A stretch of 64,000 nucleotides of DNA from a virus. How positions within the stretch are numbered: the stretch's first letter is position 1; each line of letters starts with the position of its first letter. The notes below the pieces were generated by a model. The model ran no database searches. It was not told the DNA's origin and worked only from the letters and a program-made list of their open reading frames with translations. The DNA lies in IMG/VR virus record IMGVR_UViG_3300033182_000980, positions 310,001 to 374,000 of that record. One strand, given 5' to 3'. Position numbers and translations under genes: made by a program. Shown here one piece after another: positions 1 through 64,000 of this stretch.

Positions 1-2
1 TG

Positions 3-617
3 AGTCCAGAAGATCGAGATCGTCTTAGGGTAGGGTTAGGGTTGGACGGTGAGATACGAGACACCGAAGATAATAGAATCGAAGATGAAGTAAGTGCGTT
101 AGCAAACAGGCTTATGACTCGTAGTGATGAGCAGGTCATCACGAACATTCCTTCATCTCTTGCCGAGATTTATCCAAGCGAAGATGGGAATGAGGTTTGT
201 GAATGTAGAATACACAGTACAGACGCAATCTTATTGGAGGGGTCATTAGACTTAGACAACTTCTTAGAGATTGAGAATCCAGCACTTAGAGGTATTAGAA
301 ACATGACCGAGAAGAAGGCAGTTGAATGGAGAGAGCATCAGACAGCTCTGCGTGGCGAAAACCTTACACGACCAGTACCAGGACAAGGGGGCTTTGCCAC
401 CTCGTCCTCATTTGGGTCGGACTTTGATTTTAACAATCGTGGCAACAATCGTTTGCTGAACTCGTTTACTAGGGTCAATGAAAACAACGAGCTTGAGTTT
501 GCGAACCCATTTGCAGGGGCTGTCTCAAGTGCGAGTGCAGGGGCTGATCAGTTAAGCGATCAAGCAAGAGCCATCAAAGCGGCTTCCGAACGATTAGGAG
601 GAGATGATAATGACTGA
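3..617 (+). CDS. Virion-region protein, 5' end outside window
   Basis: The frame is open from base 3, so the gene starts before the window; the TTG at 42 is probably internal (residues upstream read SPEDRDRLRVGLGLDGE). The product is hydrophilic. Its C-terminal 70 residues are rich in Ser, Ala, Gly and Asn (FATSSSFGSDFDFNNRGNN, then AGAVSSASAGADQ). I recognise no domain. Its end overlaps the start of the hub/spike-like gene, so the two are probably co-translated and both belong to the tail or baseplate module. The role is inferred from position only. Confidence 0.6.
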   Translation, partial: SPEDRDRLRVGLGLDGEIRDTEDNRIEDEVSALANRLMTRSDEQVITNIPSSLAEIYPSEDGNEVCECRIHSTDAILLEGSLDLDNFLEIENPALRGIRNMTEKKAVEWREHQTALRGENLTRPVPGQGGFATSSSFGSDFDFNNRGNNRLLNSFTRVNENNELEFANPFAGAVSSASAGADQLSDQARAIKAASERLGGDDND

Positions 618-2907
618 TGTAAACTTAATGAGGGAACAAAACGCAATAGATAACATGAACGCTGACTCAAGCAGAGGCTGGTCAGCTCTTTCGATGTGTA
701 TTGCTCAGATTGTTGAGATTCATTGGGAGGAGATGAGGTGTACTTTAGAAATCCTTAATGGGAACGGAGCTGACACGAGGGCATTAACAGGGGTGGAACT
801 ACTGATGCCTTCTATGGGTAATCGCCACTTCATGGGAGGCATACCAGAGATTGGTGATCAATGTGTTGTGGGTTGGTTTGCACATGACACAAGAGCAGGC
901 ACAGCAGGTAAGACCCCTGCCATCTTAGCGTGGTGGCCTTCAACACCTTGGGTCAGACATGATTGGCACATGACTCAAGGTTTCGACCCCGATGAAAACA
1001 TAATGGAGGACAATGTAAATAGACAGATTGTCCAAAACTTTTATCAGCGTATCCGACATAAAATGAGACACTTCTCTCCTGGCAATATAGGAGCGAGTTC
1101 ATCTCAAGGGTCAGATATGGTTCTTGATGAGAGCGTCTTGTTGAGCAATCGGAGAGCGAATGAGATCATCATAAGAGATCAAGACCAAGCGATCATTATG
1201 AGATCTTTACAGCAGTTTCATGCGATGTCGGGAGCTAGGGTCTATGCTGGTATGGTTCAAAGAGATGCTAGGACTTTACCGAGAGAGATGTTCTCTGATG
1301 GGATCAAATGGGATGCCAACATACAAATAGACTCCGAGGGTAATCCTTATAATCCATTTAGTGGTGGCGAGGGCTTTGAAAACCCTTTAGAGCAAGGAGA
1401 GCTACAGCCTCATCCAGTTTTCCAAAGAGACGAATTTGAGGGAGTCGGTGTAAACATTGAGGGTGAGCGTACCAACTATAAAGGTAGGTTTCCGACTCAT
1501 TTAGACCCTTATGTTTTCTTGTACAACGCAGGGTTTGTGGATGATAACTATGATGAGCTGAACGAAGAAAGCGACATCATTTATGGTGGTAAGTCGATAC
1601 TAAGAGTCGGTAATGAGTTTGGTAAAAATGCGTTTGATAATGGTCAAGCCTTTACCGAGTATCGTATTGAGATGAACCACCTAACAGACGGTATTCTTCC
1701 TGTAACCGAACAGACAGATGGGTTTGACTCTGATAGGGCGAGCAATAGACCTAACGAGAACAGGACTCCTCCATTTATCGAATGGGTGCTAGGAACACCT
1801 GTAGGGAATGATGCGTTTTCAGCTAAGGGCAAAGCTGAATACGGACTACCTGTCGTACCTAGTTTAGCAAATCTTGGAGTGGCGAATGGAGAAACACCTT
1901 TCGCAGATCATGCGGCGACTCTCTTAAGAATCACACCTGTTGTCCCTAACACAGACGACTCTTTTGTGTCATTTACGAAGGGTGGGAAGCTCAAGGCTAA
2001 GATTTCTAGTCCGTCACAAGATGCTTTTGAGGCTAGAGTAGAAGGTGGAGCTTTATTAGAGGTCAATAATGACTTGTCGATACAAAGTGAGAGGACAACG
2101 GTCACAAGTGCGACCAAGACGAACATCAACTCTTTGGGGTCTGTTGAGATCAATGGTTCGGGTAGTGAAGAGGGAGAGCCATTAGGAGGTTCTGACAACT
2201 CGGTGTCTGTTATTATCAAAGGCACTAAGCGTATCAGCATACAGTCGGACACAGCAGTAGCTTTCAAAGCACCTGTCGTTGATTTTTCTCAAGTGGGTCA
2301 GTTGAGGTTAGCTTCATCCGACCAAATGGAGTTCAATACAGGGGCAGGGTTATCACAGACAGCCGATACGATTAAGCAATCGTCTATGGGTCAGTTTGAG
2401 CAAGTGTGTGGTGGACCAGCAGGGTTTAACCCCCTTGCAGGACCAGCTCGAAAAGTGACGGTTACCGAGTCTCCTGCAACTGGTGGTGCAGGATTACCTT
2501 CAGACTCATACACAAATGCTTTTGGTGGTAAGTCAGAAATCTACATTGGACCCGCCACGAACACCAAGACACTCGCTGTTGGTACAGAGACTACAACCAT
2601 CACGGCAGGTTCAGATCAAACAGTTGTGGGTACGACTGTGCAAATGACCGACCCGACAGGCACTAAGTTTTTAGCTCCTGCAGGTTCTGTTGTAGCGACA
2701 GCAGGTACAGTCATAGCTATGGCGGCAAATGTGGTTGCGTTAAAAGGAACTGCGAATGTGTCTATAAGTGGAGCTTCTATTGTGCTTGGTTCTCCAGGTG
2801 CGGCTGTCGGACCAATCGTGTGTGGTTCGGACATACACCCGATCTTAGGTGTGCCTTTCTTGAGTTTCTGTCCACCTAGAGGTCAGAACCTAGCGATTCT
2901 ACCTTAA
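610..2907 (+). CDS. gp5/VgrG-like tail hub-spike protein (putative)
   Basis: About 765 residues. Residues ~20-110 look like the OB-fold domain of gpV/gp5-type baseplate spike proteins: short beta strands, then GGIPEIGDQCVVGWF and AILAWWPSTPW. Residues ~450-740 are a run of short Ser/Thr/Val/Gly repeats (SIQSERTTVTSATKTNI, KGTKRISIQSDTAVAFKAP, ITAGSDQTVVGTTVQMT) typical of the triple-stranded beta-helix of cell-puncturing devices. The C-terminus, GSPGAAVGPIVCGSDIHPIL, resembles a tip segment. AGGAGG at 596-601 is only 2 nt from ATG 604 but 8 nt from ATG 610, so 610 is preferred. It would sit at the tail tip. The hub/spike role is inferred from fold pattern and position. Confidence 0.55.
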   Translation: MTDVNLMREQNAIDNMNADSSRGWSALSMCIAQIVEIHWEEMRCTLEILNGNGADTRALTGVELLMPSMGNRHFMGGIPEIGDQCVVGWFAHDTRAGTAGKTPAILAWWPSTPWVRHDWHMTQGFDPDENIMEDNVNRQIVQNFYQRIRHKMRHFSPGNIGASSSQGSDMVLDESVLLSNRRANEIIIRDQDQAIIMRSLQQFHAMSGARVYAGMVQRDARTLPREMFSDGIKWDANIQIDSEGNPYNPFSGGEGFENPLEQGELQPHPVFQRDEFEGVGVNIEGERTNYKGRFPTHLDPYVFLYNAGFVDDNYDELNEESDIIYGGKSILRVGNEFGKNAFDNGQAFTEYRIEMNHLTDGILPVTEQTDGFDSDRASNRPNENRTPPFIEWVLGTPVGNDAFSAKGKAEYGLPVVPSLANLGVANGETPFADHAATLLRITPVVPNTDDSFVSFTKGGKLKAKISSPSQDAFEARVEGGALLEVNNDLSIQSERTTVTSATKTNINSLGSVEINGSGSEEGEPLGGSDNSVSVIIKGTKRISIQSDTAVAFKAPVVDFSQVGQLRLASSDQMEFNTGAGLSQTADTIKQSSMGQFEQVCGGPAGFNPLAGPARKVTVTESPATGGAGLPSDSYTNAFGGKSEIYIGPATNTKTLAVGTETTTITAGSDQTVVGTTVQMTDPTGTKFLAPAGSVVATAGTVIAMAANVVALKGTANVSISGASIVLGSPGAAVGPIVCGSDIHPILGVPFLSFCPPRGQNLAILP

Positions 2908-3365
2908 GGCCAGTAATAATCCATACCTGCTTCATCAAATGGGAAATAGTCTTTATAATGCTCGTAGTCTTTCTCTAAGAGCTTAGACCTATGCGACCTA
3001 TGGACTAACTCATTACCCCACCATACAGGGGCATTTTTGAACGCATTTGGGTGTTGTTCTCTCCAACCCTCAAAGCGTTCAAGCATGGTGTCTTTATATC
3101 CACGCTCAATCCATTCTTTACAAATGGCTTCCGAGTAAAGGCACAAGAACCACTCATGCCCTTTCCACATAAGGACAGCAGGGTGTTCAATCCAACCCCT
3201 CTTACGCTTTACCCCACGCTTGTCTGTCATGTAGAGATCATTACGCTCTATATGACCAAGCGTGTTGAGTATCTGATAGGACTCGACCCTTTGCTTGCCG
3301 AGTCGTTGTCGATCTAAAGACCAAGAGATGAACTCAAGGTCATCACTAGGTACGAAGGTTTGCAT
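2904..3365 (-). CDS. Pyr_excise / MSMEG_6728-like protein
   Basis: 153 residues. The N-terminus MQTFVPSDDLEFISWSLD is followed by RQRLGKQRVESYQIL, then HPAVLMWKGHE, WIERGYKDT and HRSHRSKLLEKDYEHY, ending in DYYWP. This pattern matches the small family annotated as pyrimidine-dimer glycosylase-like (Pyr_excise, related to T4 endonuclease V); enzymatic activity is not proven for most members. A DNA-repair role is known for the wider family and only inferred here. Its stop overlaps the stop of the convergent hub gene by 4 bp through a shared TTAA. It begins with a TAATG overlap with the lipoprotein gene upstream. Confidence 0.7.
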   Translation of the reverse strand: MQTFVPSDDLEFISWSLDRQRLGKQRVESYQILNTLGHIERNDLYMTDKRGVKRKRGWIEHPAVLMWKGHEWFLCLYSEAICKEWIERGYKDTMLERFEGWREQHPNAFKNAPVWWGNELVHRSHRSKLLEKDYEHYKDYFPFDEAGMDYYWP

Positions 3366-3790
3366 TAGCTCTCGTCCTCCTCTTTCAGACCTACTATGAA
3401 CAGGGGAGATAAGAAGAGGGATAAGCCACTAAGAAAGCCAGTAGCCTTGCAAATGCCTATCGTGTCGTCTGCGTCCTCCATTTTTTGTTTTGCAGAAGAT
3501 AGCTCTACTTGATCACTATCCGAAGGGACAGAGACACATTGCATCATCCATTTAGGGCGATACAGAGTTCCTGTCTCAGCTCCGACATACCTGTGGTATC
3601 GGGTGTGTGCTCCATGATACATTTTCCTGCCCCGATAGTAGACTAGCTCGGACATCCCATTACATTCCAATGGGATATGTGATTGAACACTACCAACCTC
3701 TCTCCGAGCTGTTCGGTAGTCGCTGTAGGAAGAGGTACATTGTACTACCGACAGACTAAACATGATTGTTAAGGTTATTAGGGCGTTCAT
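3365..3790 (-). CDS. Lipoprotein with C-terminal membrane segment
   Basis: 141 residues. The N-terminus MNALITLTIMFSLSVVQC is a signal peptide with a lipobox-like VVQC, predicting lipidation at Cys18. A second hydrophobic stretch near the C-terminus (ATGFLSGLSLFLSPLFIVGL) could span a membrane, and the tail is acidic. An RBS (AAAGGAGAAC) precedes the ATG. It may act in the host envelope, for example in superinfection exclusion or lysis, but no family was recognised. Upstream at 3811-3838 lies a promoter-like GTAACCCCTTAT variant. Confidence 0.65.
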   Translation of the reverse strand: MNALITLTIMFSLSVVQCTSSYSDYRTARREVGSVQSHIPLECNGMSELVYYRGRKMYHGAHTRYHRYVGAETGTLYRPKWMMQCVSVPSDSDQVELSSAKQKMEDADDTIGICKATGFLSGLSLFLSPLFIVGLKEEDES

Positions 3791-3810
3791 TTGTTCTCCT
3801 TTGAGAGTAG

Positions 3811-3838
3811 TTATATTATGTTATGTATAAGGGGTTAC
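3811..3838 (-). promoter_or_regulatory. Early-type promoter motif, variant
   Basis: On the minus strand this reads GTAACCCCTTATACATAAC followed by ATAATATAAC. It combines the repeated GTAACCCC box with two TATAAC-like elements, 20-45 bp upstream of the lipoprotein start at 3790. Confidence 0.5.
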
Positions 3839-3885
3839 GCTTCCTAGATTATCTATTGTCGCACCTTATGTAAGGAGGTGTGATA

Positions 3886-4173
3886 ATGAGAACACTAAAC
3901 GAAGCCATAGTTATTGTTAAGAGCCTGTTTTCTGCTCCATTGGGTAGTTTCCCTAAAGGTGGGATAGAAAGCTCTTTAAGGGTGCGTTTAAGCACCTCTC
4001 CGACCACACTCACACTGATCTCTGAACATGACTTGTCAGTTTCTCTTAGTAGGGGTGAGGACAAGTGGATCGTTCATTATCTTGATGTTGAGAGAACCTT
4101 TGATGACTTAGGTGATGCTGTCTTTGCTTTGGTCGAGCCTATCATCCGAGTTGAGGTGTCAAAGCGTTTATAG
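3886..4173 (+). CDS. Hypothetical protein, 95 aa
   Basis: AAGGAGG at 3872-3878 gives normal spacing to ATG 3886 (MRTLNEAIVIVKSLF); the GTG at 3880 overlaps the Shine-Dalgarno and is unlikely. The protein is a mixed alpha/beta sequence with a basic middle and a Val/Glu-rich end (VFALVEPIIRVEVSKRL). It faintly recalls the ~110-residue family seen elsewhere in the window, but lacks the GF and IRxxW hallmarks. No function can be assigned. Confidence 0.55.
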   Translation: MRTLNEAIVIVKSLFSAPLGSFPKGGIESSLRVRLSTSPTTLTLISEHDLSVSLSRGEDKWIVHYLDVERTFDDLGDAVFALVEPIIRVEVSKRL

Positions 4174-4300
4174 TTTCTTTATGGGTTCGCCATTGGTGAT
4201 CTAACCTTAACCGACAATGGAGACTGACTTATGAGAAGATCAGCCAGCGAGATTATTAGAAATCTTGAGATGAGGGTGACTCGTCTTGAAAAAGAAGCTA
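4171..4300 (+). repeat. Duplicated leader plus tag-coding DNA, copy 1
   Basis: The leader TTTCTTTATGGGTTC, the TTAACCTTAACC-like stretch and the 28 bp at 4217-4244 recur before two other genes (7877-8010 and 55934-56065). The 28-bp block, which spans RBS, start codon and first codons, is identical to 55980-56007 and differs at one base from 7922-7949. Similarity continues at about 80% through the tag codons and then stops. Confidence 0.75.
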
Positions 4301-4899
4301 AAGAGTCATACCCTTGGGATGACTGCATGAAAGACCAAATGGAGCAGTATGGAGACGAAGAAACTGCGGCCAAGGTCTGTGGTAAAATCAAAGCACAATC
4401 ACAAGGTCTAGGTAAGTACAAGTCAGCCAGCGTCACAGAGCGTGATGTCATTGACGCTATGAATAAGTTTAAGAGCCTATATGAAGCTGGGTTCTTAGAC
4501 AGGGCTACTTATGAGACTCATTGGGATAGGCTTCAAGATCAACTCGCTGACTTTAGGCTTGAAGATGATGATCTTGACGATCCCTCAGTGCCAAAGGTTG
4601 GGGACATTCTTTACTCGTCATGGGGATACAATATGACCCTCGTTGATTTCTACAAGGTCATGGCAGTCTCTCCAAGTGGTAAGTCCATCACCCTGCAAAT
4701 GCTAGAGTCAGATGTAGTAGACGGTGATGCTGGTTATTCGGGTCATGTTATGCCCTCAAGACATGAGAACAGGCGTGAGAAGCCAATCAAGAACAAAAGG
4801 GTATCACCGAGTCGTGATGGGTACTCTGTTAAGATCAACTCATCAGCTAATGCTTACAAGTGGGACGGCAAGAAGAAATACTTCAATCGCATGGATTAG
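4231..4899 (+). CDS. Tagged putative virion-internal protein, 222 aa
   Basis: Residues 1-23 carry the shared tag (MRRSASEIIRNLEMR, then VTRLEKEA). Next comes PWDDCMKDQMEQYGDEETAAKVCGKIKA, a Cys-containing motif often seen in phage capsid and protease-associated proteins. The C-terminal half is basic and tyrosine-rich (YSGHVMPSRHENRREKPIKNKR). RBS GGAGA lies about 8 nt before the ATG. In T4 such N-terminal tags direct proteins into the prohead and are removed by the head protease; that role is inferred here. The 3' end overlaps the convergent gene by 17 bp. Confidence 0.6.
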   Translation: MRRSASEIIRNLEMRVTRLEKEAKESYPWDDCMKDQMEQYGDEETAAKVCGKIKAQSQGLGKYKSASVTERDVIDAMNKFKSLYEAGFLDRATYETHWDRLQDQLADFRLEDDDLDDPSVPKVGDILYSSWGYNMTLVDFYKVMAVSPSGKSITLQMLESDVVDGDAGYSGHVMPSRHENRREKPIKNKRVSPSRDGYSVKINSSANAYKWDGKKKYFNRMD

Positions 4900-5167
4900 G
4901 CTTCCAACGGTATGTATGGACGACCTCATCATTCACCATTTGAGCGTCATGGGTGAAAGTGCCATTGTCATAGAAGTAGGTTAAGAGCTTGCCCTTTTGA
5001 GAGGCTACATCTTTGTGTACCATCTCAAGCTCATCAATGGTGATGACATCGGCTTTGGTGAAACCCTCGATCTCACCTTGCTCATTGTAGACCACCTCTG
5101 CGATCATGCCGATCTCATCTTCGCCCTCTTGGGCGACCTTTATCATACGATAGTTCCAGTTAAACAT
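4883..5167 (-). CDS. Hypothetical acidic protein, 94 aa
   Basis: MFNWNYRMIKVAQEGEDEIGM starts a small acidic alpha/beta protein with no recognised motif. The gene runs convergently into the tagged gene and overlaps its last 17 bp. The gene upstream ends at 5169, so it is probably read from the same minus-strand transcript as its neighbours. Confidence 0.55.
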   Translation of the reverse strand: MFNWNYRMIKVAQEGEDEIGMIAEVVYNEQGEIEGFTKADVITIDELEMVHKDVASQKGKLLTYFYDNGTFTHDAQMVNDEVVHTYRWKPNPCD

Positions 5168-5168
5168 T

Positions 5169-5624
5169 TTAGTCTCCGTGTACGAGTTGGTTGTATGTTT
5201 CCTCTAGGCTTTTTAGGTCGTGCTTAAGCATCAGTAGGTCTTGGATTTCGGAAGCTAGACCCCAGTTTCCATGATCTATGCCCTCACCATTGGTTGGGGA
5301 TTTACAATCCTTGTAGTAGGAGTGTATCTCTTCCCCTGGATAACACGCTGGATCACGAGGGTCATATCCATCAGCGATACATTCCTCGATATAGTCTGAT
5401 CCATACTCAGCCTCGTAGTCCAAAGGGATGAGGTCTTTGGTCATGTCTAGTGGGTCAAGACCTTTGAGGACACATTCTTTACACAGGATTGTCTCATAAC
5501 ACCCATTATAAGAGGGAATGACCCGACCACCTCGACCCATACAGGCTTTGCAAGAGCGAGGGTGCTGTTGAACGATTTGAGCATGGATTTGAGCGATCTT
5601 TGTGTCTATGGCTTGTTGGTTCAT
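5169..5624 (-). CDS. Zinc-finger-like CxxCxGxG small protein
   Basis: The start is set at ATG 5624 (MNQQAIDTKIAQIHAQI), preceded by AAAGGAGAACC; the longer reading frame to 5708 lacks an RBS. CKACMGRGG (DnaJ-type CxxCxGxG) and ILCKECVLKGLDPLD provide two Cys pairs, probably one zinc site. An acidic middle and a C-terminal helix (LLMLKHDLKSLEETYNQL) follow. The same plan recurs in the proteins at 45290, 50885 and 51419, including the phrase GLDPLD/GLNPLD after the second Cys pair, so this is a paralogous family. A nucleic-acid or protein-binding role is inferred. Confidence 0.6.
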   Translation of the reverse strand: MNQQAIDTKIAQIHAQIVQQHPRSCKACMGRGGRVIPSYNGCYETILCKECVLKGLDPLDMTKDLIPLDYEAEYGSDYIEECIADGYDPRDPACYPGEEIHSYYKDCKSPTNGEGIDHGNWGLASEIQDLLMLKHDLKSLEETYNQLVHGD

Positions 5625-5661
5625 TTGGTTCTCCTTTATAGAGTTAGTGATGTTCAAAGAC

Positions 5662-5979
5662 CTACTCGTCTGTGTAGATGATTGTGCAGTTTCCCGACAC
5701 CCCTGCACTTACTGGCTTGGTGGTGTCGATGTGTCTCCACTCACCGTCCACAGCGATGACATCCCATCGGGCGAAGTACCCGTCGCTGTGTTGCTCATTC
5801 ATGATCTTCCCTGTGGATAGACCATGAAAGATAAGTCGCTCACCGCTGTAGCATTTAACCTCGGCTCGATTGCCAAGTACAGCGTACTTATCCCAATCGG
5901 CATCGGTACAGCCTGTAAAGACCTCTAGGGCAACGATTAGACAGATCCCCATGAGGGGATAAAACACATTGTTTCTCAT
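5662..5979 (-). CDS. Small lipoprotein, 105 aa
   Basis: ATG 5979 (MRNNVFYPLMGICLIVALEV) gives a clean signal peptide ending in a lipobox FTGC, and an AGGAA-type RBS precedes it; the longer ORF lacks these. The mature part is a compact beta-rich domain with two further Cys (EVKCYSGERLIFHG and SGNCTIIYTDE) that could form a disulfide outside the inner membrane. A surface-exclusion or envelope role is possible. No named family was recognised. Confidence 0.6.
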   Translation of the reverse strand: MRNNVFYPLMGICLIVALEVFTGCTDADWDKYAVLGNRAEVKCYSGERLIFHGLSTGKIMNEQHSDGYFARWDVIAVDGEWRHIDTTKPVSAGVSGNCTIIYTDE

Positions 5980-5980
5980 A

Positions 5981-6307
5981 CTACTTTCCTTGAGTGTATT
6001 CGGGTTTAGAGTCATAGTCCAAAGAGCGTTGACGAGGGGTGCGAGTATCGCCTTCTGGCTTAGGTTGGAAAACGATGCTTGCACCTACCTCGATGGGTGA
6101 TCCGATGCTCTTTAGGTTCTCCCCAATCTTTGAGCTAACATAGAAGCTCACATCAGCGAACATATTCATACCTTGACGGTAGTCTCCCTCACCTAAGACC
6201 ACTCGGAAGATTTGATCAAGAGCCTCTTGGTCTGACATAGTGCTAGGCACTTTTACATTCTTGAGGACAAGCCCCAAGTCGATGTTCATTTCTCTGGTAT
6301 CTGACAT
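5981..6307 (-). CDS. Hypothetical protein, 108 aa
   Basis: MSDTREMNIDLGLVLKNVKVPS begins a soluble alpha/beta protein with a Pro/Arg-rich tail (PKPEGDTRTPRQRS). RBS AAGAAGGAAT lies before the ATG. The stop lies 1 nt from the lipoprotein start, so the two are probably translated from one message. No domain recognised. Confidence 0.55.
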   Translation of the reverse strand: MSDTREMNIDLGLVLKNVKVPSTMSDQEALDQIFRVVLGEGDYRQGMNMFADVSFYVSSKIGENLKSIGSPIEVGASIVFQPKPEGDTRTPRQRSLDYDSKPEYTQGK

Positions 6308-6322
6308 GGTATTCCTTCTTTC

Positions 6323-6790
6323 TTAAGAGAGAGTGCTTGGTGTTGAGAGGTTAGGGTGGAGGCGATACTTGAGCGTCTTGACCTTATCCTCGCCTTGATC
6401 CTGTAGCTTATCGAAGCCATGTAAGACTCGGTAGGTTAGCTCGACACAAGACCCATAAGCGTCATAGTCCGAAGCGACACGCCCTGTACCTTGACAGGCA
6501 TTTGAGAGGGCTTTCCAAGTTGGCTCAGCCCCATTGAGTAGTCGAGTGATGTTCTCGATAGCTCGACCCTTTTCAAAGGTATAAGAGTTGCGACCCCATG
6601 CGGTCACTCGGACAAAGAGGTTTTTGAGAGGGAGTCGGATAACATACTCCCACACATTCCATCGGTCGCTTGAGTCAGAGCGACCATAGGCGAACTCGAC
6701 CTCACCGATGATCTCACCGTCTCGGACGATGACATCGGTCTTGTTGTAGTGGCTCTTATCGCCACGCTTATAACCCACTAACTTTATCAT
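6323..6790 (-). CDS. Hypothetical protein, 155 aa
   Basis: MIKLVGYKRGDKSHYNKTDVI begins a basic, tryptophan-rich protein with a beta-rich N-terminal half (WNVWEYVIRLPLKNLFVRVTAWG). RBS AAAGGAGAC is followed 3-4 nt later by ATG. It is first in a minus-strand unit driven by the promoter/hairpin cassette at 6818-6864. No function recognised. Confidence 0.6.
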   Translation of the reverse strand: MIKLVGYKRGDKSHYNKTDVIVRDGEIIGEVEFAYGRSDSSDRWNVWEYVIRLPLKNLFVRVTAWGRNSYTFEKGRAIENITRLLNGAEPTWKALSNACQGTGRVASDYDAYGSCVELTYRVLHGFDKLQDQGEDKVKTLKYRLHPNLSTPSTLS

Positions 6791-6817
6791 AGTGTCTCCT
6801 TTATGAGAGTTGATATG

Positions 6818-6864
6818 GAGGCTGACTTAGCCTCACTACACTATGATATAGATAAGGGGTTACA
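6818..6864 (-). promoter_or_regulatory. Early promoter motif with 5' hairpin
   Basis: On the minus strand TGTAACCCCTTATCTATA is followed by TAGTGT, then after a few bases by a perfect hairpin GAGGCT-aagtc-AGCCTC (6818-6834), then the RBS and start at 6790. Confidence 0.7.
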
Positions 6865-6871
6865 ACAGCTC

Positions 6872-7255
6872 TTATCCTTCAGGGAACAGGTTGTCTACGC
6901 TCTCCTCAACAAAGGGGGAGGGTTCTTCCTCTTGAGCGTTCTGATTGCCTTGGTGAGCGAGGAGTCGTACCTCAATGGACTTACCGAACAGTTGCTTGCG
7001 TGAGAGCGATTTAACGATGTCCTTATCCCATTCAACCACGCTGTACAGATCGGTGTCCTCAAAGTCGAACATATCTGTATGAACAAGTGCGAGCTTGAGG
7101 GCATCAGAAGGTGTCTCGGCAAAGTCGGTGCGTATGATCTTATACTCATCATCTTCATCAGACCTTGAGGACAGACAGATCCCGAACGCATATTGATTGC
7201 GAGGCATGGATTTGAGGAAAAAGGATGAGCCACGCTTTGGCTTAAAGTTATTCAT
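6872..7255 (-). CDS. Hypothetical protein, 127 aa
   Basis: The N-terminus is basic (MNNFKPKRGSSFFLKSMPRN) and the C-terminus acidic and proline-containing (EEEPSPFVEESVDNLFPEG). RBS GGAGATGAC precedes the start. The middle (DEYKIIRTDFAETPSDALKLAL) looks like one small alpha/beta domain. No recognised family. A CATATAACC promoter-like box lies upstream. Confidence 0.6.
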   Translation of the reverse strand: MNNFKPKRGSSFFLKSMPRNQYAFGICLSSRSDEDDEYKIIRTDFAETPSDALKLALVHTDMFDFEDTDLYSVVEWDKDIVKSLSRKQLFGKSIEVRLLAHQGNQNAQEEEPSPFVEESVDNLFPEG

Positions 7256-7292
7256 ATTGTCATCTCCTGTAGGAGTGGTTGTTGATTTTTAG

Positions 7293-7300
7293 GTTATATG
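7293..7300 (-). promoter_or_regulatory. CATATAAC -10-like box
   Basis: Minus-strand CATATAAC about 40 bp upstream of the start at 7255. The same octamer, or a one-base variant, precedes many genes that lack the GTAACCCC box. Confidence 0.4.
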
Positions 7301-7605
7301 AAAAGTAGGATTACCGAGACTGAAAAGCAGAGGTTTCTCACAAATAAGAGAGAAGCCCTTTCGACAACCAGATCCTTGATCTCCTCGTTATTCTCCATGT
7401 CCTCATATCGTATGAGTGAACCATTCTCTATGTGGTCAATCGTCTCTGGATCATCAAGGTTGTCTTGGATCAGCAGGTACTTTTGAAAGTCTGATCTGTT
7501 CTCTGCGATTTCTTGTAGCTTTAAGAACACGAGATGGAGCAGAGCTTTACTGCGAATATGAGTGTAAGCGACAGCTACGCCAAGTGCGATTAAAAGTGGA
7601 GTCAT
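7294..7605 (-). CDS. Small membrane protein, 103 aa
   Basis: An N-terminal hydrophobic helix (MTPLLIALGVAVAYTHI) and a C-terminal one (ASLLFVRNLCFSVSVILLFI) flank an acidic soluble loop (NLDDPETIDHIENGSLIRYEDMEN), so both ends may be membrane-anchored. The start lies directly after the upstream stop (TAAATG), suggesting coupled translation. No family recognised. Confidence 0.55.
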   Translation of the reverse strand: MTPLLIALGVAVAYTHIRSKALLHLVFLKLQEIAENRSDFQKYLLIQDNLDDPETIDHIENGSLIRYEDMENNEEIKDLVVERASLLFVRNLCFSVSVILLFI

Positions 7606-7860
7606 TTAGTTTCCGAAGTTATCCTTTGGTTTCTTGATGTGGTTAGCAAGCTCTTTCCATTGAGCTTTACTTACGGATGAGTTTTTGAAGTAGTTGTTCT
7701 TGACCATCTTGTAAGATGATTCTGGAAAGTCTCGTTGAGATGCCTTAGCCCCTTGTGAGTTTTCAAGTAGCTCCTCGAACTCTTTGAATGGGACATCCGC
7801 CATAGAACAAATGACCTCTAAGGCTCTCTCTGCTGGTGTTTTGTTTCGACCTCTAGCCAT
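7606..7860 (-). CDS. Small basic protein, 84 aa
   Basis: MARGRNKTPAERALEVICSMAD then a helix-rich basic sequence ending in KELANHIKKPKDNFGN. RBS AAAGGAG lies 6-7 nt before the ATG. Its size, charge and helix content suggest a DNA-binding or accessory protein, without a recognised motif. A minus-strand CATATAAA box lies at 7901-7908. Confidence 0.5.
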   Translation of the reverse strand: MARGRNKTPAERALEVICSMADVPFKEFEELLENSQGAKASQRDFPESSYKMVKNNYFKNSSVSKAQWKELANHIKKPKDNFGN

Positions 7861-7876
7861 GATGGGTACTCCTTTG

Positions 7877-8010
7877 TAGTTTATTTATTGGCTACCAATG
7901 TTTATATGATTTAACCCTTGAATGGAGAATGACTTATGAGAAGATCAGCTAGTGAAATTATTAATGACCTTGAGATGAGGGTCGCTCGTCTTGAGAAATC
8001 AGCAGTCAAC
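7877..8010 (+). repeat. Duplicated leader plus tag-coding DNA, copy 2
   Basis: Second copy of the leader/tag block. TTTATTTATTGGC sits about 50 bp before the ATG, as the TTTCTTTAT element does in the other two copies, and 7922-7949 matches their 28-bp start block with one change. Confidence 0.7.
7901..7908 (-). promoter_or_regulatory. CATATAAA -10-like box
   Basis: Minus-strand ATCATATAAA about 40 bp upstream of the start at 7860. It lies inside the leader of the divergent tagged gene at 7936. Confidence 0.4.
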
Positions 8011-8385
8011 CTCAGAATGAATCCAGCTAAAAAGAGTTCGGGTATAGAAGAGGTGGTTGATGCCCTTAAAGACGGAAGCCTTAACCTCTATGAGTTAAGC
8101 GACTTTGCTGTGAACACCTTGAGGGACAACTATCGAAGCCTCAAAGAAGTGAGACTAAGGAAAGAGTATGAGCAGAAACTCAGCGAGATCAACCCAAGTG
8201 CAGACCTTCGTAAGCTCCATGATTGGTATGCTCGACAAATGCGAGGTGATGTTGCTGGTGAGGCGAGCTTTAAGAAGTTTATGAAGCTGAAGCCAGATGT
8301 TGACTTAGGGATTCCCCTTCACTCAAGTATCAAGTATTACCTCTATCAAGCTCTGATTGCAAACCAGACACTTAGACTACCTTAA
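7936..8385 (+). CDS. Tagged putative virion-internal protein, 149 aa
   Basis: The tag MRRSASEIINDLEMR then VARLEKSA (residues 1-23) is followed by an unrelated helical body: VVDALKDGSLNLYELSDFAV, a basic central helix (LKEVRLRKEYEQKLSEI) and LHDWYARQMRGDVAGEASFKKFM. RBS GGAGA is 8-9 nt upstream. The body resembles no family I know. Membership in the tag family suggests packaging into the head and possible delivery into the cell, which is inference. Confidence 0.6.
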   Translation: MRRSASEIINDLEMRVARLEKSAVNLRMNPAKKSSGIEEVVDALKDGSLNLYELSDFAVNTLRDNYRSLKEVRLRKEYEQKLSEINPSADLRKLHDWYARQMRGDVAGEASFKKFMKLKPDVDLGIPLHSSIKYYLYQALIANQTLRLP

Positions 8386-8399
8386 GGGAGGTGATGAAA

Positions 8400-8690
8400 A
8401 TGGCACACTGCATCCTTCTAAAAAGACACCTAGATAACCTTGAGCTTGAAGCCTGTATGCTTTTGAAAGCCTATGAGAAAAACTCACATTTCATCGCTAA
8501 ATGTGCCGAGAAATCAAATGTCACCCTCACCAAGTCAAGAGTACAAGGTGGCGAGTCTGGTGATTTTATTTTCTTTTGGGTAGTTCCAAGTATGTTTAAT
8601 AATAGACTACCCGCTAAGGCACAGTTAAATAGGCTTAACGATTTTGTTGATCGGTTAGAAAGCACTAAACTTATTGTAGATATAATCTAA
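8400..8690 (+). CDS. Hypothetical protein, 96 aa
   Basis: GGGAGGTG at 8386-8392 fits ATG 8400 (MAHCILLKRHLDNLELEACM) with 7-nt spacing; GTG 8391 and ATG 8394 are too close. It lies 14 nt after the tagged gene and is probably co-transcribed with it. A helical N-terminus is followed by a beta strand (SGDFIFFWVVPSMF). Function unknown. Confidence 0.55.
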   Translation: MAHCILLKRHLDNLELEACMLLKAYEKNSHFIAKCAEKSNVTLTKSRVQGGESGDFIFFWVVPSMFNNRLPAKAQLNRLNDFVDRLESTKLIVDII

Positions 8691-8983
8691 TTGTTTTTCT
8701 TAACATAGACACCGTATCTAGCTCTGCCGATCAATCCCATCTGCTTCATATTTCCTAGCTCTTGGGAGATCTGGTCTCTTAGTCGGACACGATCTTTGGT
8801 GCTAGTAGTCTTTGAGGTTTTAGACTCGCCCTTCCTTAGATGAAAAGAGGGGTTGAGATTCTTGCCTTTGATATAAGCGTTGAGACAATCTTCAACTGTT
8901 TGTGGTGTTCCCACTTGGTTGAAGTGTATAGTTAAAAAGCGTCTTATATCTTGTCTTCTACTTATAGGCATAGTGATGTTCAC
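8687..8983 (-). CDS. Putative winged-helix protein, 98 aa
   Basis: MNITMPISRRQDIRRFLTIHF leads into QVGTPQTVEDCLNAYI, a basic linker (KGESKTSKTTSTKDRVRLRD), and a helix-strand end (QELGNMKQMGLIGRARYGVYVKK) that resembles the recognition helix plus wing of a small winged-helix DNA-binding domain. The start overlaps that of the divergent gene at 8976. Regulator function is inferred. Confidence 0.45.
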   Translation of the reverse strand: MNITMPISRRQDIRRFLTIHFNQVGTPQTVEDCLNAYIKGKNLNPSFHLRKGESKTSKTTSTKDRVRLRDQISQELGNMKQMGLIGRARYGVYVKKNN

Positions 8984-9317
8984 AGAGATTAAAAATGGTA
9001 AGCGTTGTTGTCAATATCCTTCACTTTATATTACCCCTTGGGATTACCTTAAAGCAGTTTTAAATGAGTCTGGTTTTGTAGATCAACAGAAGGCATCTTC
9101 AAGGGAGTACATTGTAAAGGGTTGTGATAACAAGATTTTGCTCTATGTGAAGTTCAACACAGAAGAAATGTGTAAGATCGTATTTGTCGCTGAGTGCGGT
9201 GAGAATCTGTCTTGTGAGCTATATTGGAATCACCGAGGCAACTTCCATGAGAACGGAGACTTGGTTCTCTTTAACATTCGGAAGATCTGGTCCTCTTTGA
9301 CCACTCTTGACGAATGA
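8976..9317 (+). CDS. GF/IRxxW-family protein, 113 aa
   Basis: The start is placed at ATG 8976 (MFTEIKNGKRCCQYP) because the family begins with a short strand ending in (D/N)GKR; the longer ORF adds unrelated residues. Hallmarks: YLKAVLNESGF, a central beta-rich part (KILLYVKFN, KIVFVAECG), and the C-terminal FNIRKIWSSL. Relatives in this window lie at 9271(-), 29019, 30411(-), 31944(-), 52553, 52938, 53512 and 54540. Function unknown. The 3' end overlaps the convergent relative at 9271. Confidence 0.5.
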   Translation: MFTEIKNGKRCCQYPSLYITPWDYLKAVLNESGFVDQQKASSREYIVKGCDNKILLYVKFNTEEMCKIVFVAECGENLSCELYWNHRGNFHENGDLVLFNIRKIWSSLTTLDE

Positions 9318-9594
9318 GGTCAAAGAAATCTTGAGAATCACTTATGAGATAGGGGCATTGATTATCGAAACCCCATGTGGCGTTGTTAGTATTCACTAGG
9401 ATGTAAATATCTGTATCAGCTAAGTACCAACGCTCCACCCCTGCATATTCCCCATACTTTTTGAACCCACTCTCGATAAGTCCGACAGAAAAGAACATCA
9501 AACATTTGTTCTCTTTGCCCTCTTTAAACGCTTCTAGGGCTTTGTTCGACCATCCTCTTTTGAAGTCGATTTTGTTTGTGGCGAGAGAGATCAT
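9271..9594 (-). CDS. GF/IRxxW-family protein, 107 aa
   Basis: The family pattern is clear: LMFFSVGLIESGFKKYG, WYLADTDIYILVN, then FFDLIRQEWSKR. It is the last gene of the structural operon and starts by an ATGA overlap with the 326-residue protein. It converges with another member of the same family, overlapping 47 bp, so two relatives meet tail to tail. Confidence 0.55.
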   Translation of the reverse strand: MISLATNKIDFKRGWSNKALEAFKEGKENKCLMFFSVGLIESGFKKYGEYAGVERWYLADTDIYILVNTNNATWGFDNQCPYLISDSQDFFDLIRQEWSKRTRSSEC

Positions 9595-10571
9595 AGGGCT
9601 GTGTTATCCTCCTCACCTGTATCAACATCATCAAGCAATGATTTGTAATAAGGCTCTGGCCCACGATCTCTAGGCTTACTAAAGTCGGGTACACTTGATG
9701 CCACACTATCCACAGTGTTTGGTGCAGGAGCACCTTGTACGGTATCGCTAGAACCTGGGAGCTGTTCTTGATCCATCGCTTCAAAGAAGTTGAGGTCAAT
9801 GTTGGTCACGATATGTGAGAGGTGTACCTCATCGAGTTGCTTGTTCGGGTCATAGGGGGCGAGTTGAGCTGTTGTGCCAGAGAGAGCATTGAACAAGATG
9901 TCGTCTCTTTCGATTAACAACTGTTCTCTTAAATCACAGAGCTTGATGATCCTCGCTTCGAGGTTGTTCCTCAAGTGTGAGATTTCTTGTGTCGCCCATT
10001 TACGGGCATGGTATACCACACCACCTATTTGATCTGCTCTTGGATAAATACTCTTATTACTGCCACCTAACCTCCAACCAGGAAACTTTAGAACAGGCAA
10101 CCACCCCGAAGTATCTATCTGCTCTGACTCTTCTGCTGTCGCAGTTCTAGGGTATAGGACACCACCGTATGGCTGATCATAGCTCTTGTAAACATTCCGA
10201 GTATTGCCTTGTGAGTCTGTTACTCTAGGTTGATCTACTCCTGGTTCAGTTTCTCGCTCAATCCAATCATAAGAGTCTGGTCTTAAAAACATGGATATAT
10301 CAAAGGGGTTTCCACCTTGAGCGATATATGCTTTTAAGAGCTTTCCGAGAGCAGAGTTGACATCGACATCAAGTCCGACTCTTTTTTCAGTACAGACTTG
10401 AGCTTCTCCTTCACCCGTCTTTTCATAGGTGATGCGTATCTCTCCTATGCGATTGATCTCTTTATTGATGTGGTTGATCCGATAACCAACATTCTGTCTT
10501 TGCAATAGGACAAAGCGTCTAAACTCTAGCCATTGCCCTTTACGAAACATACAGTTCCAACCGAAGCTCAT
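9591..10571 (-). CDS. Structural operon protein, 326 aa
   Basis: Soluble, mixed alpha/beta, with an N-terminal aromatic/basic part (WNCMFRKGQWLEFRRFVLLQ), a helical region (EISHLRNNLEARIIKLCDLREQLL) and an acidic, proline-rich disordered tail (PEPYYKSLLDDVDTGEEDN). The start overlaps the stop of the 800-residue protein upstream (TAATG). Position between large tail-type proteins suggests a baseplate or tail component. No family recognised. Confidence 0.55.
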   Translation of the reverse strand: MSFGWNCMFRKGQWLEFRRFVLLQRQNVGYRINHINKEINRIGEIRITYEKTGEGEAQVCTEKRVGLDVDVNSALGKLLKAYIAQGGNPFDISMFLRPDSYDWIERETEPGVDQPRVTDSQGNTRNVYKSYDQPYGGVLYPRTATAEESEQIDTSGWLPVLKFPGWRLGGSNKSIYPRADQIGGVVYHARKWATQEISHLRNNLEARIIKLCDLREQLLIERDDILFNALSGTTAQLAPYDPNKQLDEVHLSHIVTNIDLNFFEAMDQEQLPGSSDTVQGAPAPNTVDSVASSVPDFSKPRDRGPEPYYKSLLDDVDTGEEDNTAL

Positions 10572-12973
10572 TATCCTTCTCCCTCTCCACCCATGAGGGC
10601 GATAAAGAAATCAATAAGAATGGATGGAACACCTCCAGCTACAACCATCGCACCAGTGCCATACCCGCCCGAACCGATGTCGGGTTTATCTTCTGACTGT
10701 TGAAGGGCAGAGATAAGACCTGCTGTACCATCAGCTAAATGGAATGTGCCGTATAGACCAGCAGGGAAACGGAAGCTCAGTATTAAATCTATGAGGGTTT
10801 TTATCTTTGCTATAATCGCCTGTACTTGGGCGATCCTCGTTTTCAGCATATGGATGAACTTAAGTATCTGAGCAACGATACCCTCAAGACCTTTTAGAAA
10901 TCCTTCCATGTACTTTTTAACTGTATCTATAAAGTCGGTTAAAGAGCTGAGGTCGGCATCTCTAAAGGGTCGCTGATTGATCCAAGCACCTGTCTCGGTT
11001 GTGAGAGGGGGGCTTAGGGTGACTACTCTTTGTGCGAGTCTGAATGTCTCTTTAAAGTCCTTATGCAAAAAGAGGTGTCCGATAAACACTCCGTGGTCTA
11101 TAACCACAGGGGATTTAGATCCGACCCAACGATCATGGACAACCGAGTCTCCAAGTCTCTCATAAAGCTGTAAATCGTAGTTAGCGTTTAGCATATCTAA
11201 TGTTACATCTCGATCTTCATTGATATAAATGCTAGTAGGTTGAATACCTACTTCCCCTCCTGTAGCTGTGTCCTTCATCATCTTTGCGAGGTCGAGAGGA
11301 AACTCGTTGATCTTGTCTAAGCTATCCTTCAAAGAGTTAAGGGTCGCATCCGAAGGCATATCAGACTTAAACCTAAGCATGATCTTCCTTAGCCATTCAT
11401 TAGCCTTTAATGCAAACTCTTGGGTGAGCTGATTTCCTACATATAAGTCAGCGTTAGATTCATAATAAAGCGATATGAGTTGTTGCTCTTTACCCACAGG
11501 ACTATCAAAGCCAAGTATGTTCAAGTGGTATACCTCATACGGATGAGTTAGCAGGTGAGCGAGCCAATAAAACTTAACTGCTTTGAGATACTTTTCTCGT
11601 ATGTCGGAGGGGCTTTTGACCACTACTGTGGCAGAGGGTTTAGAGATACTACCTTTACCCATTGCAAGAGAGACTAAACTCTCACCGACACGACCAGAGG
11701 TAAGAAAATCTCCTTCCACTAACTGATCCTGTGTCCCGAATCGTAAAAGACCAGGTAGCTCAACAGTTGTCTTACTTATGGAGTTGTAGTCATCAGAGTC
11801 GATTGTGAGCGAATACAGAGTAATGTAATACTCTGGATCTAAGTTCCCATCTATCTCTAGTTTCTCTAAGGGAATGTCGAAAGAGAAATCGTTGTCTCCA
11901 ACTAGACCTCCACCCCCTCCCCCATAGATGAAGCACCGATAAACATCGGAGATTTTTCGACCGTCAATGTTGTTGAGGTAATAACTGTCCTCTCCCTTTA
12001 TGATGAAAGACCCACTTGTGCCTATCCCATCGGGAGTCTCATCAAGGGGTTGGAACTCTTTGGACTCATCGAGTTTAGTGAACGCTGGGTCATCACTCTT
12101 AATAAGAGGCCAGAGACGAGGGTCTGTTTCCCCACCTACCAAGTCTTGAACAGTAGATTTATTTGGGCCGAATGCGGCTATCTCCACATCTTCTGTAGGC
12201 GGCCTCTCCACATTGTTAATGTAAGCGATCTTCTCATTTGCATTACGAGTGGCTACAGAAAACAAGAAGTAGTCGGGCAATATGAATGTCTTAGGAAAAA
12301 CCTTATTCGTTGAGGGTGGGGCTGGTAAGTTCCATTTGATTCTTATCCCATCTGGCTTATACACATTTGGGATCTCGATGTCTCCAACGATGTCATTGTA
12401 ATAACCTACTCGTACATTTATCGGAGCTTCTGCTTTATCGCTTGCCCCTTTAAATGACAGAAAGAGCTTAAGTAGCTTCTTAATGTAAGCGATGATCGCC
12501 CCTAACTTTGAGGCATCCGCACCTGCAAAGAAGGTCATTGCGAATACTTTGCTTTGAGGGGAGAAGTTAGGGCGAGTAGGGTCTTTGAGGTTTAATAGCT
12601 TCTCTACCATCCGGCTTTCAAATGCAGGGTATCCACCGAGTAGGCTTTCAGCAGGGTTCTTGAACTCTTTTTTATCCCATGTGATATACCAGCCAAGATT
12701 GCGAAGATCAGCGATAAAGGAATTTAACAGAGCGATGATTTCTTCAATGATTGGCTTAAGTGGATTGGTGAAGTCGATCAGTAATGAAGCAATGAAGTCC
12801 AATGCAGAGTTTACTAGAGCGAATGTGAGATTGACGATCTCAAACATCGCATCCGTTTTCTCTTTGGTTTCATCTAAGAGCTTATAAAAATCGTTCTCCT
12901 TGGCAATACCTACATGACCCCATGTATTAAAGCCAGGTGCTTTAGCCCATCCATTAGGGTCGTTATCAGCCAT
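10571..12973 (-). CDS. Large structural (tail/baseplate) protein, 800 aa
   Basis: The N-terminus (MADNDPNGWAKAPGFNTWG) precedes long amphipathic helices at ~35-100 (FEIVNLTFALVNSALDFIA) and ~150-175. Beta-rich segments follow, with a glycine run (FIYGGGGGGLVGD, ~350). A C-terminal helical stretch (ILKFIHMLKTRIAQVQAIIAK) precedes a Gly-rich end. It shares an operon with the 3,049-residue protein. A baseplate or tail role is inferred from size, composition and context. Confidence 0.55.
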   Translation of the reverse strand: MADNDPNGWAKAPGFNTWGHVGIAKENDFYKLLDETKEKTDAMFEIVNLTFALVNSALDFIASLLIDFTNPLKPIIEEIIALLNSFIADLRNLGWYITWDKKEFKNPAESLLGGYPAFESRMVEKLLNLKDPTRPNFSPQSKVFAMTFFAGADASKLGAIIAYIKKLLKLFLSFKGASDKAEAPINVRVGYYNDIVGDIEIPNVYKPDGIRIKWNLPAPPSTNKVFPKTFILPDYFLFSVATRNANEKIAYINNVERPPTEDVEIAAFGPNKSTVQDLVGGETDPRLWPLIKSDDPAFTKLDESKEFQPLDETPDGIGTSGSFIIKGEDSYYLNNIDGRKISDVYRCFIYGGGGGGLVGDNDFSFDIPLEKLEIDGNLDPEYYITLYSLTIDSDDYNSISKTTVELPGLLRFGTQDQLVEGDFLTSGRVGESLVSLAMGKGSISKPSATVVVKSPSDIREKYLKAVKFYWLAHLLTHPYEVYHLNILGFDSPVGKEQQLISLYYESNADLYVGNQLTQEFALKANEWLRKIMLRFKSDMPSDATLNSLKDSLDKINEFPLDLAKMMKDTATGGEVGIQPTSIYINEDRDVTLDMLNANYDLQLYERLGDSVVHDRWVGSKSPVVIDHGVFIGHLFLHKDFKETFRLAQRVVTLSPPLTTETGAWINQRPFRDADLSSLTDFIDTVKKYMEGFLKGLEGIVAQILKFIHMLKTRIAQVQAIIAKIKTLIDLILSFRFPAGLYGTFHLADGTAGLISALQQSEDKPDIGSGGYGTGAMVVAGGVPSILIDFFIALMGGEGEG

Positions 12974-13166
12974 TGGGGTCTACCTTTCTCTTTTTCTTTT
13001 GTAGCTCCCACTTAGCGAGTGCTTGTTCGAGGACAGCTAAGTTGCCTAAGTCCTCTTGTAGCTTACCCTCGTAGTGTGCTTGAAGCGTCCTTAAGTTCTC
13101 TAGGAGCTTCCCTACCTCTGTGCCATTAAGGTTTGGCTCTTTGGGTGTCTTTTTCCACTTACTCAT
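12966..13166 (-). CDS. Small coiled-coil protein, 66 aa
   Basis: MSKWKKTPKEPNLNGTEVGK then a heptad-rich helix (LLENLRTLQAHYEG through LAVLEQALAKWELQKKKRK). It overlaps both neighbours by 4-8 bp, so translation is likely coupled. It may be an assembly factor or minor connector of the adjacent large proteins; this is inferred from position. Confidence 0.6.
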   Translation of the reverse strand: MSKWKKTPKEPNLNGTEVGKLLENLRTLQAHYEGKLQEDLGNLAVLEQALAKWELQKKKRKVDPNG

Positions 13167-16100
13167 TTGATGTCCTCCAATGCTGTGTCATCGGGGTTGC
13201 TAAGATCCACTCTACTAAGTTTAGATAGAGTGCCGTTTACTTGATCAGTACGAACAGAAATCCATGCGTACCTACTATCTCTAGCGTTCATAGAAGATAT
13301 ATCATTTTCAAGCACTGTCGGGATGCCATCTTCGGGTTCTCCGTACCCCTCATCTGCCATCTTGGGATCTTCAATCAACATTCGCCTGTCATATACTGAT
13401 AAACAAGTCTCGTTGTTCTCAAAAGGCTGACTCGCTTGATTACCCAAGATGCTCTGCAATAAAATATCATTTGACGGATGGCTGTTATCTGCGATGCCTA
13501 CATTATTAATCAATCCCTCGGCTTCATATTGCGACCAAGTGTAAGGCTGTGTTGGAAGCTGATTAAATGAACGAATGACCTCAACCCATGAGAGCGTCCT
13601 CTCCCTAAAAAATAAGAACGATCCAGCTAACGACTCACTAAGGGTAGCGTTGCGTCTAAGGATACGATATGAGAAGGGGTGGATAGACTCTGGCGTTGTA
13701 GCGTATGTACCACCAACAATCCCTGCTGTCTGTCTCAAAGGTTGTGCGTCATCTCCACTTACAGAGGGCAATAGCTTATAGGTTGTCCTCGCTGTTCCAC
13801 TATCTCCAGCATAGAACTCAACAGAGAGCGTGTTAGCGTCATCTACAGATACGACCTTATACGCCCCTCGATTGTCATCAAGGTGATTGGGTATGCCAGG
13901 TGTGCCGTCTCCATTATCACCTTGTGGTGGTGCTCCATATTCAGTCGCTGTTCCTGTAAGCAGACCTTGAGGATCAATCACTAAGAAATCACCCTCTGCT
14001 ACACCTAGAGCGATGAAGTCAGCGTTGGTGTCGGATAGCACATTCTCTACTCCAACGGAGATGCCCTCTTGAGGTGTTGTGGAATAAATCTCTGTGAAGC
14101 CATGTTCAATGAACTGATCGAACGCTTGTAGCTCTGGGATAAGAGGAACACGAGTGATGACCTTAAAGACATCATTGTTCCCAACTGCCGAGACAGACCC
14201 TCTAATGACAGAGCATTTAAGCGTTGAGCCTACCTCAAGGACTCGTAAATAAAGTGTCTCTTGGTTAGACCCATTAACGCACTGTACTTGATCACCTACC
14301 GACACAACATTTGTAAAGTCTCCCACCTGTGTATCTGTACCAGAGACATCAGCGACACCTTCACCATCAACCTTGAGGGGTGTAAGGGTGGCTACACTGT
14401 TAGCATAGGCAACGCTATCCACTCGACCTACTCGTTGCTCATAAAGGTATCGGAAACCCTCGAACGCATAGACGAGCTTAGAGAACACATCAGTAAAGCG
14501 TCTAAGTCTACGAACGGTGAAGTTCACTCTCTCATAGAAATCCCAAGCTGGTGGGTTTGTTAAGGTGGACTCAATCGGAGATCGAACTTGGCTTGGGAGT
14601 TCGCTTGGAGTAGCACCAAACTCAACAGGGGTTGTGCCTGCGTAGTCTCTCAAGAGTCGGGGGAATGTAGGATCAAGATAGATGCCTGCACTCACATTAA
14701 CAGTGATCTTGATCGTGTCATTCGGTGTGATGAATGTATCGTGGTATTCATTGCCTTCGGGATTATCTGTAACACGCTCGTATATATTCTGAGGTAGGTT
14801 GAAAGCCACAACCATGTTGTTTTCATCACGCTCTACCCTAGACTCATCTAAGTTATTTTTAGAACCTGTGTATCCCCCACCCACATTGAAATAAATCTCG
14901 ATGGTGTTATCTAGGCTTACAGGTATCTCACCATACCCTAATAGCAAGGTGTTAAAAGGTATGCGTGTTAAACCACCGATAGTTTGTTGACCCTCTCCTA
15001 CAAGGGAGATGAGTTCGTTTATCGTCACACCAGTAGGATGTGGTCCTCCACCTCCACCACCTGGTTTTTCACCATCAGCATAATGTGGGTTAGCGTGGTT
15101 AGCGTTTGTATTCTCGGTAAAGGTAAATGACCCGCCATTTTCTCCATCTGTCAAGGATTCGTATTCCACATGGACTTGAGAAAACCCATACAGTTCATCA
15201 TATACATGAGTAGACACAGAGAGTGGTTTGCTGAGGTAGTTGTTATTAAGCAGTATAATCAACTCACCGGATGCACCAAAGTAGTCGCTTAGGTTCGGCA
15301 CATCTGTTGTGATTGTTCCAGTACCATCTCCATTATTCACAACGCTTACAACTTTGGGGAACACTACAGGTAGTAAAGCACTTGAACCTAGAGTCTCTGT
15401 GATTTCTACTGTAGCGTCTGTCTTAACCACACCTCTGACCCGATGCGTACCTGCATTATGTCCATTCTCGATGTAAAGAAGATCACCTGTGAGGACATGA
15501 TCCATTGAACCTTGTGAACCAGGTGAAGGTATTACATTACGAAGAATGCCCTTACCACTATCAGTAAGGTTTGCTGGATCTGCAACCCCGACCAATCCAG
15601 AACTTGCAAGACCTTGTAAGATCGTGTCCGACTCATCAACCTCTGACCCAATGAAGATAGACATAGGGTCATCTGTTCGAGAGATCCCATTAAGTGATCT
15701 TGGTCTGAAAGTAGTGCTGTTGACTGAATAGAAAGAAGTGAACTCCTTGTTGTTTACATCACTATCCACAGTGCCTGTACTTGCCCCTCCCTCTTCTCTG
15801 ACCTCAAATGTGCTACTCTTAATCGTCAGCTTTTTAGTCGTATCAGACCCTCCCGCAAAAGCGGGGTCTGTGATTAGAGTAAAAATTTGTCGATCTGTGG
15901 GGAACACAACATCGAGCCTGTTGTTTGCAATCTCGGCTGTGCTAGTGACTGACAGCCTATAGTCATGGGAAACAGGATTACCAGTCTGCTGGTCAGCCCC
16001 AAAGAAGTATCCATTCCCACCATTTGGTTGAACCGAAAAATAAAAAATGTCCGTCGTATTATCCCAGAACCTGTTATAGAGCCAAGAGTTCATATCGCCA

Positions 16101-19100
16101 AAGTTATCCCATGTCTCTGGAGGGATTGATGTTGGGTCGTAAGGGTCTGGTACAGGTTCTTGAACAATAACTAACTGACTTGTCATAGGACAAGATACAG
16201 ATGTGATGTTAGACGCAGTGTGTAATGATTTTGCTACCTCATCATATAGACTTACAGTCCAAGAAGCACCGTCATAACTGAAGATAAATGTCCACTTGTT
16301 TCGATTTGGGTCGACCGTGTTTGACCCAAGGTTATGAACATGGAGTTTGACCTCTAATCCTGCACTTGGACTAGCAAATAAACTCTGAACATCATATCCG
16401 TTCATAAAGTAGATCTCGGTCACAGATCGGTCGTAGATCCCATTGACATCTGGAAACCAACCTTCTTGGATGAATAGATTCCCACCATTCGTTAGACCCA
16501 CTGAAAGATTTTCAAGCTCACATAAGACATCACATGGTGATGTAAATGTTGGTGGAGAAATACGATCCCCATCCACTTCAGCGATCTCAAGAACACCTGT
16601 AGAAGATGTACCTCCAGCACCACTAGAGTCGGGCTTCAAGATCATAAGATCACCCTGTCTCGGAGCTTGCTCGCAGATGCCATTCAAGGTAGAGAAATCT
16701 TCGCTCGTTGTGAGGAAGCCACCAGAAATACTAGCGGTACCCCTCGCCTCATCTGGATAAGCATACTCATTAAGACCCGATATGTCATTGAGCGTCTGCA
16801 CCTGTAAAGCATCTAAAGCTGGTGGGATCTGTGGCAACAAATCCCTCTCGCTAAATCGACTCTTATAAGGGATAGACTCATCACCAGTATCGTCAACAGC
16901 TTCGCCATCAAGAGCTGGATATCTAAAGGGTGTTGTCTCCGAGTAAAAGAAACTAACAGCTCCTTCTAAAGCCAAGCCACCCGAAGGAACATTCTGACCA
17001 ACGATTTCTTTGACGGGCCAGTTCGGTTCACTGATGCTAGGGAGACTTATATCAACAAGCTCACCTGTCGATGACTTTAACCCGATGTCAGAGCCAACCC
17101 TAAAAGTCGTTGACGGCGAGCTGTCATCGTCAAGATCACGAGCAAAGGATTCAATGAGAGTATCACCACGCTTTGGTGGGTTTTCAACCAATGACTCACC
17201 ATTGATCTTCAAGGTAAATGGATTACCTTTTAAGACCACATAGCACCCATTAACGATAGCTTCTACCTTAGCGTTTCTTGGCTCGGATCGTTCAGATAGA
17301 GGTGGGAATAAACCTAACTCAAGGAGTGTCGCTTGCTCGGCTGTGTTCAACACATTGTAGAACTCGCCCCCATTCCGACTGAGCCTCACCTTCGAGTTGA
17401 CTTGCAGACCATTAAAGGTTCGATCCACATTCCCTACAAGGGCATCTGCAAGCTCACCACCCTCACTCACAAACTGAGCCGTATCGGGTAATCCTGTTGT
17501 TGAATCAATGGGGAACTCATCAAGAGGAACAGCAGATAAGATGAAGGTAGGCTTACCCGCTGTCTCTGCCACCTCGGAAGGATAACCATTCAATGAGAAA
17601 TCATACACCCTAAAGCGAGCTGACCTACGACTCACCACAGGGAGGGCTGTAATGTTCTCTATTTGCCCTAGAGCGTTGTTTTGAGCATTGGCTATGGTAA
17701 TCCCATTGGTCGAGCTATTTAACGCTCCAGGATTGCGATATGAGTACATTCTCGTACTCGTAGGGAATAAGCGACTGAACCTATGTCTCCTCCACATAGG
17801 AGAATAAACAGGATCATACTCTACACGCACATAAGGGAAGCCTGCTCCAAAGTCAAAGACCGTCCTCTCCTTTTGACGAATGAGGACATAATCATCCATC
17901 TCGTTTTCTATGAGTGAACGCTGTTGCTCAAGGATTGAAGCCAGCACATCTGCTTCGGGTGGAGAACCACCAATCAAGATCGTGTCCTCTGGAGTCGGGT
18001 ACTGATTAGCAGGATTAAGAGGAGTTAAAAACTCCATGCTCACATAGCGAGGGTAAATCTCCCTCGTGATATGATCCTCCATACCTGGTGCGATCCAATC
18101 ACCAGCAGTCAACAGATTGAACTTGAAAGAGCCATCGGCATCTCCAACCACCTTGCCTGTGGTTGTAGAGAGGATGTCATCAACAGGCTGGACATAGCCA
18201 TTGTAAAGATTGATCCTAGAGCGAGCGACCACATCATTAGCTAGTAAGTCATAGACACCAATCGCCTTACCTTGTGATGTAGGTGAGGAGATAACCAGCT
18301 TACCCCCCGAACCTGTATCTTGATCGAGGCTTTGTTGAAGCTCATTAGCGATCTCTGATGAGTATGCGTCCTCGTCTGCAATCCTTACTTGGAAGGTGTC
18401 TGGTGATGAAACAACACAACTGACATTCAACCCTAGCCCATCGTATTCTTCGGGTGTCGTGGATTGATTAAAGGTTGCCTTGTATGAAGGCTTACTTACT
18501 CGACCACCTAAGAGCGTAAAAGGCTTTACTGCACTCAACGCAGTATGAAGCAAATAATAACTCACTTGAGGTCTTACATCATGGCCATTCTTGAGGTCGA
18601 TTAATCCAGCTTCGGAGTTAAAGTTATAGTCCTCGTTAAGAGTTAAAAGCCTCCCTCGACCCTCGGTGTGATTGTACTTGATGAGCTGAAAACTCTCGGT
18701 GTCAACAATGCCTGTCGTGAGAGTAAGACTAGTGTCTCCCTCAATCAGAACAGGTCTAAACGAGACATAGAAATCATTGGTCGAGATAAAGTCATGCCCC
18801 GTTGTGAACCCCTCGACTGTGACTTTGGTCATGCCAGTTGCATCATCAAGCCCTACCACTTTGACCCTGTAGGGTGTGCCTTGTAAGACCACAATCGACT
18901 TGGCTTTAATGAAGTCTCTGTAATCACCCTGTATCAAGATGTCTGGACTCTTAGGTTTCGCTGTCACATTCGCATTAGCCACCTGCCTAAAGGCATACGA
19001 GCTAGTCGTTCCCCCATAGGTGAATGAAGGCACATTGAGATAAGCAATCATCTCTGCCTCAATGTTCACCCTCGCTGGAGGACTTACAGAAATACTATTC

Positions 19101-22100
19101 GCACTCACCGAAACCACATTGAAAATCTGTGTGCCGACATGAATCAAATCACCAGCACCTAAGATATTCGTAAAGTCTCTTTGGACTGATAACGAGCTAG
19201 ACCCCTTGTCAATCTTGTACTTAGGGATCACCATCCCACTCGATGTACGAACCGTAGCATCTCCTCCGTTAGACTTTAAGGTCGTATAAGACACCTTCAC
19301 AGATGTCGTACTCGCTACCTCAAAAGAGAAGTGTATTGTGTCCTGTCCGATACTATAAAGACCAGCGGTAATCTGCTCTGGCCCTACAAACACTGTGGGC
19401 GAAGCTAATAACTCTACTTCTTTACCTGTCGGGTTGTAGGTGTACTGAAACCCATCTACCCTCGTAGCTTCTTCTTGAATGACTACAAACCCCATCGCTT
19501 CAATAACACGAACACCATTAGGATCATCTGTCGGGGTGTAAGATACCTCTACACCCACTCCCTCCTCTAAAGGGTCTTCAAAACTGATCGCTCCACTCGT
19601 TGCCTCATATCTAGGGTTCGCTAACAACTCCAAGAAATCATCAAATGGTTCGGGGTCAAATGGAGTCGTGAGCGTTAAACTCAAATCCATCTCGGCCGTA
19701 TCAACCAATCCACTACGAGGCTTCCTTACAAAGATCACCTCACCATCTACCCAACTACTGTTCGCTACCCCATCCTTCTCAAAGACCACTCGGTCATTAA
19801 CTACAGTAAACCCCTCTCCTCCAACCATCACACCTGCTTCATACTCAACCTCTCCTACCTTAATGCGATATGACCCACTCGTGTAATGATCTCCACTCAA
19901 CTCATAAGGGGATAATAACACCTCGTCCCTTAACACCGTTAAAGGATATGAGTCATCCCCCTTACGAATAAACAAAGTTGAGCTAGGCAACACCTTGTCA
20001 AAAGCAAGCGTTCCATACACCTTATAGACCTCTACTGCCTTACGCTCCAACACAGGTAGGTCATCTAAAATCTCTCCCACTACCTTTGTAGGATCGGGTG
20101 TCTCCGCTTCCTCTAACCCCTCTCTATATCCTCTGTAAATCTTCCAACGCCCAAGCTGAATACCTAAGACCGAACTAAGCGTAATCACACTCCCTGTAAT
20201 CGCCTCAATCTTAAAGTAGTTTAATCCGTCATAAAAGAAATCACCCTGTCGCACTAGCGTAGCATCAACCTCTAAGTCTAAATCTAATCCAGTTAGTGAT
20301 CCAACCTTCTGACCCGATAAAACCTCTGAACCTAAACGATTGATTAAACGAGCTTGACCCTCTAATCCATCACTCGGCAAGTCATAATCAACTCCCTCGG
20401 TTAAGGTCTGAGTGCTCACAGACCCATCCAACTGCTCTTGCGAGATCGTGATAGATGTTGTGCCTACCCTTAATCCAGATCCCAATGCCAAGCGTGATGT
20501 CTCTTGGTTCACCTTAGAGCTTACTGTACGACCTACAATCCAATGAAACCCATTCGGATTACCCCCAAATGATGTTTCGATGTCCGTATCTCCAAGTACC
20601 TTATCTCCTATCTTGAAAAACTTGCCCGCTCCATATCCAGAGAAATCTAAACGAGGCTCAAACTGTAAAAACTGAAACGCTGTACTACCACTTATGTCGG
20701 CTACCTTCTCCTCATCGAAAGAATAATAACCCTTGACCGTTGAGCGAGTTAAAACAAACTCAAGCCCTGTCTCCAAACTCACACTAGGTACAAGACCAAT
20801 AGACCTCAATGACACAAACTCTTCTGTCGTTGACGGATGATCTACAACAGATCCTTCGTCCACTACCAAATAACCGTCTACTACTGACACCCCCGAACCA
20901 ACCACAGTCTCGCCTGTAAACGATACAACCCCTCCGTCCACCCTAAATGAACCACTCTTGCCCGATAAACCCAAAATGCTCGTGTGCCTCAAACCACCAC
21001 GACTCAAAGCAACATGGCCACTGAAAATCTTCTTCGTCTGATTAGACCAAGCACGACTCAAGAATACCGTGTCCGTACCCTGTACCAAATAACCTCTGTG
21101 GATAGATAACCTCTTAGGTAGCCTCTCTACTAACTCCACAGGTAATGTTCGTCCAGCCTCCTCTAAACGAACATACATCCTCTCCCACCTGTAATCCCAC
21201 TTCAAACCCACACCCGTAGGCTTAAATGAACTCGCCACTCCACTCGGCTCTAATCCCGAACCGTCGGGTACATCCATCTTCTCTACTGTTAATCCGTCTA
21301 CGCCAGCTCCCACCCCAATAGGTGCATCACATAAAACCAATCCGTCATAAATCACAGGAGAGCTAGACAAAATCTTACCACTGTCTAACGCTACCTTCAC
21401 CACACCATATTCTGCATTACCTAAATCTCCCTCGGTGTCCACAAACACTACATCACTATAGCCATATCCAGCCACTCGCAATAAAGGATACTCATTCAAT
21501 CTCGGCTGTGGCGATAAATAACCCTCACCCAAAACCTCATTCGACTCAAATCCGCCAAGCGTCCCAGATATATACAACACCTCTTTACCCACATGATCGC
21601 TACCCTCCTTAAATAAAACCTTGCCCGATGGATTTAAAACCACTCCCTCCGCACCAAGCTCAAACGCTCCCTCCTCCTCACCCTCGGCTACCACAGGGAA
21701 ATCTGCCCCACCTATCTCAAACACCGTGACCGAAGCATCGGCTACATTACCACCGCCTAACCTTAACTCTCCCTCTAACCCAGCTATTACTTCGTAGTCA
21801 TCCTCACCCCCTACCACCCCCACTACACTTCCAGCCCCACCCTTCAATAATGACCAACCCCTGTTCTCATAATCAAACCGAACCCTACTATCATCATTAC
21901 GAGTCCACCAAAATAACCCGCCAACTAATCCAGTACCCTCCACACTAGATAAATCACGAGCTGAATGAACAACAGTCCCACCATAAAAATGATCTAAAGC
22001 ATCACCATTCTCATCTAACACCGAACTTAACCATACCCGACTGTTCGTTAAGTAATAATAGACACCATCAATCGCTTCCTCGAATAACTTCTCAAAACTA

Positions 22101-22312
22101 ACCGTCACACTCTCAACACCTATCTTTCCATCTCCACTAGAAATCAAAGCATAAGAGTCTACTCCTGTAGACCCAATCTCATATAGATCTCGACCCACAC
22201 GCTCCCAACGACCGTCTACCTGTACAACCCCTCCGTCCACCACTCGTAAACATAAGCCAGTTGATGAAGCATTACGCTCTCCACTACGAACATCTAGTAT
22301 AATACTACTCAT
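13163..22312 (-). CDS. Giant tail/baseplate structural protein, 3,049 aa
   Basis: One uninterrupted reading frame of 9.15 kb. It is beta-rich throughout, with many short Val/Ser/Thr/Gly strands and recurring phrases such as VEVSYTPTDDP, SVKVSYTTLK and VKVSYT, suggesting a chain of related beta-sandwich modules. A glycine-rich linker (GEKPGGGGGGPHPTG) lies near residue ~2420. The last ~300 residues are more polar and aromatic. There is no signal peptide or membrane segment. No enzymatic motif was noticed. The coding strand is G/T-rich and C-poor in the N-terminal third, unlike the C-terminal part. Tail, baseplate or long-fibre function is inferred from size and the ATGA-coupled operon. Confidence 0.7.
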   Translation of the reverse strand: MSSIILDVRSGERNASSTGLCLRVVDGGVVQVDGRWERVGRDLYEIGSTGVDSYALISSGDGKIGVESVTVSFEKLFEEAIDGVYYYLTNSRVWLSSVLDENGDALDHFYGGTVVHSARDLSSVEGTGLVGGLFWWTRNDDSRVRFDYENRGWSLLKGGAGSVVGVVGGEDDYEVIAGLEGELRLGGGNVADASVTVFEIGGADFPVVAEGEEEGAFELGAEGVVLNPSGKVLFKEGSDHVGKEVLYISGTLGGFESNEVLGEGYLSPQPRLNEYPLLRVAGYGYSDVVFVDTEGDLGNAEYGVVKVALDSGKILSSSPVIYDGLVLCDAPIGVGAGVDGLTVEKMDVPDGSGLEPSGVASSFKPTGVGLKWDYRWERMYVRLEEAGRTLPVELVERLPKRLSIHRGYLVQGTDTVFLSRAWSNQTKKIFSGHVALSRGGLRHTSILGLSGKSGSFRVDGGVVSFTGETVVGSGVSVVDGYLVVDEGSVVDHPSTTEEFVSLRSIGLVPSVSLETGLEFVLTRSTVKGYYSFDEEKVADISGSTAFQFLQFEPRLDFSGYGAGKFFKIGDKVLGDTDIETSFGGNPNGFHWIVGRTVSSKVNQETSRLALGSGLRVGTTSITISQEQLDGSVSTQTLTEGVDYDLPSDGLEGQARLINRLGSEVLSGQKVGSLTGLDLDLEVDATLVRQGDFFYDGLNYFKIEAITGSVITLSSVLGIQLGRWKIYRGYREGLEEAETPDPTKVVGEILDDLPVLERKAVEVYKVYGTLAFDKVLPSSTLFIRKGDDSYPLTVLRDEVLLSPYELSGDHYTSGSYRIKVGEVEYEAGVMVGGEGFTVVNDRVVFEKDGVANSSWVDGEVIFVRKPRSGLVDTAEMDLSLTLTTPFDPEPFDDFLELLANPRYEATSGAISFEDPLEEGVGVEVSYTPTDDPNGVRVIEAMGFVVIQEEATRVDGFQYTYNPTGKEVELLASPTVFVGPEQITAGLYSIGQDTIHFSFEVASTTSVKVSYTTLKSNGGDATVRTSSGMVIPKYKIDKGSSSLSVQRDFTNILGAGDLIHVGTQIFNVVSVSANSISVSPPARVNIEAEMIAYLNVPSFTYGGTTSSYAFRQVANANVTAKPKSPDILIQGDYRDFIKAKSIVVLQGTPYRVKVVGLDDATGMTKVTVEGFTTGHDFISTNDFYVSFRPVLIEGDTSLTLTTGIVDTESFQLIKYNHTEGRGRLLTLNEDYNFNSEAGLIDLKNGHDVRPQVSYYLLHTALSAVKPFTLLGGRVSKPSYKATFNQSTTPEEYDGLGLNVSCVVSSPDTFQVRIADEDAYSSEIANELQQSLDQDTGSGGKLVISSPTSQGKAIGVYDLLANDVVARSRINLYNGYVQPVDDILSTTTGKVVGDADGSFKFNLLTAGDWIAPGMEDHITREIYPRYVSMEFLTPLNPANQYPTPEDTILIGGSPPEADVLASILEQQRSLIENEMDDYVLIRQKERTVFDFGAGFPYVRVEYDPVYSPMWRRHRFSRLFPTSTRMYSYRNPGALNSSTNGITIANAQNNALGQIENITALPVVSRRSARFRVYDFSLNGYPSEVAETAGKPTFILSAVPLDEFPIDSTTGLPDTAQFVSEGGELADALVGNVDRTFNGLQVNSKVRLSRNGGEFYNVLNTAEQATLLELGLFPPLSERSEPRNAKVEAIVNGCYVVLKGNPFTLKINGESLVENPPKRGDTLIESFARDLDDDSSPSTTFRVGSDIGLKSSTGELVDISLPSISEPNWPVKEIVGQNVPSGGLALEGAVSFFYSETTPFRYPALDGEAVDDTGDESIPYKSRFSERDLLPQIPPALDALQVQTLNDISGLNEYAYPDEARGTASISGGFLTTSEDFSTLNGICEQAPRQGDLMILKPDSSGAGGTSSTGVLEIAEVDGDRISPPTFTSPCDVLCELENLSVGLTNGGNLFIQEGWFPDVNGIYDRSVTEIYFMNGYDVQSLFASPSAGLEVKLHVHNLGSNTVDPNRNKWTFIFSYDGASWTVSLYDEVAKSLHTASNITSVSCPMTSQLVIVQEPVPDPYDPTSIPPETWDNFGDMNSWLYNRFWDNTTDIFYFSVQPNGGNGYFFGADQQTGNPVSHDYRLSVTSTAEIANNRLDVVFPTDRQIFTLITDPAFAGGSDTTKKLTIKSSTFEVREEGGASTGTVDSDVNNKEFTSFYSVNSTTFRPRSLNGISRTDDPMSIFIGSEVDESDTILQGLASSGLVGVADPANLTDSGKGILRNVIPSPGSQGSMDHVLTGDLLYIENGHNAGTHRVRGVVKTDATVEITETLGSSALLPVVFPKVVSVVNNGDGTGTITTDVPNLSDYFGASGELIILLNNNYLSKPLSVSTHVYDELYGFSQVHVEYESLTDGENGGSFTFTENTNANHANPHYADGEKPGGGGGGPHPTGVTINELISLVGEGQQTIGGLTRIPFNTLLLGYGEIPVSLDNTIEIYFNVGGGYTGSKNNLDESRVERDENNMVVAFNLPQNIYERVTDNPEGNEYHDTFITPNDTIKITVNVSAGIYLDPTFPRLLRDYAGTTPVEFGATPSELPSQVRSPIESTLTNPPAWDFYERVNFTVRRLRRFTDVFSKLVYAFEGFRYLYEQRVGRVDSVAYANSVATLTPLKVDGEGVADVSGTDTQVGDFTNVVSVGDQVQCVNGSNQETLYLRVLEVGSTLKCSVIRGSVSAVGNNDVFKVITRVPLIPELQAFDQFIEHGFTEIYSTTPQEGISVGVENVLSDTNADFIALGVAEGDFLVIDPQGLLTGTATEYGAPPQGDNGDGTPGIPNHLDDNRGAYKVVSVDDANTLSVEFYAGDSGTARTTYKLLPSVSGDDAQPLRQTAGIVGGTYATTPESIHPFSYRILRRNATLSESLAGSFLFFRERTLSWVEVIRSFNQLPTQPYTWSQYEAEGLINNVGIADNSHPSNDILLQSILGNQASQPFENNETCLSVYDRRMLIEDPKMADEGYGEPEDGIPTVLENDISSMNARDSRYAWISVRTDQVNGTLSKLSRVDLSNPDDTALEDIK

Positions 22313-22857
22313 ATGAACTTTCCTATAAATGGTGATGAAGCAGGTGCTGGACCAGGAACTCCCGCCACTACACCATTCGCTACTGTGGTTAAAAAGTGTG
22401 AACTGATCCCTTGCCCTAAAGCATTACAGATACGAACTCTATCTAAACCTACAATACCAACACTCGTGAAGCTACTTACCAACAACTGCGTTAATAACAT
22501 AGGATCGCCCACCACCCCTCCTATAAATGAACCTACACCTACTCCAGCTACTGCACCTGTAAAAAAGTATGGCTGACTTATACCCACCATAATCGGAACC
22601 CACATGACCGGAGCCATCACTCCTATTAAACCATTACCCTTAAACGCCGCTTCCATTAAAGCCCCATTAGGAACTACCACCACCGTGCCTCCACATACTC
22701 CACTACCCACTGTTCCCGAACAAGCTCCCTGTACTGTACTCGCTAATAACCATTGATATAAACCAAGCTCTACTCCCTGTGCTATCTGAACCATCTGTGG
22801 AGTCTTACTACTAGAGGAAGCCATTATAGCTCCACTCACTAATCCTGGGACTGGCAT
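22309..22857 (-). CDS. Hydrophobic Gly-rich structural-operon protein, 182 aa
   Basis: First gene of the minus-strand structural operon. It is rich in Gly, Val and Ala with hydrophobic stretches (LIGVMAPVMWVPIMVGISQPYFFTGAVAGVGVGSFIGGVVG) and three Cys in SGTVGSGVCGG and nearby. It resembles tail-tip or membrane-interacting virion proteins in composition only. The ATG lies in a TTATTTTATATG context with a weak AGGAT-type RBS. Its stop overlaps the start of the giant protein (ATGA). Confidence 0.55.
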   Translation of the reverse strand: MPVPGLVSGAIMASSSSKTPQMVQIAQGVELGLYQWLLASTVQGACSGTVGSGVCGGTVVVVPNGALMEAAFKGNGLIGVMAPVMWVPIMVGISQPYFFTGAVAGVGVGSFIGGVVGDPMLLTQLLVSSFTSVGIVGLDRVRICNALGQGISSHFLTTVANGVVAGVPGPAPASSPFIGKFI

Positions 22858-23057
22858 ATAAAATAATCCTATCGCTTTTTCATGTTGTCAGACTTACACT
22901 ACACGCAAGATGTATGTAGGTCTGTGTCTCTTAGTACATTCTACAACACAAACGATAAAACAACTATTGATATTAAACCGTCATTGAAAATGAGATCGAA
23001 AAAACGGATCAGATTTCTACTGTAGCCAGTGATAGATAAGGGGGCTACGCTTCTGGA
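22858..23057. other. Intergenic leader region of structural operon
   Basis: About 200 bp, AT-rich, with no ORF of note. It contains a palindrome-flanked variant of the early motif at 23024-23046 (GTAGCC ... GGCTAC around GATAGATAAGG). The promoter of the structural operon should lie here, but no box could be chosen with confidence. Confidence 0.4.
23024..23046 (-). promoter_or_regulatory. Variant early motif inside an inverted repeat
   Basis: Minus-strand GTAGCCCCCTTATCTATC differs from the usual box (GTAACCCCTTATC) and is bounded by GTAGCC/GGCTAC arms that could pair. It lies just after the stop of the 23058 gene and may be a read-through promoter, a processing site or a terminator. Confidence 0.35.
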
Positions 23058-23657
23058 TCATTCGATCCTAAAGTCACCAGCGATCCAAGCGAGGTCTAAC
23101 TGGTGGACGAGATCATATCTGTTCATTTTACGGGCGATAGATTTGAGTTTGTAACAGCGATCCTCAAGGGCATAATGTTGTCTCTGTTTGACCGATAGGA
23201 TCTCTTTGATCTCATAGTGATCTTTGGCCTTTATTTCGAGGTGTGCTTTTCGACCACTCATGTCATAGATGTATTGTTCGTCCCATCTGATAGAGGATCT
23301 ATCGTAGGTTGTCTCGGAGGGTATGACGACCTCGACCTTGCCTTGAGGCTTGGTGAGTTGGAAAACAAAGGTTGAGCAGTAAGAGCCACAGTCGGCTGTA
23401 TTCTCTTCTCCCCAATCATCATCTGGATAGAACTTAGATTTTGTTTCGATGAGGTTGAAGCCTTCGCCTTTGATTTCGATCTTGAGGTCTTTCTTGATGT
23501 GCCATACTCGGAACTGCATTGCACTACAGGTAGCCCAAGCGTCAAAGTAGGCACACGCACCATTTCGATCATTGGGATCATCGAAGAAAGAGTTCTCTTC
23601 CCAGTCACCCCATTCACAGCTACCTTCACCAAAGAGTCTAAAGTCTCCTCTCATCAT
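23058..23657 (-). CDS. Hypothetical protein, paralog of 23654 gene
   Basis: 199 residues, acidic N-terminus with several Cys (GACAYFDAWATC, TADCGSYCSTF). The core aligns by eye with the upstream protein: a KKDLKIEIKGEG strand, FQLTKPQGKVEVVI, YIYDMSGRKAHLEI, then HYEIKEILSVKQ and a basic helix (LKSIARKMNRYD). It starts through an ATGA overlap with that gene. A tandem duplication is likely. No function recognised. Confidence 0.6.
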   Translation of the reverse strand: MMRGDFRLFGEGSCEWGDWEENSFFDDPNDRNGACAYFDAWATCSAMQFRVWHIKKDLKIEIKGEGFNLIETKSKFYPDDDWGEENTADCGSYCSTFVFQLTKPQGKVEVVIPSETTYDRSSIRWDEQYIYDMSGRKAHLEIKAKDHYEIKEILSVKQRQHYALEDRCYKLKSIARKMNRYDLVHQLDLAWIAGDFRIE

Positions 23658-24217
23658 GGTGCAAGCTCCATGATCTTATTGTTGAGCATAGTGCGAACAT
23701 CACCTTTAGACATATTACGAAGTCGTGCGAGTCGTTTGATTTCGATGAGAGTTTCTTCTTCTTGAGGGGTGAGGATCTCCTCTACCTTGTAGTGTCCTTG
23801 TTCGGTCTTGAGGAGTCGGGCTTCATTACCTCGTAGGTCTTTGATTAAGCCATCTTTCCATACGACCTCGACCTTATTGTCATCTATCTTGATAGAGACA
23901 TGACCGTTGGGTTGAGTGATCACCCAGTCGATCTCGATCTCATGTTGCTCACAGGGGATCTCCTCATCGTTATCATCCCAAGTGGTGCTTTCGGTACATT
24001 TTTGCTCATGGGAGATGATACGCACACCTTCAGTCTCAAGTTTGTATTCCTTTTTGATTTCGCTGTAAGCACAGAGACTCAACAGCACTCCCTCATGGAC
24101 ATTGAAGAAGGTTTCAGCACCCCCCTCCCATGCGTCTATATTTGAGTCAAGATCAAAGTGTTCTTCGGAGTTATCTGTGTTCCATTTTAGGAAGTATGGA
24201 TTGATGATGTTAAACAT
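23654..24217 (-). CDS. Hypothetical protein, paralog of 23058 gene
   Basis: 187 residues. The shared core reads KKEYKLETEGVRI, WVITQPNGHVSIKID, LIKDLRGNEARLL, HYKVEEILTPQ, then RLARLRNMSKGDVRTML. AAAGGAGAACC precedes ATG 24217. The N-terminal half differs from its partner and is aromatic/acidic. A protein-interaction role is possible but unsupported. Confidence 0.6.
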   Translation of the reverse strand: MFNIINPYFLKWNTDNSEEHFDLDSNIDAWEGGAETFFNVHEGVLLSLCAYSEIKKEYKLETEGVRIISHEQKCTESTTWDDNDEEIPCEQHEIEIDWVITQPNGHVSIKIDDNKVEVVWKDGLIKDLRGNEARLLKTEQGHYKVEEILTPQEEETLIEIKRLARLRNMSKGDVRTMLNNKIMELAP

Positions 24218-24299
24218 GGTTCTCCTTTAGCGAGTGAGAGGGTTGATACTTACTTAACGATCTCAACACTTGAAATAAGACAAATCTTTTAAACTTTTT

Positions 24300-24476
24300 T
24301 CACCAACCTCGATTGGCTTTACTTTTCGCTCGGTTAGCTTGTTGCTCCTTCTCTTGGAGGAGTCTCCAGAGGGCTTGAGCTTCTTGCTCGGTTAGCTTAT
24401 CGAGCATGGGGAGGAGCGTTTGTCTGTCGCAACGCTCTCTATGAAAGAGAGCCGAGAGGTGTCGTTTGATGCTCAT
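24300..24476 (-). CDS. Small basic helical protein, 58 aa
   Basis: This ORF was found by reading the gap. It starts at ATG 24476 by an ATGA overlap with the 24473 gene and ends at TGA 24300. The product MSIKRHLSALFHRERCDRQT, then LLPMLDKLTEQEAQALWRLL and a Gln/Lys-rich tail, is a plausible helical protein of phage composition. No family recognised. Confidence 0.45.
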   Translation of the reverse strand: MSIKRHLSALFHRERCDRQTLLPMLDKLTEQEAQALWRLLQEKEQQANRAKSKANRGW

Positions 24477-24694
24477 GCGATACCTCCCATCATGGCTACT
24501 GTTTGAGTGAACACGCTCTCGCTCTCTTTCTTGAGTAGAGAGAGGGCTTCATTGATTGCGAGGTCAGTACACCCTCTCATGTTCTGTTCTGTGATGTATG
24601 GGCCTTTAACAGCCTCATTGAGATGCCACAGCATAGCCTTGAGTGGTGTGCCTGTGAGCTTGTCGAGTTTTAGATTTAAGGTTGTTCGTTTCAT
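24473..24694 (-). CDS. Hypothetical protein, 73 aa
   Basis: MKRTTLNLKLDKLTGTPLKA starts a small helical protein (LAINEALSLLKKESESVFTQT). RBS AAAGGAGAAC is ideally spaced. An early promoter motif lies about 20 bp further upstream. Function unknown. Confidence 0.6.
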   Translation of the reverse strand: MKRTTLNLKLDKLTGTPLKAMLWHLNEAVKGPYITEQNMRGCTDLAINEALSLLKKESESVFTQTVAMMGGIA

Positions 24695-24713
24695 GTGTTC
24701 TCCTTTTACGAAG

Positions 24714-24733
24714 TGATATAGGTAAGGGGTTAC
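24714..24733 (-). promoter_or_regulatory. Early promoter motif
   Basis: Minus-strand TGTAACCCCTTACCTATATC immediately upstream of the RBS for 24694. There is no obvious 5' hairpin. It contains the stop codon of the 30-residue ORF upstream. Confidence 0.6.
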
Positions 24734-24822
24734 AGGTTCTTCATACGATAGTAGCTGACGATGAAGAGTCCGATGAGGCAGATGCTGGCGACACCAGCGA
24801 TGTCTAGGATTGTTGAGATCAT
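24730..24822 (-). CDS. Membrane micropeptide, 30 aa
   Basis: ATG 24822 follows AAAGGAGAC. The product MISTILDIAGVASICLIGLF, then IVSYYRMKNL, is a single hydrophobic helix with a basic end, so a one-pass membrane peptide. Its TAA stop is the TAA of the adjacent GTAACCCC motif. Confidence 0.5.
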   Translation of the reverse strand: MISTILDIAGVASICLIGLFIVSYYRMKNL

Positions 24823-24837
24823 TGTCTTTAGTCTCCT

Positions 24838-24909
24838 TTAGGCTGAACCCTTTCGGTTGTTCTGGTGTAGAATGATGATAATCATTAGTGCGAGAAGTTT
24901 AAGAGTCAT
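24838..24909 (-). CDS. Membrane micropeptide, 23 aa (possible)
   Basis: The ATG lies just after the stop of the 24911 gene. The product MTLKLLALMIIIILHQ, then NNRKGSA, is a hydrophobic helix with a polar tail. No clear RBS apart from coupling to the upstream stop, so this is a tentative call. Confidence 0.3.
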   Translation of the reverse strand: MTLKLLALMIIIILHQNNRKGSA

Positions 24910-24910
24910 G

Positions 24911-25120
24911 TTAGACCTTCCATACTTGCGTGAATCCAAATCGAAGCTCTAGTGCCTCTAGGAACGCACTTTGGCTCTTGGGTGAACCCTCCACATCAAC
25001 TTTCACATAAGGCTCGTAGGGAGTGCCTTCTCGTGTCTTTAAAGACACACCATGTGTCATGGCAATAGAGTGGAGCTGACACTCCTTAGAGTGTATGGTT
25101 CTGGTCATGGCGAGGGTCAT
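24911..25120 (-). CDS. Hypothetical protein, 69 aa
   Basis: MTLAMTRTIHSKECQLHSIA, then YVKVDVEGSPKSQSAFLEALELRFGF. A small alpha/beta protein, perhaps ferredoxin-fold-like (strand-helix order), with no cofactor residues. The RBS is weak. The second Met (residue 5) is an alternative start. Function unknown. Confidence 0.45.
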   Translation of the reverse strand: MTLAMTRTIHSKECQLHSIAMTHGVSLKTREGTPYEPYVKVDVEGSPKSQSAFLEALELRFGFTQVWKV

Positions 25121-25134
25121 AAGGTTGCTCTCTC

Positions 25135-25671
25135 TTAGCGAGGGTTGTTGAACGCATCCCGATCCACCGTTTCGTCAAACTCGGTGATCTCGTGTCGGAT
25201 GTAGCGTGGGAGGTTCAAGTTAGTTTCGATGCAGTTGCGGATTGCTGTGAAGAGGTGCTTTGCCTCTTTGAGTGGATAGTGTCCATCAACGATGACACCC
25301 CGAACATATTGACGGCCATCCTCCGAGTAGAAGAAGGGAGTACCATCTCTACGAGTGAGCTTACCACTGTAGCTCTTAGGTCGGTTAGTGTTGTTTCCTG
25401 CGAGGCTCGCTTGGGTGCTAGGGATCATCCCCTTGCTACCGAACAGCACCTTATCGACATCAGCTTCGGTGCATTGAACACCTGCCTCATTGATGAGGGC
25501 AGTAGCCTGTGCGAGAGTGTTAGAGCTTGTGAAGGCTTGAAGGCGAGTCAGACGCTCCTGGAGGACTGCCTTGTAGGGGACGGTCATGTCGAGGATGACG
25601 CTGTAGAGTCCATCTCCATTGATGCGGCCGAGTTTGACTCTTGGATGATTGGTTGGGGTTGAGTTATTCAT
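25135..25671 (-). CDS. Member of three-protein MLVG-type paralog family, 178 aa
   Basis: The start is set at 25671 (MNNSTPTNHPRVKLGRINGD), where GGAGACTAAAG precedes it. It shares its order of elements with the proteins at 26680 and 29394: VILDMTVPYKAVLQERLTRLQ, a variable middle, SYSGKLTRRDGTPFFYSEDG, YVRGVIVDGHYPLKEAKHL, FTAIRNCIETNLNLPRYI. It is the most divergent of the three. The closing segment resembles WRQYKLP in the others. Function unknown. Confidence 0.55.
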   Translation of the reverse strand: MNNSTPTNHPRVKLGRINGDGLYSVILDMTVPYKAVLQERLTRLQAFTSSNTLAQATALINEAGVQCTEADVDKVLFGSKGMIPSTQASLAGNNTNRPKSYSGKLTRRDGTPFFYSEDGRQYVRGVIVDGHYPLKEAKHLFTAIRNCIETNLNLPRYIRHEITEFDETVDRDAFNNPR

Positions 25672-25695
25672 CTTTAGTCTCCTATGAGAGTGAGT

Positions 25696-25739
25696 GGGCT
25701 TCATTGCCCTCGATACTAGGTTATAGATAAGGGGTTACG
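25696..25739 (-). promoter_or_regulatory. Early promoter motif with 5' hairpin
   Basis: Minus-strand GTAACCCCTTATCTATA, CTAGTAT, then hairpin GGGC-aatgaa-GCCC (25696-25709), ahead of the 25671 start. The TAA of the box is the stop codon of the upstream gene at 25735. Confidence 0.65.
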
Positions 25740-26034
25740 CTTCTAGCTCATCAGCGAGCTGATCGTTCACGCTGTCGAAGAAAAAGTCGAGGCGAGTCCG
25801 ATCACTTTCGCTGACGGAGGCGGTCGTATTGATCACATCATAGAAGCATGGGGCATCGGGAGCTACCTCCTCCATGACGGAAACCATGTTGATGTACATC
25901 CCACGCTCTGCGATGTTGATCTCCTCCTCATTCTCCTCGGCCTCATCCATGAGGTCTTGGAGCTGATTGCGATAGCTCTGCATTTGAGTTTCGATCTGAC
26001 GAGAGAGCTGTAGTAGTTTCTCTTGGACTGTCAT
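25735..26034 (-). CDS. Acidic coiled-coil protein, 99 aa
   Basis: MTVQEKLLQLSRQIETQMQS begins an acidic coiled coil (LQDLMDEAEENEEEINIAE) followed by DFFFDSVNDQLADELEA. RBS AAAGGAGAAC. Its stop codon lies inside the promoter of the next gene. The acidic charge suggests a DNA-mimic or protein-binding role, but this is only composition. Confidence 0.55.
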   Translation of the reverse strand: MTVQEKLLQLSRQIETQMQSYRNQLQDLMDEAEENEEEINIAERGMYINMVSVMEEVAPDAPCFYDVINTTASVSESDRTRLDFFFDSVNDQLADELEA

Positions 26035-26072
26035 GTCTGTTCTCCTTTACGAAGTTGGGTGTCGATTACATA

Positions 26073-26095
26073 GGTTATATGATTAAGGGGTTACA
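26073..26095 (-). promoter_or_regulatory. Early promoter motif with CATATAAC
   Basis: Minus-strand TGTAACCCCTTAATCATATA followed by ACC: the GTAACCCC box runs directly into a CATATAAC -10-like box. It lies 40-60 bp upstream of the 26034 start. Confidence 0.6.
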
Positions 26096-26118
26096 AGCTC
26101 TAAAGCCGACAGTTAGTT

Positions 26119-26165
26119 GGCAGTCGCTACCACCCTCGATACTAGACTATAGATAAGGGGTTACA
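26119..26165 (-). promoter_or_regulatory. Early promoter motif with 5' hairpin
   Basis: Minus-strand TGTAACCCCTTATCTATA, CTAGTAT, then GGTGGT-agcg-ACTGCC (26119-26134). The hairpin uses two G-T pairs where the copy at 46809 has Watson-Crick pairs, with the same AGCG loop. Confidence 0.6.
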
Positions 26166-26227
26166 CTTCCCCACGGTAGAAATGCACGAGTCAGAGAATA
26201 CGCAAAGTTTTCGAGGGTTTAGGTGTC

Positions 26228-26275
26228 TGTAACCCCTTATCTATATCATAGTATCGGGGCTGAATGACTCACCCC
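26228..26275 (+). promoter_or_regulatory. Early promoter motif with 5' hairpin
   Basis: TGTAACCCCTTATCTATA, TAGTAT, then GGGG(c)TGA-atgac-TCACCCC at 26256-26275, followed by the RBS for ATG 26303. Confidence 0.65.
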
Positions 26276-26302
26276 ACCAACCACTCCCCAATGGAGAACA
26301 TC

Positions 26303-26563
26303 ATGAACGCACTTCCCCCCCTAACATACGCAGAAGCCTCACATGGTATCACCAAGATCGTCAGTGATCTTGGCTTCCCCCTCTTTATGGGTGAGGCAGA
26401 GCGTAAGCCTACTGTCAAGGCTGTACGCAAGCAAGTGAGTGCTTACTACAACCGACTCCACCGAGAGAACAAGCTCGACTGTCTCCATGCGTATGACGCA
26501 GAGAATAAGTCAGAGCTTCTTGAGGCGGCCGTGGCAGAGCTTCTTGAGCGAGTCGAGGGCTAA
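26303..26563 (+). CDS. Hypothetical protein, 86 aa
   Basis: ATG 26303 (MNALPPLTYAEASHGITKIV) has GGAGA 6 nt upstream; the longer frame from 26264 would begin inside the hairpin leader. It is helical, ending AENKSELLEAAVAELLERVEG. The repeated helix pattern and basic middle (AERKPTVKAVRKQVSAYYNRL) suggest a small DNA- or protein-binding fold. Function unknown. Confidence 0.6.
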   Translation: MNALPPLTYAEASHGITKIVSDLGFPLFMGEAERKPTVKAVRKQVSAYYNRLHRENKLDCLHAYDAENKSELLEAAVAELLERVEG

Positions 26564-26574
26564 GAGAGTCGGGT

Positions 26575-26601
26575 TGTAACCCCTTATCTATAACCTAGTG
26601 T
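26575..26601 (+). promoter_or_regulatory. Early promoter motif
   Basis: TGTAACCCCTTATCTATA followed by ACCTAGTGT; no clear hairpin. A second box, CATATAAC, lies downstream at 26632-26639, so the 26680 gene may have two starts of transcription. Confidence 0.65.
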
Positions 26602-26631
26602 GAGAGGCTAGGGAAACAATCACCCAGCAAT

Positions 26632-26639
26632 CATATAAC
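26632..26639 (+). promoter_or_regulatory. CATATAAC -10-like box
   Basis: ATCATATAAC about 40 bp upstream of ATG 26680, downstream of a GTAACCCC-type promoter. Confidence 0.4.
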
Positions 26640-26679
26640 TTAATCTGCAACCACACCATCTCTTGAAAGGAGAACCACC

Positions 26680-27285
26680 ATGCAGAACATCACAGCAACC
26701 CCAAACACAAGCATCACTTTCACCACAACCAAGTCGGGTCGTGCCGACTTGAAGAGGGACGGAGGCACAGTTCGTGGGCGACATACAGTCGAGGTGTCGA
26801 TGTTGGTCGGCACTGACCACAAGACCATCGCAGGTCTTGACCTCGCTAAAGTCGAGACTGCTGACCGAGCGAAGCTCAAGACAGCTCTTGAGGATCGGGG
26901 CTTGGTCTTTACTGACCTCGACTTTAACTTGGCTCTTGAGGGTGATCAACCTCGTAAGAAGGGTCTACTGACTGCGTTGCGTCAGTCGGCTACAGGATCG
27001 AACGATGACAACAAGCATCTTGAGGCTTACTCTGACCACCCATGTGGGGTCAAGGGAGTGAGTATCCATGACGGTACAGGTGATGTCCATGTGCGTGGGA
27101 TCATCATCGGAGAGAAGATCATCTCTGCTGACCCGAATGGTGATGCTCGCAAGGTGGCGAATGGGCTTCATGTCCAGCTCAAGAACGCAATCAGCTCCGA
27201 GCTTGATCTCACTTCACGAAAGTGGAGGCAGTACAAGCTACCAGCGTCAGCGACTGTAAATGGGATCGACAACCCAACTCTCTAA
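26680..27285 (+). CDS. Member of three-protein MLVG-type paralog family, 201 aa
   Basis: It starts after GAAAGGAGAACCACC. The hallmarks GGTVRGRHTVEVSMLVG, HKTIAGLDLAKV, HLEAYSDHPCGVKGVSIHDGTGDVHV, DPNGDARKV and RKWRQYKLPASATVNGID recur almost in register in the protein at 29394 (roughly half the residues) and more loosely at 25135. A mixed alpha/beta domain with a conserved HPCG. No recognised enzyme motif. An anti-host or replication-accessory role cannot be told apart. Confidence 0.6.
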   Translation: MQNITATPNTSITFTTTKSGRADLKRDGGTVRGRHTVEVSMLVGTDHKTIAGLDLAKVETADRAKLKTALEDRGLVFTDLDFNLALEGDQPRKKGLLTALRQSATGSNDDNKHLEAYSDHPCGVKGVSIHDGTGDVHVRGIIIGEKIISADPNGDARKVANGLHVQLKNAISSELDLTSRKWRQYKLPASATVNGIDNPTL

Positions 27286-27303
27286 GAGGTCGAGGGTATA
27301 CTC

Positions 27304-27325
27304 TGTAACCCCTTATTCATATAAC
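27304..27325 (+). promoter_or_regulatory. Early promoter motif with CATATAAC
   Basis: TGTAACCCCTTATTCATATA then AC: the GTAACCCC box abuts a CATATAAC box at the place where CTATAA lies in other copies. About 40 bp before ATG 27364. Confidence 0.65.
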
Positions 27326-27363
27326 AGCATCAGCCAACTAACCACTCACTAAGGAGAACAAAA

Positions 27364-28578
27364 ATGGCTAAGAACTTATCAGCTACCGTCCGAGAGAACC
27401 TTCCCTTTATCCTCAGCACCAATGGTGCCCCAATGAACAAGAAAGAGCTTCGTGATGCTTATGTCTCACACGAGGGGTGTTCGTCCGAGTTTGACTTCGG
27501 GCAAAACAAGGACACTTGGAGCAAGCTCCGATCTGCGATCCACGGTGCGGCTCCCAAGCTCGTAAAGCAAGGTGTCCTTTTTCAGCCGACTAAGGGCAAG
27601 TTTGATGTGGTCGAGGGTACAGCTATCCCATCAGCGTTTGTGCCTTTCCTCAATGGTCAAGCACCTGTTGCTCCAACCCCTGTGGTCGAGGCAGACCCTG
27701 TGGTTGAGGTCGAGCCTGTGGTTGAGGTTGAGCCTGTGGTTGAGGCAGACCCTATGGTCGAGGTGAGCGTGAGCAATCCGGCGGTCATCGAGGCTCACAT
27801 CGACACCGAGACTCAAGAGCTGGTTGAGAATGTCGGTGGTAGCCGAGACTACCGTAAGCCTCTCGATCAAGTAGAGGACGGATATATCACCTCAAGCGTA
27901 CCCTCAAGCGTACAAGTCAGCACGACTACCCTTGAGCCTGTGGTCGAGGTTGAGGAGACTCAAGAGGTGGTCGAAGCCGAGCCTGTGGTTGAGGAGACTC
28001 AAGAAGAGGTCGTAGATGCCCCTGTAGAGCCTGTTGAGGTTGAGGAGGTGGTAGAGGCTACCCCTGTGGCAGAAACGCTTGTAGAGGACGATCTCGACCT
28101 CTTTGGTGAGGAGGTTGAGGAGACTCAAGAGGAGGAAGATCAGCAACCGAGCTATGACCTCAAAGAGCTTCGCAAGAACGCTTCCTTTGACCCACTCTCG
28201 CTGACCATGAAGGGAGTAAAGGGTAGCTATGAGGTATATCGAGATATGGAGGCACGAAACATCGTGTTGACGCAAAAGGGGCGAGAGGACTATGTGATCG
28301 TACCTGTGGATGTGGATCAAGATCGACTTGACGCTCTTAATGAAGCAGATGCTCGTTATGCTCGATATGCCCTTAAGTCAGTAGAGATCTTCGATACAGC
28401 ATCGCATCACAAGGATGGTTGTACTCCAATCGTCAAGGCTCTTATCTCTTGTACCAATAACTGCGAGCATACAGATGACTTTGGAGGTCTAGTAGAGCCT
28501 TGCATGAAGCCTCTTGACTGTCCTCTACAGAGCATTTGGGGAGGGGTGGCGATCTATGTCAACCCTCAAGACGCATAA
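27364..28578 (+). CDS. Winged-helix protein with Pro-Val-Glu repeats and DLDLFGE motif
   Basis: 404 residues. Residues ~1-85 look like a winged-helix/Mrr_N-type DNA-binding domain (LPFILSTNGAPMNKKELRDA, LVKQGVLFQPTKGKFDVVEG). Residues ~100-250 are disordered, built of PVVEVE/PVVEAD-type hexapeptides and EETQE segments. Near residue 250 the acidic string EDDLDLFGEEVEE contains an LxLF core like sliding-clamp binding peptides. The C-terminal ~110 residues form a Cys-containing domain (DGCTPIVKALISCTNNCEHT, VEPCMKPLDCPLQ) that could bind metal. A DNA-bound, clamp-tethered factor is an attractive inference, not proven. Confidence 0.6.
   Translation: MAKNLSATVRENLPFILSTNGAPMNKKELRDAYVSHEGCSSEFDFGQNKDTWSKLRSAIHGAAPKLVKQGVLFQPTKGKFDVVEGTAIPSAFVPFLNGQAPVAPTPVVEADPVVEVEPVVEVEPVVEADPMVEVSVSNPAVIEAHIDTETQELVENVGGSRDYRKPLDQVEDGYITSSVPSSVQVSTTTLEPVVEVEETQEVVEAEPVVEETQEEVVDAPVEPVEVEEVVEATPVAETLVEDDLDLFGEEVEETQEEEDQQPSYDLKELRKNASFDPLSLTMKGVKGSYEVYRDMEARNIVLTQKGREDYVIVPVDVDQDRLDALNEADARYARYALKSVEIFDTASHHKDGCTPIVKALISCTNNCEHTDDFGGLVEPCMKPLDCPLQSIWGGVAIYVNPQDA
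27678..27763 (+). repeat. 18-bp tandem repeats in coding sequence
   Basis: About five imperfect copies of a unit like CCTGTGGTTGAGGTCGAG, encoding PVVEVE/PVVEAD. Related units recur at 27935-28060. Probably a disordered spacer that can change length by slippage. Confidence 0.8.
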
Positions 28579-28780
28579 CGATACACCCCTCAAGCTGTTA
28601 AGTGAGAGTCGCCTAGAGCGTTTCTTAAAGGCAGTAGCCCCGACACTTAAGAGCGTGGGGGTGGAGCAGAACATACTTACTTTAACCTTTGACCAAACAA
28701 CAATCATACTCCCCCTCACATCAACGATGACTTGGGGGCAACTAATAGACTCCTTAAAGGAGAAAGGGCTTATCCCATGA
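28556..28780 (+). CDS. Hypothetical protein, 74 aa
   Basis: ATG 28556 (MSTLKTHNDTPLKLLSESRL) has GGGGAGGGG upstream and overlaps the 3' end of the 27364 gene. The product is one helix-strand domain (QNILTLTFDQTTIILPLTST). Its stop overlaps the next start (ATGA). Function unknown. Confidence 0.55.
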   Translation: MSTLKTHNDTPLKLLSESRLERFLKAVAPTLKSVGVEQNILTLTFDQTTIILPLTSTMTWGQLIDSLKEKGLIP

Positions 28781-29022
28781 GCAACAAGCTAACAACAACA
28801 GACCTTCGAGACTCAATCATCATCGTAATCGAGCGAGACGGCTCACATCACATCAAGCTCCCGAATAATGACGAGCTAGAGTTTGACAAGAAGGCGTATA
28901 ACGCCATGCTAAACACCTTAACTGTCTTAGACGAGCCGAGCTTTGTCCTTAAGACCTTCCTTTGGATCGAGCGTAGGATGCAAGCTCTTAGCCACATGAT
29001 CTTCGGTAGGGCAGAGACTTGA
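28777..29022 (+). CDS. Hypothetical protein, 81 aa
   Basis: ATG 28777 (MSNKLTTTDLRDSIIIVIER) overlaps the upstream stop, with AAAGGAGA about 15 nt before it. Small alpha/beta protein (GSHHIKLPNNDELEFDKKAY, then a C-terminal helix WIERRMQALSHMIFG). Its stop overlaps the next gene's TTG start. Confidence 0.55.
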   Translation: MSNKLTTTDLRDSIIIVIERDGSHHIKLPNNDELEFDKKAYNAMLNTLTVLDEPSFVLKTFLWIERRMQALSHMIFGRAET

Positions 29023-29345
29023 AATATACGGTCTTAGTGGACGGTAAGCGTGAGCCTAATCCCAAGCTAGGCTCAATGCCTTTGTATTCACTAGATCTAA
29101 TAGCTTGGATGGAACTACTTACCGAGATGGGGTTTAGGAAAATAGATGGGGATCAAACTTGGGAACATACCAAAGACCCCGAACTGCTCCTTAGATTGAA
29201 GTTTGATGGTTCTCTAATCTCCCTCGAAATCTACCACCCCAAAAGTGGAGGCATTAGCAAGAGCTTTACCCTCGAACGAACCCAAAGTGCCTTCCTTGGC
29301 ATAGAGGCTCTGCTCACAGAAATACGCAACATCTACCGAAACTGA
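29019..29345 (+). CDS. GF/IRxxW-family protein, TTG start, 108 aa
   Basis: The start is TTG 29019, sharing TTGA with the upstream stop. Family features are all visible: VLVDGKREPNPK at the N-terminus, WMELLTEMGFRKIDGDQTWEH, LLLRLKFDGSLISLEIYH, and EALLTEIRNIYRN at the end. It is closest to the protein at 30411(-), which shares 'P-(L/H)-YSLDL/HLSVADW' and 'H-T-(K/N)-DP'. No function recognised. Confidence 0.6.
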   Translation: MKYTVLVDGKREPNPKLGSMPLYSLDLIAWMELLTEMGFRKIDGDQTWEHTKDPELLLRLKFDGSLISLEIYHPKSGGISKSFTLERTQSAFLGIEALLTEIRNIYRN

Positions 29346-29393
29346 CTAGAAATCTTATAACTAACTTATCACAACTTTTATGGAGGCATGGAT

Positions 29394-29984
29394 ATGGACA
29401 TCCAGCTAAACGACAATACGATCATTTCATTCACCACCCAGCGTGTAGGCAAGAAAGACCTCAAGAAAGATGGAGGCACACATCGTGGGCGACATACAGT
29501 CCGAGTGACAATGCTTGTTGGGTCTGACTATAAGACTGTCTCATCATTGGATTGGACGAAGGCGATGATGGCAGACGCAAACAAGTACGACTACATGGAG
29601 AAGATCAAGGAGCGAAATCCAGACCTTGAGTTCGACAAGCTGAACTTCAACATCGCATGGGATGATGTCATCATCTCACTACAGGACACTGCACATGGTG
29701 AGGAGAAGCGAAACAAGCACCTTGAAGCGTATGAGCCTCACCCATGTGGTATTCGAGGTGTCATGGTACACAAGGAGACAGGTGATGTTTACCTTACAGG
29801 CATCCAGGTGAAAGAGGAGATCGTTGAAGAAGATCCCAATGGAGATGCTCGACAGCTTCCTCGGACGATGAAGGCTCAACTCAAGCGTGAGGTTCAAAAG
29901 GTGCTGGAGCTGATGACAGGCAACTGGCGACAGTACAAGCTCCCAAAGGGTGTGACCATTAATGGGATTGACTCTAACGACTAG
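29394..29984 (+). CDS. Member of three-protein MLVG-type paralog family, 196 aa
   Basis: GGAGG at 29382-29386 suits ATG 29394 (MDIQLNDNTIISFTTQRVG) better than ATG 29388. It shares GGTHRGRHTVRVTMLVG, YKTVSSLDW, HLEAYEPHPCGIRGVMVH, DPNGDARQL and NWRQYKLPKGVTINGID with the protein at 26680. The duplication spans whole genes. The end converges with the HNH gene, overlapping 4 bp. Confidence 0.6.
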   Translation: MDIQLNDNTIISFTTQRVGKKDLKKDGGTHRGRHTVRVTMLVGSDYKTVSSLDWTKAMMADANKYDYMEKIKERNPDLEFDKLNFNIAWDDVIISLQDTAHGEEKRNKHLEAYEPHPCGIRGVMVHKETGDVYLTGIQVKEEIVEEDPNGDARQLPRTMKAQLKREVQKVLELMTGNWRQYKLPKGVTINGIDSND

Positions 29985-30427
29985 AGGTTAGCCTCTAACC
30001 AGGAGAGGTCAAGCGTCCATTGATGCTGTGATCTCTCATTCCACACCTCAAAGACTTGGACGATGTAGTCCTCTGTCTCTTGAGGTGTGAGATCATTGAT
30101 CTTAGCTAGGTGCTTTAAGACTCTGGTTTGCGTATGGGGTGGCTCAACAGATAGAGTACGCCCGATGTGTTTGACCTTGTGGCAGGTGGGGCAAAGAGAA
30201 ATCAAGCCCTTGAGTGTTTGGGTCTTGGTCTGATCGTTGTAATCCCATATCTCGTGGCACTCAACAGGCCACTTAGACCCTTTGCCTCCACAGACTTCGC
30301 ATTTGTACCCTGCTTGCTTATAAGAGGCTTTGCGTAGCTTATCCCATTGTGCTTTGGAGAGGTTGGCTTCGGAGCGTAGGTTATTGCCCCATGAGGATTG
30401 TGGTACGAGTTCAATGTTTAGTTGCAT
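29981..30427 (-). CDS. HNH endonuclease-like protein, 148 aa
   Basis: A HNH motif with zinc Cys pairs: YKCEVCGGKG (Cys43/46), VECHEIWDYND (His58), LISLCPTCHKVKHIG (Cys79/82, His83/87). An N-terminal basic helix (KAQWDKLRKASYKQAG) and a C-terminal helical domain complete it. HNH domains cut DNA. In phages they act as homing nucleases, in packaging or in host DNA breakdown. It lies between small early genes rather than next to a terminase, so a free-standing or homing nuclease is more likely than a packaging one. Confidence 0.75.
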   Translation of the reverse strand: MQLNIELVPQSSWGNNLRSEANLSKAQWDKLRKASYKQAGYKCEVCGGKGSKWPVECHEIWDYNDQTKTQTLKGLISLCPTCHKVKHIGRTLSVEPPHTQTRVLKHLAKINDLTPQETEDYIVQVFEVWNERSQHQWTLDLSWLEANL

Positions 30428-30752
30428 ATAGACCTCTGATGGTATCTAACAGTTCCCTAATCACATAGAGGAGAGAGTTGCTGGATAAGATGTGTACATA
30501 GGCTATCTTTTCGTCAGCCTTAAAAATAGTGATTAGACTTATCTTGCTGTCGAATCTAAGTCGGAGGGTTGGGTCATTGGTGTGTTTGTAAGACCAGCTA
30601 TCACGACTGGACACGCCATCCGGATCTTTCACGAACCCAATCTCGATGAAAACTACCTTCCAATCAGCAACCGAGAGATGGTAAGGAGATAACGAACCGA
30701 GGTTGGACGATGGGATCAGTAGCCCCTCGGAGTCCCGATCAATGTATTTCAT
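30411..30752 (-). CDS. GF/IRxxW-family protein, 113 aa
   Basis: MKYIDRDSEGLLIPSSNLGS, then WKVVFIEIGFVKDPDG, DSWSYKHTNDPTLRLRFDSK, and VIRELLDTIRGLYATKH. The same plan as 29019 on the other strand, sharing the HTNDP/HTKDP element, so the two probably arose by duplication around the HNH gene. It overlaps the HNH start by 17 bp. Confidence 0.6.
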   Translation of the reverse strand: MKYIDRDSEGLLIPSSNLGSLSPYHLSVADWKVVFIEIGFVKDPDGVSSRDSWSYKHTNDPTLRLRFDSKISLITIFKADEKIAYVHILSSNSLLYVIRELLDTIRGLYATKH

Positions 30753-31141
30753 TTCTTCTTCTCTCTAAGTGCGAGTAAGGTTTTGGTCAGCTCACCTGCT
30801 TCATCTTGTCTGTCTTGATTTCTATCTGGATGGCAGAACATGAGCAGTCTTTTGACGAGAGCTTGATCTATCTTGGGCTTCGACTGAGCTTGATAGCGTA
30901 GGCTAGAAATCTCCATCTTGAGTTGATGGACTTGAGCGTTGAGTGTCTTGATCTGATTATCTAGGTACGAAGTGTCGGGTGTCTCTTGTAAGAGCTGATG
31001 GATGATTTTCTGTAGGGAGTCGTATCGGTCATCAGACTTGATACGCTGAAAGCCTTGGCTACCTCTCCAGCAAGTCCAGCAAAGATCATAGTGGCTATTT
31101 TCCATAGGCCAGTTGCACTCGCTACATATTTGAACATCCAT
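30749..31141 (-). CDS. Zinc-ribbon and J-domain-like protein, 130 aa
   Basis: ATG 31141 (MDVQICSECNWPMENSHYDL) puts two Cys pairs first (CSEC, CWTC), followed by a coiled coil (LDNQIKTLNAQVHQLKMEI). The C-terminal LVKRLLMFCHPDRNQDRQDE carries the HPD tripeptide of J-domains, which stimulate Hsp70 ATPases. A phage J-domain protein could recruit host DnaK. The domain is short, so this is a moderate call. Confidence 0.5.
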   Translation of the reverse strand: MDVQICSECNWPMENSHYDLCWTCWRGSQGFQRIKSDDRYDSLQKIIHQLLQETPDTSYLDNQIKTLNAQVHQLKMEISSLRYQAQSKPKIDQALVKRLLMFCHPDRNQDRQDEAGELTKTLLALREKKK

Positions 31142-31179
31142 AGTTAATACTTTCTTTATATCTATTCTTACACAGATCA

Positions 31180-31187
31180 TTTATATG
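31180..31187 (-). promoter_or_regulatory. CATATAAA -10-like box
   Basis: Minus-strand TTCATATAAAT about 40 bp upstream of ATG 31141. It lies in the leader of the divergent tagged gene. Confidence 0.4.
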
Positions 31188-31200
31188 AAAGGCATAAACA

Positions 31201-31938
31201 ATGTATGACAAGATCGCTTATCTAAGATTAAGGATTGCTCGTTTAGAACGACTCGCAGATTTAAGGCCAGGTCTTGGCACAAAAGACCCTTGCTACATTA
31301 TTCAGAGAGCAGTTAACAATGGAGCAGACATCCCAAAAGCCCGATATGTTAAAGAGGTGTTGGAGGATCTTGAAATCGTCACATACGGAGAGTCTGGCCG
31401 TAGTGGGTTAGAAGACATTCCTAGTAGCGAAAAGAATGATTGGTATGGGGCTACTTACCCTCGCAGATTGAAGGAAAGAGTTGAGGGCGAGGAGATTGCA
31501 TATGGAAAAGGTGGGAAGAAAAAGTTGCCAGTCAACATTCCACATCTCACTTATTCTCAACACGCTCAGTTTAGGATGGATCTGAGAGGGGTCACTACGA
31601 AACAAGTAGAAGCTGTTGTGAAGCACTGGCACACACAGAATGCAATGGTACGAGAGGGTATACGAGATTATGACCGACTAAAAGAAATCGCCATGACAAA
31701 TAAAGAGGAGCATGATTCAATCCGAGAGAACTTGGACTATCTTGAAAGGATTCTGTCTCCTGATGAGTTCAGAAAGCAGAAGGCTGATATGAAAAGGTAC
31801 AATAGGAGTATGGAGATCAACCATAAATATATGGGTGTCTTTGTAGGGTTTGTGCCTCAGAGAGATGGAAGTATAGACATCAAGACCGTCTTTAATCTTA
31901 AGAAAGACGATGAGCCTTACGGAAACTATGGTTGCTAA
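31201..31938 (+). CDS. Tagged protein with DUF4258-like domain, 245 aa
   Basis: The N-terminus MYDKIAYLRLRIARLERLA is a short form of the shared tag. Residues ~115-140 (LTYSQHAQFRMDLRGVTTKQ then VEAVVKH) match the opening of DUF4258/BrnT-type domains (S-x-HA-x-x-R-M-x-x-RG-V), a RelE-like RNase-fold group. The end, YMGVFVGFVPQRDGSIDIKTVF, fits its last strands, with a helical insertion between. If packaged and injected it could act on host RNA or bind a host toxin. TTTCTTTATATC lies 43 bp before the ATG. The RNase link is inferred. Confidence 0.55.
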   Translation: MYDKIAYLRLRIARLERLADLRPGLGTKDPCYIIQRAVNNGADIPKARYVKEVLEDLEIVTYGESGRSGLEDIPSSEKNDWYGATYPRRLKERVEGEEIAYGKGGKKKLPVNIPHLTYSQHAQFRMDLRGVTTKQVEAVVKHWHTQNAMVREGIRDYDRLKEIAMTNKEEHDSIRENLDYLERILSPDEFRKQKADMKRYNRSMEINHKYMGVFVGFVPQRDGSIDIKTVFNLKKDDEPYGNYGC

Positions 31939-31943
31939 GATTT

Positions 31944-32270
31944 CTACTCCGAGAGTTTCATCTTTTGGAAGAACTTTCGAGACTCCTCTAAGAAGCACGA
32001 GATAAGCTCTTTGTTCGTGATTTTGCTATCGTAGATATAGCTATCTGACTTGTACTTGTACTCAAAAAAGATGGTGTTGTCTTTTGATGAGAGCTGAACG
32101 CTGAACAGATCATCTTGTGTATGCGTCCAGACACCATCTCTATGAGATGCCTGGAAGCCACATTCTACTACGAGGATTTTGAAGATGGAGTCTTTGTTAA
32201 AGTCCTCTGTCTGTGATGTGGTGAGATCGGGGCTAACAACCCTCACTCCGTTTTGTTTAACTGTCAGCAT
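31944..32270 (-). CDS. GF/IRxxW-family protein, 108 aa
   Basis: ATG 32270 (MLTVKQNGVRVVSPDLTTSQ) follows GGGGGTG; the longer frame is not supported. The N-terminal strand LTVKQNGVRVVSP is very like LTVKDNGIRVANP of the 52553 protein. Then ILVVECGFQASHRDGVWTHT, a beta core and a final helix (FLEESRKFFQKM) in place of IRxxW. It overlaps the end of the upstream HTH gene by 14 bp. Confidence 0.55.
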   Translation of the reverse strand: MLTVKQNGVRVVSPDLTTSQTEDFNKDSIFKILVVECGFQASHRDGVWTHTQDDLFSVQLSSKDNTIFFEYKYKSDSYIYDSKITNKELISCFLEESRKFFQKMKLSE

Positions 32271-33060
32271 TGGTTTCACCCCCCATCTTGAGGTGACCTG
32301 TGACAAGATCAATCGCACGGCGGAAGTCATACGCTTGATCCCGCGAAATCTTGACGCTAAAGAGTAGGTCAAGGACTTGACCCTTCCATGCTAGGGGGTT
32401 GTCGCTTGTGAAGTTTACGAAGAGTCTTTGGACTTCTCTTATATGACTCACAGGAGTCAAATCATCCCCTTTGATTGACATATAAGCATCCATCAATCGG
32501 ACGACATACCTTGAGCTGATAGGTGAAGCGACCTTTTCTGATACGCCTTGCTCATCTAAGATTTGCTTGAGGATATTTGAGGTATGGTCTGTGCAGTTGA
32601 GCTTACGGCCAGACTGATAGTAAGCGTTGACTGCCTCGACCTTTTCTTCGTCCGAGATCTTGTCGATCTTACGAGTGTGCTCTTTACGAGACTTGGTGTG
32701 TTGTTTGCGGGAAGCCTTTAGGGAGTCATTCTGCTTCATGTCAGATGTAGGCAAGCTATCCTCGCCCATAAGAAACTTACTCCACCTTACATTTATAGTG
32801 GTGGGGCTGACTCCATACTTCATTGCTAGATTATGTACTCCATCTGGTTCATTTCGGGCTTGTTCGACCTCCTCGATAGGGATTGGTACTGATAGGTGCT
32901 TGTAATTTGCACCTGTGATCTTCGGTGTGGCTTTCCTTAAAGTCTTTACGACCACGACTGGATGCTCGTTGTACCGAGTAGCGATCTGTTCTGGAGTCTT
33001 CCCTTCTTGCATGAGCTTGTGCCACTCGACCCTCATTTCTGGCTTTGCTTTCATGCTCAT
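32257..33060 (-). CDS. Putative two-HTH DNA-binding protein, 267 aa
   Basis: Two helix-turn-helix-like segments: MQEGKTPEQIATRYNEHPVV (residues ~17-36) and HNLAMKYGVSPTTINVRWSK (~76-95). A basic linker (KASRKQHTKSRKEHTRKIDK) and a helical C-terminal domain follow. It starts 2 nt after the upstream stop. Transcription regulator or replication-site binder is inferred; the promoter cluster nearby makes a regulator plausible. Confidence 0.55.
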   Translation of the reverse strand: MSMKAKPEMRVEWHKLMQEGKTPEQIATRYNEHPVVVVKTLRKATPKITGANYKHLSVPIPIEEVEQARNEPDGVHNLAMKYGVSPTTINVRWSKFLMGEDSLPTSDMKQNDSLKASRKQHTKSRKEHTRKIDKISDEEKVEAVNAYYQSGRKLNCTDHTSNILKQILDEQGVSEKVASPISSRYVVRLMDAYMSIKGDDLTPVSHIREVQRLFVNFTSDNPLAWKGQVLDLLFSVKISRDQAYDFRRAIDLVTGHLKMGGETNADS

Positions 33061-33061
33061 G

Positions 33062-33280
33062 TTAGCCCCACTTGCTCACGAGGTTGTTGACCTCTTTCTC
33101 GTACTCTTTGAGGGTGTACTTTTTGTGGACACCGAAGTCTCTTGCGAGCTTCATCCACTCGTTGTTGAAAGCCACTGGATCTTTGCCCTCGGACATGACC
33201 TTGTAGAAGGTGCTCCTCACCCTCTCGTTGATGGCGAGAAGCTGTGCCTTCTTGCTTACCTTGTTCTTGATCTTCTTCAT
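33062..33280 (-). CDS. Small basic protein, 72 aa
   Basis: MKKIKNKVSKKAQLLAINER then helical sequence (FYKVMSEGKDPVAFNNEWMK). The segment EGKDP..FNNEWMKLARDFGV resembles the HTH opening of the downstream protein (EGKTPEQIATRYNEH), so it may be a related mini-HTH. RBS AAGGAGAAC. Driven by the promoter/hairpin at 33314-33361. Confidence 0.55.
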   Translation of the reverse strand: MKKIKNKVSKKAQLLAINERVRSTFYKVMSEGKDPVAFNNEWMKLARDFGVHKKYTLKEYEKEVNNLVSKWG

Positions 33281-33313
33281 GGTGAGTTCTCCTTAGTGGG
33301 AGTTAGTTGGGGG

Positions 33314-33361
33314 GGGGTTGGTCATCAACCCCTTACACTAGGACATAGATAAGGGGTTACG
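33314..33361 (-). promoter_or_regulatory. Early promoter motif with 5' hairpin
   Basis: Minus-strand GTAACCCCTTATCTATG, CTAGTGT, then a perfect GGGGTTG-atgac-CAACCCC hairpin (33314-33332 on the plus strand). The stop codon of the upstream gene at 33357 is the TAA of the motif. Confidence 0.7.
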
Positions 33362-33773
33362 ACCTCTTAAACTTGACTTGGTAGGTCTGCATCGTTTCGA
33401 GGTTAGGTACAGCGTAGAACGCTTCCTTGACCTCTTCGGGAGCATCCCGAAACTCGCTCCACCGGATCGTGTAGCTGTGTGCGATGTATTGGTCGAAGAG
33501 ATCCTCACCGATAGCGTCCTCGATGTCGTTGATGTCAACCGACTCTAGCTTGGGAGTCGGGGGTTGCTTCTCCACCCTTGTCGTGTACTTACCTGATGCA
33601 GACTCGATGATGAGATCTTGGTCATCAGCCATTTCGATCAGCTCGGACTTGAAGCTCTTAAGAGACTTGTTGAGCCTGTTCTGTGCCTCCCACAGTCGAG
33701 AGGCGGCTTCGGTTCGCTGATTGATGTTGAGGGTGGTGTCATTCATTTGGTTCATAAGTGCGTTGAAGTTCAT
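33357..33773 (-). CDS. Hypothetical protein, 138 aa
   Basis: The N-terminal half is helical (RLWEAQNRLNKSLKSFKSEL), followed by ESASGKYTTRVEKQPPTPKL and a compact C-terminal part (IGEDLFDQYIAHSYTIRWSEF). Layout, helical then a short beta/proline linker, recalls nuclease-protection or Gam-like accessory proteins only loosely. Stop embedded in the downstream promoter. Confidence 0.5.
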   Translation of the reverse strand: MNFNALMNQMNDTTLNINQRTEAASRLWEAQNRLNKSLKSFKSELIEMADDQDLIIESASGKYTTRVEKQPPTPKLESVDINDIEDAIGEDLFDQYIAHSYTIRWSEFRDAPEEVKEAFYAVPNLETMQTYQVKFKRS

Positions 33774-33803
33774 TTCTTTATTCTCCGTTTGTGAAGTGTG
33801 GTT

Positions 33804-34445
33804 TTAGTTGGTGAGGTTAAGTTCGGTTAGGATGTGTGTGGTAGTTTCTCCGTTAAGGCTTTCCCATCGGACTCCCACTTGGTGAAAGCCATGACCCTCT
33901 AGGTTTGGGTTCTTTTGAGCTCCAGAGATAAGGAAGCCTTTCATGCTTGGGTCTGATTTGAGGGACACCTCTTTGCCTGTCGTAAAGTGAGGTGCAAGAG
34001 CTTCACAGACTCGATAAGTCTCATTTAAGATGTCTCTCTCTCCTGGCTTCGGCAACCGAACCTTAGTTGCAGAGTCTCGAACCATACAGGACTTGTGGGT
34101 CAAGACATCATAGACGAAGAGTGCTTTACCCGACCCTTGCATTGGCTCTTTGGCGTGAAGGATAAACCCTTCGATACCTCGCTTGTCTTTGCTTCCCTTA
34201 GTGACCTTTACAGGAGTGTTGATAGCGAGACAGTCATACATCATATCCATCTCGGACTTGAGAGCCTTCTCAAAAGCTCTGACTTGAGACTTAACCAAGT
34301 CGCCATTAACTAGCTCTTGGATAAGGTCGGAGTCATGCCCCTCATAAGGATGGTCTGACTTGTACACCCCTTGAGGTAGAGGTTGACCTTTTAGTGCGAG
34401 GTGTACGCTCTTAGCGTACTCTAAGACTTGTTCTGTTGTGTTCAT
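33804..34445 (-). CDS. Hypothetical protein, 213 aa
   Basis: MNTTEQVLEYAKSVHLALKG begins a helical N-terminal region. The middle holds strands (TPVKVTKGSKDKRGIEGFIL, ALFVYDVLTHKSCMV) that look like an SH3/KOW-type barrel, with a second similar stretch near the end (FHQVGVRWESLNGETTTHI). RBS AAAGGAGAAC. No recognised family. Confidence 0.55.
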   Translation of the reverse strand: MNTTEQVLEYAKSVHLALKGQPLPQGVYKSDHPYEGHDSDLIQELVNGDLVKSQVRAFEKALKSEMDMMYDCLAINTPVKVTKGSKDKRGIEGFILHAKEPMQGSGKALFVYDVLTHKSCMVRDSATKVRLPKPGERDILNETYRVCEALAPHFTTGKEVSLKSDPSMKGFLISGAQKNPNLEGHGFHQVGVRWESLNGETTTHILTELNLTN

Positions 34446-34470
34446 GTTTGTTCTCCTTTACGAGAGTAAG

Positions 34471-35241
34471 TTAGATATTGTTCATTGCTTTGTAGGCATC
34501 ACCGATAACCTTTTTCACCATGCCCCATGAGGGGATATGATAGGCTACCTCACCTTTAAGGATCGGCTCACCCGATACGACACAAGAGGTGTCAGCTAGA
34601 GCCTCTATTTCGGTTGTGTCATGGAGTTTGGCTGACTTGGGTACTTTGACCTTACTTAAGTTGTATCCAGCTTTAGAGGCGATCTCTAGGGCTTCATTCC
34701 TTGCCTCTCTTGCTTCCCTTTTGGCTTGTTGGGCTTCACCCTTAGTCTCACAGCATTGAGCTAAGAGAGGACAGCCTTGACATACAGGGTCAGATTGAAC
34801 CACCTTGCCGAAGCATGGAGTGGTAGCGACAAGTCGGATGAGAGTCTCCTCACAGGTGAGGTCATACAGACTTGGTGCGTTTGTGTTTACCTCGATCTCA
34901 CCGAACAGATCATCTTCGAGCATCATCATCTCCATTGTGGTTTGTGTAGGTTGAGAAGCAACAGGTGCTTCTGCTTCTGCTTCGCAAACCACAGTACCAT
35001 TCCATCTCCACTCCCAACCTTGGGTGGTCATCTCCCCTGTAGCCTTGAGCGTCTTGACTGCTTGGCTACAGAGGTTATCGAACTTGGGCTGGCCCGATGG
35101 GTAGTAGCCAAAGTCAGCGTGGGTCATACCCATGTGAGTGAGGATTGCTTGTCGAGCTTCTTGGAGTCGGCTCGGCAAGATGCTAGGGAAGATCTCCCTC
35201 ATAGAGTTGAGGATCAGAGTTTTTTGTTCTTGGGTTGTCAT
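34471..35241 (-). CDS. Winged-helix (Mrr_N-like) protein with Cys cluster and DLFGE motif
   Basis: ATG 35241 (MTTQEQKTLILNSMREIFPS) after AAAGGAGAC. Residues ~1-75 resemble the Mrr_N winged helix (YYPSGQPKFDNLCSQAVKTL then KATGEM). Near residue 115, MLEDDLFGEIEV is a shorter form of the acidic LxLF-type peptide in the 27364 and 49225 proteins. Next CFGKVVQSDPVCQGCPLLAQCC gives a four- or five-Cys cluster that may hold zinc or Fe-S, then a basic helix (AQQAKREAREARNEALEI). DNA binding is inferred. Confidence 0.55.
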   Translation of the reverse strand: MTTQEQKTLILNSMREIFPSILPSRLQEARQAILTHMGMTHADFGYYPSGQPKFDNLCSQAVKTLKATGEMTTQGWEWRWNGTVVCEAEAEAPVASQPTQTTMEMMMLEDDLFGEIEVNTNAPSLYDLTCEETLIRLVATTPCFGKVVQSDPVCQGCPLLAQCCETKGEAQQAKREAREARNEALEIASKAGYNLSKVKVPKSAKLHDTTEIEALADTSCVVSGEPILKGEVAYHIPSWGMVKKVIGDAYKAMNNI

Positions 35242-35268
35242 AGATTTGTCTCCTTTAGGAGTGAGTAA

Positions 35269-35312
35269 GTGAGCGATCTCACCTTTCAAGAGTTAATAGA
35301 TAAGGGGTTACA
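35269..35312 (-). promoter_or_regulatory. Early promoter motif with 5' hairpin
   Basis: Minus-strand TGTAACCCCTTATCTATTAA, followed about 10 nt on by GTGAG-atcg-CTCAC (35269-35282), then the RBS for 35241. Confidence 0.6.
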
Positions 35313-35335
35313 GAGTGGTTGTCCACCTACCGACC

Positions 35336-36496
35336 TTAGAGGTCGATAGGGCAAACATCAGAGCTGGCTTGGCTTTGAGCGTCTACCACATCGGAGCGTA
35401 GGTAGGGGTCGATAGCACCCTCAAGAGCGTCTTGATTGTGCTTCTCGTTGAGATGCCCCTTGATGATCGCAAAGGATCGCTTGAGAGCCTTCTTAAAGTC
35501 GGTGATGCCTAAGTCCTCCATGACTGTAAGGCAAGCATGACCCCATTGCTTTGCTTGGCGTAGAGTGATCTCCATACCCATCGCTTGCTCCTCTGCTACC
35601 TTACGGATAGCTCGGTTGCAGTCCACCAAGAGCTTCACTTGGTCTTGATCAAACTGAGGAAACTCAGCCTGTACGACCATACGCTCAAACTTAGGTGTAG
35701 GAGGTGGAGCGTAGATACCGACACAGCGAGACAGGAGGCTTGAGTCTTTCATTTGGGTGATGTTCCCTCGACCACCATCCCCATCTGCACCACTATTGCT
35801 CGTAAAGTAGAAGCGAGTGTTAGGCAAGATCTCAAACATCTCACCTGTGATTGGGTTGGTCAGCTTCTCTTTGCCTAGCTCAAGAGCTTGGCGGAGGATC
35901 TCAAGCTGGTCGGGTGTAGCTCTGTCGTAGTCAGAGAAGAGGATGACTGCGGGTACTGTGATTGTAAGCATACCCTTGTCATTGACAACAGTATAGCCGA
36001 CTTTCTCCATGCCCTTGATTGCGTCTTGAAGCTGTTGCTCGGTTGCCCCTGTAAAGTCTCGCTTGCACGACACCCCACGACAAGCCTTGAGCAGATCACC
36101 CTCGACCTCTTTAGTCATTGTGCCACCTTTGCCATCACCTACGAGCGTGGTTCGGTAGATCCAGTCCACAGGATTTGTGCCTTGCTTAAAGGCAAAGCGA
36201 GCGAGAGGCAGATTGAAAGCGTGGCAAAACGCCTCGATTAAGATGTCCTTACCTGTACCAGCAGGCCCCGACACGATGAGGTGGTTGATTTTCAAGAAGA
36301 GAGTGCCATCTTGCATCCACCCCTCGCTCGTGTCCTCGACATAGTTGTCGGGACGCTTTGCAGGGTCGAAGCCAGCGTTGATGATCTCTAACGCTGTGAG
36401 TGGCGACATTGTTCTACGCACACCACAGAAGTAGTTGTAGGCGAGGGTATACAGTTCGGGTCGCTGACGATTTTTTTTCATGTTCATATCGACCAT
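35336..36496 (-). CDS. cobS-like: MoxR/CobS-like AAA+ ATPase, 386 aa
   Basis: Walker A GPAGTGKD at residues 77-84, Walker B VILFSDYD ~184-191, sensor-1 TSNS ~232-235 and an SLLSR arginine-finger region ~253-257. An insertion of ~40 residues lies before Walker B. This is the MoxR/CobS class, whose members work with a VWA-domain partner to remodel or insert metal into target proteins. The partners are probably the divergent genes at 37042 (HEAGH) and 38245 (VWA). In phages cobS-like genes are common, and their real substrate is unknown. Two promoter motifs lie upstream. Confidence 0.8.
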   Translation of the reverse strand: MVDMNMKKNRQRPELYTLAYNYFCGVRRTMSPLTALEIINAGFDPAKRPDNYVEDTSEGWMQDGTLFLKINHLIVSGPAGTGKDILIEAFCHAFNLPLARFAFKQGTNPVDWIYRTTLVGDGKGGTMTKEVEGDLLKACRGVSCKRDFTGATEQQLQDAIKGMEKVGYTVVNDKGMLTITVPAVILFSDYDRATPDQLEILRQALELGKEKLTNPITGEMFEILPNTRFYFTSNSGADGDGGRGNITQMKDSSLLSRCVGIYAPPPTPKFERMVVQAEFPQFDQDQVKLLVDCNRAIRKVAEEQAMGMEITLRQAKQWGHACLTVMEDLGITDFKKALKRSFAIIKGHLNEKHNQDALEGAIDPYLRSDVVDAQSQASSDVCPIDL

Positions 36497-36536
36497 AAGG
36501 GTTCTCCTTGTCGAAGTAGGTTGCGTTGATGTAGTT

Positions 36537-36556
36537 CACATAAATAAGGGGTTACA
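36537..36556 (-). promoter_or_regulatory. Early promoter motif (AAA+ gene, proximal)
   Basis: Minus-strand TGTAACCCCTTATTTATGTG about 40 bp upstream of the 36496 start. No hairpin. Confidence 0.55.
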
Positions 36557-36592
36557 GGTTGGGCGAGTCGCCCGATTAGGTTATACAATCTC

Positions 36593-36637
36593 GTGAGAAA
36601 ATGTTCCCTCACACCATGATATAAATAAGGGGTTACA
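36593..36637 (-). promoter_or_regulatory. Early promoter motif with 5' hairpin (AAA+ gene, distal)
   Basis: Minus-strand TGTAACCCCTTATTTATA, TGGTGT, then GTGAG-ggaacatttt-CTCAC (36593-36612). Confidence 0.6.
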
Positions 36638-36644
36638 GCTCATC

Positions 36645-36697
36645 GAAAAAAGTTTTTTGTCCGATAGTGGTCAGCTCGTCCGTTATATGTGTGAACC
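36645..36697. repeat. 50-bp intergenic element, copy 1
   Basis: GAAAAAAGTTTTTTGTCCGA then TAGTGGTCAG, ending TTATA..GTG..AAC; matched at 41033-41090. It may hold a second promoter type (TTGTCC ... TTATAT). Confidence 0.6.
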
Positions 36698-36701
36698 GAA
36701 T

Positions 36702-36728
36702 TGTAACCCCTTATCTATACCATCACAT
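36702..36728 (+). promoter_or_regulatory. Early promoter motif
   Basis: TGTAACCCCTTATCTATA then CCATCACATC; no hairpin. It lies about 30 bp ahead of the 36758 ORF's RBS. Confidence 0.6.
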
Positions 36729-36757
36729 CAACCACCCACTCCAACAGGAGAACGCTT

Positions 36758-36952
36758 ATCAAATACCAAGTCATACTGAACAACACCCAAGTCCTCTCAA
36801 CACATAAAAATCGCAAGCTCGCTGAGAATGCACTCAGACGATGGATGAAGAAGCATGATGAGGAGCGTCAAGCCCACAACCGAATGATCAGTTGGGTTGA
36901 CCCAAAGCTCGTTCGCAATGTGAGTGGGGTCTACCACATCCGAGCAGTGTAA
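36758..36952 (+). CDS. 64-aa protein with apparent ATC start codon
   Basis: A perfect leader (promoter, then AGGAGAACGCTT) is followed by ATC where other genes with the same leader (for example 42819) have ATG. The frame from there codes a protein-like sequence (KYQVILNNTQVLSTHKNRKL, AENALRRWMKKHDEERQAHN) and ends in TAA inside the next promoter. No ATG, GTG or TTG occurs in frame before residue ~30. Either AUC initiates, as AUU does for infC, or this copy is defective. Function unknown. Confidence 0.45.
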   Translation: MKYQVILNNTQVLSTHKNRKLAENALRRWMKKHDEERQAHNRMISWVDPKLVRNVSGVYHIRAV

Positions 36953-36992
36953 CCCCTTATCTGTAGACTAGTGTCGAGGGCAACTGTTCCTC
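36948..36992 (+). promoter_or_regulatory. Early promoter motif with weak 5' hairpin
   Basis: TGTAACCCCTTATCTGTA, CTAGTGT, then GAGG-gcaactgtt-CCTC (36976-36992). The TAA is the stop codon of the ORF upstream. CATATAAT follows at 36998-37005. Confidence 0.6.
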
Positions 36993-36997
36993 ACTTT

Positions 36998-37005
36998 CAT
37001 ATAAT
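36998..37005 (+). promoter_or_regulatory. CATATAAT -10-like box
   Basis: CATATAAT about 40 bp before ATG 37042, directly after the hairpin of the upstream motif. Confidence 0.4.
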
Positions 37006-37041
37006 ACACGAACACCCACTCACTCACCAAAGGAGATCCTT

Positions 37042-38187
37042 ATGGTACTACCACCAAACCATGACCCTACACAATACGCAAAGCGTGATCCCTTGAGCTT
37101 CGCTAAGGGTGCGTTTGAAGCGTTGACCTTAATGCTCAAGGACATCAAGGTCGTCCGACAGGGCGGCACTTTTGCAATCGCATCAGCCTTTCCTTGGCTC
37201 GTCTTTGGGCGAGCTATCCAAGACACAAGAGCGTCTGACTACCACTCGAAAAACGAGTGGCTCAAAGCCATCTACAGGGACGCTCAGTACAAGTTTCAGT
37301 CATCACCCGATACTGCTACTCTGTTTCTTCCAGCTCCATCAGCGGCAGGTGTGACGACAATCAACGCTAGTGCTGGTGTTGGTGGAGGTGTGCATGAAGC
37401 AGGTCATGCGATCTGCGACTGTGCGAACGGACGCTTCCCGACTTATGAGCAGTTTCGAGCTAAGGTCGGCCGCCACTTGGATATGACTATCCCCTACCAC
37501 GAGTCAAACTTCCCCAAGTGGGTAAATGTGACTGCTGACATGAGGCTTGAGCCAGGAATGGCTTTGGCTTATCCAGAGGTCGAGCATCGCTTCCATGCAA
37601 TCCAAACTTGGTGTCATGGTCTTGAGGCAGAGGGTCGAGGTCAGGAAGTACCTAGCGACTTTCTCATGGCTCTTAGAGATGCTGGTAAGGGTTGGGTGTC
37701 TGACGAGTCAAAGGCTGTCTATGCAGAGTATCAGCAAGACGCTAGAGACTTGGTTGACTACCTCCGACCAATCTGGTCAGAGCTAAAGCCTCGCAATACA
37801 GATTGGGCTGACTCGGCTCACCTCCCTGTCTATGTCGCTGTGGAGATCATCAACGCCTTACATAAGATCTTAAAAGAGCCTCCCCCTCCCCCTAAGCCAA
37901 GGGGGGGCAAGGGCAAGGGCAAGGGTGATCCTCAAGATAAAGGTAAGGGAGATGGGAAAGGTGATCCTCAAGATCAGCAAGACCCACAAGATCAACAAGA
38001 CACGCAACAGTCAGCAGGCAAGTCTCCAATGAGCCTTGAGGACATCAAGCGTCTGCTCGATGGGGAGGGTAAAGCACTTGATCCGAACAGTGCGATGAAG
38101 CAAGAGGTCGAAAAGAACAAGAGGTATCTTGACCACGAGCTGTACATCCCTAACGGAGCAAAGCCAATCTATCGGAAGCTCCTCTAA
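37042..38187 (+). CDS. CobT-like N-terminal/metallopeptidase-like protein, HEAGH
   Basis: 381 residues. HEAGH at 118-122 is a zinc-metallopeptidase HExxH motif. NVTADMRLE at 162-170 resembles the downstream N-x-x-x-D-x-R-x-E element of VWA-associated metallopeptidase-like proteins (DUF2201-type) and CobT. A Gly/Lys/Asp/Gln-rich disordered stretch (KGKGKGDPQDKGKGDGKGD, ~290-330) follows, then a short conserved tail. CobT usually carries this region fused to a C-terminal VWA domain; here the VWA domain is the separate next gene. It probably works with the AAA+ ATPase. Protease activity is inferred. Confidence 0.65.
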   Translation: MVLPPNHDPTQYAKRDPLSFAKGAFEALTLMLKDIKVVRQGGTFAIASAFPWLVFGRAIQDTRASDYHSKNEWLKAIYRDAQYKFQSSPDTATLFLPAPSAAGVTTINASAGVGGGVHEAGHAICDCANGRFPTYEQFRAKVGRHLDMTIPYHESNFPKWVNVTADMRLEPGMALAYPEVEHRFHAIQTWCHGLEAEGRGQEVPSDFLMALRDAGKGWVSDESKAVYAEYQQDARDLVDYLRPIWSELKPRNTDWADSAHLPVYVAVEIINALHKILKEPPPPPKPRGGKGKGKGDPQDKGKGDGKGDPQDQQDPQDQQDTQQSAGKSPMSLEDIKRLLDGEGKALDPNSAMKQEVEKNKRYLDHELYIPNGAKPIYRKLL

Positions 38188-38201
38188 CAGATCGGGGCTG
38201 T

Positions 38202-38222
38202 TGTAACCCCTTACTTATCCTA
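38202..38222 (+). promoter_or_regulatory. Early promoter motif, variant
   Basis: TGTAACCCCTTACTTATCCT between the HEAGH and VWA genes, with RBS AAAGGAGAC following. It shows they are two genuine genes and not a frameshifted one. Confidence 0.55.
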
Positions 38223-38244
38223 CTCTTGAAAGGAGACTTATATC

Positions 38245-39057
38245 ATGCCTAATAAGTACGACACACAAGTCTTGTCCTCGATCAATCGGGGAACAAATAA
38301 AGTGAGGCGAGCCTTAGAGGTCGCCAATCAAAAGGTCGGTCAAAACTTTATCGGTGCTCGCTTGAACACTCGAAGCTCGGCTCTCGTGAATACGCTTACT
38401 AGCGTTCGCACTGGTCAGATCAATCGTGATCGCTACCATAAGATGTACCAGAAGCCACAAGTGAGAGCGGCGTTCTCGTTCGCTATAGACGGTAGCGACT
38501 CGATGAACTACAACACAGGGTGTCCGAGTGGCACTTACTGGAAAGAGTGTATCAGTCTCATACATGGGCTTCATACAGCTTGCCAAGGGATCGGGGTTGA
38601 CTCAACCTCTGCGTTGGTCATGTACACCTATGGTGATCGTGATGTGCCTATGGCAAGCTCTAGCTATAAGCCTGTGGCTAACATGATCAAAGGTCTTGGT
38701 GATAAATGGCAACGAGATAATCCCGATAAGCTACGCAAGAAGCGTTGCAATGGAGGAACATCAATCATCTGTTATGCCGAGACCGCACTAGACATGGTAT
38801 CTCAATCTGACGCTACCCATAAGATCGCCTTCTTCCTTACCGATGGTGAGGACTATGAAAAGGCTTACCTAGAGAGCATGAGACAGCAAGCTCAAGCTCA
38901 AGGCATCAAGCTAGTAGGGATCGGGCTAGGTGTGAGTGGTGATCGACTCCCTAATGGCATTAGTGGTGCTAATGCTCTTGAGATCGCACCTCGAATGATG
39001 GATCACCTAGAGAAAATCATCAAGTCCTCAACAGGTGTAGAGGCAAACGACAAATAA
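38245..39057 (+). CDS. cobT-like: VWA-domain protein (CobT C-terminal-like), 270 aa
   Basis: MIDAS residues of a von Willebrand A domain: DGSDS at 82-86 (IDGSDSMNYN), Thr172 in NGGTSI, and Asp200 in FFLTDGEDYEK. A basic N-terminal helix region (NRGTNKVRRALEVANQKVGQ) links to it. VWA proteins bind a metal and partner proteins. With MoxR/CobS ATPases they form chelatase or chaperone complexes. Its own promoter and RBS precede it. The cobalt chelatase role is unlikely in a phage; a virion- or host-protein remodelling role is inferred. Confidence 0.75.
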   Translation: MPNKYDTQVLSSINRGTNKVRRALEVANQKVGQNFIGARLNTRSSALVNTLTSVRTGQINRDRYHKMYQKPQVRAAFSFAIDGSDSMNYNTGCPSGTYWKECISLIHGLHTACQGIGVDSTSALVMYTYGDRDVPMASSSYKPVANMIKGLGDKWQRDNPDKLRKKRCNGGTSIICYAETALDMVSQSDATHKIAFFLTDGEDYEKAYLESMRQQAQAQGIKLVGIGLGVSGDRLPNGISGANALEIAPRMMDHLEKIIKSSTGVEANDK

Positions 39058-39058
39058 T

Positions 39059-39066
39059 CATATAAC
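39059..39066 (+). promoter_or_regulatory. CATATAAC -10-like box
   Basis: ATCATATAAC about 55 bp before ATG 39122, just after the VWA stop codon. Confidence 0.4.
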
Positions 39067-39121
39067 CCAAAGACCAACCAAACCCAGCCCACATGGGCCT
39101 CAACACAGGAGAACAAAGCCA

Positions 39122-39466
39122 ATGGCTAACATCCGAACCCTCATCAAGTCATCCCTCCAATCAGACAGCTCCGGTATGCGTGTTGCTGACATCGCTGACT
39201 CCATCGGGGTGTCCTACTCCTCTACCTATCAGACCATCAAGAACATGGAGTCTGACGGTGAGGTCAATAAGATCGCTCGTGGGGTCTATGCCCTTGCGTA
39301 CATCCCTAACTTCAGCACCGCCGAGTGCATCTCCCTCCTCCAGTCTTTGGAGAGCCAAGAGATCGCTGTTGAGATCGCTCGTGAAGAGCTTGATCGAGCA
39401 GAGGCACAGCTTCAAGCTGTCAAGCGTACCATCAAGTCAACCATGATGTCAGCGTTCGAGGACTAG
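39122..39466 (+). CDS. Winged-helix DNA-binding protein, 114 aa
   Basis: Residues 1-65 form a clear winged helix: MRVADIADSIGVSYSSTYQT, IKNMESDGEVNKIARGVYAL, with the recognition helix at ~30-42 and a wing rich in Gly/Arg. The C-terminal part is a coiled coil (IAVEIAREELDRAEAQLQAV). Such proteins are usually repressors or activators. It lies just upstream of the paired tRNA-like RNAs and may share a transcript with them. Confidence 0.7.
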   Translation: MANIRTLIKSSLQSDSSGMRVADIADSIGVSYSSTYQTIKNMESDGEVNKIARGVYALAYIPNFSTAECISLLQSLESQEIAVEIAREELDRAEAQLQAVKRTIKSTMMSAFED

Positions 39467-39494
39467 CCGACCTCTGCCCTTAGTGGCATTCGAT

Positions 39495-39611
39495 AGACGC
39501 AGACGCTGGTGTCTCACATCTAGGCTTTGTCCATGAGCTGAACGAACAACACTTTTTGAAGGTAGGTGCTGTTCCCGATGTGATGGGAGGTTCGACTCCT
39601 CTATGTGTCTT
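39495..39611 (+). ncRNA. tRNA-like structured RNA A
   Basis: Acceptor-like stem AGACGCA (39495-39501) with TGTGTCT (39604-39610). T-arm GGAGG-TTCGACT-CCTCT at 39586-39602. A long-range helix TCACATC (39514-39520)/GATGTGA (39577-39583) closes the interior. A hairpin GAACA(a)CACTT...AGGTG(c)TGTTC spans 39544-39574. The 5' block GACGCTGGTGTCTCACAT matches RNA B. No proper anticodon arm, tmRNA tag frame or encoded CCA is seen, so it is called tRNA-like, not tRNA. The structure was paired by hand. Confidence 0.5.
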
Positions 39612-39636
39612 TAGGAGATTTAGTCTTGTATCTCCG

Positions 39637-39791
39637 AGCCTTAGACGGTTGGTGTCGCACATACAGGTTTTAGTGTATTGTCCTGTAGCTCTAATCTGAT
39701 CGCTGTGGGTGGCGATCTCACTCGTACTTTTGGGAAGGGGTACAGAGTAAAGATTGAGCAGTGTCGGAGGGTTCGACTCCCTCGTAAGGCT
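39637..39791 (+). ncRNA. tRNA-like structured RNA B
   Basis: Acceptor-like stem AGCCTTA (39637-39643)/TAAGGCT (39785-39791), perfect. T-arm GAGGG-TTCGACT-CCCTC (39767-39783), perfect. Interior hairpin TACAGG/CCTGTA (39662-39687). Long helix GCTC(t)AATCT (39688-39697)/AGATTGAGC (39751-39759) encloses hairpins GATCGC/GCGATC (39698-39717) and CTC-GTACTTT/GGGGTAC-(a)-GAG (39721-39747). The 5' block GACGGTTGGTGTCGCACAT is shared with RNA A. About 155 nt, too long for a normal tRNA. Confidence 0.55.
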
Positions 39792-39830
39792 TTACGATTA
39801 GATTTCTAGCCTGTGGGCGAGGGGCTGATC

Positions 39831-39876
39831 TGTAACCCCTTATTTATAGTCTAGTGTAAGGGTTGATTGACAGCCC
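39831..39876 (+). promoter_or_regulatory. Early promoter motif with 5' hairpin
   Basis: TGTAACCCCTTATTTATA, CTAGTGT, then GGGTTG-attga-CAGCCC (39860-39876; one G-T pair), leading to the 25-residue ORF. Confidence 0.65.
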
Positions 39877-39903
39877 ACTAACCCACTCCCAAAGGAGAAA
39901 CAA

Positions 39904-39981
39904 ATGGTACAGCTCTTTATCTTCCTCCCTGTCCTCTTCCTCGCCTACGCCATGCTCTGTGATTGGGTTGTTGGCGAGTAA
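39904..39981 (+). CDS. Membrane micropeptide, 25 aa
   Basis: ATG 39904 follows AAAGGAGAAACAA and a full promoter/hairpin leader. The product MVQLFIFLPVLFLAYAMLCD, then WVVGE, is one transmembrane helix with an acidic end. Having its own promoter, hairpin and RBS makes it very likely to be expressed. Function unknown. Confidence 0.6.
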   Translation: MVQLFIFLPVLFLAYAMLCDWVVGE

Positions 39982-39997
39982 AGTAAAGTCGGGGTTC

Positions 39998-40038
39998 TGT
40001 AACCCCTTATCTATTACCTAACATGAGGAACGATCCTC
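39998..40038 (+). promoter_or_regulatory. Early promoter motif with 5' hairpin
   Basis: TGTAACCCCTTATCTATT, CTAACAT, then GAGGA-acga-TCCTC (40025-40038). Confidence 0.7.
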
Positions 40039-40069
40039 ACAACCACTCACTCTCATAGGAGAACAAGAC

Positions 40070-40372
40070 ATGATCGACTTAACCAACTACCCAATGCTCA
40101 ACGCTCGTCAGCACACCCCCTTCTTCGCAGACCTCACCTCAGAGGATCGTGTGATGAATGTCAACGGTAGCCCCATGTCTCATGGGGTGTGGAACATGAT
40201 CGTCAGCCACCGAGATCTCAAGCTGTGGTGTCGGCTCGGAATGAAACCCCATCGTGGGTGGAAGGTGAGCCAGGCGAAGGCTTACTTCGGCATCAAGGGC
40301 AACAAGGACAAGCTCTTGAAAGAGTTTGAGGCTCTTAAGGCAGAGGTAGACGAGATCCTTTTAGGGCGATAA
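40070..40372 (+). CDS. Hypothetical protein, 100 aa
   Basis: RBS GGAGAACAAGAC precedes ATG. MIDLTNYPMLNARQHTPFFA begins; the middle has MSHGVWNMIVSHRDLKLWCR and a basic stretch (PHRGWKVSQAKAYFGIKGNK), then a helix. The layout is that of a small DNA-binding protein, without a named motif. Confidence 0.6.
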   Translation: MIDLTNYPMLNARQHTPFFADLTSEDRVMNVNGSPMSHGVWNMIVSHRDLKLWCRLGMKPHRGWKVSQAKAYFGIKGNKDKLLKEFEALKAEVDEILLGR

Positions 40373-40382
40373 TGATCGGGGT

Positions 40383-40423
40383 TGTAACCCCTTATCTATA
40401 ACCTAACATGAGGAACGATCCTC
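40383..40423 (+). promoter_or_regulatory. Early promoter motif with 5' hairpin
   Basis: TGTAACCCCTTATCTATA, CTAACAT, GAGGA-acga-TCCTC (40410-40423): hairpin identical to that at 40025, so this leader is a recent copy. Confidence 0.7.
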
Positions 40424-40451
40424 ACAACCACTCACTCCCAAAGGAGACAAC

Positions 40452-40976
40452 ATGAACAGCGTAAACATCACAGCCGAAAACTTTATCCCAGCTCTCCTCG
40501 CACCCTTCGGTGGCAAGGACACCCACAACGAGGCAGGCGAGGCTCTCCCCTCAACCAGCTCTAAGGCTTGGAGCTTCACCCTCCACAATCGTGATCGCAA
40601 CACTCACCTCACCTTCAAGGCTCGCCGCCCGAAGGGGTGGACTGTAGAGTCTCCTGTCCTCATCGACCTCATGACAGGCAAGGACAACGATGCAGACTTT
40701 GGCTTCATCGGGAGCGTCAGTCCTCGTGGGTTCTACAAGCCAAGCCCCAAGAGCAAGGTAGACGCTGATCGCCTTGAGGTAGCCAATCGCACAATGGTTT
40801 GGCTTCTCACCAAGCTCAACAATGGGGTGGAGCTTCCCGATGCCCTAGAGATCAAGGGTGCTTCTAAGTGCTGTAGGTGTGCTAAGAAGCTCACCAACCC
40901 CGACAGCGTAGACGATGGGATGGGTCCAGTCTGTCGCCGTAAGGCTAACGAGAGCAAGGTTAGCCGAGGGGTCTAA
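40452..40976 (+). CDS. DUF6011-like zinc protein, 174 aa
   Basis: The C-terminal motif CCRCAKKLTNPDSVDDGMGP then VCRRK matches the DUF6011 pattern (CxxCxxxLTxPxSxxxGxGPxC), a small zinc site. The N-terminal part (WSFTLHNRDRNTHLTFKARR) is shared with the paralog at 50168, so they are two versions of one gene. The function of DUF6011 is unknown. The zinc knuckle suggests nucleic-acid contact. Confidence 0.7.
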   Translation: MNSVNITAENFIPALLAPFGGKDTHNEAGEALPSTSSKAWSFTLHNRDRNTHLTFKARRPKGWTVESPVLIDLMTGKDNDADFGFIGSVSPRGFYKPSPKSKVDADRLEVANRTMVWLLTKLNNGVELPDALEIKGASKCCRCAKKLTNPDSVDDGMGPVCRRKANESKVSRGV

Positions 40977-41032
40977 GGGTTGGGCTAGGGTCGGGGCTGA
41001 AAAGCTCTTAGAGGGGCATTTAAGAGATCGTA

Positions 41033-41090
41033 AGAAAAGTTTGTAGGTTTTGTCCGATAGTGGTCAGAGCCTTCGTCTTATAGGTGAACA
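41033..41090. repeat. 50-bp intergenic element, copy 2
   Basis: AGAAAAGTTTGTAGGTTTTG then TCCGATAGTGGTCAG and TTATAGGTGAAC, matching 36645-36697. It precedes the 41108 gene, which has no GTAACCCC motif, so it may be its promoter. Confidence 0.6.
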
Positions 41091-41107
41091 GCAAAGGAGA
41101 ACAAGAC

Positions 41108-41416
41108 ATGAGACATGATAACCTAACTCTCCCCAACAACCGAAAGGGAAGCACGATGAAGATGAGAGCAAGACGAGGCGACCTTATCACCCTCCAACCT
41201 GATGCCTGTGGCTACTTCGAGTCCGAGGTCGGCTGTACGGTAACGCTCATGAGTGAGGATCTCGGTAATCGTACGGTGCGTGTCATCAAGGCTCGTGATC
41301 AGTTCCACCACGACTGGCCCGAAGCTCCAAATAACCTCATGCTCGTAAGGTGTGAGGGTCAACAGTACCTTGTGTCTCGTGAGCATCGCCACCTCTGCTT
41401 GGTGTCGGGGAGCTGA
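41108..41416 (+). CDS. Hypothetical protein, 102 aa
   Basis: ATG 41108 (MRHDNLTLPNNRKGSTMKMR) follows AAAGGAGAACAAGAC; the GTG frame from 41084 overlaps the RBS. Met17 at 41156 is an alternative. The rest is beta-rich (GDLITLQPDACGYFESEVGC, LMLVRCEGQQYLVSREHRHL), like a small SH3-type barrel. Function unknown. Confidence 0.55.
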   Translation: MRHDNLTLPNNRKGSTMKMRARRGDLITLQPDACGYFESEVGCTVTLMSEDLGNRTVRVIKARDQFHHDWPEAPNNLMLVRCEGQQYLVSREHRHLCLVSGS

Positions 41417-41472
41417 TCGGGGTTGGACCCTAGAAATCATGGGTCGGTCATATCCAGCTCTAGTGCCAGAGC

Positions 41473-41521
41473 TGTAACCCCTTATCTATGATCTAGTATC
41501 AAGGGTTGACTGGTTCAGCCC
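41473..41521 (+). promoter_or_regulatory. Early promoter motif with 5' hairpin
   Basis: TGTAACCCCTTATCTATG, CTAGTAT, then GGGTTGA-ctggt-TCAGCCC (41503-41521; one G-T pair). Confidence 0.7.
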
Positions 41522-41549
41522 AACAGACTCCAGAAAGGGAGAACAAGAC

Positions 41550-42149
41550 ATGACCAACAAGACCTTCGCAACCATGATCATCATCGGCATTGCCCTCGCT
41601 GGCTTCTATGGTAAGGCGAGCATTGAGGCCCATGAGGGCAGGGCAGTTTACCACAGCGAGTGTGAGATCAGCTCACACCCTGTGCAGTACCTCCACACGA
41701 CAGGGAAGAAGAGGTGGAGGAAGTGGGTCTACCTCGATACTGTAAATGGTGTCGAGATCAAGGCGAGCAAGGATCAGCACAAGGCGTGTGAGAGCGTGAA
41801 GGTTCTCATGTCGAATGAGGCGGAGCTTGCAGAGGCGAACCGACTCAAGAGCATCGAGAACCAGAGGCTCTTAGCAGTCCTCGGTTGGTTCTTTTTGATC
41901 ATGGTGGTTGAGGTCGCCATCAACTATCTGGCTAAGAGGCGAGAGCGTCTTGAGTGGGAAGAGGCGAAGCGACAACAAGACCTTGAGCATAAGCGAGAGT
42001 GTGAGAAGTGGGCGGCGAGGCGTAAGGCAGAGGAAGCCGAGCGTATGAGGTCTAAGACAGCGAATGAAGAACGAGCAAAGCGAAAGGCCGAGAGGGGAGC
42101 AATCCTTGAGGCTAGGAGGCTTGCTAACCTAGAGCGTAAGAAAGGATAA
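41550..42149 (+). CDS. Membrane protein with cytoplasmic coiled coil, 199 aa
   Basis: TM1 at ~6-18 (TFATMIIIGIALAGFYG) and TM2 at ~108-125 (LLAVLGWFFLIMVVEVAINY) flank a loop with two Cys (HSECEISSHP ... HKACESV) that could pair in the periplasm. The last ~70 residues are a highly charged helix (RRERLEWEEAKRQQDLEHKR). The protein would reach from the inner membrane into the cytoplasm. Function unknown. Confidence 0.6.
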   Translation: MTNKTFATMIIIGIALAGFYGKASIEAHEGRAVYHSECEISSHPVQYLHTTGKKRWRKWVYLDTVNGVEIKASKDQHKACESVKVLMSNEAELAEANRLKSIENQRLLAVLGWFFLIMVVEVAINYLAKRRERLEWEEAKRQQDLEHKRECEKWAARRKAEEAERMRSKTANEERAKRKAERGAILEARRLANLERKKG

Positions 42150-42153
42150 CGAG

Positions 42154-42708
42154 ATGACGCTAAGAGAACAGCTACAACAAAGAGCAGACATGATAGGTCA
42201 ACTAGGAGGTCGAGGCGACCTTATGACGCAAGAGCAGTATGTGATCAATGAGGGTGTTCAGATGGCTTCTAGTGAGCCTTTAACAGAGGAGCAGTACGCT
42301 TACCTTAGAATGATCACAGGAGCGATTGAGTGCCTTCCTAAGCAGTGCTTTTACAATGCACAGATGATGACCCTTGCCGATAGCTACCATGAGACACCCA
42401 GGGTGCAGTACCATGAGGGCTATGTGTGGACTGGCTTAATGCCGATCCTTCATGGGTGGATCACTCTTGATGATAAGATCGTGGATGTGACTTTGAGTAC
42501 AGACCGAGAGGCGACTCAAAGATACTTTGATGGTGAACCTCCACAAGAGGACTTGAGGGATAGGATACTAGGAGTGATACCCGATGGGTGGGAGTACATT
42601 GGTGTGCCGATGGAGACGGCTTATGTGGTGGGGTTCATGCTGGAGAAGATGGAGTCCCGATCACTCATTGACAACTGGCAAGATGGTTGGCCTTTGCTCC
42701 AAGCCTAA
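42154..42708 (+). CDS. Papain-like-fold candidate (C-H-D), 184 aa
   Basis: It starts 4 nt after the membrane protein stop. KQCFYNAQMMTLA (Cys65), YHEGYVWTGLMPILHGWITL (His100) and DDKIVDVTL (Asp111) follow the C...EGY...HAW...D order seen in a family of papain/transglutaminase-fold hydrolases of phages and bacteria. The helical N-terminus and the end (RSLIDNWQDGWPLL) are unlike known members. Peptidase, amidase or deamidase activity is inferred from residue order only. Confidence 0.45.
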   Translation: MTLREQLQQRADMIGQLGGRGDLMTQEQYVINEGVQMASSEPLTEEQYAYLRMITGAIECLPKQCFYNAQMMTLADSYHETPRVQYHEGYVWTGLMPILHGWITLDDKIVDVTLSTDREATQRYFDGEPPQEDLRDRILGVIPDGWEYIGVPMETAYVVGFMLEKMESRSLIDNWQDGWPLLQA

Positions 42709-42757
42709 ATAGGAACACGCTTCCTATTTAGAAAAGGTAGAAGCACTTCCACCTTTC
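42707..42757 (+). terminator. Tandem hairpins after the 42154 gene
   Basis: AAATAGGAA-cacgc-TTCCTATTT (42707-42729, 9 bp, perfect), then AAAGGT(a)GAA-gcac-TTC(c)ACCTTT (42733-42756). No long T-run follows, so either termination or mRNA-end protection is possible. Confidence 0.5.
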
Positions 42758-42761
42758 AACT

Positions 42762-42788
42762 TGTAACCCCTTACCTATGAGGGGGTAT
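42762..42788 (+). promoter_or_regulatory. Early promoter motif, variant
   Basis: TGTAACCCCTTACCTATG then AGGGGGTATC; no hairpin. About 30 bp before ATG 42819. Confidence 0.55.
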
Positions 42789-42818
42789 CAATCAACCACT
42801 CTGACAAGGAGAACGCTT

Positions 42819-43229
42819 ATGAACTCTTTCATCTCAATCATCACAACCAACGCAATCAAACGCTTCGAGGCTTACGATGACACCTTCAAGCGTGTGATCC
42901 CGACAGCCCATATCGAGCTGACCAACATGAGCTTCGGCATCCACAAGTCTTTCTTTGGAAATGACACCGACCACATCGCCCCACTCTCACAGCGTACAGG
43001 CACTTACCGACTTGTGTGCGACCCAAAGGATCACGAGGCTATCGTGGAGGCTCTTGCAGAGGAGTTTGCTGAGGTGTCTGCTTGCGTCAAGCTGTTCGCT
43101 ATCGAGATCAGCCGACCGACCACAACCAAGTGGGTTGCTCGTAAAGAGAAGGCAATGACTCGTAAGGGAGCTACCACTCTCACAATCACTTGGAGTGAGG
43201 ACTCTCGCATCACCACACAGAACCTCTAG
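42819..43229 (+). CDS. Hypothetical protein, 136 aa
   Basis: ATG 42819 (MNSFISIITTNAIKRFEAYD) with AAGGAGAACGCTT; the longer frame would start inside the promoter. Mixed alpha/beta: AHIELTNMSFGIHKSFFGND, YRLVCDPKDHEAIVEALAEE, ACVKLFAIEISRPTTTKW, with a basic end. Fold guess: ferredoxin-like. Function unknown. Confidence 0.6.
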   Translation: MNSFISIITTNAIKRFEAYDDTFKRVIPTAHIELTNMSFGIHKSFFGNDTDHIAPLSQRTGTYRLVCDPKDHEAIVEALAEEFAEVSACVKLFAIEISRPTTTKWVARKEKAMTRKGATTLTITWSEDSRITTQNL

Positions 43230-43315
43230 GATAGCCCTAGAGAGTTTTTGGGTATCGACCCTAACACTACCCCTAACCACACACCAAAGATGGCTTAGAG
43301 GGCAATCTCGAAGCT

Positions 43316-43576
43316 CTAGTGAACCATGACTTGATGGTAGGCAAACTTGAGCCAGTCCTCTGCGTGGTTGCCCCCTTGCCACATGAGGAGCTGTACGGAC
43401 TTTTCAAGCTCTCTCCATTCAGCGAGGGTCTTGCTGTTAGTGGTCATCCATCGTGATCTCAAGTCTCGGTAATGACCTCGTGCTAAATCCTCCCACATGG
43501 GGAGCCAGCTTGATCGAGCTGTCCTAGACTTACGAAGCATCTGGATAAGGTCAAGTGTGGTCATGTCTCGTGTCAT
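43316..43576 (-). CDS. Hypothetical basic helical protein, 86 aa
   Basis: MTRDMTTLDLIQMLRKSRTA, then WLPMWEDLARGHYRDLRSRW and ELEKSVQLLMWQGGNHAEDW: helical, Trp- and Arg-rich. RBS AAGGAGTAAAAC. It diverges from the membrane protein at 43639 across two CATATAAC boxes. Confidence 0.55.
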   Translation of the reverse strand: MTRDMTTLDLIQMLRKSRTARSSWLPMWEDLARGHYRDLRSRWMTTNSKTLAEWRELEKSVQLLMWQGGNHAEDWLKFAYHQVMVH

Positions 43577-43592
43577 GTTTTACTCCTTGTAT

Positions 43593-43600
43593 CATATAAC
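43593..43600 (+). promoter_or_regulatory. CATATAAC -10-like box (rightward)
   Basis: ATCATATAAC 40-45 bp before ATG 43639; paired with the leftward box at 43616. Confidence 0.45.
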
Positions 43601-43615
43601 TTTGAGTACCTATTT

Positions 43616-43623
43616 GTTATATG
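43616..43623 (-). promoter_or_regulatory. CATATAAC -10-like box (leftward)
   Basis: Minus-strand ATCATATAAC about 40 bp before the 43576 start. The two boxes are overlapping, divergent copies. Confidence 0.45.
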
Positions 43624-43638
43624 ATTTGAGGGGTAAAC

Positions 43639-44232
43639 ATGACTTATCTAATAAGGAGTTATCGGGGTTTTGACTCGTTCTTAAAGTGGCAGTTATGGGT
43701 CGGGTTTCTGGCTAGTCTGGTGTGGGCTTTGAGTGTGCCGATAGTCCATAAGCTCCAGGGTGTGCATTGGACGACAGCGTATATCTCACTCTACCTAATC
43801 TTCATCCGAGTGAGTGGGTTGATCCTGCCCTTCTTCAAAGGAGCGAGGATTAGAAATCTGTACCTCATCACGATCTGCTTGAATGTGATCTATGCAGCCA
43901 GCCTGTTGCTTTACTTCTATGATGTCCATCTCTTCCTCTGGGCAGAGGTGGTTCTAGGCATAGCGTATAGCGTGGTTGGTCCACTCATGGGGATCGGGTG
44001 GGATGTGTGGGTCGTGAAGCAGTACCCAACGGACACCTTCGAGGACTTCAGATATTGGGAGTCCTTTAGGTGTTCGCTAGGTGGTGTGATGGGGAGTGGC
44101 TTAGTCGCCTTGATGACAACCCTCACGAGTCTCGATCAGACCGTGAGGGTGTTCATGGGGGCGATGGTGTTCATGCTAATGATCCAGCAAGCAAACTGGA
44201 TCAAGCACTACCGACATCTCATCGAGCCTTAG
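43639..44232 (+). CDS. Multi-pass membrane protein, 197 aa
   Basis: About six hydrophobic helices: LWVGFLASLVWALSVPI, AYISLYLIFIRVSGLIL, LYLITICLNVIYAASLLLYF, WAEVVLGIAYSVVGPLMGI, SLGGVMGSGLVALMTTL and VFMGAMVFMLMI. The pattern recalls half of an MFS-type transporter. Basic residues after TM2 suggest the N-terminus is inside. A transporter fragment or envelope modifier is possible; no substrate can be named. Confidence 0.6.
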   Translation: MTYLIRSYRGFDSFLKWQLWVGFLASLVWALSVPIVHKLQGVHWTTAYISLYLIFIRVSGLILPFFKGARIRNLYLITICLNVIYAASLLLYFYDVHLFLWAEVVLGIAYSVVGPLMGIGWDVWVVKQYPTDTFEDFRYWESFRCSLGGVMGSGLVALMTTLTSLDQTVRVFMGAMVFMLMIQQANWIKHYRHLIEP

Positions 44233-44711
44233 CGACCCTTACGCTTTTGTCGGCTAAGGATCTGATTCATGCTCACTACCCCGTCATCGTCAGAGGGTAA
44301 AAGCTCGGTGATCTTGTCTCCCTCAATGAGAGCCTGATACCCCTCGAAGTCAGAGATGACAAACCCCTCTGGAGTCTTGACCCAAGACACCTTGGCGATC
44401 TCATCGAGTCCGTCATAGTGGAGGGTCAGCTCGCCTGTGTCGGTCGGCTTGAAGATGATCTCAACGCACCACTGGGGATCGAGTCCGTTGTCATCGTCCA
44501 TGTACTCTTGAGTGACCTTGTACTCGCCGCCTACGACCCTTGCGTAGTAGGTGAGCTTCAAGTCAGAGAAGCTGGAGACAGACCAGGTGGGGTTGCCCTT
44601 TTCGGGAGTGTTAAAGAAGGTCATTGCTGAGGGGTCAAGATCATCAGTAGGGTAGGGTGGGTCATGGTTTACCGTAGCGTAGGAAAAGTCCTCATACGAG
44701 CGTTGAGACAT
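44229..44711 (-). CDS. Hypothetical protein, 160 aa
   Basis: MSQRSYEDFSYATVNHDPPY begins an acidic, beta-rich protein (WSVSSFSDLKLTYYARVVGG, WCVEIIFKPTDTGELTLHYD) with a C-terminal basic KRKGR. Overall arrangement resembles the 23058/23654 pair (beta core, then an HYxxEEIL-like end, here MNQILSRQ), but similarity is weak. RBS GGAGCTGACCC. Confidence 0.55.
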   Translation of the reverse strand: MSQRSYEDFSYATVNHDPPYPTDDLDPSAMTFFNTPEKGNPTWSVSSFSDLKLTYYARVVGGEYKVTQEYMDDDNGLDPQWCVEIIFKPTDTGELTLHYDGLDEIAKVSWVKTPEGFVISDFEGYQALIEGDKITELLPSDDDGVVSMNQILSRQKRKGR

Positions 44712-44714
44712 GGG

Positions 44715-45176
44715 TCAGCTCCGATCACAAATCTCGTTCAAGCGAGAGGCGAAGGGAGGGCAGTTCTCCATCATGTATGCGTAAGCGTCCTCTTGCTTGT
44801 AGATGCCCGACTGACTCGCTGTGTCTTGGAGGCAAGCGATCAGATAGGTGAGGCGAGCAGAGGGAGCGTTGGTGAACTTGTAGCTGGTCAAGTCATCCTC
44901 GCTCATGTTCTCGGCAGTCTCACAGAGCCAAGCCTTGTCTTGCTCGGTAAGATCGAAGCCATAGGAGGGGCGATTGATTGACCACCAGAGGGACATCTCA
45001 AAGGGGTGTGCGAGCTTGCCATGAGCCTTGAGGTAAGCCTTGGCCTCGTCCATCTTCCGCTCGATGACGATGTGGAGATCGTTGTCAGAGCGGGTCGGGT
45101 AGCGTGGGTCGTTGTTGATCTTCGTTTGCTCTGCGATCACAAACTGTCGATACTGATTGAGGGTTGCGTTCTTCAT
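44715..45176 (-). CDS. Hypothetical helical protein, 153 aa
   Basis: MKNATLNQYRQFVIAEQTKI, DLHIVIERKMDEAKAYLKAH, WLCETAENMSEDDLTSYKFT, ending CPPFASRLNEICDRS. All-helical, with three Cys. Its stop lies 3 nt before the next start, so they form one operon. RBS AAAAAGGAAG. Function unknown. Confidence 0.55.
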   Translation of the reverse strand: MKNATLNQYRQFVIAEQTKINNDPRYPTRSDNDLHIVIERKMDEAKAYLKAHGKLAHPFEMSLWWSINRPSYGFDLTEQDKAWLCETAENMSEDDLTSYKFTNAPSARLTYLIACLQDTASQSGIYKQEDAYAYMMENCPPFASRLNEICDRS

Positions 45177-45259
45177 ATTGTCTGTAGCTTCCTTTTTAGG
45201 AGGTCTAAGTTTGGTTGAGGGTCAGCTTGTCTGCCCTCTACTATCTGAACACATAGGCT

Positions 45260-45279
45260 GTCGGTTTCTTTTCACCGAC
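45260..45279. terminator. Hairpin between 45290 and 45176 genes
   Basis: GTCGGT-ttcttttc-ACCGAC, with a T-rich run on the plus-strand side (GATTTTTTTAT). On the minus strand it follows the 45290 stop without a U-tail, so direction is unclear. Confidence 0.4.
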
Positions 45280-45289
45280 TGTGATTTTT

Positions 45290-45898
45290 TTATGGGCGAG
45301 AGAGCTGACCCTCCCTTGAGCCGAAGTTAAACTCCTCGATGATCTCGTTGATCTTCTGTAGCTGTGTAGCTACCCACTCTTGGTTGCCTCCACCTTTAGT
45401 GTCGTAGTGGTGGTCGAGGAGGTGGAGGTTATTCGAGATGCTGAACAGCTCGGAGCTGAACTCGTAGTACGCTCTGTCATAGTCCTCGATGACCTGTGGA
45501 GGTGTCATGTCGGCCTCCCACGCAAACTCCATGAAGAGGTCATGTAGAGCGTCCTCTCGCTCGTCCTCATCTAAGGTCGGGTCAAGGGAAGCCTTAGCCG
45601 CTTCCTCATCGAACCATGATCGGTTAGTGTCCCAAGCGTAGACCCCCTCCATGACGCAGTGGTCGCACAGCTCCTCGTCATGGTCGTACTCGTCATAGCC
45701 GACACAGTACGAAACCATGTACCGTCCTGCACCCTCACACTCCCGACACATCTTAGCGTCAGCGTAGCGAGATGCTTGGAGCTTCGCCTTAGCATCCTGT
45801 AGCATTGCCTTGAGGGTGGGGAGGTTAGCGATGTCGCTCTCGATCTTCGAGGTGAGGACTCGCTCTGAGGTCTTGATGTCTTGTAGTGATGGCATCAT
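45290..45898 (-). CDS. Zinc-finger-like CxxCxGxG protein, 202 aa
   Basis: MCRECEGAGRYMVSYC and ELCDHCVMEGVYAWDTN give the paired Cys of the small zinc family (relatives at 5169, 50885, 51419). It has a longer acidic helical middle (DEEAAKASLDPTLDEDERED) than the others and a long N-terminal coiled coil (TLKAMLQDAKAKLQASRYAD). RBS GGAGACATC. DnaJ-type zinc sites bind unfolded protein or DNA. The role here is unknown. Confidence 0.6.
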   Translation of the reverse strand: MMPSLQDIKTSERVLTSKIESDIANLPTLKAMLQDAKAKLQASRYADAKMCRECEGAGRYMVSYCVGYDEYDHDEELCDHCVMEGVYAWDTNRSWFDEEAAKASLDPTLDEDEREDALHDLFMEFAWEADMTPPQVIEDYDRAYYEFSSELFSISNNLHLLDHHYDTKGGGNQEWVATQLQKINEIIEEFNFGSREGQLSRP

Positions 45899-45950
45899 AT
45901 TGATGTCTCCATTAGGAGTGAGTGAGGTGCGTGATGATTCTGCCCCTCTG

Positions 45951-45977
45951 ACATTTAACTATAGATAAGGGGTTACA
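45951..45977 (-). promoter_or_regulatory. Early promoter motif
   Basis: Minus-strand TGTAACCCCTTATCTATA then GTTAAATGTC; GAGG...CCTC could pair over a 17-nt loop downstream. It feeds the 45898 start. Confidence 0.6.
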
Positions 45978-45987
45978 GACTCAGGGA

Positions 45988-46170
45988 TTACATTTGCTTG
46001 AGGAGCGTTAAAGCCTCCTCTGCCTTGTCAGCGTCAACCTTGATGTGGACGATCTGATCGCTCGGTACAGGGTGGAAGCTAGGGTTCAAGTGCGTTATGA
46101 CAGCCATGATGTCATAGAGGTGATAAAGGGTTGAGGTGTCGGGTAAAGACGCTACGATGGTTCGGGTCAT
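45988..46170 (-). CDS. Hypothetical protein, 60 aa
   Basis: MTRTIVASLPDTSTLYHLYD, IMAVITHLNPSFHPVPSDQI, VHIKVDADKAEEALTLLKQM: a beta-alpha-beta-beta-alpha order like a tiny ACT or ferredoxin fold. RBS GGAGAACGAC. Function unknown. Confidence 0.55.
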   Translation of the reverse strand: MTRTIVASLPDTSTLYHLYDIMAVITHLNPSFHPVPSDQIVHIKVDADKAEEALTLLKQM

Positions 46171-46182
46171 GTCGTTCTCCTA

Positions 46183-46464
46183 TTAGTGGTGGTAAGGGTT
46201 CATCTCGTGTCCTGGCTCAAAGCCTGTGATCAGCCACTCTCGGATTTGGACTGACCACTCCGAGAGTGCGTCTTGAGCCACAGCTCCCTCGGCCCATGCA
46301 GTCAGCATGGCAACAGCTTGGGTGGCAGGGGTGTCTACCTCAAGGGTAGATGGGGCTGGTGCGAGCCACCCTGTAGCCGAGCGAGTGAGAGTGGTCTTAC
46401 CCTCAACCTCTGCGACTTTAACCGAGATAGCACCCATTGGTCGTTGGTGTGTGATAGTTGTCAT
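46183..46464 (-). CDS. Hypothetical protein, 93 aa
   Basis: MTTITHQRPMGAISVKVAEV, LTRSATGWLAPAPSTLEVDT, AVAMLTAWAEGAVAQDALSE. RBS AGGAGACACAC. Alanine-rich helical C-terminus. No recognised motif. Confidence 0.55.
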   Translation of the reverse strand: MTTITHQRPMGAISVKVAEVEGKTTLTRSATGWLAPAPSTLEVDTPATQAVAMLTAWAEGAVAQDALSEWSVQIREWLITGFEPGHEMNPYHH

Positions 46465-46489
46465 GTGTGTCTCCTAGTAGTGGTTGTGG

Positions 46490-46512
46490 TTGATGATAGA
46501 TAAGGGGTTACA
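46490..46512 (-). promoter_or_regulatory. Early promoter motif
   Basis: Minus-strand TTGTAACCCCTTATCTATCA directly upstream of the 46464 leader; no hairpin. Confidence 0.6.
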
Positions 46513-46566
46513 AATCGTGAGGGCTGACCCTCCATTATAGGGTTCGGGTTTCACCCCCCCTCGTTC

Positions 46567-46779
46567 CTACTTGCCTTTCTTGTCTTGCATCCACTGGGTG
46601 AAGTCGATGACCTCTTGCTTTGGGGCGTACAGCTCTTGGAGGAGCTTCGCCTTGATCGTGTCGATGTCAGACTCGCTGACCTCCCACACTCGATCCCCAT
46701 GAGAGGTTGGCTGGCCAGTCTTGATCGAGTGGGCCATCTCCTTCACGAAGTTGTTGATGTCTTCATTGGTCATACGCAT
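46567..46779 (-). CDS. Hypothetical protein, 70 aa
   Basis: MRMTNEDINNFVKEMAHSIK, VWEVSESDIDTIKAKLLQEL, then EVIDFTQWMQDKKGK. Helical, with an AAAGGAT RBS. Met3 is an alternative start. Function unknown. Confidence 0.55.
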   Translation of the reverse strand: MRMTNEDINNFVKEMAHSIKTGQPTSHGDRVWEVSESDIDTIKAKLLQELYAPKQEVIDFTQWMQDKKGK

Positions 46780-46808
46780 AAGCGTTTATCCTTTGTCAAA
46801 GAGTGGTT

Positions 46809-46857
46809 GCGTGGGTGGTCGCTACCACCCACGCTAGTTCATAGATAAGGGGTTACA
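46809..46857 (-). promoter_or_regulatory. Early promoter motif with strong 5' hairpin
   Basis: Minus-strand TGTAACCCCTTATCTATG, then GCGTGGGTGGT-agcg-ACCACCCACGC (46809-46834), 11 bp perfect: the longest hairpin in the set. It overlaps the position of TAGTGT (TAGCGT). Confidence 0.75.
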
Positions 46858-47121
46858 TTAGTCTCGAACGATGCGTCCTAGTCGGTTCACCTTGATAACG
46901 AAGGTATCACCATGACGGTAAGCGTCATCACCTTTTCCGATGATGGCAGACTGTACAAGAAGGACATAGCGATGACCTTTTACAAGGTGGTCAAACATAT
47001 CTTTCCAAGGCAGTCTTGGTTGTGAGGATGAGGCTGATGTCAGACGAACACGCTTCACATCATAGGACACTTGAGCTTTAGCCCAAGCAAACACATCAGC
47101 TTTACTCGGCATAGAAGCCAT
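46858..47121 (-). CDS. Hypothetical protein, 87 aa
   Basis: MASMPSKADVFAWAKAQVSY, DVKRVRLTSASSSQPRLPWK, RYVLLVQSAIIGKGDDAYRH, ending in a strand (TFVIKVNRLGRIVRD). The MP(S/T)K(A/S)D start is shared with the divergent 47302 protein. The middle looks like an SH3-type barrel. RBS AAAGGAGAACGCTT. Confidence 0.55.
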   Translation of the reverse strand: MASMPSKADVFAWAKAQVSYDVKRVRLTSASSSQPRLPWKDMFDHLVKGHRYVLLVQSAIIGKGDDAYRHGDTFVIKVNRLGRIVRD

Positions 47122-47164
47122 AAGCGTTCTCCTTTACGAAGTAGTGGTTTTCAAAGAAATAATC

Positions 47165-47205
47165 GTTGGTCGCTACCAACACTAGTCCATAGATAAGGGG
47201 TTACA
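47165..47205 (-). promoter_or_regulatory. Early promoter motif with 5' hairpin (leftward)
   Basis: Minus-strand TGTAACCCCTTATCTATG, CTAGTGT, then GTTGGT-agcg-ACCAAC (47165-47180), perfect. It is back to back with the rightward copy 6 bp away. Confidence 0.75.
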
Positions 47206-47211
47206 GGCTGT

Positions 47212-47259
47212 CGTAACCCCTTATCTATCTCTTAGTATCGAGGGTGGCAGAGGTCGCCC
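47212..47259 (+). promoter_or_regulatory. Early promoter motif with 5' hairpin (rightward)
   Basis: CGTAACCCCTTATCTATC, TTAGTAT, then GGGTGGC-agag-GTCGCCC (47242-47259; two G-T pairs). The clean divergent pair with 47179-47205 shows the motif is directional. Confidence 0.7.
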
Positions 47260-47301
47260 CACCAACCAAACTCTTTGACACTATGAAAGGAGGCTATGCT
47301 T

Positions 47302-47577
47302 ATGCGTATGCCTACTAAGTCCGACTACCTAGCCTACGCTGGCTACTCACGCTCTTACCAGGTTGAGGTCTGTGCTTGCGAGTACGACTCAAAGGGTATG
47401 ATCCTCGACTTCGCCACAGACGGATGGGAAGGGCGGCAGCTTCGCAATGTGCCAACTGACACACCCCTTCAGCTCAACATCATGGATCGCAATGGCGACA
47501 AGATGGAGGACATCGGGATCAGCATCAATGGTGAGACTGGTGAGATCGAGTGCAGTAGCAAGCACTTCGAGGGCTAG
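47302..47577 (+). CDS. Hypothetical protein, 91 aa
   Basis: GAAAGGAGG at 47285-47293 fits ATG 47302 (MRMPTKSDYLAYAGYSRSYQ) best. Beta-rich: VEVCACEYDSKGMILDFATD, LNIMDRNGDKMEDIGISING. The N-terminal MPTKSDYLAYA resembles the divergent neighbour, so the two may be diverged copies. Function unknown. Confidence 0.55.
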   Translation: MRMPTKSDYLAYAGYSRSYQVEVCACEYDSKGMILDFATDGWEGRQLRNVPTDTPLQLNIMDRNGDKMEDIGISINGETGEIECSSKHFEG

Positions 47578-47595
47578 GGTAGTCGGGGTATCGAG

Positions 47596-47616
47596 TAACC
47601 CCTTAATCATATAACA
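47596..47616 (+). promoter_or_regulatory. Early promoter motif with CATATAAC
   Basis: GTAACCCCTTAATCATATAA then C: GTAACCCC box joined to CATATAAC, 35 bp before ATG 47651. Confidence 0.6.
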
Positions 47617-47650
47617 ACATCAACCACTTACTTCGTAAAGGAGACTGCCT

Positions 47651-47800
47651 ATGTACGAACTGTATGATCGCTTCGAGCGTAAGGTCGTCAAGACCTTCTC
47701 TTCACTTGGCGAGGCTGGACTTTACCTCGCCCAAGAGGTAGAACATGAGTCTCGTAAAGAGGGGCGAGTGTCCATGCCACGCTTCATCATCAGATACTAG
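47651..47800 (+). CDS. Small protein, 49 aa
   Basis: ATG 47651 follows AAAGGAGACTGCCT and a promoter. Product MYELYDRFERKVVKTFSSLG, EAGLYLAQEVEHESRKEGRV, SMPRFIIRY: strand-helix-strand, like a tiny host-factor mimic. Too short for the usual ORF cut-off, but the leader is complete. Confidence 0.55.
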   Translation: MYELYDRFERKVVKTFSSLGEAGLYLAQEVEHESRKEGRVSMPRFIIRY

Positions 47801-47812
47801 GAAGGACTGCAC

Positions 47813-48424
47813 ATGACACTTACCCAAAAAGTAAATGGGGTTCGGAAGATGATCCCGACCCCTCATCACAAGACAGCGTATAAGACCAATGCGTCCGAGC
47901 AGTCTTGGCTTGCCCGACATCGTGATCTGTTCATCCAGCTTGCCGAGGAGGTGGGCTTCGAGGTGGGGGTGGGGAGTCGAGAGCTTCGGCTGACGCACGA
48001 CATCGGAAACTTCACCGTCCGATTCCATTGGGATCGGGAGTGGTCAACAATCGAGATGTACGGTCGCTGTGTTGATCGAACCACCCGAACCTACCACCAC
48101 TGGCGAGGTGATGCTAAACCCAAATCGCACAATGACGCACACCTTGGAAACTGGTTTCTCAAGAATGTGCGAGAGGACTGGATCGGGTCCAATATGCCAC
48201 CGATGGAACAGATCGGTCCGAGGGACGAGATCGTGTTTACCTCCACTCCGACAGGTGGGGGTCAAAGAACACGAGCAAAGGTCATCGAGCGAGGGGGCAA
48301 GTGGGGCAACAACTACTTCAAGGTCGAACTGCTAGAGGAGCGAGGGGTGAAGAAGATCAAGCCCATCGGTACGGTGGTGGAGGTACACTATAACTGCATC
48401 ATCCACCACGAGAGCAAAGCGTAA
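47813..48424 (+). CDS. Hypothetical two-part protein, 203 aa
   Basis: Starts 12 nt after the 49-residue gene. Residues ~35-120 (DLFIQLAEEVGFEVGVG, FTVRFHWDREWSTIEMYGR, NWFLKNVREDWIG) resemble the GF/IRxxW family, with VREDW for IRxxW. The C-terminal ~70 residues (DEIVFTSTPTGGGQRTRAKV, GTVVEVHYNCIIHH) form a separate beta-rich part. Its stop TAA is the TAA of the downstream promoter. Confidence 0.55.
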   Translation: MTLTQKVNGVRKMIPTPHHKTAYKTNASEQSWLARHRDLFIQLAEEVGFEVGVGSRELRLTHDIGNFTVRFHWDREWSTIEMYGRCVDRTTRTYHHWRGDAKPKSHNDAHLGNWFLKNVREDWIGSNMPPMEQIGPRDEIVFTSTPTGGGQRTRAKVIERGGKWGNNYFKVELLEERGVKKIKPIGTVVEVHYNCIIHHESKA

Positions 48425-48446
48425 CCCCTTATCTATAGAACAGCAT
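48421..48446 (+). promoter_or_regulatory. Early promoter motif
   Basis: CGTAACCCCTTATCTATA then GAACAGCAT; no hairpin. It overlaps the stop codon of the upstream gene. Confidence 0.6.
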
Positions 48447-48474
48447 ACAGCACCTCTCTTGAAAGGAGAACAGC

Positions 48475-48849
48475 ATGACAATCGAACAGCAACGAGTCCA
48501 ATACGCAACCATCCGAAACAGCCTCCCCTCAGCCTTTCGTGCCGAGTGGCGAAACATCGAGCAAGCCTTCAAGGATCTCGATGTACCACCAACCCCTAGC
48601 GAGTGGGTAGCCGAGGTGAGAAAGTACAGCTCCGAGGTGAGTCAGTACGAGTCGGCACTGAACGCTTGGGTCAAACTCCGAATGGAGGACGAGGCAGGTT
48701 GGGGCGAGGACTACAGCCCAAGTCAGATCAAGGGGTGGCGAGATGACCTCGACATCCGAAGCAAGACCTCGCTCTTGAGGCGAGCGTTCAATGAAGACTT
48801 AAACACAATGATCAGCTACGATGAGTGGCGAGAAAGTAGAGACTGGTAA
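48475..48849 (+). CDS. Hypothetical helical protein, 124 aa
   Basis: MTIEQQRVQYATIRNSLPSA, FRAEWRNIEQAFKDLDVPPT, VSQYESALNAWVKLRMEDEA, LRRAFNEDLNTMISYDEWRE. All-helical and Trp-rich. RBS AAAGGAGAACAGC. Function unknown. Confidence 0.55.
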   Translation: MTIEQQRVQYATIRNSLPSAFRAEWRNIEQAFKDLDVPPTPSEWVAEVRKYSSEVSQYESALNAWVKLRMEDEAGWGEDYSPSQIKGWRDDLDIRSKTSLLRRAFNEDLNTMISYDEWRESRDW

Positions 48850-48850
48850 T

Positions 48851-49228
48851 ATGAGTTGGCATCAACATATATCAGAGTTAGCAGACATGATCAATGAAGC
48901 CCACAGCCTACGGTTGACCGACAAACAAGAGGCTCTTAGTTGGGCTGAGGATTACATCGACCAATCCGAAACCTATGAGGAGATCAAAGACCTAGCCCAC
49001 CACTACGGGATAGGATCTGTCGAGGTCGCCCAACCCCAAAAGATAAAAGACCAGCTCAAAAAAATGATCGCTGATGAGGTGCTTGATTGGAAAGGGGCAG
49101 AGGCTGAAGAAGCTGAGGAGGAGGAGGCCGAGTGGGAAGTCGAGTCTACTTGCGATGACCAATGGGAGATCGAGTATGAGGACGAGGACGAGGCAGAGGA
49201 CTGCGAAGCATGGGAGGGCGAGCGATGA
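48851..49228 (+). CDS. Highly acidic protein, 125 aa
   Basis: ATG 48851 (MSWHQHISELADMINEAHSL) directly after the upstream stop. The last ~45 residues are Glu/Asp-rich (AEAEEAEEEEAEWEVEST, YEDEDEAEDCEAWEGER). Strong acidity suggests a DNA mimic, a common anti-restriction style in phages; that is inference from charge. Its stop overlaps the next start (ATGA). Confidence 0.5.
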   Translation: MSWHQHISELADMINEAHSLRLTDKQEALSWAEDYIDQSETYEEIKDLAHHYGIGSVEVAQPQKIKDQLKKMIADEVLDWKGAEAEEAEEEEAEWEVESTCDDQWEIEYEDEDEAEDCEAWEGER

Positions 49229-49824
49229 AAGCACTCATAGGGCTAACGCTCAAGAAGGCTAAGGAGGTCGCCAAGCAAGAGCTAGGGGTCAAGAGGATGG
49301 GCGATGCTCGCTTTCAGATGATCCTCGATCAAGGAGTCAAGAGAGGCGACTTCATCCTCGAAGGCGACATGATCAAAGACCCCAACATCAGCTCGACAGA
49401 CCCCCTCGACCTAGACCTGTTCGGTGAGATCGAAGAGGTCGAGGAGGAGGTCGAAGCATCACCCGACCCTGTGATCTCCACTAAGACCATCCACCCCGAA
49501 GTAGCCCACCTCGACCCCAAGCTGTCCAGCTCTGACCTACCACGAGCTGGTGATCTCTACCACTACAGATCCTACTCTGGTGAGGTCGTGCAAGGTGAGG
49601 TCAAGTCCACCATCTGCTTTGCCGAGTGTCAGAACCCCGATGGCACATGGCAGACAGTCGCCTTTCAAGACCTCTACCTCAAGAAGCGTGGAGTGCCTAA
49701 AGAGACGATGCTAAATCACCTCAACGCTTACTACCAGAATAATAATAATTTAAGAGCAGAGCATGATCAGCTCTTAAAAGAGATAAGCGAGCTTAAGGGG
49801 AAAGTGGACGAGGCGAAGGGGTAG
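49225..49824 (+). CDS. Protein with DLDLFGE motif and coiled coil, 199 aa
   Basis: ATG 49225 (MKALIGLTLKKAKEVAKQEL) overlaps the upstream TGA. Residues ~60-75 (DPLDLDLFGEIEEVEEE) repeat the acidic LxLFGE peptide of the 27364 and 34471 proteins. A beta domain follows (DLPRAGDLYHYRSYSGEVVQ), then a C-terminal coiled coil (LRAEHDQLLKEISELKGKV). The peptide may bind the phage sliding clamp. Function otherwise unknown. Confidence 0.55.
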   Translation: MKALIGLTLKKAKEVAKQELGVKRMGDARFQMILDQGVKRGDFILEGDMIKDPNISSTDPLDLDLFGEIEEVEEEVEASPDPVISTKTIHPEVAHLDPKLSSSDLPRAGDLYHYRSYSGEVVQGEVKSTICFAECQNPDGTWQTVAFQDLYLKKRGVPKETMLNHLNAYYQNNNNLRAEHDQLLKEISELKGKVDEAKG

Positions 49825-49825
49825 C

Positions 49826-49872
49826 TGTAACCCCTTATCTATGTCCTAGTGTCGGGGCTTATGACCAGCCCC
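49826..49872 (+). promoter_or_regulatory. Early promoter motif with 5' hairpin
   Basis: TGTAACCCCTTATCTATG, CTAGTGT, then GGGGCT-tatgacc-AGCCCC (49854-49872), perfect. Confidence 0.75.
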
Positions 49873-49895
49873 CCACTCACACTAGGAGAACCCCC

Positions 49896-50138
49896 ATGAA
49901 AGTCACAATCTATCCAGCCACTCAAGCCCCCCACACTGTAGTGGTCAGCACCTTCTCTGACCTACAGAAGCTCGTAGGTGGAGACATCCAGGTTGTTAAG
50001 GAGACGAGCCTTGGCGACCTACTCGTCAACGAAGAGGGCTTGCTCATGAACCTACCTCGCAATCAGCACTACCCCTTCCTCGTGGGTGATGTTGTCCTCG
50101 CACCCAAGGGCTGGGGCGACCTTCCCTACGGCGACTAA
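49896..50138 (+). CDS. DUF3846-like protein, 80 aa
   Basis: LLVNEEGLLMNLPRNQHYPF then LVGDVVL matches the DUF3846 signature (NEEGLL..LP.N........GD+++). N-terminal strands MKVTIYPATQAPHTVVV and FSDLQKLVGGDIQVV complete it. The family is common in phages and plasmids, and its function is unknown. RBS AGGAGAACCCCC. Confidence 0.7.
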   Translation: MKVTIYPATQAPHTVVVSTFSDLQKLVGGDIQVVKETSLGDLLVNEEGLLMNLPRNQHYPFLVGDVVLAPKGWGDLPYGD

Positions 50139-50167
50139 CCCACCAACACTCTGACAAGGAGAACCCC

Positions 50168-50701
50168 ATGCACCAGATCGTTGTTTCACCAGCCGACTTC
50201 CTCAACCACCTCAACGCTCCATTCTTCGGGGCGACCCATGACCAAGACGGCAACGCCCTCCCCTCCAAGCGTACCAAGGAGTGGGTGTTCACGCTCGGCA
50301 ACGAGCGTAAGGATAATCACCTCACCTTCAAGGCGACTCGCCACAAGGGGCAGACCGTCAATGATCCTGTCGAGGTCAGCCTCAATCTGCATGGGCTGAA
50401 CAGCATCCATGACCCTGTGTATCAGACCATCGGGACGGTGGACTCTAGGGGTACGCTCCGAGTCCAGTACGGACTCAACCTTAACCAGCCGAGACTCGAC
50501 ATCGGCTATGACACCCTCGTCTGGCTCTTAGGTGTGGCGACCGACCCTAGCTATGAGATGCCCGACCATCTCCAGATCATGTGTGAAGCACGATGTGCAA
50601 GATGCCGACTCCCCCTCACCAACCCTAACAGCCTCAAGTCAGCCATCGGCCCCATATGTCGTAGCAAGATCAACAAGAGCAAGCCAGCCAAGAGGCCATG
50701 A
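50168..50701 (+). CDS. DUF6011-like zinc protein, 177 aa (paralog)
   Basis: CARCRLPLTNPNSLKSAIGP then ICRSK gives the zinc motif; FTLGNERKDNHLTFKATRHK aligns with FTLHNRDRNTHLTFKARRPK of the 40452 protein. RBS AAGGAGAACCCC. It sits behind the DUF3846 gene without its own GTAACCCC motif, so they are likely an operon. Confidence 0.7.
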   Translation: MHQIVVSPADFLNHLNAPFFGATHDQDGNALPSKRTKEWVFTLGNERKDNHLTFKATRHKGQTVNDPVEVSLNLHGLNSIHDPVYQTIGTVDSRGTLRVQYGLNLNQPRLDIGYDTLVWLLGVATDPSYEMPDHLQIMCEARCARCRLPLTNPNSLKSAIGPICRSKINKSKPAKRP

Positions 50702-50805
50702 AAATTTACTCGCTCACCCCACTAAAATTTTTAGGGCGAGCCGAACAAAAATCTCAGCGTGTAGAAATCAGAGGGTCGGGGGGTGCTTCGCAGAAGCAGT
50801 CCGAG

Positions 50806-50832
50806 TGTAACCCCTTATCTATAGTCTAGTGT
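50806..50832 (+). promoter_or_regulatory. Early promoter motif
   Basis: TGTAACCCCTTATCTATA, CTAGTGT; the GGGG ... CCCC downstream could pair over a long loop (weak). Confidence 0.6.
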
Positions 50833-50884
50833 GGGGAGGCTGACAGGCTGACCCAACCCCCCCTCTCGAACAAGGAGAACCGAC

Positions 50885-51346
50885 ATGACGATCACCAAGA
50901 CACACGCTGACATCAAGACCCTTGAGGCGAGCCTCGATCAGCTCAACGCACAGCTCAAGGCCGAGCACCCCAACCACTGCACCAAGTGTGGGGGTGTCGG
51001 GGGTGACATCTCCACCAGTGGCGATGGGTGGCACGAGCCGATCACAGATGACTGGAACGACTGCTCGGCTTGTCTCGGTCAGAGCCTCAACCCCCTCGAC
51101 CTCACCTCGACCATCTCCGATGAGGACGCAGAGGCCCATGTCGAGCGGATGACGGATGGGGAGCACCCCCTCCTCTCCAAGATCCATGAGGTCGAGCTTG
51201 AGCTTCACTACGAGCAGATGCACCTCGCACACCTTGAGATGGAAGAGGCCGAGCGAGAGTGGCTTGAGCGTGAACACGAGCGAGCGATGAGAGAGGCCGC
51301 CGAGGACGAGCAGAGCTACCTAGAGTTTTACTCCGACCTCAACTGA
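50885..51346 (+). CDS. Zinc-finger-like CxxCxGxG protein, 153 aa
   Basis: An N-terminal coiled coil (DIKTLEASLDQLNAQLKAEH), then CTKCGGVGGDISTS and DWNDCSACLGQSLNPLDLTS, then an acidic stretch and a C-terminal charged helix (LEMEEAEREWLEREHERAMR). Same plan as 51419 just downstream, so a tandem duplication. RBS AAGGAGAACCGAC. Confidence 0.65.
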   Translation: MTITKTHADIKTLEASLDQLNAQLKAEHPNHCTKCGGVGGDISTSGDGWHEPITDDWNDCSACLGQSLNPLDLTSTISDEDAEAHVERMTDGEHPLLSKIHEVELELHYEQMHLAHLEMEEAEREWLEREHERAMREAAEDEQSYLEFYSDLN

Positions 51347-51347
51347 G

Positions 51348-51400
51348 CGTAACCCCTTATCTATGACCTCGTGTAAGGGGCGACTACTTCGTACTCGCCC
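51348..51400 (+). promoter_or_regulatory. Early promoter motif with 5' hairpin
   Basis: CGTAACCCCTTATCTATG, CTCGTGT, then GGGCGA-ctacttcgtac-TCGCCC (51378-51400), perfect stem. Confidence 0.7.
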
Positions 51401-51430
51401 ACCCACCCACTCCCCCTAATGGAGAACCCC

Positions 51431-51829
51431 ATGACAGACCATCACACACAAGCCAAGCTCGCAGACCTCAAGAGGCGAGCTGACCTCAACGCGGCTAAGC
51501 GAGCCGAGATCACAGCCAAGCTCAACGCTGACTACCCCCACCTATGCGACCAGTGTGATGGGACAGGTGGTGAGATCTCCTACGACTGGGGGAGCTTCAC
51601 AGAGCCGCCGTGCCATGACTTCGAGGCTTGCTCGGTCTGTCTTGGAGAGGGCTTGAACCCTCTCGACATCACCTCCACCTTGAGTGAGGATGAGGTCGAG
51701 GCATGGATCGACAAGGTGCTTGATGACCTCAAGTACCCCCTCCCCCTCCACGCAGACCTTGAGGCTCTGATGCAAGAGGCAGATGCTCTCGGAGAGGAAC
51801 AGGCAGACCTCCTAATGAGGCAAGGCTAA
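51431..51829 (+). CDS. Zinc-finger-like CxxCxGxG protein, about 132 aa
   Basis: ATG 51431 (MTDHHTQAKLADLKRRADLN) follows GGAGAACCCC; the frame from 51419 starts upstream of that RBS. CDQCDGTGGEISYD and FEACSVCLGEGLNPLDITST repeat the zinc motifs of the gene upstream, including NPLD(L/I)TST. It is the shorter copy, lacking the long charged C-terminal helix. Confidence 0.65.
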   Translation: MTDHHTQAKLADLKRRADLNAAKRAEITAKLNADYPHLCDQCDGTGGEISYDWGSFTEPPCHDFEACSVCLGEGLNPLDITSTLSEDEVEAWIDKVLDDLKYPLPLHADLEALMQEADALGEEQADLLMRQG

Positions 51830-51978
51830 TGCTCCCCCCTCAAAGACAGGGTTAATCAACATTCTGTCAGAACCCCACCAAAAACTATTGCGGGGATCTC
51901 GGAGTCCCTAAAACCGCATATTGAAAACGCATACAAAATGACACCCTTAATTTGAAACCATGTTTCAACCACCCTTTC

Positions 51979-52004
51979 GTAACCCCCTAGTTATAGGGCT
52001 ACAC
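51979..52004 (+). promoter_or_regulatory. Degenerate early promoter motif
   Basis: CGTAACCCCCTAGTTATAGG then GCTACA: box degenerate at CTTATC but with TTATAG in place. A hairpin TTGAAAC-cat-GTTTCAA lies just upstream at 51951-51968. Confidence 0.45.
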
Positions 52005-52026
52005 AACCGAACCAAAGGTATGAACA

Positions 52027-52398
52027 ATGGACACTACAGCAACTAAAACACAATACGAGCTAGACGCAGAGCTAGTGGCACATAAGTTATCAGAGCTTCG
52101 AGGAGGCTCTTACCACGATGCACGACCTGTTGAGATCAAGATCGAGAATGGGGGGTGCTACATCAGCTTCAAGATGTGGTCGGGTGAGGACGAGCCGGAG
52201 GAAGATGAGGACGATGACCGAGAGTGGAACTTGGAGTGTTCGACAGGTGATCTTCTGTCAGATCTCAAGAGGGCGTGTCGTGAGAGTGGTGTAGACATCG
52301 ACATGGTGTACCAATACTGCGATGTCCATAATGATCGCTACAGAGGCATCTATGTCGATGCCTGTATCGACCTCACCCACACAGGAGCAGACGAATAG
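52027..52398 (+). CDS. Acidic protein, 123 aa
   Basis: MDTTATKTQYELDAELVAHK, then CYISFKMWSGEDEPEEDEDD and WNLECSTGDLLSDLKRACRE, ending in YRGIYVDACIDLTHTG. A central strongly acidic loop within an alpha/beta domain. RBS AAAGG. Function unknown. Confidence 0.55.
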   Translation: MDTTATKTQYELDAELVAHKLSELRGGSYHDARPVEIKIENGGCYISFKMWSGEDEPEEDEDDDREWNLECSTGDLLSDLKRACRESGVDIDMVYQYCDVHNDRYRGIYVDACIDLTHTGADE

Positions 52399-52505
52399 GG
52401 TTAAGTCTCCAGAGGGGGGGTCTTATATATGAGCATTTTTGGAAAAGCGATGTTGGATAAGTGATCTCATATATTATTTGGCGGGGGATTTTTTGGGTTC
52501 GATTT

Positions 52506-52530
52506 TGTAACCCCTTATCTATGTAATCTT
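52506..52530 (+). promoter_or_regulatory. Early promoter motif (last copy to the right)
   Basis: TGTAACCCCTTATCTATG then TAATCTTG; no hairpin. No further copies were seen to 64,000. Confidence 0.6.
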
Positions 52531-52552
52531 GCCTCTTGAAAGGAGACTTAGA

Positions 52553-52894
52553 ATGAAGCTAACAGTTAAAGACAATGGTATTCGAGTAGCGAACCCTAGT
52601 TATAAGGGTAATCGTATAAGCGGTGATCAGATAAGGCAGTATCACTCGACTTTGCTTGAGGAGTTGGGGTTTAAGAAAGAGGGTAGACCATTCTGGATGC
52701 ACAGCTCAACGAGCAAGTTTGAGGCATCTGCATTATGTGTGGTTTGGAAAGAAGATCCGTATGTGTTGAGCATACAGAGAGGAGACTTTGTTAAGAACCT
52801 TCGTATTGGGGGAGAGTATGATCTGTATGACTTTGTGTCTGATGTTTTGCAGTCGGTAAGGGATGTTTGGGTTGAGGGCGGTAAGCACCAATAA
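52553..52894 (+). CDS. GF/IRxxW-family protein, 113 aa
   Basis: ATG 52553 (MKLTVKDNGIRVANPSYKGN) follows AAAGGAGACTTAGA. STLLEELGFKKEGRPFWMHS, SALCVVWKEDPYVLSIQRGD and DVLQSVRDVWVEGG show the family pattern. The N-terminus is nearly the same as that of the 31944(-) protein. First of a + strand run holding four family members. Confidence 0.6.
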   Translation: MKLTVKDNGIRVANPSYKGNRISGDQIRQYHSTLLEELGFKKEGRPFWMHSSTSKFEASALCVVWKEDPYVLSIQRGDFVKNLRIGGEYDLYDFVSDVLQSVRDVWVEGGKHQ

Positions 52895-52937
52895 GCAACG
52901 GAAACATATAAGTCATTCTCTTGAAAGGAGAACAGAG

Positions 52938-53282
52938 ATGAACAAGTATATAGAGAGACAAGATGATGGTACGGTGGACTGGTCTAAAGAAGGCTTTGAG
53001 CTTTTGAATAGTTTTCAACAAACGGTCGCATCTCAAGGAGATCTTGCTTGTCGTAAGGTTTTGAGTGAGGTGCTTGAGAGTCGTGGTTTTGAGTGGGCTT
53101 TACCTTATGAGGAGTATGTCTTATCAGACGGTGCGGGTAAGTCAGTTTGGGTCTTGATGGGAGTCGAGTCTTTACAGGTCGTGAGAGACGGTGTGATTTA
53201 CAATGGAGCTATGCACTATGAGCTTGGTTCGGATGAGTTGGGAGATTTATGGGAAATGATCAGAAAGGCATGGAACGCATAA
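52938..53282 (+). CDS. GF/IRxxW-family protein, 114 aa
   Basis: ATG 52938 (MNKYIERQDDGTVDWSKEGF) after AAAGGAGAACAGAG. RKVLSEVLESRGFEWALPYE, KSVWVLMGVESLQVVRDGVI, DLWEMIRKAWNA. Stop and next start share an A (TAATG). Function unknown. Confidence 0.6.
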   Translation: MNKYIERQDDGTVDWSKEGFELLNSFQQTVASQGDLACRKVLSEVLESRGFEWALPYEEYVLSDGAGKSVWVLMGVESLQVVRDGVIYNGAMHYELGSDELGDLWEMIRKAWNA

Positions 53283-53515
53283 TGATTGAGTATTCAAGTG
53301 TGAGGGAAGTACCCAAGACGATAGCTGGGTTTTTTAGTGAGTCGGACTTAGAGGGTAAGAGTCGTGTTGAGATTTCTTATAGTTATCCGGGAGGTTCATT
53401 AGTGATCCATGAGGTGGGGGTGATAGGTTCATATCGTTTGGAGTTATTATCAGCCGAGATAGACGGTCGTTCTGGGATCAAGATACGGACAACTTATAGA
53501 GTGGAGGTGATGTGA
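53282..53515 (+). CDS. Hypothetical protein, 77 aa
   Basis: ATG 53282 (MIEYSSVREVPKTIAGFFSE) is coupled to the upstream stop. Beta-rich: RVEISYSYPGGSLVIHEVGV, YRLELLSAEIDGRSGIKIRT. It could be a small beta-sandwich, not the GF/IRxxW fold. Function unknown. Confidence 0.55.
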   Translation: MIEYSSVREVPKTIAGFFSESDLEGKSRVEISYSYPGGSLVIHEVGVIGSYRLELLSAEIDGRSGIKIRTTYRVEVM

Positions 53516-53856
53516 GAACCTTTACTTTAATAAGGGATGGAAAGAGGCAATGGAAGGATTATGATCCTTATGTGGAGGAGATGTTGGGTAGGTATTGTTT
53601 GGAGATGCCCGACTGTTCTGACTTCTTTGTGTGGATATTTAAGGACGAGTTAGGTTTTGAGCCAGGAGACTTCACATCTTACTTGGGAGTATACGGATCA
53701 AGTTTTAGTGATTGTTTAGTATTGGGGGGCAAGGTGAGTGTGTTTTACTTTGATCGTTGTCACTGGGTAGTGAAGCATGGTGCGTATGAGCGAGTGGTGG
53801 AGGATATGAGGGATATATTTGATCTGATCCGAGAGGCGTGGGTGTTTTATGAGTGA
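53512..53856 (+). CDS. GF/IRxxW-family protein, GTG start, 114 aa
   Basis: GTG 53512 overlaps the upstream stop (GTGA), with GGAGGTGAT just before it. IRDGKRQWKDYDPYVEEMLG, WIFKDELGFEPGDFTSYLGV, VSVFYFDRCHWVVKHGAYER, IFDLIREAWVFYE. A clear family member. Confidence 0.6.
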   Translation: MRTFTLIRDGKRQWKDYDPYVEEMLGRYCLEMPDCSDFFVWIFKDELGFEPGDFTSYLGVYGSSFSDCLVLGGKVSVFYFDRCHWVVKHGAYERVVEDMRDIFDLIREAWVFYE

Positions 53857-53900
53857 GGGATCATATAAGGGGTGGTTCACATTGAGAAAGGAGAGAAATC

Positions 53901-54209
53901 TTGAGATATTTGGTGGCGTTGATGTTTTTACTAGGTTGTGGTGAGGAAGGTCTAAGGAGCACCCCATGTGAGCCTTATGAATTTGATGGTGGGACTTACC
54001 CTCGTGCAATCTTAGAGGGTTTAGACCCAACAGAGATAAGTGATGTGAAGTTATGTGGGGTGAGATCAGCAGATGTATATGAGTATTCTTGCTTCACGGA
54101 TCTTGTTTTGATCTCCGATGGGGATTCAACGGAGATTATTTGTTTTGGTCGATCTTATCCCTTGTTGGAGTACACAGATCTCACGGTTTATTATAGGGAG
54201 TCAAAATGA
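53901..54209 (+). CDS. Small lipoprotein, TTG start, 102 aa
   Basis: TTG 53901 follows AAAGGAGAGAAATC. MRYLVALMFLLGC is a minimal signal peptide with lipobox FLLGC, then GEEGLRSTPCEPYEF. Four further Cys may form two disulfides in the periplasm. The tandem neighbour at 54206 is similar (LLLGCGED), so they are probably duplicates. Confidence 0.6.
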   Translation: MRYLVALMFLLGCGEEGLRSTPCEPYEFDGGTYPRAILEGLDPTEISDVKLCGVRSADVYEYSCFTDLVLISDGDSTEIICFGRSYPLLEYTDLTVYYRESK

Positions 54210-54502
54210 GGTTGTTGCTTCTACTTGTTTTATTACTGGGTTGTGGTGAGGATAAACCTGCTAAGGTTTACAAAACGAATTGTCCAGAGGTGGAGTTAGG
54301 GCAGTACATAGGTTATTTGAGTATAGAGGGTGTGGACAAGAAATCGTATGTGTATTGGGGTTGTGTAGATGAGGATTGCAGACGAGAGGCAACGAGTGAT
54401 TATGAGGTATCTGTGATGTCAATGGGAGATGATGTTTTGAGGGTCTGTTGTGGAGGTGTGGAACACCGAGTAGATCGGGTAAATGTGGTAGTTATTAAAT
54501 GA
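54206..54502 (+). CDS. Small lipoprotein, 98 aa
   Basis: ATG 54206 overlaps the upstream stop (ATGA). MRLLLLLVLLLGCGEDKPAK has lipobox LLLGC. The mature part carries several Cys (YWGCVDEDCRREA, VLRVCCGGVEHR) and beta strands. Envelope role inferred from the signal; perhaps superinfection immunity. Confidence 0.6.
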   Translation: MRLLLLLVLLLGCGEDKPAKVYKTNCPEVELGQYIGYLSIEGVDKKSYVYWGCVDEDCRREATSDYEVSVMSMGDDVLRVCCGGVEHRVDRVNVVVIK

Positions 54503-54539
54503 CTTAGGGTTATAGACTAGAGGGGGTGAAATATGCCTT

Positions 54540-54896
54540 ATGTCTATAACAGAAAAAAAGAATGACAGACGAGTTTGGTCAGAAGGCTTTATTTTAGCCT
54601 ATGAAGGACTGACGGTAGAAGATCGCTATCAGAGCTTGATCTTAGGTTTAAGCGAGGCTGGGTTCGTCAAGCAGGACTACACCTCTTACTCTCCCTTGAG
54701 CAAAGTGACCGATTTATTGTTAGATGGTGTCGTTGTTCGTCTTTATCTAGTAGATCTAAACAGCGACACGGTGATTTGTTATCGTGTGGGTTTAGAAGGT
54801 CGTATGGATAACGATGACACCGACACTATATTTAGGCTTAGTCTGGACACGATATGGGAGGACATTCGTAAGGCTTGGATCAGTTCAAAGTTATAG
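54540..54896 (+). CDS. GF/IRxxW-family protein, 118 aa
   Basis: MSITEKKNDRRVWSEGFILA, then SLILGLSEAGFVKQDYTSYS, LLLDGVVVRLYLVDLNSDTV, and DTIWEDIRKAWISSKL. AGGGGGTG lies about 10 nt before the ATG. Fourth family member of this run. Function unknown. Confidence 0.6.
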   Translation: MSITEKKNDRRVWSEGFILAYEGLTVEDRYQSLILGLSEAGFVKQDYTSYSPLSKVTDLLLDGVVVRLYLVDLNSDTVICYRVGLEGRMDNDDTDTIFRLSLDTIWEDIRKAWISSKL

Positions 54897-54951
54897 TTTT
54901 TCTATATGTTGATTATATTAGCATCGAACTTTGTAATAGGAGTACATCATC

Positions 54952-55257
54952 ATGTCCGAGTCAATGAAGAACGCTTTAGAGTGGGGTTTTAAGATACTGT
55001 CAGTTTTCTTGATCCCTGTAATCATTTATATCTTTAACATGAGTACGAGTCTGAAGCTGATGGAGCAGAAGTCCGAGTCTCAAACACGCACTATCGAAAA
55101 GTTAGAGGGTAAGATTGAGCGTATAGAAGAGGACTTGAATCAAGTTCAGCTTAACAGTCAAGAGCTTCGTCAAATGAGAACGGACTTAAATCAACAGAAC
55201 GCTATGATGAGGGAGGTTTATCAGTGGGTTCTCCGACAACAAGGTAGAAATCCATGA
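54952..55257 (+). CDS. Inner-membrane coiled-coil protein (i-spanin candidate), 101 aa
   Basis: One N-terminal transmembrane helix (ALEWGFKILSVFLIPVIIYI) then a long periplasmic coiled coil (IEKLEGKIERIEEDLNQVQL, LRQMRTDLNQQNAMMREVYQ). This is the architecture of Rz-like inner spanins and of some small tail or holin-associated proteins. The next gene (overlap ATGA) has a signal peptide, as an outer-spanin partner would, but lacks a lipobox. A lysis role is inferred. Confidence 0.5.
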   Translation: MSESMKNALEWGFKILSVFLIPVIIYIFNMSTSLKLMEQKSESQTRTIEKLEGKIERIEEDLNQVQLNSQELRQMRTDLNQQNAMMREVYQWVLRQQGRNP

Positions 55258-55619
55258 AAAAGTTAGCTCTACTTATCGTAGTCTTTAGTTTTTTTTTAAT
55301 GAGTGGGGTAGGGGTTGAAAGTCGGGGTTCTACAGAAAATGTTGACAATGTGTTTGAAACAGATAAAGAGGTGGTACAAGTAAAGAGTGTGGCTCAAGAG
55401 CAAGCCGAGATCATCTCAGACATGAGGGACGAGGTTAAAGAGCTTCACGAGATGACTTGCCAAATCACCCTTATGCTTAAAAGCACAGGAGAACATAAAG
55501 ATGTCAGAAGAGACTGTAAACCCAGAGGCGACAGAGACAGCGACCAACCAACCTCAAGAAGTGGGGACACTCACCGAGGAGGAAATGGCTTCGATCTCAC
55601 AACTCCGTCAGAACGCTAA
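55254..55619 (+). CDS. Secreted small protein overlapping next gene, 121 aa
   Basis: MKKLALLIVVFSFFLMSGVG is a signal peptide without lipobox Cys. Residues ~45-75 are a coiled coil (EQAEIISDMRDEVKELHEMT). The last ~40 residues (CKPRGDRDSDQPTSRSGDTH) are read from the same DNA as the start of the 55501 gene in another frame, a 119-bp overlap, and look like low-complexity by-product. Possible outer partner of the 54952 protein. Confidence 0.45.
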   Translation: MKKLALLIVVFSFFLMSGVGVESRGSTENVDNVFETDKEVVQVKSVAQEQAEIISDMRDEVKELHEMTCQITLMLKSTGEHKDVRRDCKPRGDRDSDQPTSRSGDTHRGGNGFDLTTPSER

Positions 55620-55842
55620 TCAGCTTTTAAATCAGCTTGGTCAGTTAGAGCTCCGCAAGACTCGTATTGCGTTTCAGATTGAGCGTAATGAAGCACAGGC
55701 ACAAGAGATTGTAGCATCAGCTCGTGAGCGTCTTGGTATTCCAGAGTCAGCACCTTGGCAGATTCAAGAGGATGGCAAGGTTGTAGCGATCCTCAATCAG
55801 CCATCTGAAGAGGGTGTTACTGCTGACGAGGGTAGCGACTGA
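55501..55842 (+). CDS. Acidic coiled-coil protein, 113 aa
   Basis: MSEETVNPEATETATNQPQE, EEMASISQLRQNANQLLNQL, RIAFQIERNEAQAQEIVASA, ending in an acidic tail. RBS AGGAGAACATAAAG. Helical, perhaps an assembly or scaffold-like factor, placed before the terminator. No family recognised. Confidence 0.55.
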   Translation: MSEETVNPEATETATNQPQEVGTLTEEEMASISQLRQNANQLLNQLGQLELRKTRIAFQIERNEAQAQEIVASARERLGIPESAPWQIQEDGKVVAILNQPSEEGVTADEGSD

Positions 55843-55890
55843 TTAGTTAGCTCACCCAACAACCTTTAAGGTTGATAAGATCGACTTGAA

Positions 55891-55927
55891 GAGCCTATCT
55901 TCCTTGAATGAGGAGATAGGCTCTTTT
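55891..55927 (+). terminator. Intrinsic terminator
   Basis: GAGCCTATCT (55891-55900)/AGATAGGCTC (55914-55923), a perfect 10-bp stem with a 13-nt loop, followed by TTTTCGTTT. It ends the + strand run before the tagged gene at 55994. Confidence 0.85.
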
Positions 55928-55933
55928 CGTTTG

Positions 55934-56065
55934 TAGTTTCTTTATATCTTCTCATAAGTGATCTCTTAACCTTAACCAAATGGAGACTGACTTATGAGAA
56001 GATCAGCATCAGAAGTAATTAGAAATCTTGAGATGAGGATCGCTCGTCTTGAAAGGCAGTCTTCA
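55934..56065 (+). repeat. Duplicated leader plus tag-coding DNA, copy 3
   Basis: TTTCTTTATATCTTC about 50 bp before the ATG and the 28-bp start block at 55980-56007, identical to 4217-4244. Confidence 0.75.
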
Positions 56066-56416
56066 AGTACGGACGACTACATACTTGCAAAGAAAATTGA
56101 GCGTCAGTTGGACGAAAACGGTCTTACCTTAAAAGACCTCGAAAGAAACCCTAAGCTCCTTGACCTTGATGAGATTGAGCATCAAAATCCTAGCATGAAA
56201 TCTGACATACAAAGATGGGTCAAGAAGGGTTGGATCACCATTGAGGGTGGTGAATATGAGGAGTCTCGTGGAAGCCGATCATATCCTGGAGGTTGGGATG
56301 CGTACCTCATCACCAAAAAAGGTATTCAAGAGATTAGGACTTGGAACACCCTACAACAGATGGGTCGGCTTCACCACCACATCCAGATGGGAGTGATTAG
56401 GCCTCTGACCACCTAA
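55994..56416 (+). CDS. Tagged putative virion-internal protein, 140 aa
   Basis: The tag MRRSASEVIRNLEMR then IARLERQS is followed by a helical/winged-helix-like body (LAKKIERQLDENGLTLKDLE, IQRWVKKGWITIEGGEYEES, AYLITKKGIQEIRTWNTLQ), in which WITIEGG...YLITKKG looks like a wing. A DNA-binding protein packaged with the genome would be a plausible role. It converges on the RuvC-like gene and overlaps it by 20 bp. Confidence 0.6.
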   Translation: MRRSASEVIRNLEMRIARLERQSSSTDDYILAKKIERQLDENGLTLKDLERNPKLLDLDEIEHQNPSMKSDIQRWVKKGWITIEGGEYEESRGSRSYPGGWDAYLITKKGIQEIRTWNTLQQMGRLHHHIQMGVIRPLTT

Positions 56417-57047
56417 AGAAACGATCATCTTCTTTATGAGTGATCCCCATACGCTTCACTTTACCAGCTTTCTTCCCACGCACATAGCGTTCAAAGTCAG
56501 TAAAGTGTCTACGCTCTAAGTCGGACAAGTCATCAACGGTAATCTGTTCTTCGACTAAGAGCCAAAAGCGACTCGCCGCTTTAGCTACCCAAAAGGCATC
56601 GGCTTGGTGGTTATTCCACCTCTTAGCACCTTGCCCTTGAGTAGCTTGTTTAGCCGCGTCTACCATATCTCCCTTACCCATCTTCCACCCCTTTGGTCGA
56701 TTAAGGAAAGCAGAGGCATGAGCTTTAACTTGATTGGGGGAGAGGTAAACAGTGTCGCACTTCTCAAGCATGAGGGCTTCATTGCTGTAGAGGAACAGAC
56801 CGTACATACCCTCGGAATATAGATCGTTGAAGATGGGAGACTCGATCCCGACACGCAGTGTTTCTTCGGGGTGGTCAGCTCTGACTTTCTGTACGATTTC
56901 TCTTAAACCTTCTCTAAGAGTGATATATCTATCAACGAACATCATCTTGGCTTCTGTTTTCATTGTGCCTTTATCCATGAAGTGTCCGTCATCACGGATA
57001 AGCGTCCACCCAAAGTTTCTAAGTGAGGGGTCGAGTCCTAAGATCAT
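56397..57047 (-). CDS. RuvC-like Holliday-junction resolvase, 216 aa
   Basis: RuvC/RNase H-fold catalytic pattern: GLDPSLRNFGW (Asp6), VGIESP (Glu69), GDMVDAAK (Asp130) and NNHQADAFWVA (His147, Asp150). The C-terminal ~50 residues are basic (RYVRGKKAGKVKRMGITHK). It would cut branched DNA during recombination-dependent replication or before packaging, the role of T4 gp49 by a different fold. Last gene of the minus-strand replication operon. Confidence 0.8.
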   Translation of the reverse strand: MILGLDPSLRNFGWTLIRDDGHFMDKGTMKTEAKMMFVDRYITLREGLREIVQKVRADHPEETLRVGIESPIFNDLYSEGMYGLFLYSNEALMLEKCDTVYLSPNQVKAHASAFLNRPKGWKMGKGDMVDAAKQATQGQGAKRWNNHQADAFWVAKAASRFWLLVEEQITVDDLSDLERRHFTDFERYVRGKKAGKVKRMGITHKEDDRFFRWSEA

Positions 57048-57093
57048 GTGGTCAATCCTTTTGTAGTTTATTTATGATCGTCTTTATATGTTC

Positions 57094-57101
57094 GTTATAT
57101 G
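57094..57101 (-). promoter_or_regulatory. CATATAAC -10-like box
   Basis: Minus-strand ATCATATAAC about 50 bp upstream of the RuvC-like start. Confidence 0.45.
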
Positions 57102-57126
57102 ATACCCCTTTTAAGGAGAAAACCAC

Positions 57127-58125
57127 ATGAGACATGATAACAGTTATCGTAGAGCAAAACGCTCTTATCGTGAGGCTTCAATGAGCCGACAGGCAACAAT
57201 GGAGCGTATTGCAGGGCTTGAGATGAAGGTCGCGGCGATGGAATACCAAGCAGGGATGAAAGAGTCTCTTAAGGGGCTATTCCTCAAGTATGTTGCCGAG
57301 CCTCTTGATAAGTATCGCAGACATCTTAATCTTTTTAAGATGCCCATTGATGATCTAATGGATGATGTAATCGAGGCGATTGCTCCAGAGTATGCCGAGA
57401 AGCTCATGGAGGCTGAGGTTGACGCTGACTTCACCGAGTTTGAAGAGGGTGCTAAACTCCGACAAGATGAGAGAGCACATGGTCAGTCCAAATTCCCCCC
57501 TCGTAATAAGTCTCCAGAGTTCTATGAGGGTTATCATTGGGGCGATGTTAATGATGGCCCTGTTCCGAATGAGGTTAAGAAGCGTATCATCCAGGAAGCC
57601 GCTCAAGAGCACAGCAAGAAGGTTACCGAGAGAGCTTTGAAAAAGGTTCTTAATGTAATCAACCCTGTTGAGATCATCAAACACGCTTACCACATCATCA
57701 AGAAGCATGGATGGGATCCTCATACTGAGGAGATTTGGTATAAGAAATGGCCTAAGCGTCTGTTCAAGGTTGTTCTCATGGGTATTGCTGTAGCTATCGT
57801 TGAGACAATCGAACACGCTGTACTACCTGCCATTATGGTTAAGCTCACGGGCAACCCAGCTTGGTATGGACTTGCCGCTGTACCTCTCCTTGAGATTGTT
57901 CTTCCTATCGTCCTCGCTTACTTCAAGGGAGCTAAGAAAGACACTGTTGATGAGCCAGGACACCTTGATTGGTATGAAGAGAACTATGGAGAAATCGAGG
58001 ATGTCCTTGACGATAATGTCTTTGACGATGATGACGATGATGATAGCCGAGTAGCGAGCTATCGTCCTCGTGGTCGCAGAGCGAGTTATCTTGATCCTGC
58101 TCTCAAGTTTAACTACAACCTTTAA
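57127..58125 (+). CDS. Tagged-type virion protein with membrane segments, 332 aa
   Basis: RBS AAGGAGAAAACCAC. A divergent tag (TMERIAGLEMKVAAMEYQ) begins at ~residue 24, after a basic Arg/Ser stretch. The body is helical, with two hydrophobic helices at ~215-232 and ~245-265 (LAAVPLLEIVLPIVLAYFKG), an Asp run (DDNVFDDDDDDDS) and a basic Tyr/Arg end (YRPRGRRASYLDPALKFNY). Membrane helices plus a head-type tag suggest an injected protein that enters the host envelope. It is inserted on the + strand inside the minus-strand replication operon. Confidence 0.55.
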   Translation: MRHDNSYRRAKRSYREASMSRQATMERIAGLEMKVAAMEYQAGMKESLKGLFLKYVAEPLDKYRRHLNLFKMPIDDLMDDVIEAIAPEYAEKLMEAEVDADFTEFEEGAKLRQDERAHGQSKFPPRNKSPEFYEGYHWGDVNDGPVPNEVKKRIIQEAAQEHSKKVTERALKKVLNVINPVEIIKHAYHIIKKHGWDPHTEEIWYKKWPKRLFKVVLMGIAVAIVETIEHAVLPAIMVKLTGNPAWYGLAAVPLLEIVLPIVLAYFKGAKKDTVDEPGHLDWYEENYGEIEDVLDDNVFDDDDDDDSRVASYRPRGRRASYLDPALKFNYNL

Positions 58126-58553
58126 GGTAGTACGCAGAGTCCTCGACTCACATTGTGGATGACAGGGAAGCATTTCCCTCCAGCCACAATGACCGTACCC
58201 AACATAGATGGGTCTTTAGGGTGAACCACATTATCGGTGGTAATCACCTCATCTATACCTAGCTCATTCAATCGGTGTTCTGCATCGGTGAATGAGCTTT
58301 GTTTTATGCCCCATTGCTCTTTTTCACTACGAGCTAGGGCATACCCTACCATAGCCTCTATAACTTCGTTTACAGAGGCTTCTATGCCCCATGTGAGTAC
58401 CGACTCTCTATTAGAGGGTTGCTCTACCCATTTGAGTAGGTCATCTCCCTTTGGAGCACCTACGAGTAAAGGCATACATTTAGGGGGAACATCTACTTCG
58501 AGGAACAATGGTGTCTTGCCCTTTACTTTTAGTTCTAAGATTTCAATCATCAT
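58122..58553 (-). CDS. Hypothetical protein, 143 aa
   Basis: ATG 58553 (MMIEILELKVKGKTPLFLEV) after AGGACA. FTDAEHRLNELGIDEVITTD and SMLGTVIVAGGKCFPVIHNV follow. It overlaps the upstream gene by 11 bp. Mixed alpha/beta; in the replication operon but with no recognised motif. Confidence 0.55.
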   Translation of the reverse strand: MMIEILELKVKGKTPLFLEVDVPPKCMPLLVGAPKGDDLLKWVEQPSNRESVLTWGIEASVNEVIEAMVGYALARSEKEQWGIKQSSFTDAEHRLNELGIDEVITTDNVVHPKDPSMLGTVIVAGGKCFPVIHNVSRGLCVLP

Positions 58554-58944
58554 TGTCCTCGTTTTGGTCTGTACTATCGGCAAGAACCCATAAGAGAGCG
58601 GCCACATCTGGATATTTACTAGCTATCTTACCCATGTCGCCCTCATTGATGAGATCATCAAACTCAAGATTGAACTCGTCTCTGATTTCTTCCTCTGTTT
58701 TTTGGGGCTTGAAGAAAGGACAGGTGTTTGGTGTGGATGGGTCACAGATCACACCATCCCACTCTTTAGGTTTCTCTGCATCTTGGAGGCAAACATAAAA
58801 CAAAGGGTCATTAGCATTGCCTCGGACTAAACCGGAGTGAGAACAGTTGCAAGGCTTCTTCGACATACCATTGCGAATAGCCTTTTGAAGAAGCCGATGT
58901 TTGACTTGCTTGAGCTTATGTCTGATTGCACCTTGTTTCTTCAT
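58543..58944 (-). CDS. Cys-rich metal-binding-like protein, 133 aa
   Basis: A basic N-terminus (RHKLKQVKHRLLQKAIRNGM) leads to CNCSHSGLVRGNAND, LFYVCLQDAE and GVICDPSTPNTCPFF: five Cys likely to hold zinc or Fe-S. An acidic helix follows. Proteins of this shape are common next to phage recombination genes. Function unknown; DNA association is suggested by the basic start. Confidence 0.55.
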   Translation of the reverse strand: MKKQGAIRHKLKQVKHRLLQKAIRNGMSKKPCNCSHSGLVRGNANDPLFYVCLQDAEKPKEWDGVICDPSTPNTCPFFKPQKTEEEIRDEFNLEFDDLINEGDMGKIASKYPDVAALLWVLADSTDQNEDNDD

Positions 58945-59564
58945 TACTTTATTCTCTTTAAGGTAGCACCATTCTTACTTGGTGTGATCTTGTATCCTAT
59001 ATCACAGTTATCAGCAATGGTCGGATCATGTGTAATACACAAAATGTCCATATCTAAGCGTTGACAGAGAACCTTGAGAAAATCGACTAGAATCTCTACT
59101 CGGTTTTCGTCCACAGCAGGGAATGTCTCATCAAGAATGAGGACAGGTCTTAGGTTTCTCTTAAGGATTAAAGAAATCCTTAACAAGAGGCTCTGTATCG
59201 TGGTGACAGCTCCACCAAAAGCGTCTAAGCCATCTCCCTCAATCTCAAGCCCATCTTGACCTTTAAAGGTGGTTTTGAGATTGACTGCTACCTTACCACG
59301 AACCTTTGTGATCTCGGCTGTCAGCCCAACCTCTTGTTCGGGGAAGATCGCCTTCAACCCCTCTTCTAAGAGGGAGATATAGGTCGATACCCCTCGCTCT
59401 ACTTCATCTTGAGCGAGAGTGTCGAGGATGACCCCTGCTTCTGTCTTTTTATCTTTATCTAGCTCAAGGAAAGCGATCTCGTTTTCGAGGTCGTCTATGC
59501 GTTTTTCACACGATTCCTTGAGCGTTTTTAATCGGTAAAATCGAGAAGCAAGGTCATTCATCAC
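58944..59564 (-). CDS. Rad50/SMC-like C-terminal ATPase half, 206 aa
   Basis: A coiled-coil N-terminus (LKESCEKRIDDLENEIAFLE), ABC signature region AFGGAVTTIQ (~115-124), Walker B LILDETF (~142-148), D-loop VDENR and H-loop ITHD (~177-180). No Walker A is present, so this is only the C-terminal half of a Rad50/SbcC-type head. A partner with Walker A must exist elsewhere or the protein is regulatory. DNA-end processing with a nuclease is the family's usual role. Confidence 0.65.
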   Translation of the reverse strand: MMNDLASRFYRLKTLKESCEKRIDDLENEIAFLELDKDKKTEAGVILDTLAQDEVERGVSTYISLLEEGLKAIFPEQEVGLTAEITKVRGKVAVNLKTTFKGQDGLEIEGDGLDAFGGAVTTIQSLLLRISLILKRNLRPVLILDETFPAVDENRVEILVDFLKVLCQRLDMDILCITHDPTIADNCDIGYKITPSKNGATLKRIK

Positions 59565-59565
59565 A

Positions 59566-60771
59566 TTAAAGCATCCAACCTATAATAGAAACAGTCTGTA
59601 CTCCAGAGTCTTGATCGGACTTAAAGAGCATATAACCCTTGTTGCCCTCACGAGTACACCCAAAGACGATGTTATCATTATAGATTTCTACTGCCTTTTT
59701 GATCGACAAATAGTTAAAATCGAAAGTGGCGATGTCGTCACCCTCACCAGCCTCTTTGAGCCGAGTCGCATACATCAAGTTGGAGAGGTCTGTGATCTCT
59801 TCGAGTGGCTTCTCTGCATCCTCGAATGGGGGCACTTCGAGATTGTATGAGATCGTCTTACTGTTAGACGAGTTCATCTCAAGGCTAGGAGGCAATAAAG
59901 CCTCATCTTCGGGGTCTTTGAATGTGACTTTATAGTTGGTCTTATCAGCAAACGCTGACAAGAATGTAAGCCCATTCATAAAGTTATCCTTAGACAGCCT
60001 CCAAACCCTACGAGGCGTCCAGTTAAACGCATCAGCATATTGCTGTGTGATGGGAGGGTAGGTGTAAGGCAGATCCATTACAGCGAATAACGCACCGTCC
60101 TCTGCCTTAAAGAATGTCGCTTGACCACCACTAAGGACTTCAATCACATTACCGTCATATGCTTTGAGGAACTTCATCAGTGGTGCGATGTCCTTGTAGT
60201 GGATCTTTACATCCATCCCTTGAAGGTCATCGTGTCGGGACATATTAAGCATATATCCGTCACAGGCAATCGCTTTACCACCCTCGATCAAGATCATTGC
60301 AAGCTCTGGTCTACGGCTATCATCTTGTGATACATACTGTCGGTTTGTATTAAGCGTATCATAGAGGATAGAAGCAGAAATCTCTCCGACCTTAGTCGCT
60401 TGTTTGAACTTCTCGACCCAAGGAGGGAATGCTTCGGGATCTAATGAGACTGTGGTTGCCTCACCCTCACTGCCCTTTAAGGATACTTCCTTCTCCTCAT
60501 CGTTGTACTCAATCTCAACGACACCTGTCATAACATTAGTCGCTGAGATTAAACGCTTACCCTCGATAGAAAAAGACCCTTTATCTTGAACTGTAGCACC
60601 GATGACAGGGATCTTTGAAAACTGACGAGGGGGAGAACAAGCCATGACGCTCACACCAGCTTCTTCGGCAGAGAAGATAAAGTGTGAGGTGATGTCTTGA
60701 TTTGTACCCAAAGTGTTCTGAGCGATTGATAGGGTTTCTTTCAAGTCTTGTGCTGAGACTGTAATCTTCAT
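59566..60771 (-). CDS. DNA polymerase sliding clamp (DnaN-like), 401 aa
   Basis: MKITVSAQDLKETLSIAQNT, GTNQDITSHFIFSAEEAGVS, LISATNVMTGVVEIEYN, AMILIEGGKAIACDGYMLNM, and the C-terminal VSIIGWML follow beta-clamp domain architecture (three similar domains; typical length 365-400). It would tether the replicase and other proteins to DNA. Several window proteins have LxLF-type peptides that may bind it. It follows the coiled-coil gene by overlap (ATGA-type). Confidence 0.7.
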   Translation of the reverse strand: MKITVSAQDLKETLSIAQNTLGTNQDITSHFIFSAEEAGVSVMACSPPRQFSKIPVIGATVQDKGSFSIEGKRLISATNVMTGVVEIEYNDEEKEVSLKGSEGEATTVSLDPEAFPPWVEKFKQATKVGEISASILYDTLNTNRQYVSQDDSRRPELAMILIEGGKAIACDGYMLNMSRHDDLQGMDVKIHYKDIAPLMKFLKAYDGNVIEVLSGGQATFFKAEDGALFAVMDLPYTYPPITQQYADAFNWTPRRVWRLSKDNFMNGLTFLSAFADKTNYKVTFKDPEDEALLPPSLEMNSSNSKTISYNLEVPPFEDAEKPLEEITDLSNLMYATRLKEAGEGDDIATFDFNYLSIKKAVEIYNDNIVFGCTREGNKGYMLFKSDQDSGVQTVSIIGWML

Positions 60772-61031
60772 AGAGAATCTACTCGACTTTCAATGCGTGT
60801 GATGACTTGCTCTGCATCCAACAGAGCTTCGTTAAGTTTGGTGATTGCCTCTTGCCTTTCAGCTTTGAGGCGATTGATTTCATCTTCAAGAGTGTCGGGG
60901 TTAATACCCCTTTCGACCAATCTTTTATCAAGCTCCGAGAGACTTGATCTGGCTGCTTCTAGCTTACCAAGCAAACGCTCTCGCCTTCGCTCAATGTCTA
61001 GTTTTTTATTTACGAGTTGTTCAAGATCCAT
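60768..61031 (-). CDS. Coiled-coil protein, 87 aa
   Basis: MDLEQLVNKKLDIERRRERL, LGKLEAARSSLSELDKRLVE, INRLKAERQEAITKLNEALL: continuous heptads, no other domain. It overlaps the clamp start. It may be an oligomerising partner for the Rad50-like half or for the clamp. RBS AAAGGAAAG. Confidence 0.6.
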   Translation of the reverse strand: MDLEQLVNKKLDIERRRERLLGKLEAARSSLSELDKRLVERGINPDTLEDEINRLKAERQEAITKLNEALLDAEQVITRIESRVDSL

Positions 61032-61066
61032 TTGAACTTTCCTTTCGTAGTGTGGTTATCAACCAT

Positions 61067-61073
61067 TATATGA
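61067..61073 (-). promoter_or_regulatory. CATATAAT -10-like box
   Basis: Minus-strand ATCATATAAT about 40 bp before the 61031 start. It lies at the 3' end of the nuclease gene. Confidence 0.35.
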
Positions 61074-61074
61074 T

Positions 61075-62049
61075 TTACTTCATATTGAGGTTGATAATCC
61101 CCCCACCTTGTTCAGTCGGGTCTGGTGTCTTTGTTTTACCTAGACCACGCTTCGCCGCATTACGCTTCTTTTGTGCTTGTCGTTCTTCACAGATGTTCTC
61201 GAACTTACACCAAGTACAGTGCTTAGGGATTGGGTTAGGCTCAAACACCCCCCTGTGGATAGCACGATTAGTTTCAATCGCCTCTTTCCCTAGCCTACGA
61301 ATATCGTCATCTGTGATCTTCACTTCAACAAATCCAGTCCACTCATCATCTGGATTTGCAAAGTGCTTCTCTGGAGGGTTTGATCGAGGATACCTAAAGT
61401 AAAAGAACCCAAGCCGATCTGGTACTTTCCCATATTGTAATCTAAAACAAAGGGCATACCACCGAAGCTGATCTTCGTCCTCATATTTCATTGGAGTAGA
61501 TGCGTTCTTACCATCAAGGATATGAACCTTGCCCTCCTTGTCTCGATATACAAGGTCAGCAATACCACATACATTAAAGTATTTGTTCATAGGTGGGGTC
61601 ATACGCAACTCGGACTTCGCATACGGCCCAAGAAATCTATGCTCTTTTAAAATCTCAAGAAAGTTTTGAGCACCTTTATGACAGATGTCCATTGCTTCTT
61701 CTCTAGTCATATATGACCAGATCACATAGTGGCGTTGCTCTGCTTTGGCAAACGCTTGATCAACGATCTCCTTGATCTTTGTCTGTATCGTCTTAGGATC
61801 ACGATACAACTCATGGTCGTATATTTCCTCAACCACAGTAGATAATACAGTACCCATTAACTGATGATGCTCGGAGTCTTTTGACTCATCAGGCAATGGC
61901 TTTGGCTTTCCTTTACCAGCCCCTAAATCATGGTCGGGGTGTCCTTTATGCCATAGGTATTGTTGAGGGCAAGCCCTCATCATTTTCAAGTGAGACCAGT
62001 ATATGTTTCTCATGGGATCGTCCAATACTTCGGTGTTAGGTTCACCCAT
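61075..62049 (-). CDS. Cas4/RecB-like PD-(D/E)XK nuclease with Fe-S cysteines, 324 aa
   Basis: An N-terminal MRACPQQYLW (Cys27), catalytic ICGIADLVY-like VCGIADLVY and VHILDGKNAS (motif D...D-x-K), the following DQLRWYAL helix, and a C-terminal CTWCKFENICEER triad give the one-plus-three cysteine 4Fe-4S arrangement of Cas4/AddB nucleases. It would resect DNA ends for the adjacent recombinase. No cas genes or repeats are nearby, so it is a recombination nuclease. Confidence 0.75.
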   Translation of the reverse strand: MGEPNTEVLDDPMRNIYWSHLKMMRACPQQYLWHKGHPDHDLGAGKGKPKPLPDESKDSEHHQLMGTVLSTVVEEIYDHELYRDPKTIQTKIKEIVDQAFAKAEQRHYVIWSYMTREEAMDICHKGAQNFLEILKEHRFLGPYAKSELRMTPPMNKYFNVCGIADLVYRDKEGKVHILDGKNASTPMKYEDEDQLRWYALCFRLQYGKVPDRLGFFYFRYPRSNPPEKHFANPDDEWTGFVEVKITDDDIRRLGKEAIETNRAIHRGVFEPNPIPKHCTWCKFENICEERQAQKKRNAAKRGLGKTKTPDPTEQGGGIINLNMK

Positions 62050-62088
62050 ATTGTACCTCCTATCTAGTTAAAGTTGACGACCCTCTTC

Positions 62089-62096
62089 CTTATATG
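62089..62096 (-). promoter_or_regulatory. CATATAAG -10-like box
   Basis: Minus-strand ACATATAAG about 40 bp before the nuclease start at 62049. Confidence 0.35.
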
Positions 62097-62150
62097 TTTG
62101 TAATCCCTTTATGACCCCTAGATTATGTAGCAAACGCATTTGGGGGTCTT

Positions 62151-63035
62151 ATGTTAGACAGAGTAGTACAACGACACATGGTTAGGCTTGCTTGCCAAGT
62201 AGCTTATGAGCAAACCCCTAACTTGAAGAAAGCACACGCTTCGGATTTCTCTCTTGAAGCAATCCAAGTAATCGCCAAGCACTTAACCTCCAATAGCCGT
62301 CAAGACTTTACGCAGAAGAAGGCTTTTTTCTCCATAGTAAAAAAGGTCAAGCAACTCATCGACCTCTTTAAGAAAGCACCTCAAGCGTGGGATAAGTTTA
62401 AAACCATGCTAGGTATTACTTCTAGCGGTGTGGCGATGGTTAAAGAAATCGACACAAAGCTCGGTAATCTTCTTGAGGAGGGGAAGAAGAAGCTCGACCA
62501 AGTAGCTAAAAGAGTATGGAGTGAAATACCCATGCTTAAGTTGATTGGTGAGGTTCTTGAAGAAAAGAACAGGTGGGAAGTAGCATTAGAGAACGCAAAA
62601 AAGTTTGTACCAGAAAAGGTATTGAATGCGTTTAAAGCGATTGAATCTAGTGCCACATCAATAGGCGATTATTTAGATGACCTATTAAGCAAGTCTAAGA
62701 CCCTCAAAGCATTATCAGCACCAATCAAAATCTATCTGTTTTTTCAGATATGGGATTGGTTTGCTGACTTTGACTTTAGGGTCGTGGTGGCAGGTATTCT
62801 CGGCACGATTGATTTCAAAGACTTGATCGCCCTATTACCCTCGGAGGGTATCGAGATCATCCTTGAGCTTGTACTACCCCCACCAGCCAATGGAGCGTTA
62901 GCAAAGCTCATAATAGAAGTGGGGGTTGCCTCTGCCTTTGCCATGATTATGGTGCTAGAGATCAAACACTTGATGAAGGTCTACAAGGTAAACAACACCA
63001 AAGACCTCTTAGTAAAGCTAGAGGCTAATGGCTAA
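62151..63035 (+). CDS. Tag-like virion-internal/injected protein candidate, 294 aa
   Basis: MLDRVVQRHMVRLACQVAYE is a basic amphipathic N-terminus similar in size and pattern to the shared tag but diverged. The body is helical (KVKQLIDLFKKAPQAWDKFK, LGNLLEEGKKKLDQVAKRVW), with hydrophobic stretches near the end (IEIILELVLPPPANGALAKL, GVASAFAMIMVLEIKHLMKV). GGGGGT precedes the ATG. The same context (opposite strand within the replication operon) as the 57127 gene. Function unknown; tag-family membership is tentative. Confidence 0.5.
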   Translation: MLDRVVQRHMVRLACQVAYEQTPNLKKAHASDFSLEAIQVIAKHLTSNSRQDFTQKKAFFSIVKKVKQLIDLFKKAPQAWDKFKTMLGITSSGVAMVKEIDTKLGNLLEEGKKKLDQVAKRVWSEIPMLKLIGEVLEEKNRWEVALENAKKFVPEKVLNAFKAIESSATSIGDYLDDLLSKSKTLKALSAPIKIYLFFQIWDWFADFDFRVVVAGILGTIDFKDLIALLPSEGIEIILELVLPPPANGALAKLIIEVGVASAFAMIMVLEIKHLMKVYKVNNTKDLLVKLEANG

Positions 63036-63037
63036 TC

Positions 63038-64000
63038 TTAGTTGAAGAGATCGTCTAGCTCGTCCATAGCCGCTTGAGCATCACCACCGAGCTTGCTTGA
63101 TGGCTCTGTCTTGATCTCTGGTTCATCTTCCTTCTTCTTGGAAGTAAGATAACCACGCACTTGACCAAACATAACATCAAGCCAGTTAGCAGGGAGAAGG
63201 TTTCGGAAGCCCTCAAGACCTTGACCCTTATGTTCTGTGCCTGTGGTTGGGTCAGCCCAAGTGTACCAAGCACCACCCTTCTTCACGACACCGACAGAAA
63301 TCGCAAGGTCAAGCACAGTACGCTCATTGTCTACACCAACCCCATTCATAAGGTAGAACTCGGATTCATGTTTATAAGCGTCTGACACCTTACACTTATC
63401 GAGGGTAGCACGAACGATGTTGCCCTTGACGGTATCAATCATCTTGTTCTGTAGACCGTCCCACTCCTTACCTCGATCCTTACCAACCACACGAAGCATG
63501 ATCTTGAGGCTTGAGTAGTAAGTCCATGCTTGACCACCTTGAGGCTTACGAGTCGGACCACCACCAAAGCCACCCATACCACCGATAGCTTCACGAAGCT
63601 GAGAAATCCCGATAACCGCAGTGTTCGAGTCAGCGATTACACGCTTAAAGAGAGGAAGGAACTGCGACCATTGTCGGGCGAGAAGTCCGACAGCAGATTG
63701 CTCACCAGCTTCCTTTTGGAACATCTTTTCGGGAACACCAGCACCCACAGAGTCAACCACGATAAGGTCAACACCTGCCGATGCGAACTTGACCATGAGC
63801 TTGAACCCTTGCTCAAGGGTTTCGGGCTGTAGGAGCATAAATTTAGATTTGTCTGTAACAGGCACACCGAGCATTTGAGCATAACGAGGTTCGACCTCAT
63901 TCTCCCAGTCAATGTAGACACAAGTTCCACCTTCCTCATTACAAATCGAGGCGGCTGTCTGGAGAGCGATAGTGGTCTTACCTGCACCTGCAAGCCCATA
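63038..64000 (-). CDS. RecA/UvsX-like recombinase, N-terminus outside window
   Basis: Reading frame open to the window edge. Walker A GLAGAGKTTIA lies at ~63965-63997. Then CVYIDWENEVEPRYAQMLGV, LIVVDSVGAGVPEKMFQKEA (Walker B), VIGISQLREAIGGMGGFGGG (L2-like loop) and GQAWTYYSSLKIMLRVV follow the RecA core order. The C-terminal ~80 residues are an acidic/lysine tail (KKEDEPEIKTEPSSKLGGDA). It catalyses strand exchange in phage recombination and repair. First gene visible of the minus-strand operon. Confidence 0.85.
   Translation of the reverse strand, partial: YGLAGAGKTTIALQTAASICNEEGGTCVYIDWENEVEPRYAQMLGVPVTDKSKFMLLQPETLEQGFKLMVKFASAGVDLIVVDSVGAGVPEKMFQKEAGEQSAVGLLARQWSQFLPLFKRVIADSNTAVIGISQLREAIGGMGGFGGGPTRKPQGGQAWTYYSSLKIMLRVVGKDRGKEWDGLQNKMIDTVKGNIVRATLDKCKVSDAYKHESEFYLMNGVGVDNERTVLDLAISVGVVKKGGAWYTWADPTTGTEHKGQGLEGFRNLLPANWLDVMFGQVRGYLTSKKKEDEPEIKTEPSSKLGGDAQAAMDELDDLFN

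Follow-up and report, generated by a model that had tools for sequence, protein, structure and literature searches.

Results

Features of the locus

The window analyzed here is a 64,000-nucleotide stretch, bases 310001–374000 of the 375,691-base IMG/VR record of a giant phage. Two tRNA-like RNAs, A and B, lie in tandem within it, in a stretch without a plausible gene, between the end of a gene at 39466 and a small gene beginning after 39900. The features of the locus, in window coordinates, are as follows.

38206..38219, + strand: promoter-like motif ACCCCTTATNTATA with two mismatches, the nearest upstream on the same strand; promoter role inferred
39122..39466, + strand: upstream gene for a 114-aa winged-helix protein, with weak AbiEi_4/TrmB-type HTH matches
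39468..39495, + strand: leader CGACCTCTGCCCTTAG[T/A]GGCA[T/G]TCGATA, kept in the related phage G001 (alignment)
39496..39609, + strand: RNA A, tRNA-like with an expanded domain at the anticodon position, 114 nt without trailer (scanner, cloverleaf minimum-free-energy [MFE] structure, identical copy in L009)
39496..39501, + strand: A acceptor 5′ strand GACGCA, partner TGTGTC at 39604–39609 (pair probability 0.66–0.96)
39502..39513, + strand: A D-arm GAC-GCTGGT-GTC, with GG in the loop (pair probability about 0.9)
39514..39583, + strand: A central domain, 70 nt, predicted by folding to replace the anticodon arm
39586..39602, + strand: A T-arm GGAGG-TTCGACT-CCTCT (scanner, core alignment)
39610..39613, + strand: trailer TTTA after A; the same TTTA lies 3′ of B and of the homologue in L023
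39638..39790, + strand: RNA B, tRNA-like with a larger central domain, 153 nt (scanner, cloverleaf MFE)
39638..39643, + strand: B acceptor 5′ strand GCCTTA, partner TAAGGC at 39785–39790 (core alignment, folding)
39644..39656, + strand: B D-arm GAC-GGTTGGT-GTC (core alignment, folding)
39657..39764, + strand: B central domain, about 108 nt, branched (folding; z −2.8)
39767..39783, + strand: B T-arm GAGGG-TTCGACT-CCCTC (scanner, core alignment)
39791–39794, + strand: trailer TTTA after B, matching that of A
39835..39848, + strand: next promoter-like motif, immediately past B (motif count)

The element ACCCCTTATNTATA is repeated 35 times in the window, against 0.9 copies expected. Its sites span 3822–52523 (e.g., 26232, 36706, 39835, and 40387) and lie upstream of genes on both strands, some of them behind a GGGG..CCCC hairpin. 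The element is probably a phage-specific promoter. With such motifs at 38206 and 39835, A and B would form the 3′ end of a transcript. Nothing in the A/B neighborhood pointed to any particular target.

Detection of RNAs A and B

The scan of the window required pairing of the outer six acceptor positions (at least five pairs Watson-Crick), a T-stem whose TTCGANT loop lies exactly as far from the 3′ end as in tRNAs, and GG in a D-loop position. A and B were the sole matches in the 64 kb, and no match was found in 60 dinucleotide-preserving shuffles of the window. A tandem pair of tRNA-like RNAs had been placed here by the original prediction, and both members were recovered; A and B are real, beyond chance. 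ARAGORN called no tRNA and no tmRNA in the window, and Rfam at the gathering threshold matched nothing there. When the Rfam search was relaxed to E ≤ 10, there was still nothing above threshold for A or B, and A gave a sub-threshold tRNA-Sec match of 15.8 bits. Neither ARAGORN, which had been named as a check, nor Rfam recognized the two RNAs. In whole-RNA folding against shuffles, A was not unusual (z −0.9); B folded better than its shuffles (z −2.3), and the central domain of B had a z of −2.8.

Anatomy of RNAs A and B

Folded from its first acceptor base onward, each RNA has as its MFE structure a cloverleaf with an acceptor stem, a D-arm, a central arm, and a T-arm. Judged by the features of canonical tRNAs (RF00005), both carry a T-arm with a TTCRANY loop under the acceptor and a D-arm with GG in the loop, and the cloverleaves of both lack a 5-bp anticodon stem with a 7-nt anticodon loop. 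Exactly 7 nt separate the T-stem from the acceptor end. Position 7/66 is mismatched (G-A in A, G-G in B), and the acceptor-like stem, originally given as 7 bp, is thus a 6-bp stem plus this mismatch. The T-stem of A (GGAGG/CCTCT) contains one G-U, and the energy model favors a register shifted by one, with the canonical register at about 16%. The U8 of tRNAs is not retained in these RNAs.

The central domain of A consists of a 7-bp helix, TCACATC (39514–39520)/GATGTGA (39577–39583), closing two hairpins. That of B has a GCAC/GTGT closing helix, the hairpin TACAGG/CCTGTA (39662–39667/39682–39687), and the helix GCTCTAATCT/AGATTGAGC (39688–39697/39751–39759) with two hairpins inside. Most elements described in the original prediction were found as drawn: the shared 5′ block AGACG-(N)TGGTGTC-CACAT, the T-arms with TTCGACT loops (GAGGG/CCCTC being perfect in B), the TCACATC/GATGTGA helix of A, and, in B, TACAGG/CCTGTA, GCTC(t)AATCT/AGATTGAGC, and the two enclosed hairpins. 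The statement that there is no valid anticodon arm also held, branched domains of 70 and about 108 nt standing there instead. The further statement that the RNAs have no tRNA body did not survive, the D-arm GAC-N6/7-GTC having been overlooked in what folds as a cloverleaf in both RNAs. The folding models indicate that A and B are four-way cloverleaves in which the anticodon arm alone has been replaced, by a branched domain.

Comparison with related phages

Three relatives of the locus were found in IMG/VR: one contig identical here, G001, and G002. Scans with the neighboring proteins returned the same three contigs only and none in bacterial genomes. Searches of IMG/VR with the 5′ block and with gapped D-loop/T-loop patterns found homologues of A and B only in the identical contig and in L023, a stretch of G001 (226 kb), whose flanking proteins are 81–95% identical to those of this phage. 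At the same site in G001, behind the conserved leader, lies a 57-nt RNA, GGAACAGACGATTGGTGTTGTTCTGATGTGATGGAGGGTTCGACTCCCTCATGTTCC, followed by TTTA. Its acceptor letters are unlike those of A and B yet paired, its D-block and T-arm are kept, and its anticodon arm is gone. The D-arm is thus present in all three RNAs, with one G-U in the L023 version.

In the core alignment of A, B, and the L023 RNA, 14 of 14 pairs were formed in all three sequences, and six of these had changed on both sides. This level of covariation was reached in 2 of 500 shuffles, and slid controls scored far lower; resting on three sequences, one of them without a central domain entirely, it is good but small evidence. 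The search for covariation in a related genome, suggested with the original prediction, had therefore yielded compensatory changes. Since the 14 core pairs are kept while six have changed on both sides, the upper half of the tRNA appears to be under selection. Folding of the L023 RNA itself gave −18.3 kcal/mol for a two-hairpin fold, −17.3 kcal/mol for an end-to-end acceptor fold, and −12.9 kcal/mol for the bare core, a slight advantage for the two-hairpin fold in the energy model.

The 226-kb record of G001, which may be a fragment, contains no RF00005 tRNA, yet the 57-nt RNA is retained. No such RNA is present at the corresponding site of G002, where it is therefore dispensable. No convincing tRNA-like fold surrounded the remaining T-loop matches of this phage and of the related phages.

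tRNA array and RNA enzymes of the same phage

The tRNA array of this phage (L025, G000:172800–180600) lies about 170 kb from A and B and contains nine canonical tRNAs. CCA is encoded in neither A nor B, as originally stated; since the nine canonical tRNAs also lack an encoded CCA, this is no argument against their maturation. The array further contains a 98-nt tRNA-like RNA (L025 1375–1472) with a 7-bp acceptor, TGCTTGA/TCAAGCA, and a perfect T-arm, followed by A-CCA. At L025 441–501, the anticodon arm is reduced to CACC-ATTT-GGTG, a 4-bp hairpin with a 4-nt loop. Two further tRNA-like RNAs are possible, one at about 1150–1207, possibly without an anticodon arm, and one at 2396–2462, with a degenerate T-loop, TGTAAGT.

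Another gene of the phage (L206 902–3748, minus strand; G000 about 257901–260748) specifies a 948-aa protein in which the PolyA_pol and PolyA_pol_RNAbd domains each occur twice, arranged as tandem units with motifs apparently intact in both. Its domain content identifies it as a putative doubled CCA-adding/poly(A)-polymerase-like enzyme.

Survey of other phage tRNA arrays

The survey covered this window and 549 kb of phage loci that each contained five or more tRNAs (761 tRNAs by ARAGORN). Fifteen RNAs with a paired acceptor and T-arm and a length outside 66–100 nt were found, namely A, B, and 13 others, a rate that is not unbiased, the loci having been selected by D-loop/T-loop patterns. Reversed sequences gave none. 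Some members (L084 1861–1920; L073 6272–6325) have a tiny hairpin or nothing for an anticodon arm and encode CCA; others are 100–147 nt long. For most members, the MFE structure is not a clean cloverleaf. Individual members could be pseudogenes of recent origin, and for some, e.g., L084 3108–3228, a tRNA into which a variable region has been inserted is the better reading.

Several other arrangements were observed. The same roughly 55-nt sequence, CCGGCATCGCACCTCGC...CAAGCGGTTCCTACAAGC, lies inside two adjoining tRNA-like genes, L084 3108–3228 and about 3265–3391, and may represent a small mobile tRNA-gene insert. In the same 35-tRNA array, on a 436-kb phage contig, a group I-like intron apparently splits a tRNA gene (L084 about 1925–2229). 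A stand-alone tRNA-like RNA (L034 1744–1812) lies in a stretch without tRNA genes; it has CCA-GAAA-TGG for an anticodon arm and is followed by a T-run. On two phage contigs, tRNA-Leu-like genes of 113–147 nt with AGTCAGG/CCTGACT (L110 7684–7830 and 8138–8251; L140 4332–4444) have no normal anticodon arm.

Comparison with T4 rnaC

The tRNA cluster of T4 ends in the tandem stable RNAs rnaD (species 2 RNA; 119 nt) and rnaC (species 1 RNA; 139 nt; AF158101 70908–71046). T4 rnaC is a late RNA that has been seen on northern blots, and its function is unknown (PMC9697503; PMC3014915). In an evolution experiment with a T4-like phage on a semi-permissive host, every line acquired one identical change in the region of rnaC and rnaD (PMC12685909).

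The 3′ end of T4 rnaC reads CCGGG-TTCGAAT-CCCGG and then the 7-nt CGTTTCG, with CGATTCG at the 5′ end. Among the rnaC homologues of six Tevenvirinae, the T-stem is paired in all, two of its pairs having changed on both sides, and the acceptor is paired at five of seven positions in most and at seven of seven in fHe-Yen9-01. In the rnaC alignment, 86% of cells were paired compared with 79% in shuffles, and the covariation score was reached by 0 of 500. The roughly 140-nt rnaC, whose T-arm is perfect, resembles A and B in adjoining another small RNA and in combining a T-arm, an acceptor-like strand, and covarying stems with a central domain replacing the anticodon arm; like A, it gave a sub-threshold tRNA-Sec match only. 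However, rnaC differs from A and B in having no D-arm hairpin, two U-U acceptor mismatches in T4, and another central domain, and its tandem partner rnaD is not tRNA-like by the scanner. In Enterobacter phages, the rnaC homologue lies inside the tRNA array, between tRNA-Trp and tRNA-Gly, whereas A and B are far from theirs. No sequence homology to rnaC was detectable, and positions 37000–42000 of the window had no match among phage records.

By this analogy of architecture, A and B appear to be of the same kind as T4 rnaC, an informal kind rather than an Rfam family, and shared descent is not claimed. The suggestion of a new class therefore does not hold as to kind: rnaC shares the general architecture, and the tRNA arrays of other phages contain similar RNAs. 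A literature search found no paper on anticodon-less phage tRNA-like RNAs.

Discussion

The structure of A and B is well supported, and their role is what we infer from it. With a branched domain where the anticodon arm would be, the two RNAs cannot decode. They retain the half that is read by the maturation machinery, that is, the acceptor stem, the T-arm, and the elbow formed by the D-loop and T-loop. The original description of elbow-bearing RNAs other than ordinary tRNAs was thus right. RNase P, RNase Z, and CCA-adding enzymes take acceptor/T-arm stacks as substrates. We consider it probable, on balance, that A and B are tRNA-derived, non-decoding RNAs that undergo maturation and persist as stable RNAs. 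They would be released from the 3′ end of the operon transcript by RNase P and by trimming of the RNase Z type, a 3′ CCA or A-tail could be added, for which the phage's own CCA/poly(A)-polymerase-like enzyme is available, and the products would accumulate as T4 species 1 RNA does.

Phage tRNAs are known to counter tRNA-targeting defenses (PMC11555353; PMC13096335). T5 tRNA-Tyr acting against retron-Eco7 and tRNA-Lys acting against PrrC are working tRNAs that decode and stand in for the cleaved one (PMC11555353); A and B resemble them in being tRNA-shaped but have no anticodon arm. The leading candidate for a use, which we offer tentatively, is that A and B occupy or misdirect host tRNA-binding enzymes or tRNA-directed defense nucleases while presenting no anticodon to cut. 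Specificity would then be supplied by the fast-changing central domain.

The tRNA-like folds might instead be processing punctuation that only marks RNase P/RNase Z cuts, the released RNA having no job. Mitochondrial transcripts are punctuated by tRNAs in this manner, and RNase P needs only a minimal acceptor and T-arm, to which the L023 homologue comes close. The position of A and B at the 3′ end of the presumed transcription unit, right before the next promoter-like motif, also suits such a role. However, punctuation explains neither the tandem duplication nor the large, well-folded central domain of B (z −2.8), and we regard it as improbable.

A somewhat poorer account is that A and B are degenerating tRNA genes, remnants of an array in which insertions and deletions struck the anticodon arm. 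Phage tRNA arrays change fast, copies that look degenerate are present in this phage's own array (such as the one at L025 2396–2462 with the T-loop TGTAAGT), and the L023 version resembles a deletion of the A type. This account is weakened by the covariation of the core, in which the stems of the acceptor and T-arm differ in sequence between A, B, and L023 yet remain paired, with six pairs changed on both sides. The D-arm block is conserved as well, whereas decay would strike every arm alike. Prokaryotic tRNA gene fragments resemble A and B in being partial, non-canonical, and missed or misjudged by tRNA finders, but they stem from element integration or CRISPR, and the upper halves of A and B are intact and covarying (PMC9897764).

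Two identities raised in the original prediction fared worse. It is very unlikely that A and B are tRNAs with an intron within the anticodon loop. In the central helix of A, CACAT/ATGTG could pass for an anticodon stem, with U33 and AGG, and the tRNA arrays of other phages include group I-like introns (L084 about 1925–2229 being a likely case). However, B has no equivalent stem, the L023 homologue has lost the entire arm, including the exon part, and no group I or II intron matched at E ≤ 10. Group I introns need more than roughly 55–110 nt, the size of the A and B inserts. These RNAs are thus not recognized group I-intron tRNAs. Least likely of all is a degenerate tmRNA, in which a tRNA upper half is likewise fused to a large domain where a tRNA has its anticodon arm (RF00023; PMC3929946): ARAGORN and Rfam found none in the window, RF00023 had no match above the cut-off in the 375-kb record, the alanine identity pair G3-U70 is absent (3/70 is C-G, C-G, and A-U), there is no pseudoknot ring, and, at 114 and 153 nt, A and B are less than half the size of tmRNA and too small for pseudoknots and a tag frame. 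The absence of a tag frame had been correctly predicted.

The reading of A and B as non-decoding tRNA derivatives can be extended to phages in general. It is possible, though short of likely, that translation-incompetent tRNA-like RNAs whose anticodon arm is missing, shrunken to a small hairpin, or supplanted by an RNA domain are common in phages and are selected for engaging the tRNA enzymes of the host or immunity directed at tRNAs, with T4 species 1 RNA as the first-described member. tRNA finders silently overlook RNAs like A and B in phage genomes. Viewing rnaC, A, and B as upper halves of tRNAs whose anticodon domain has been exchanged offers a structural key to the puzzle of T4 species 1 RNA, and it makes function testable through RNase P cleavage, CCA addition, binding partners, and deletion under tRNA-cleaving defenses.
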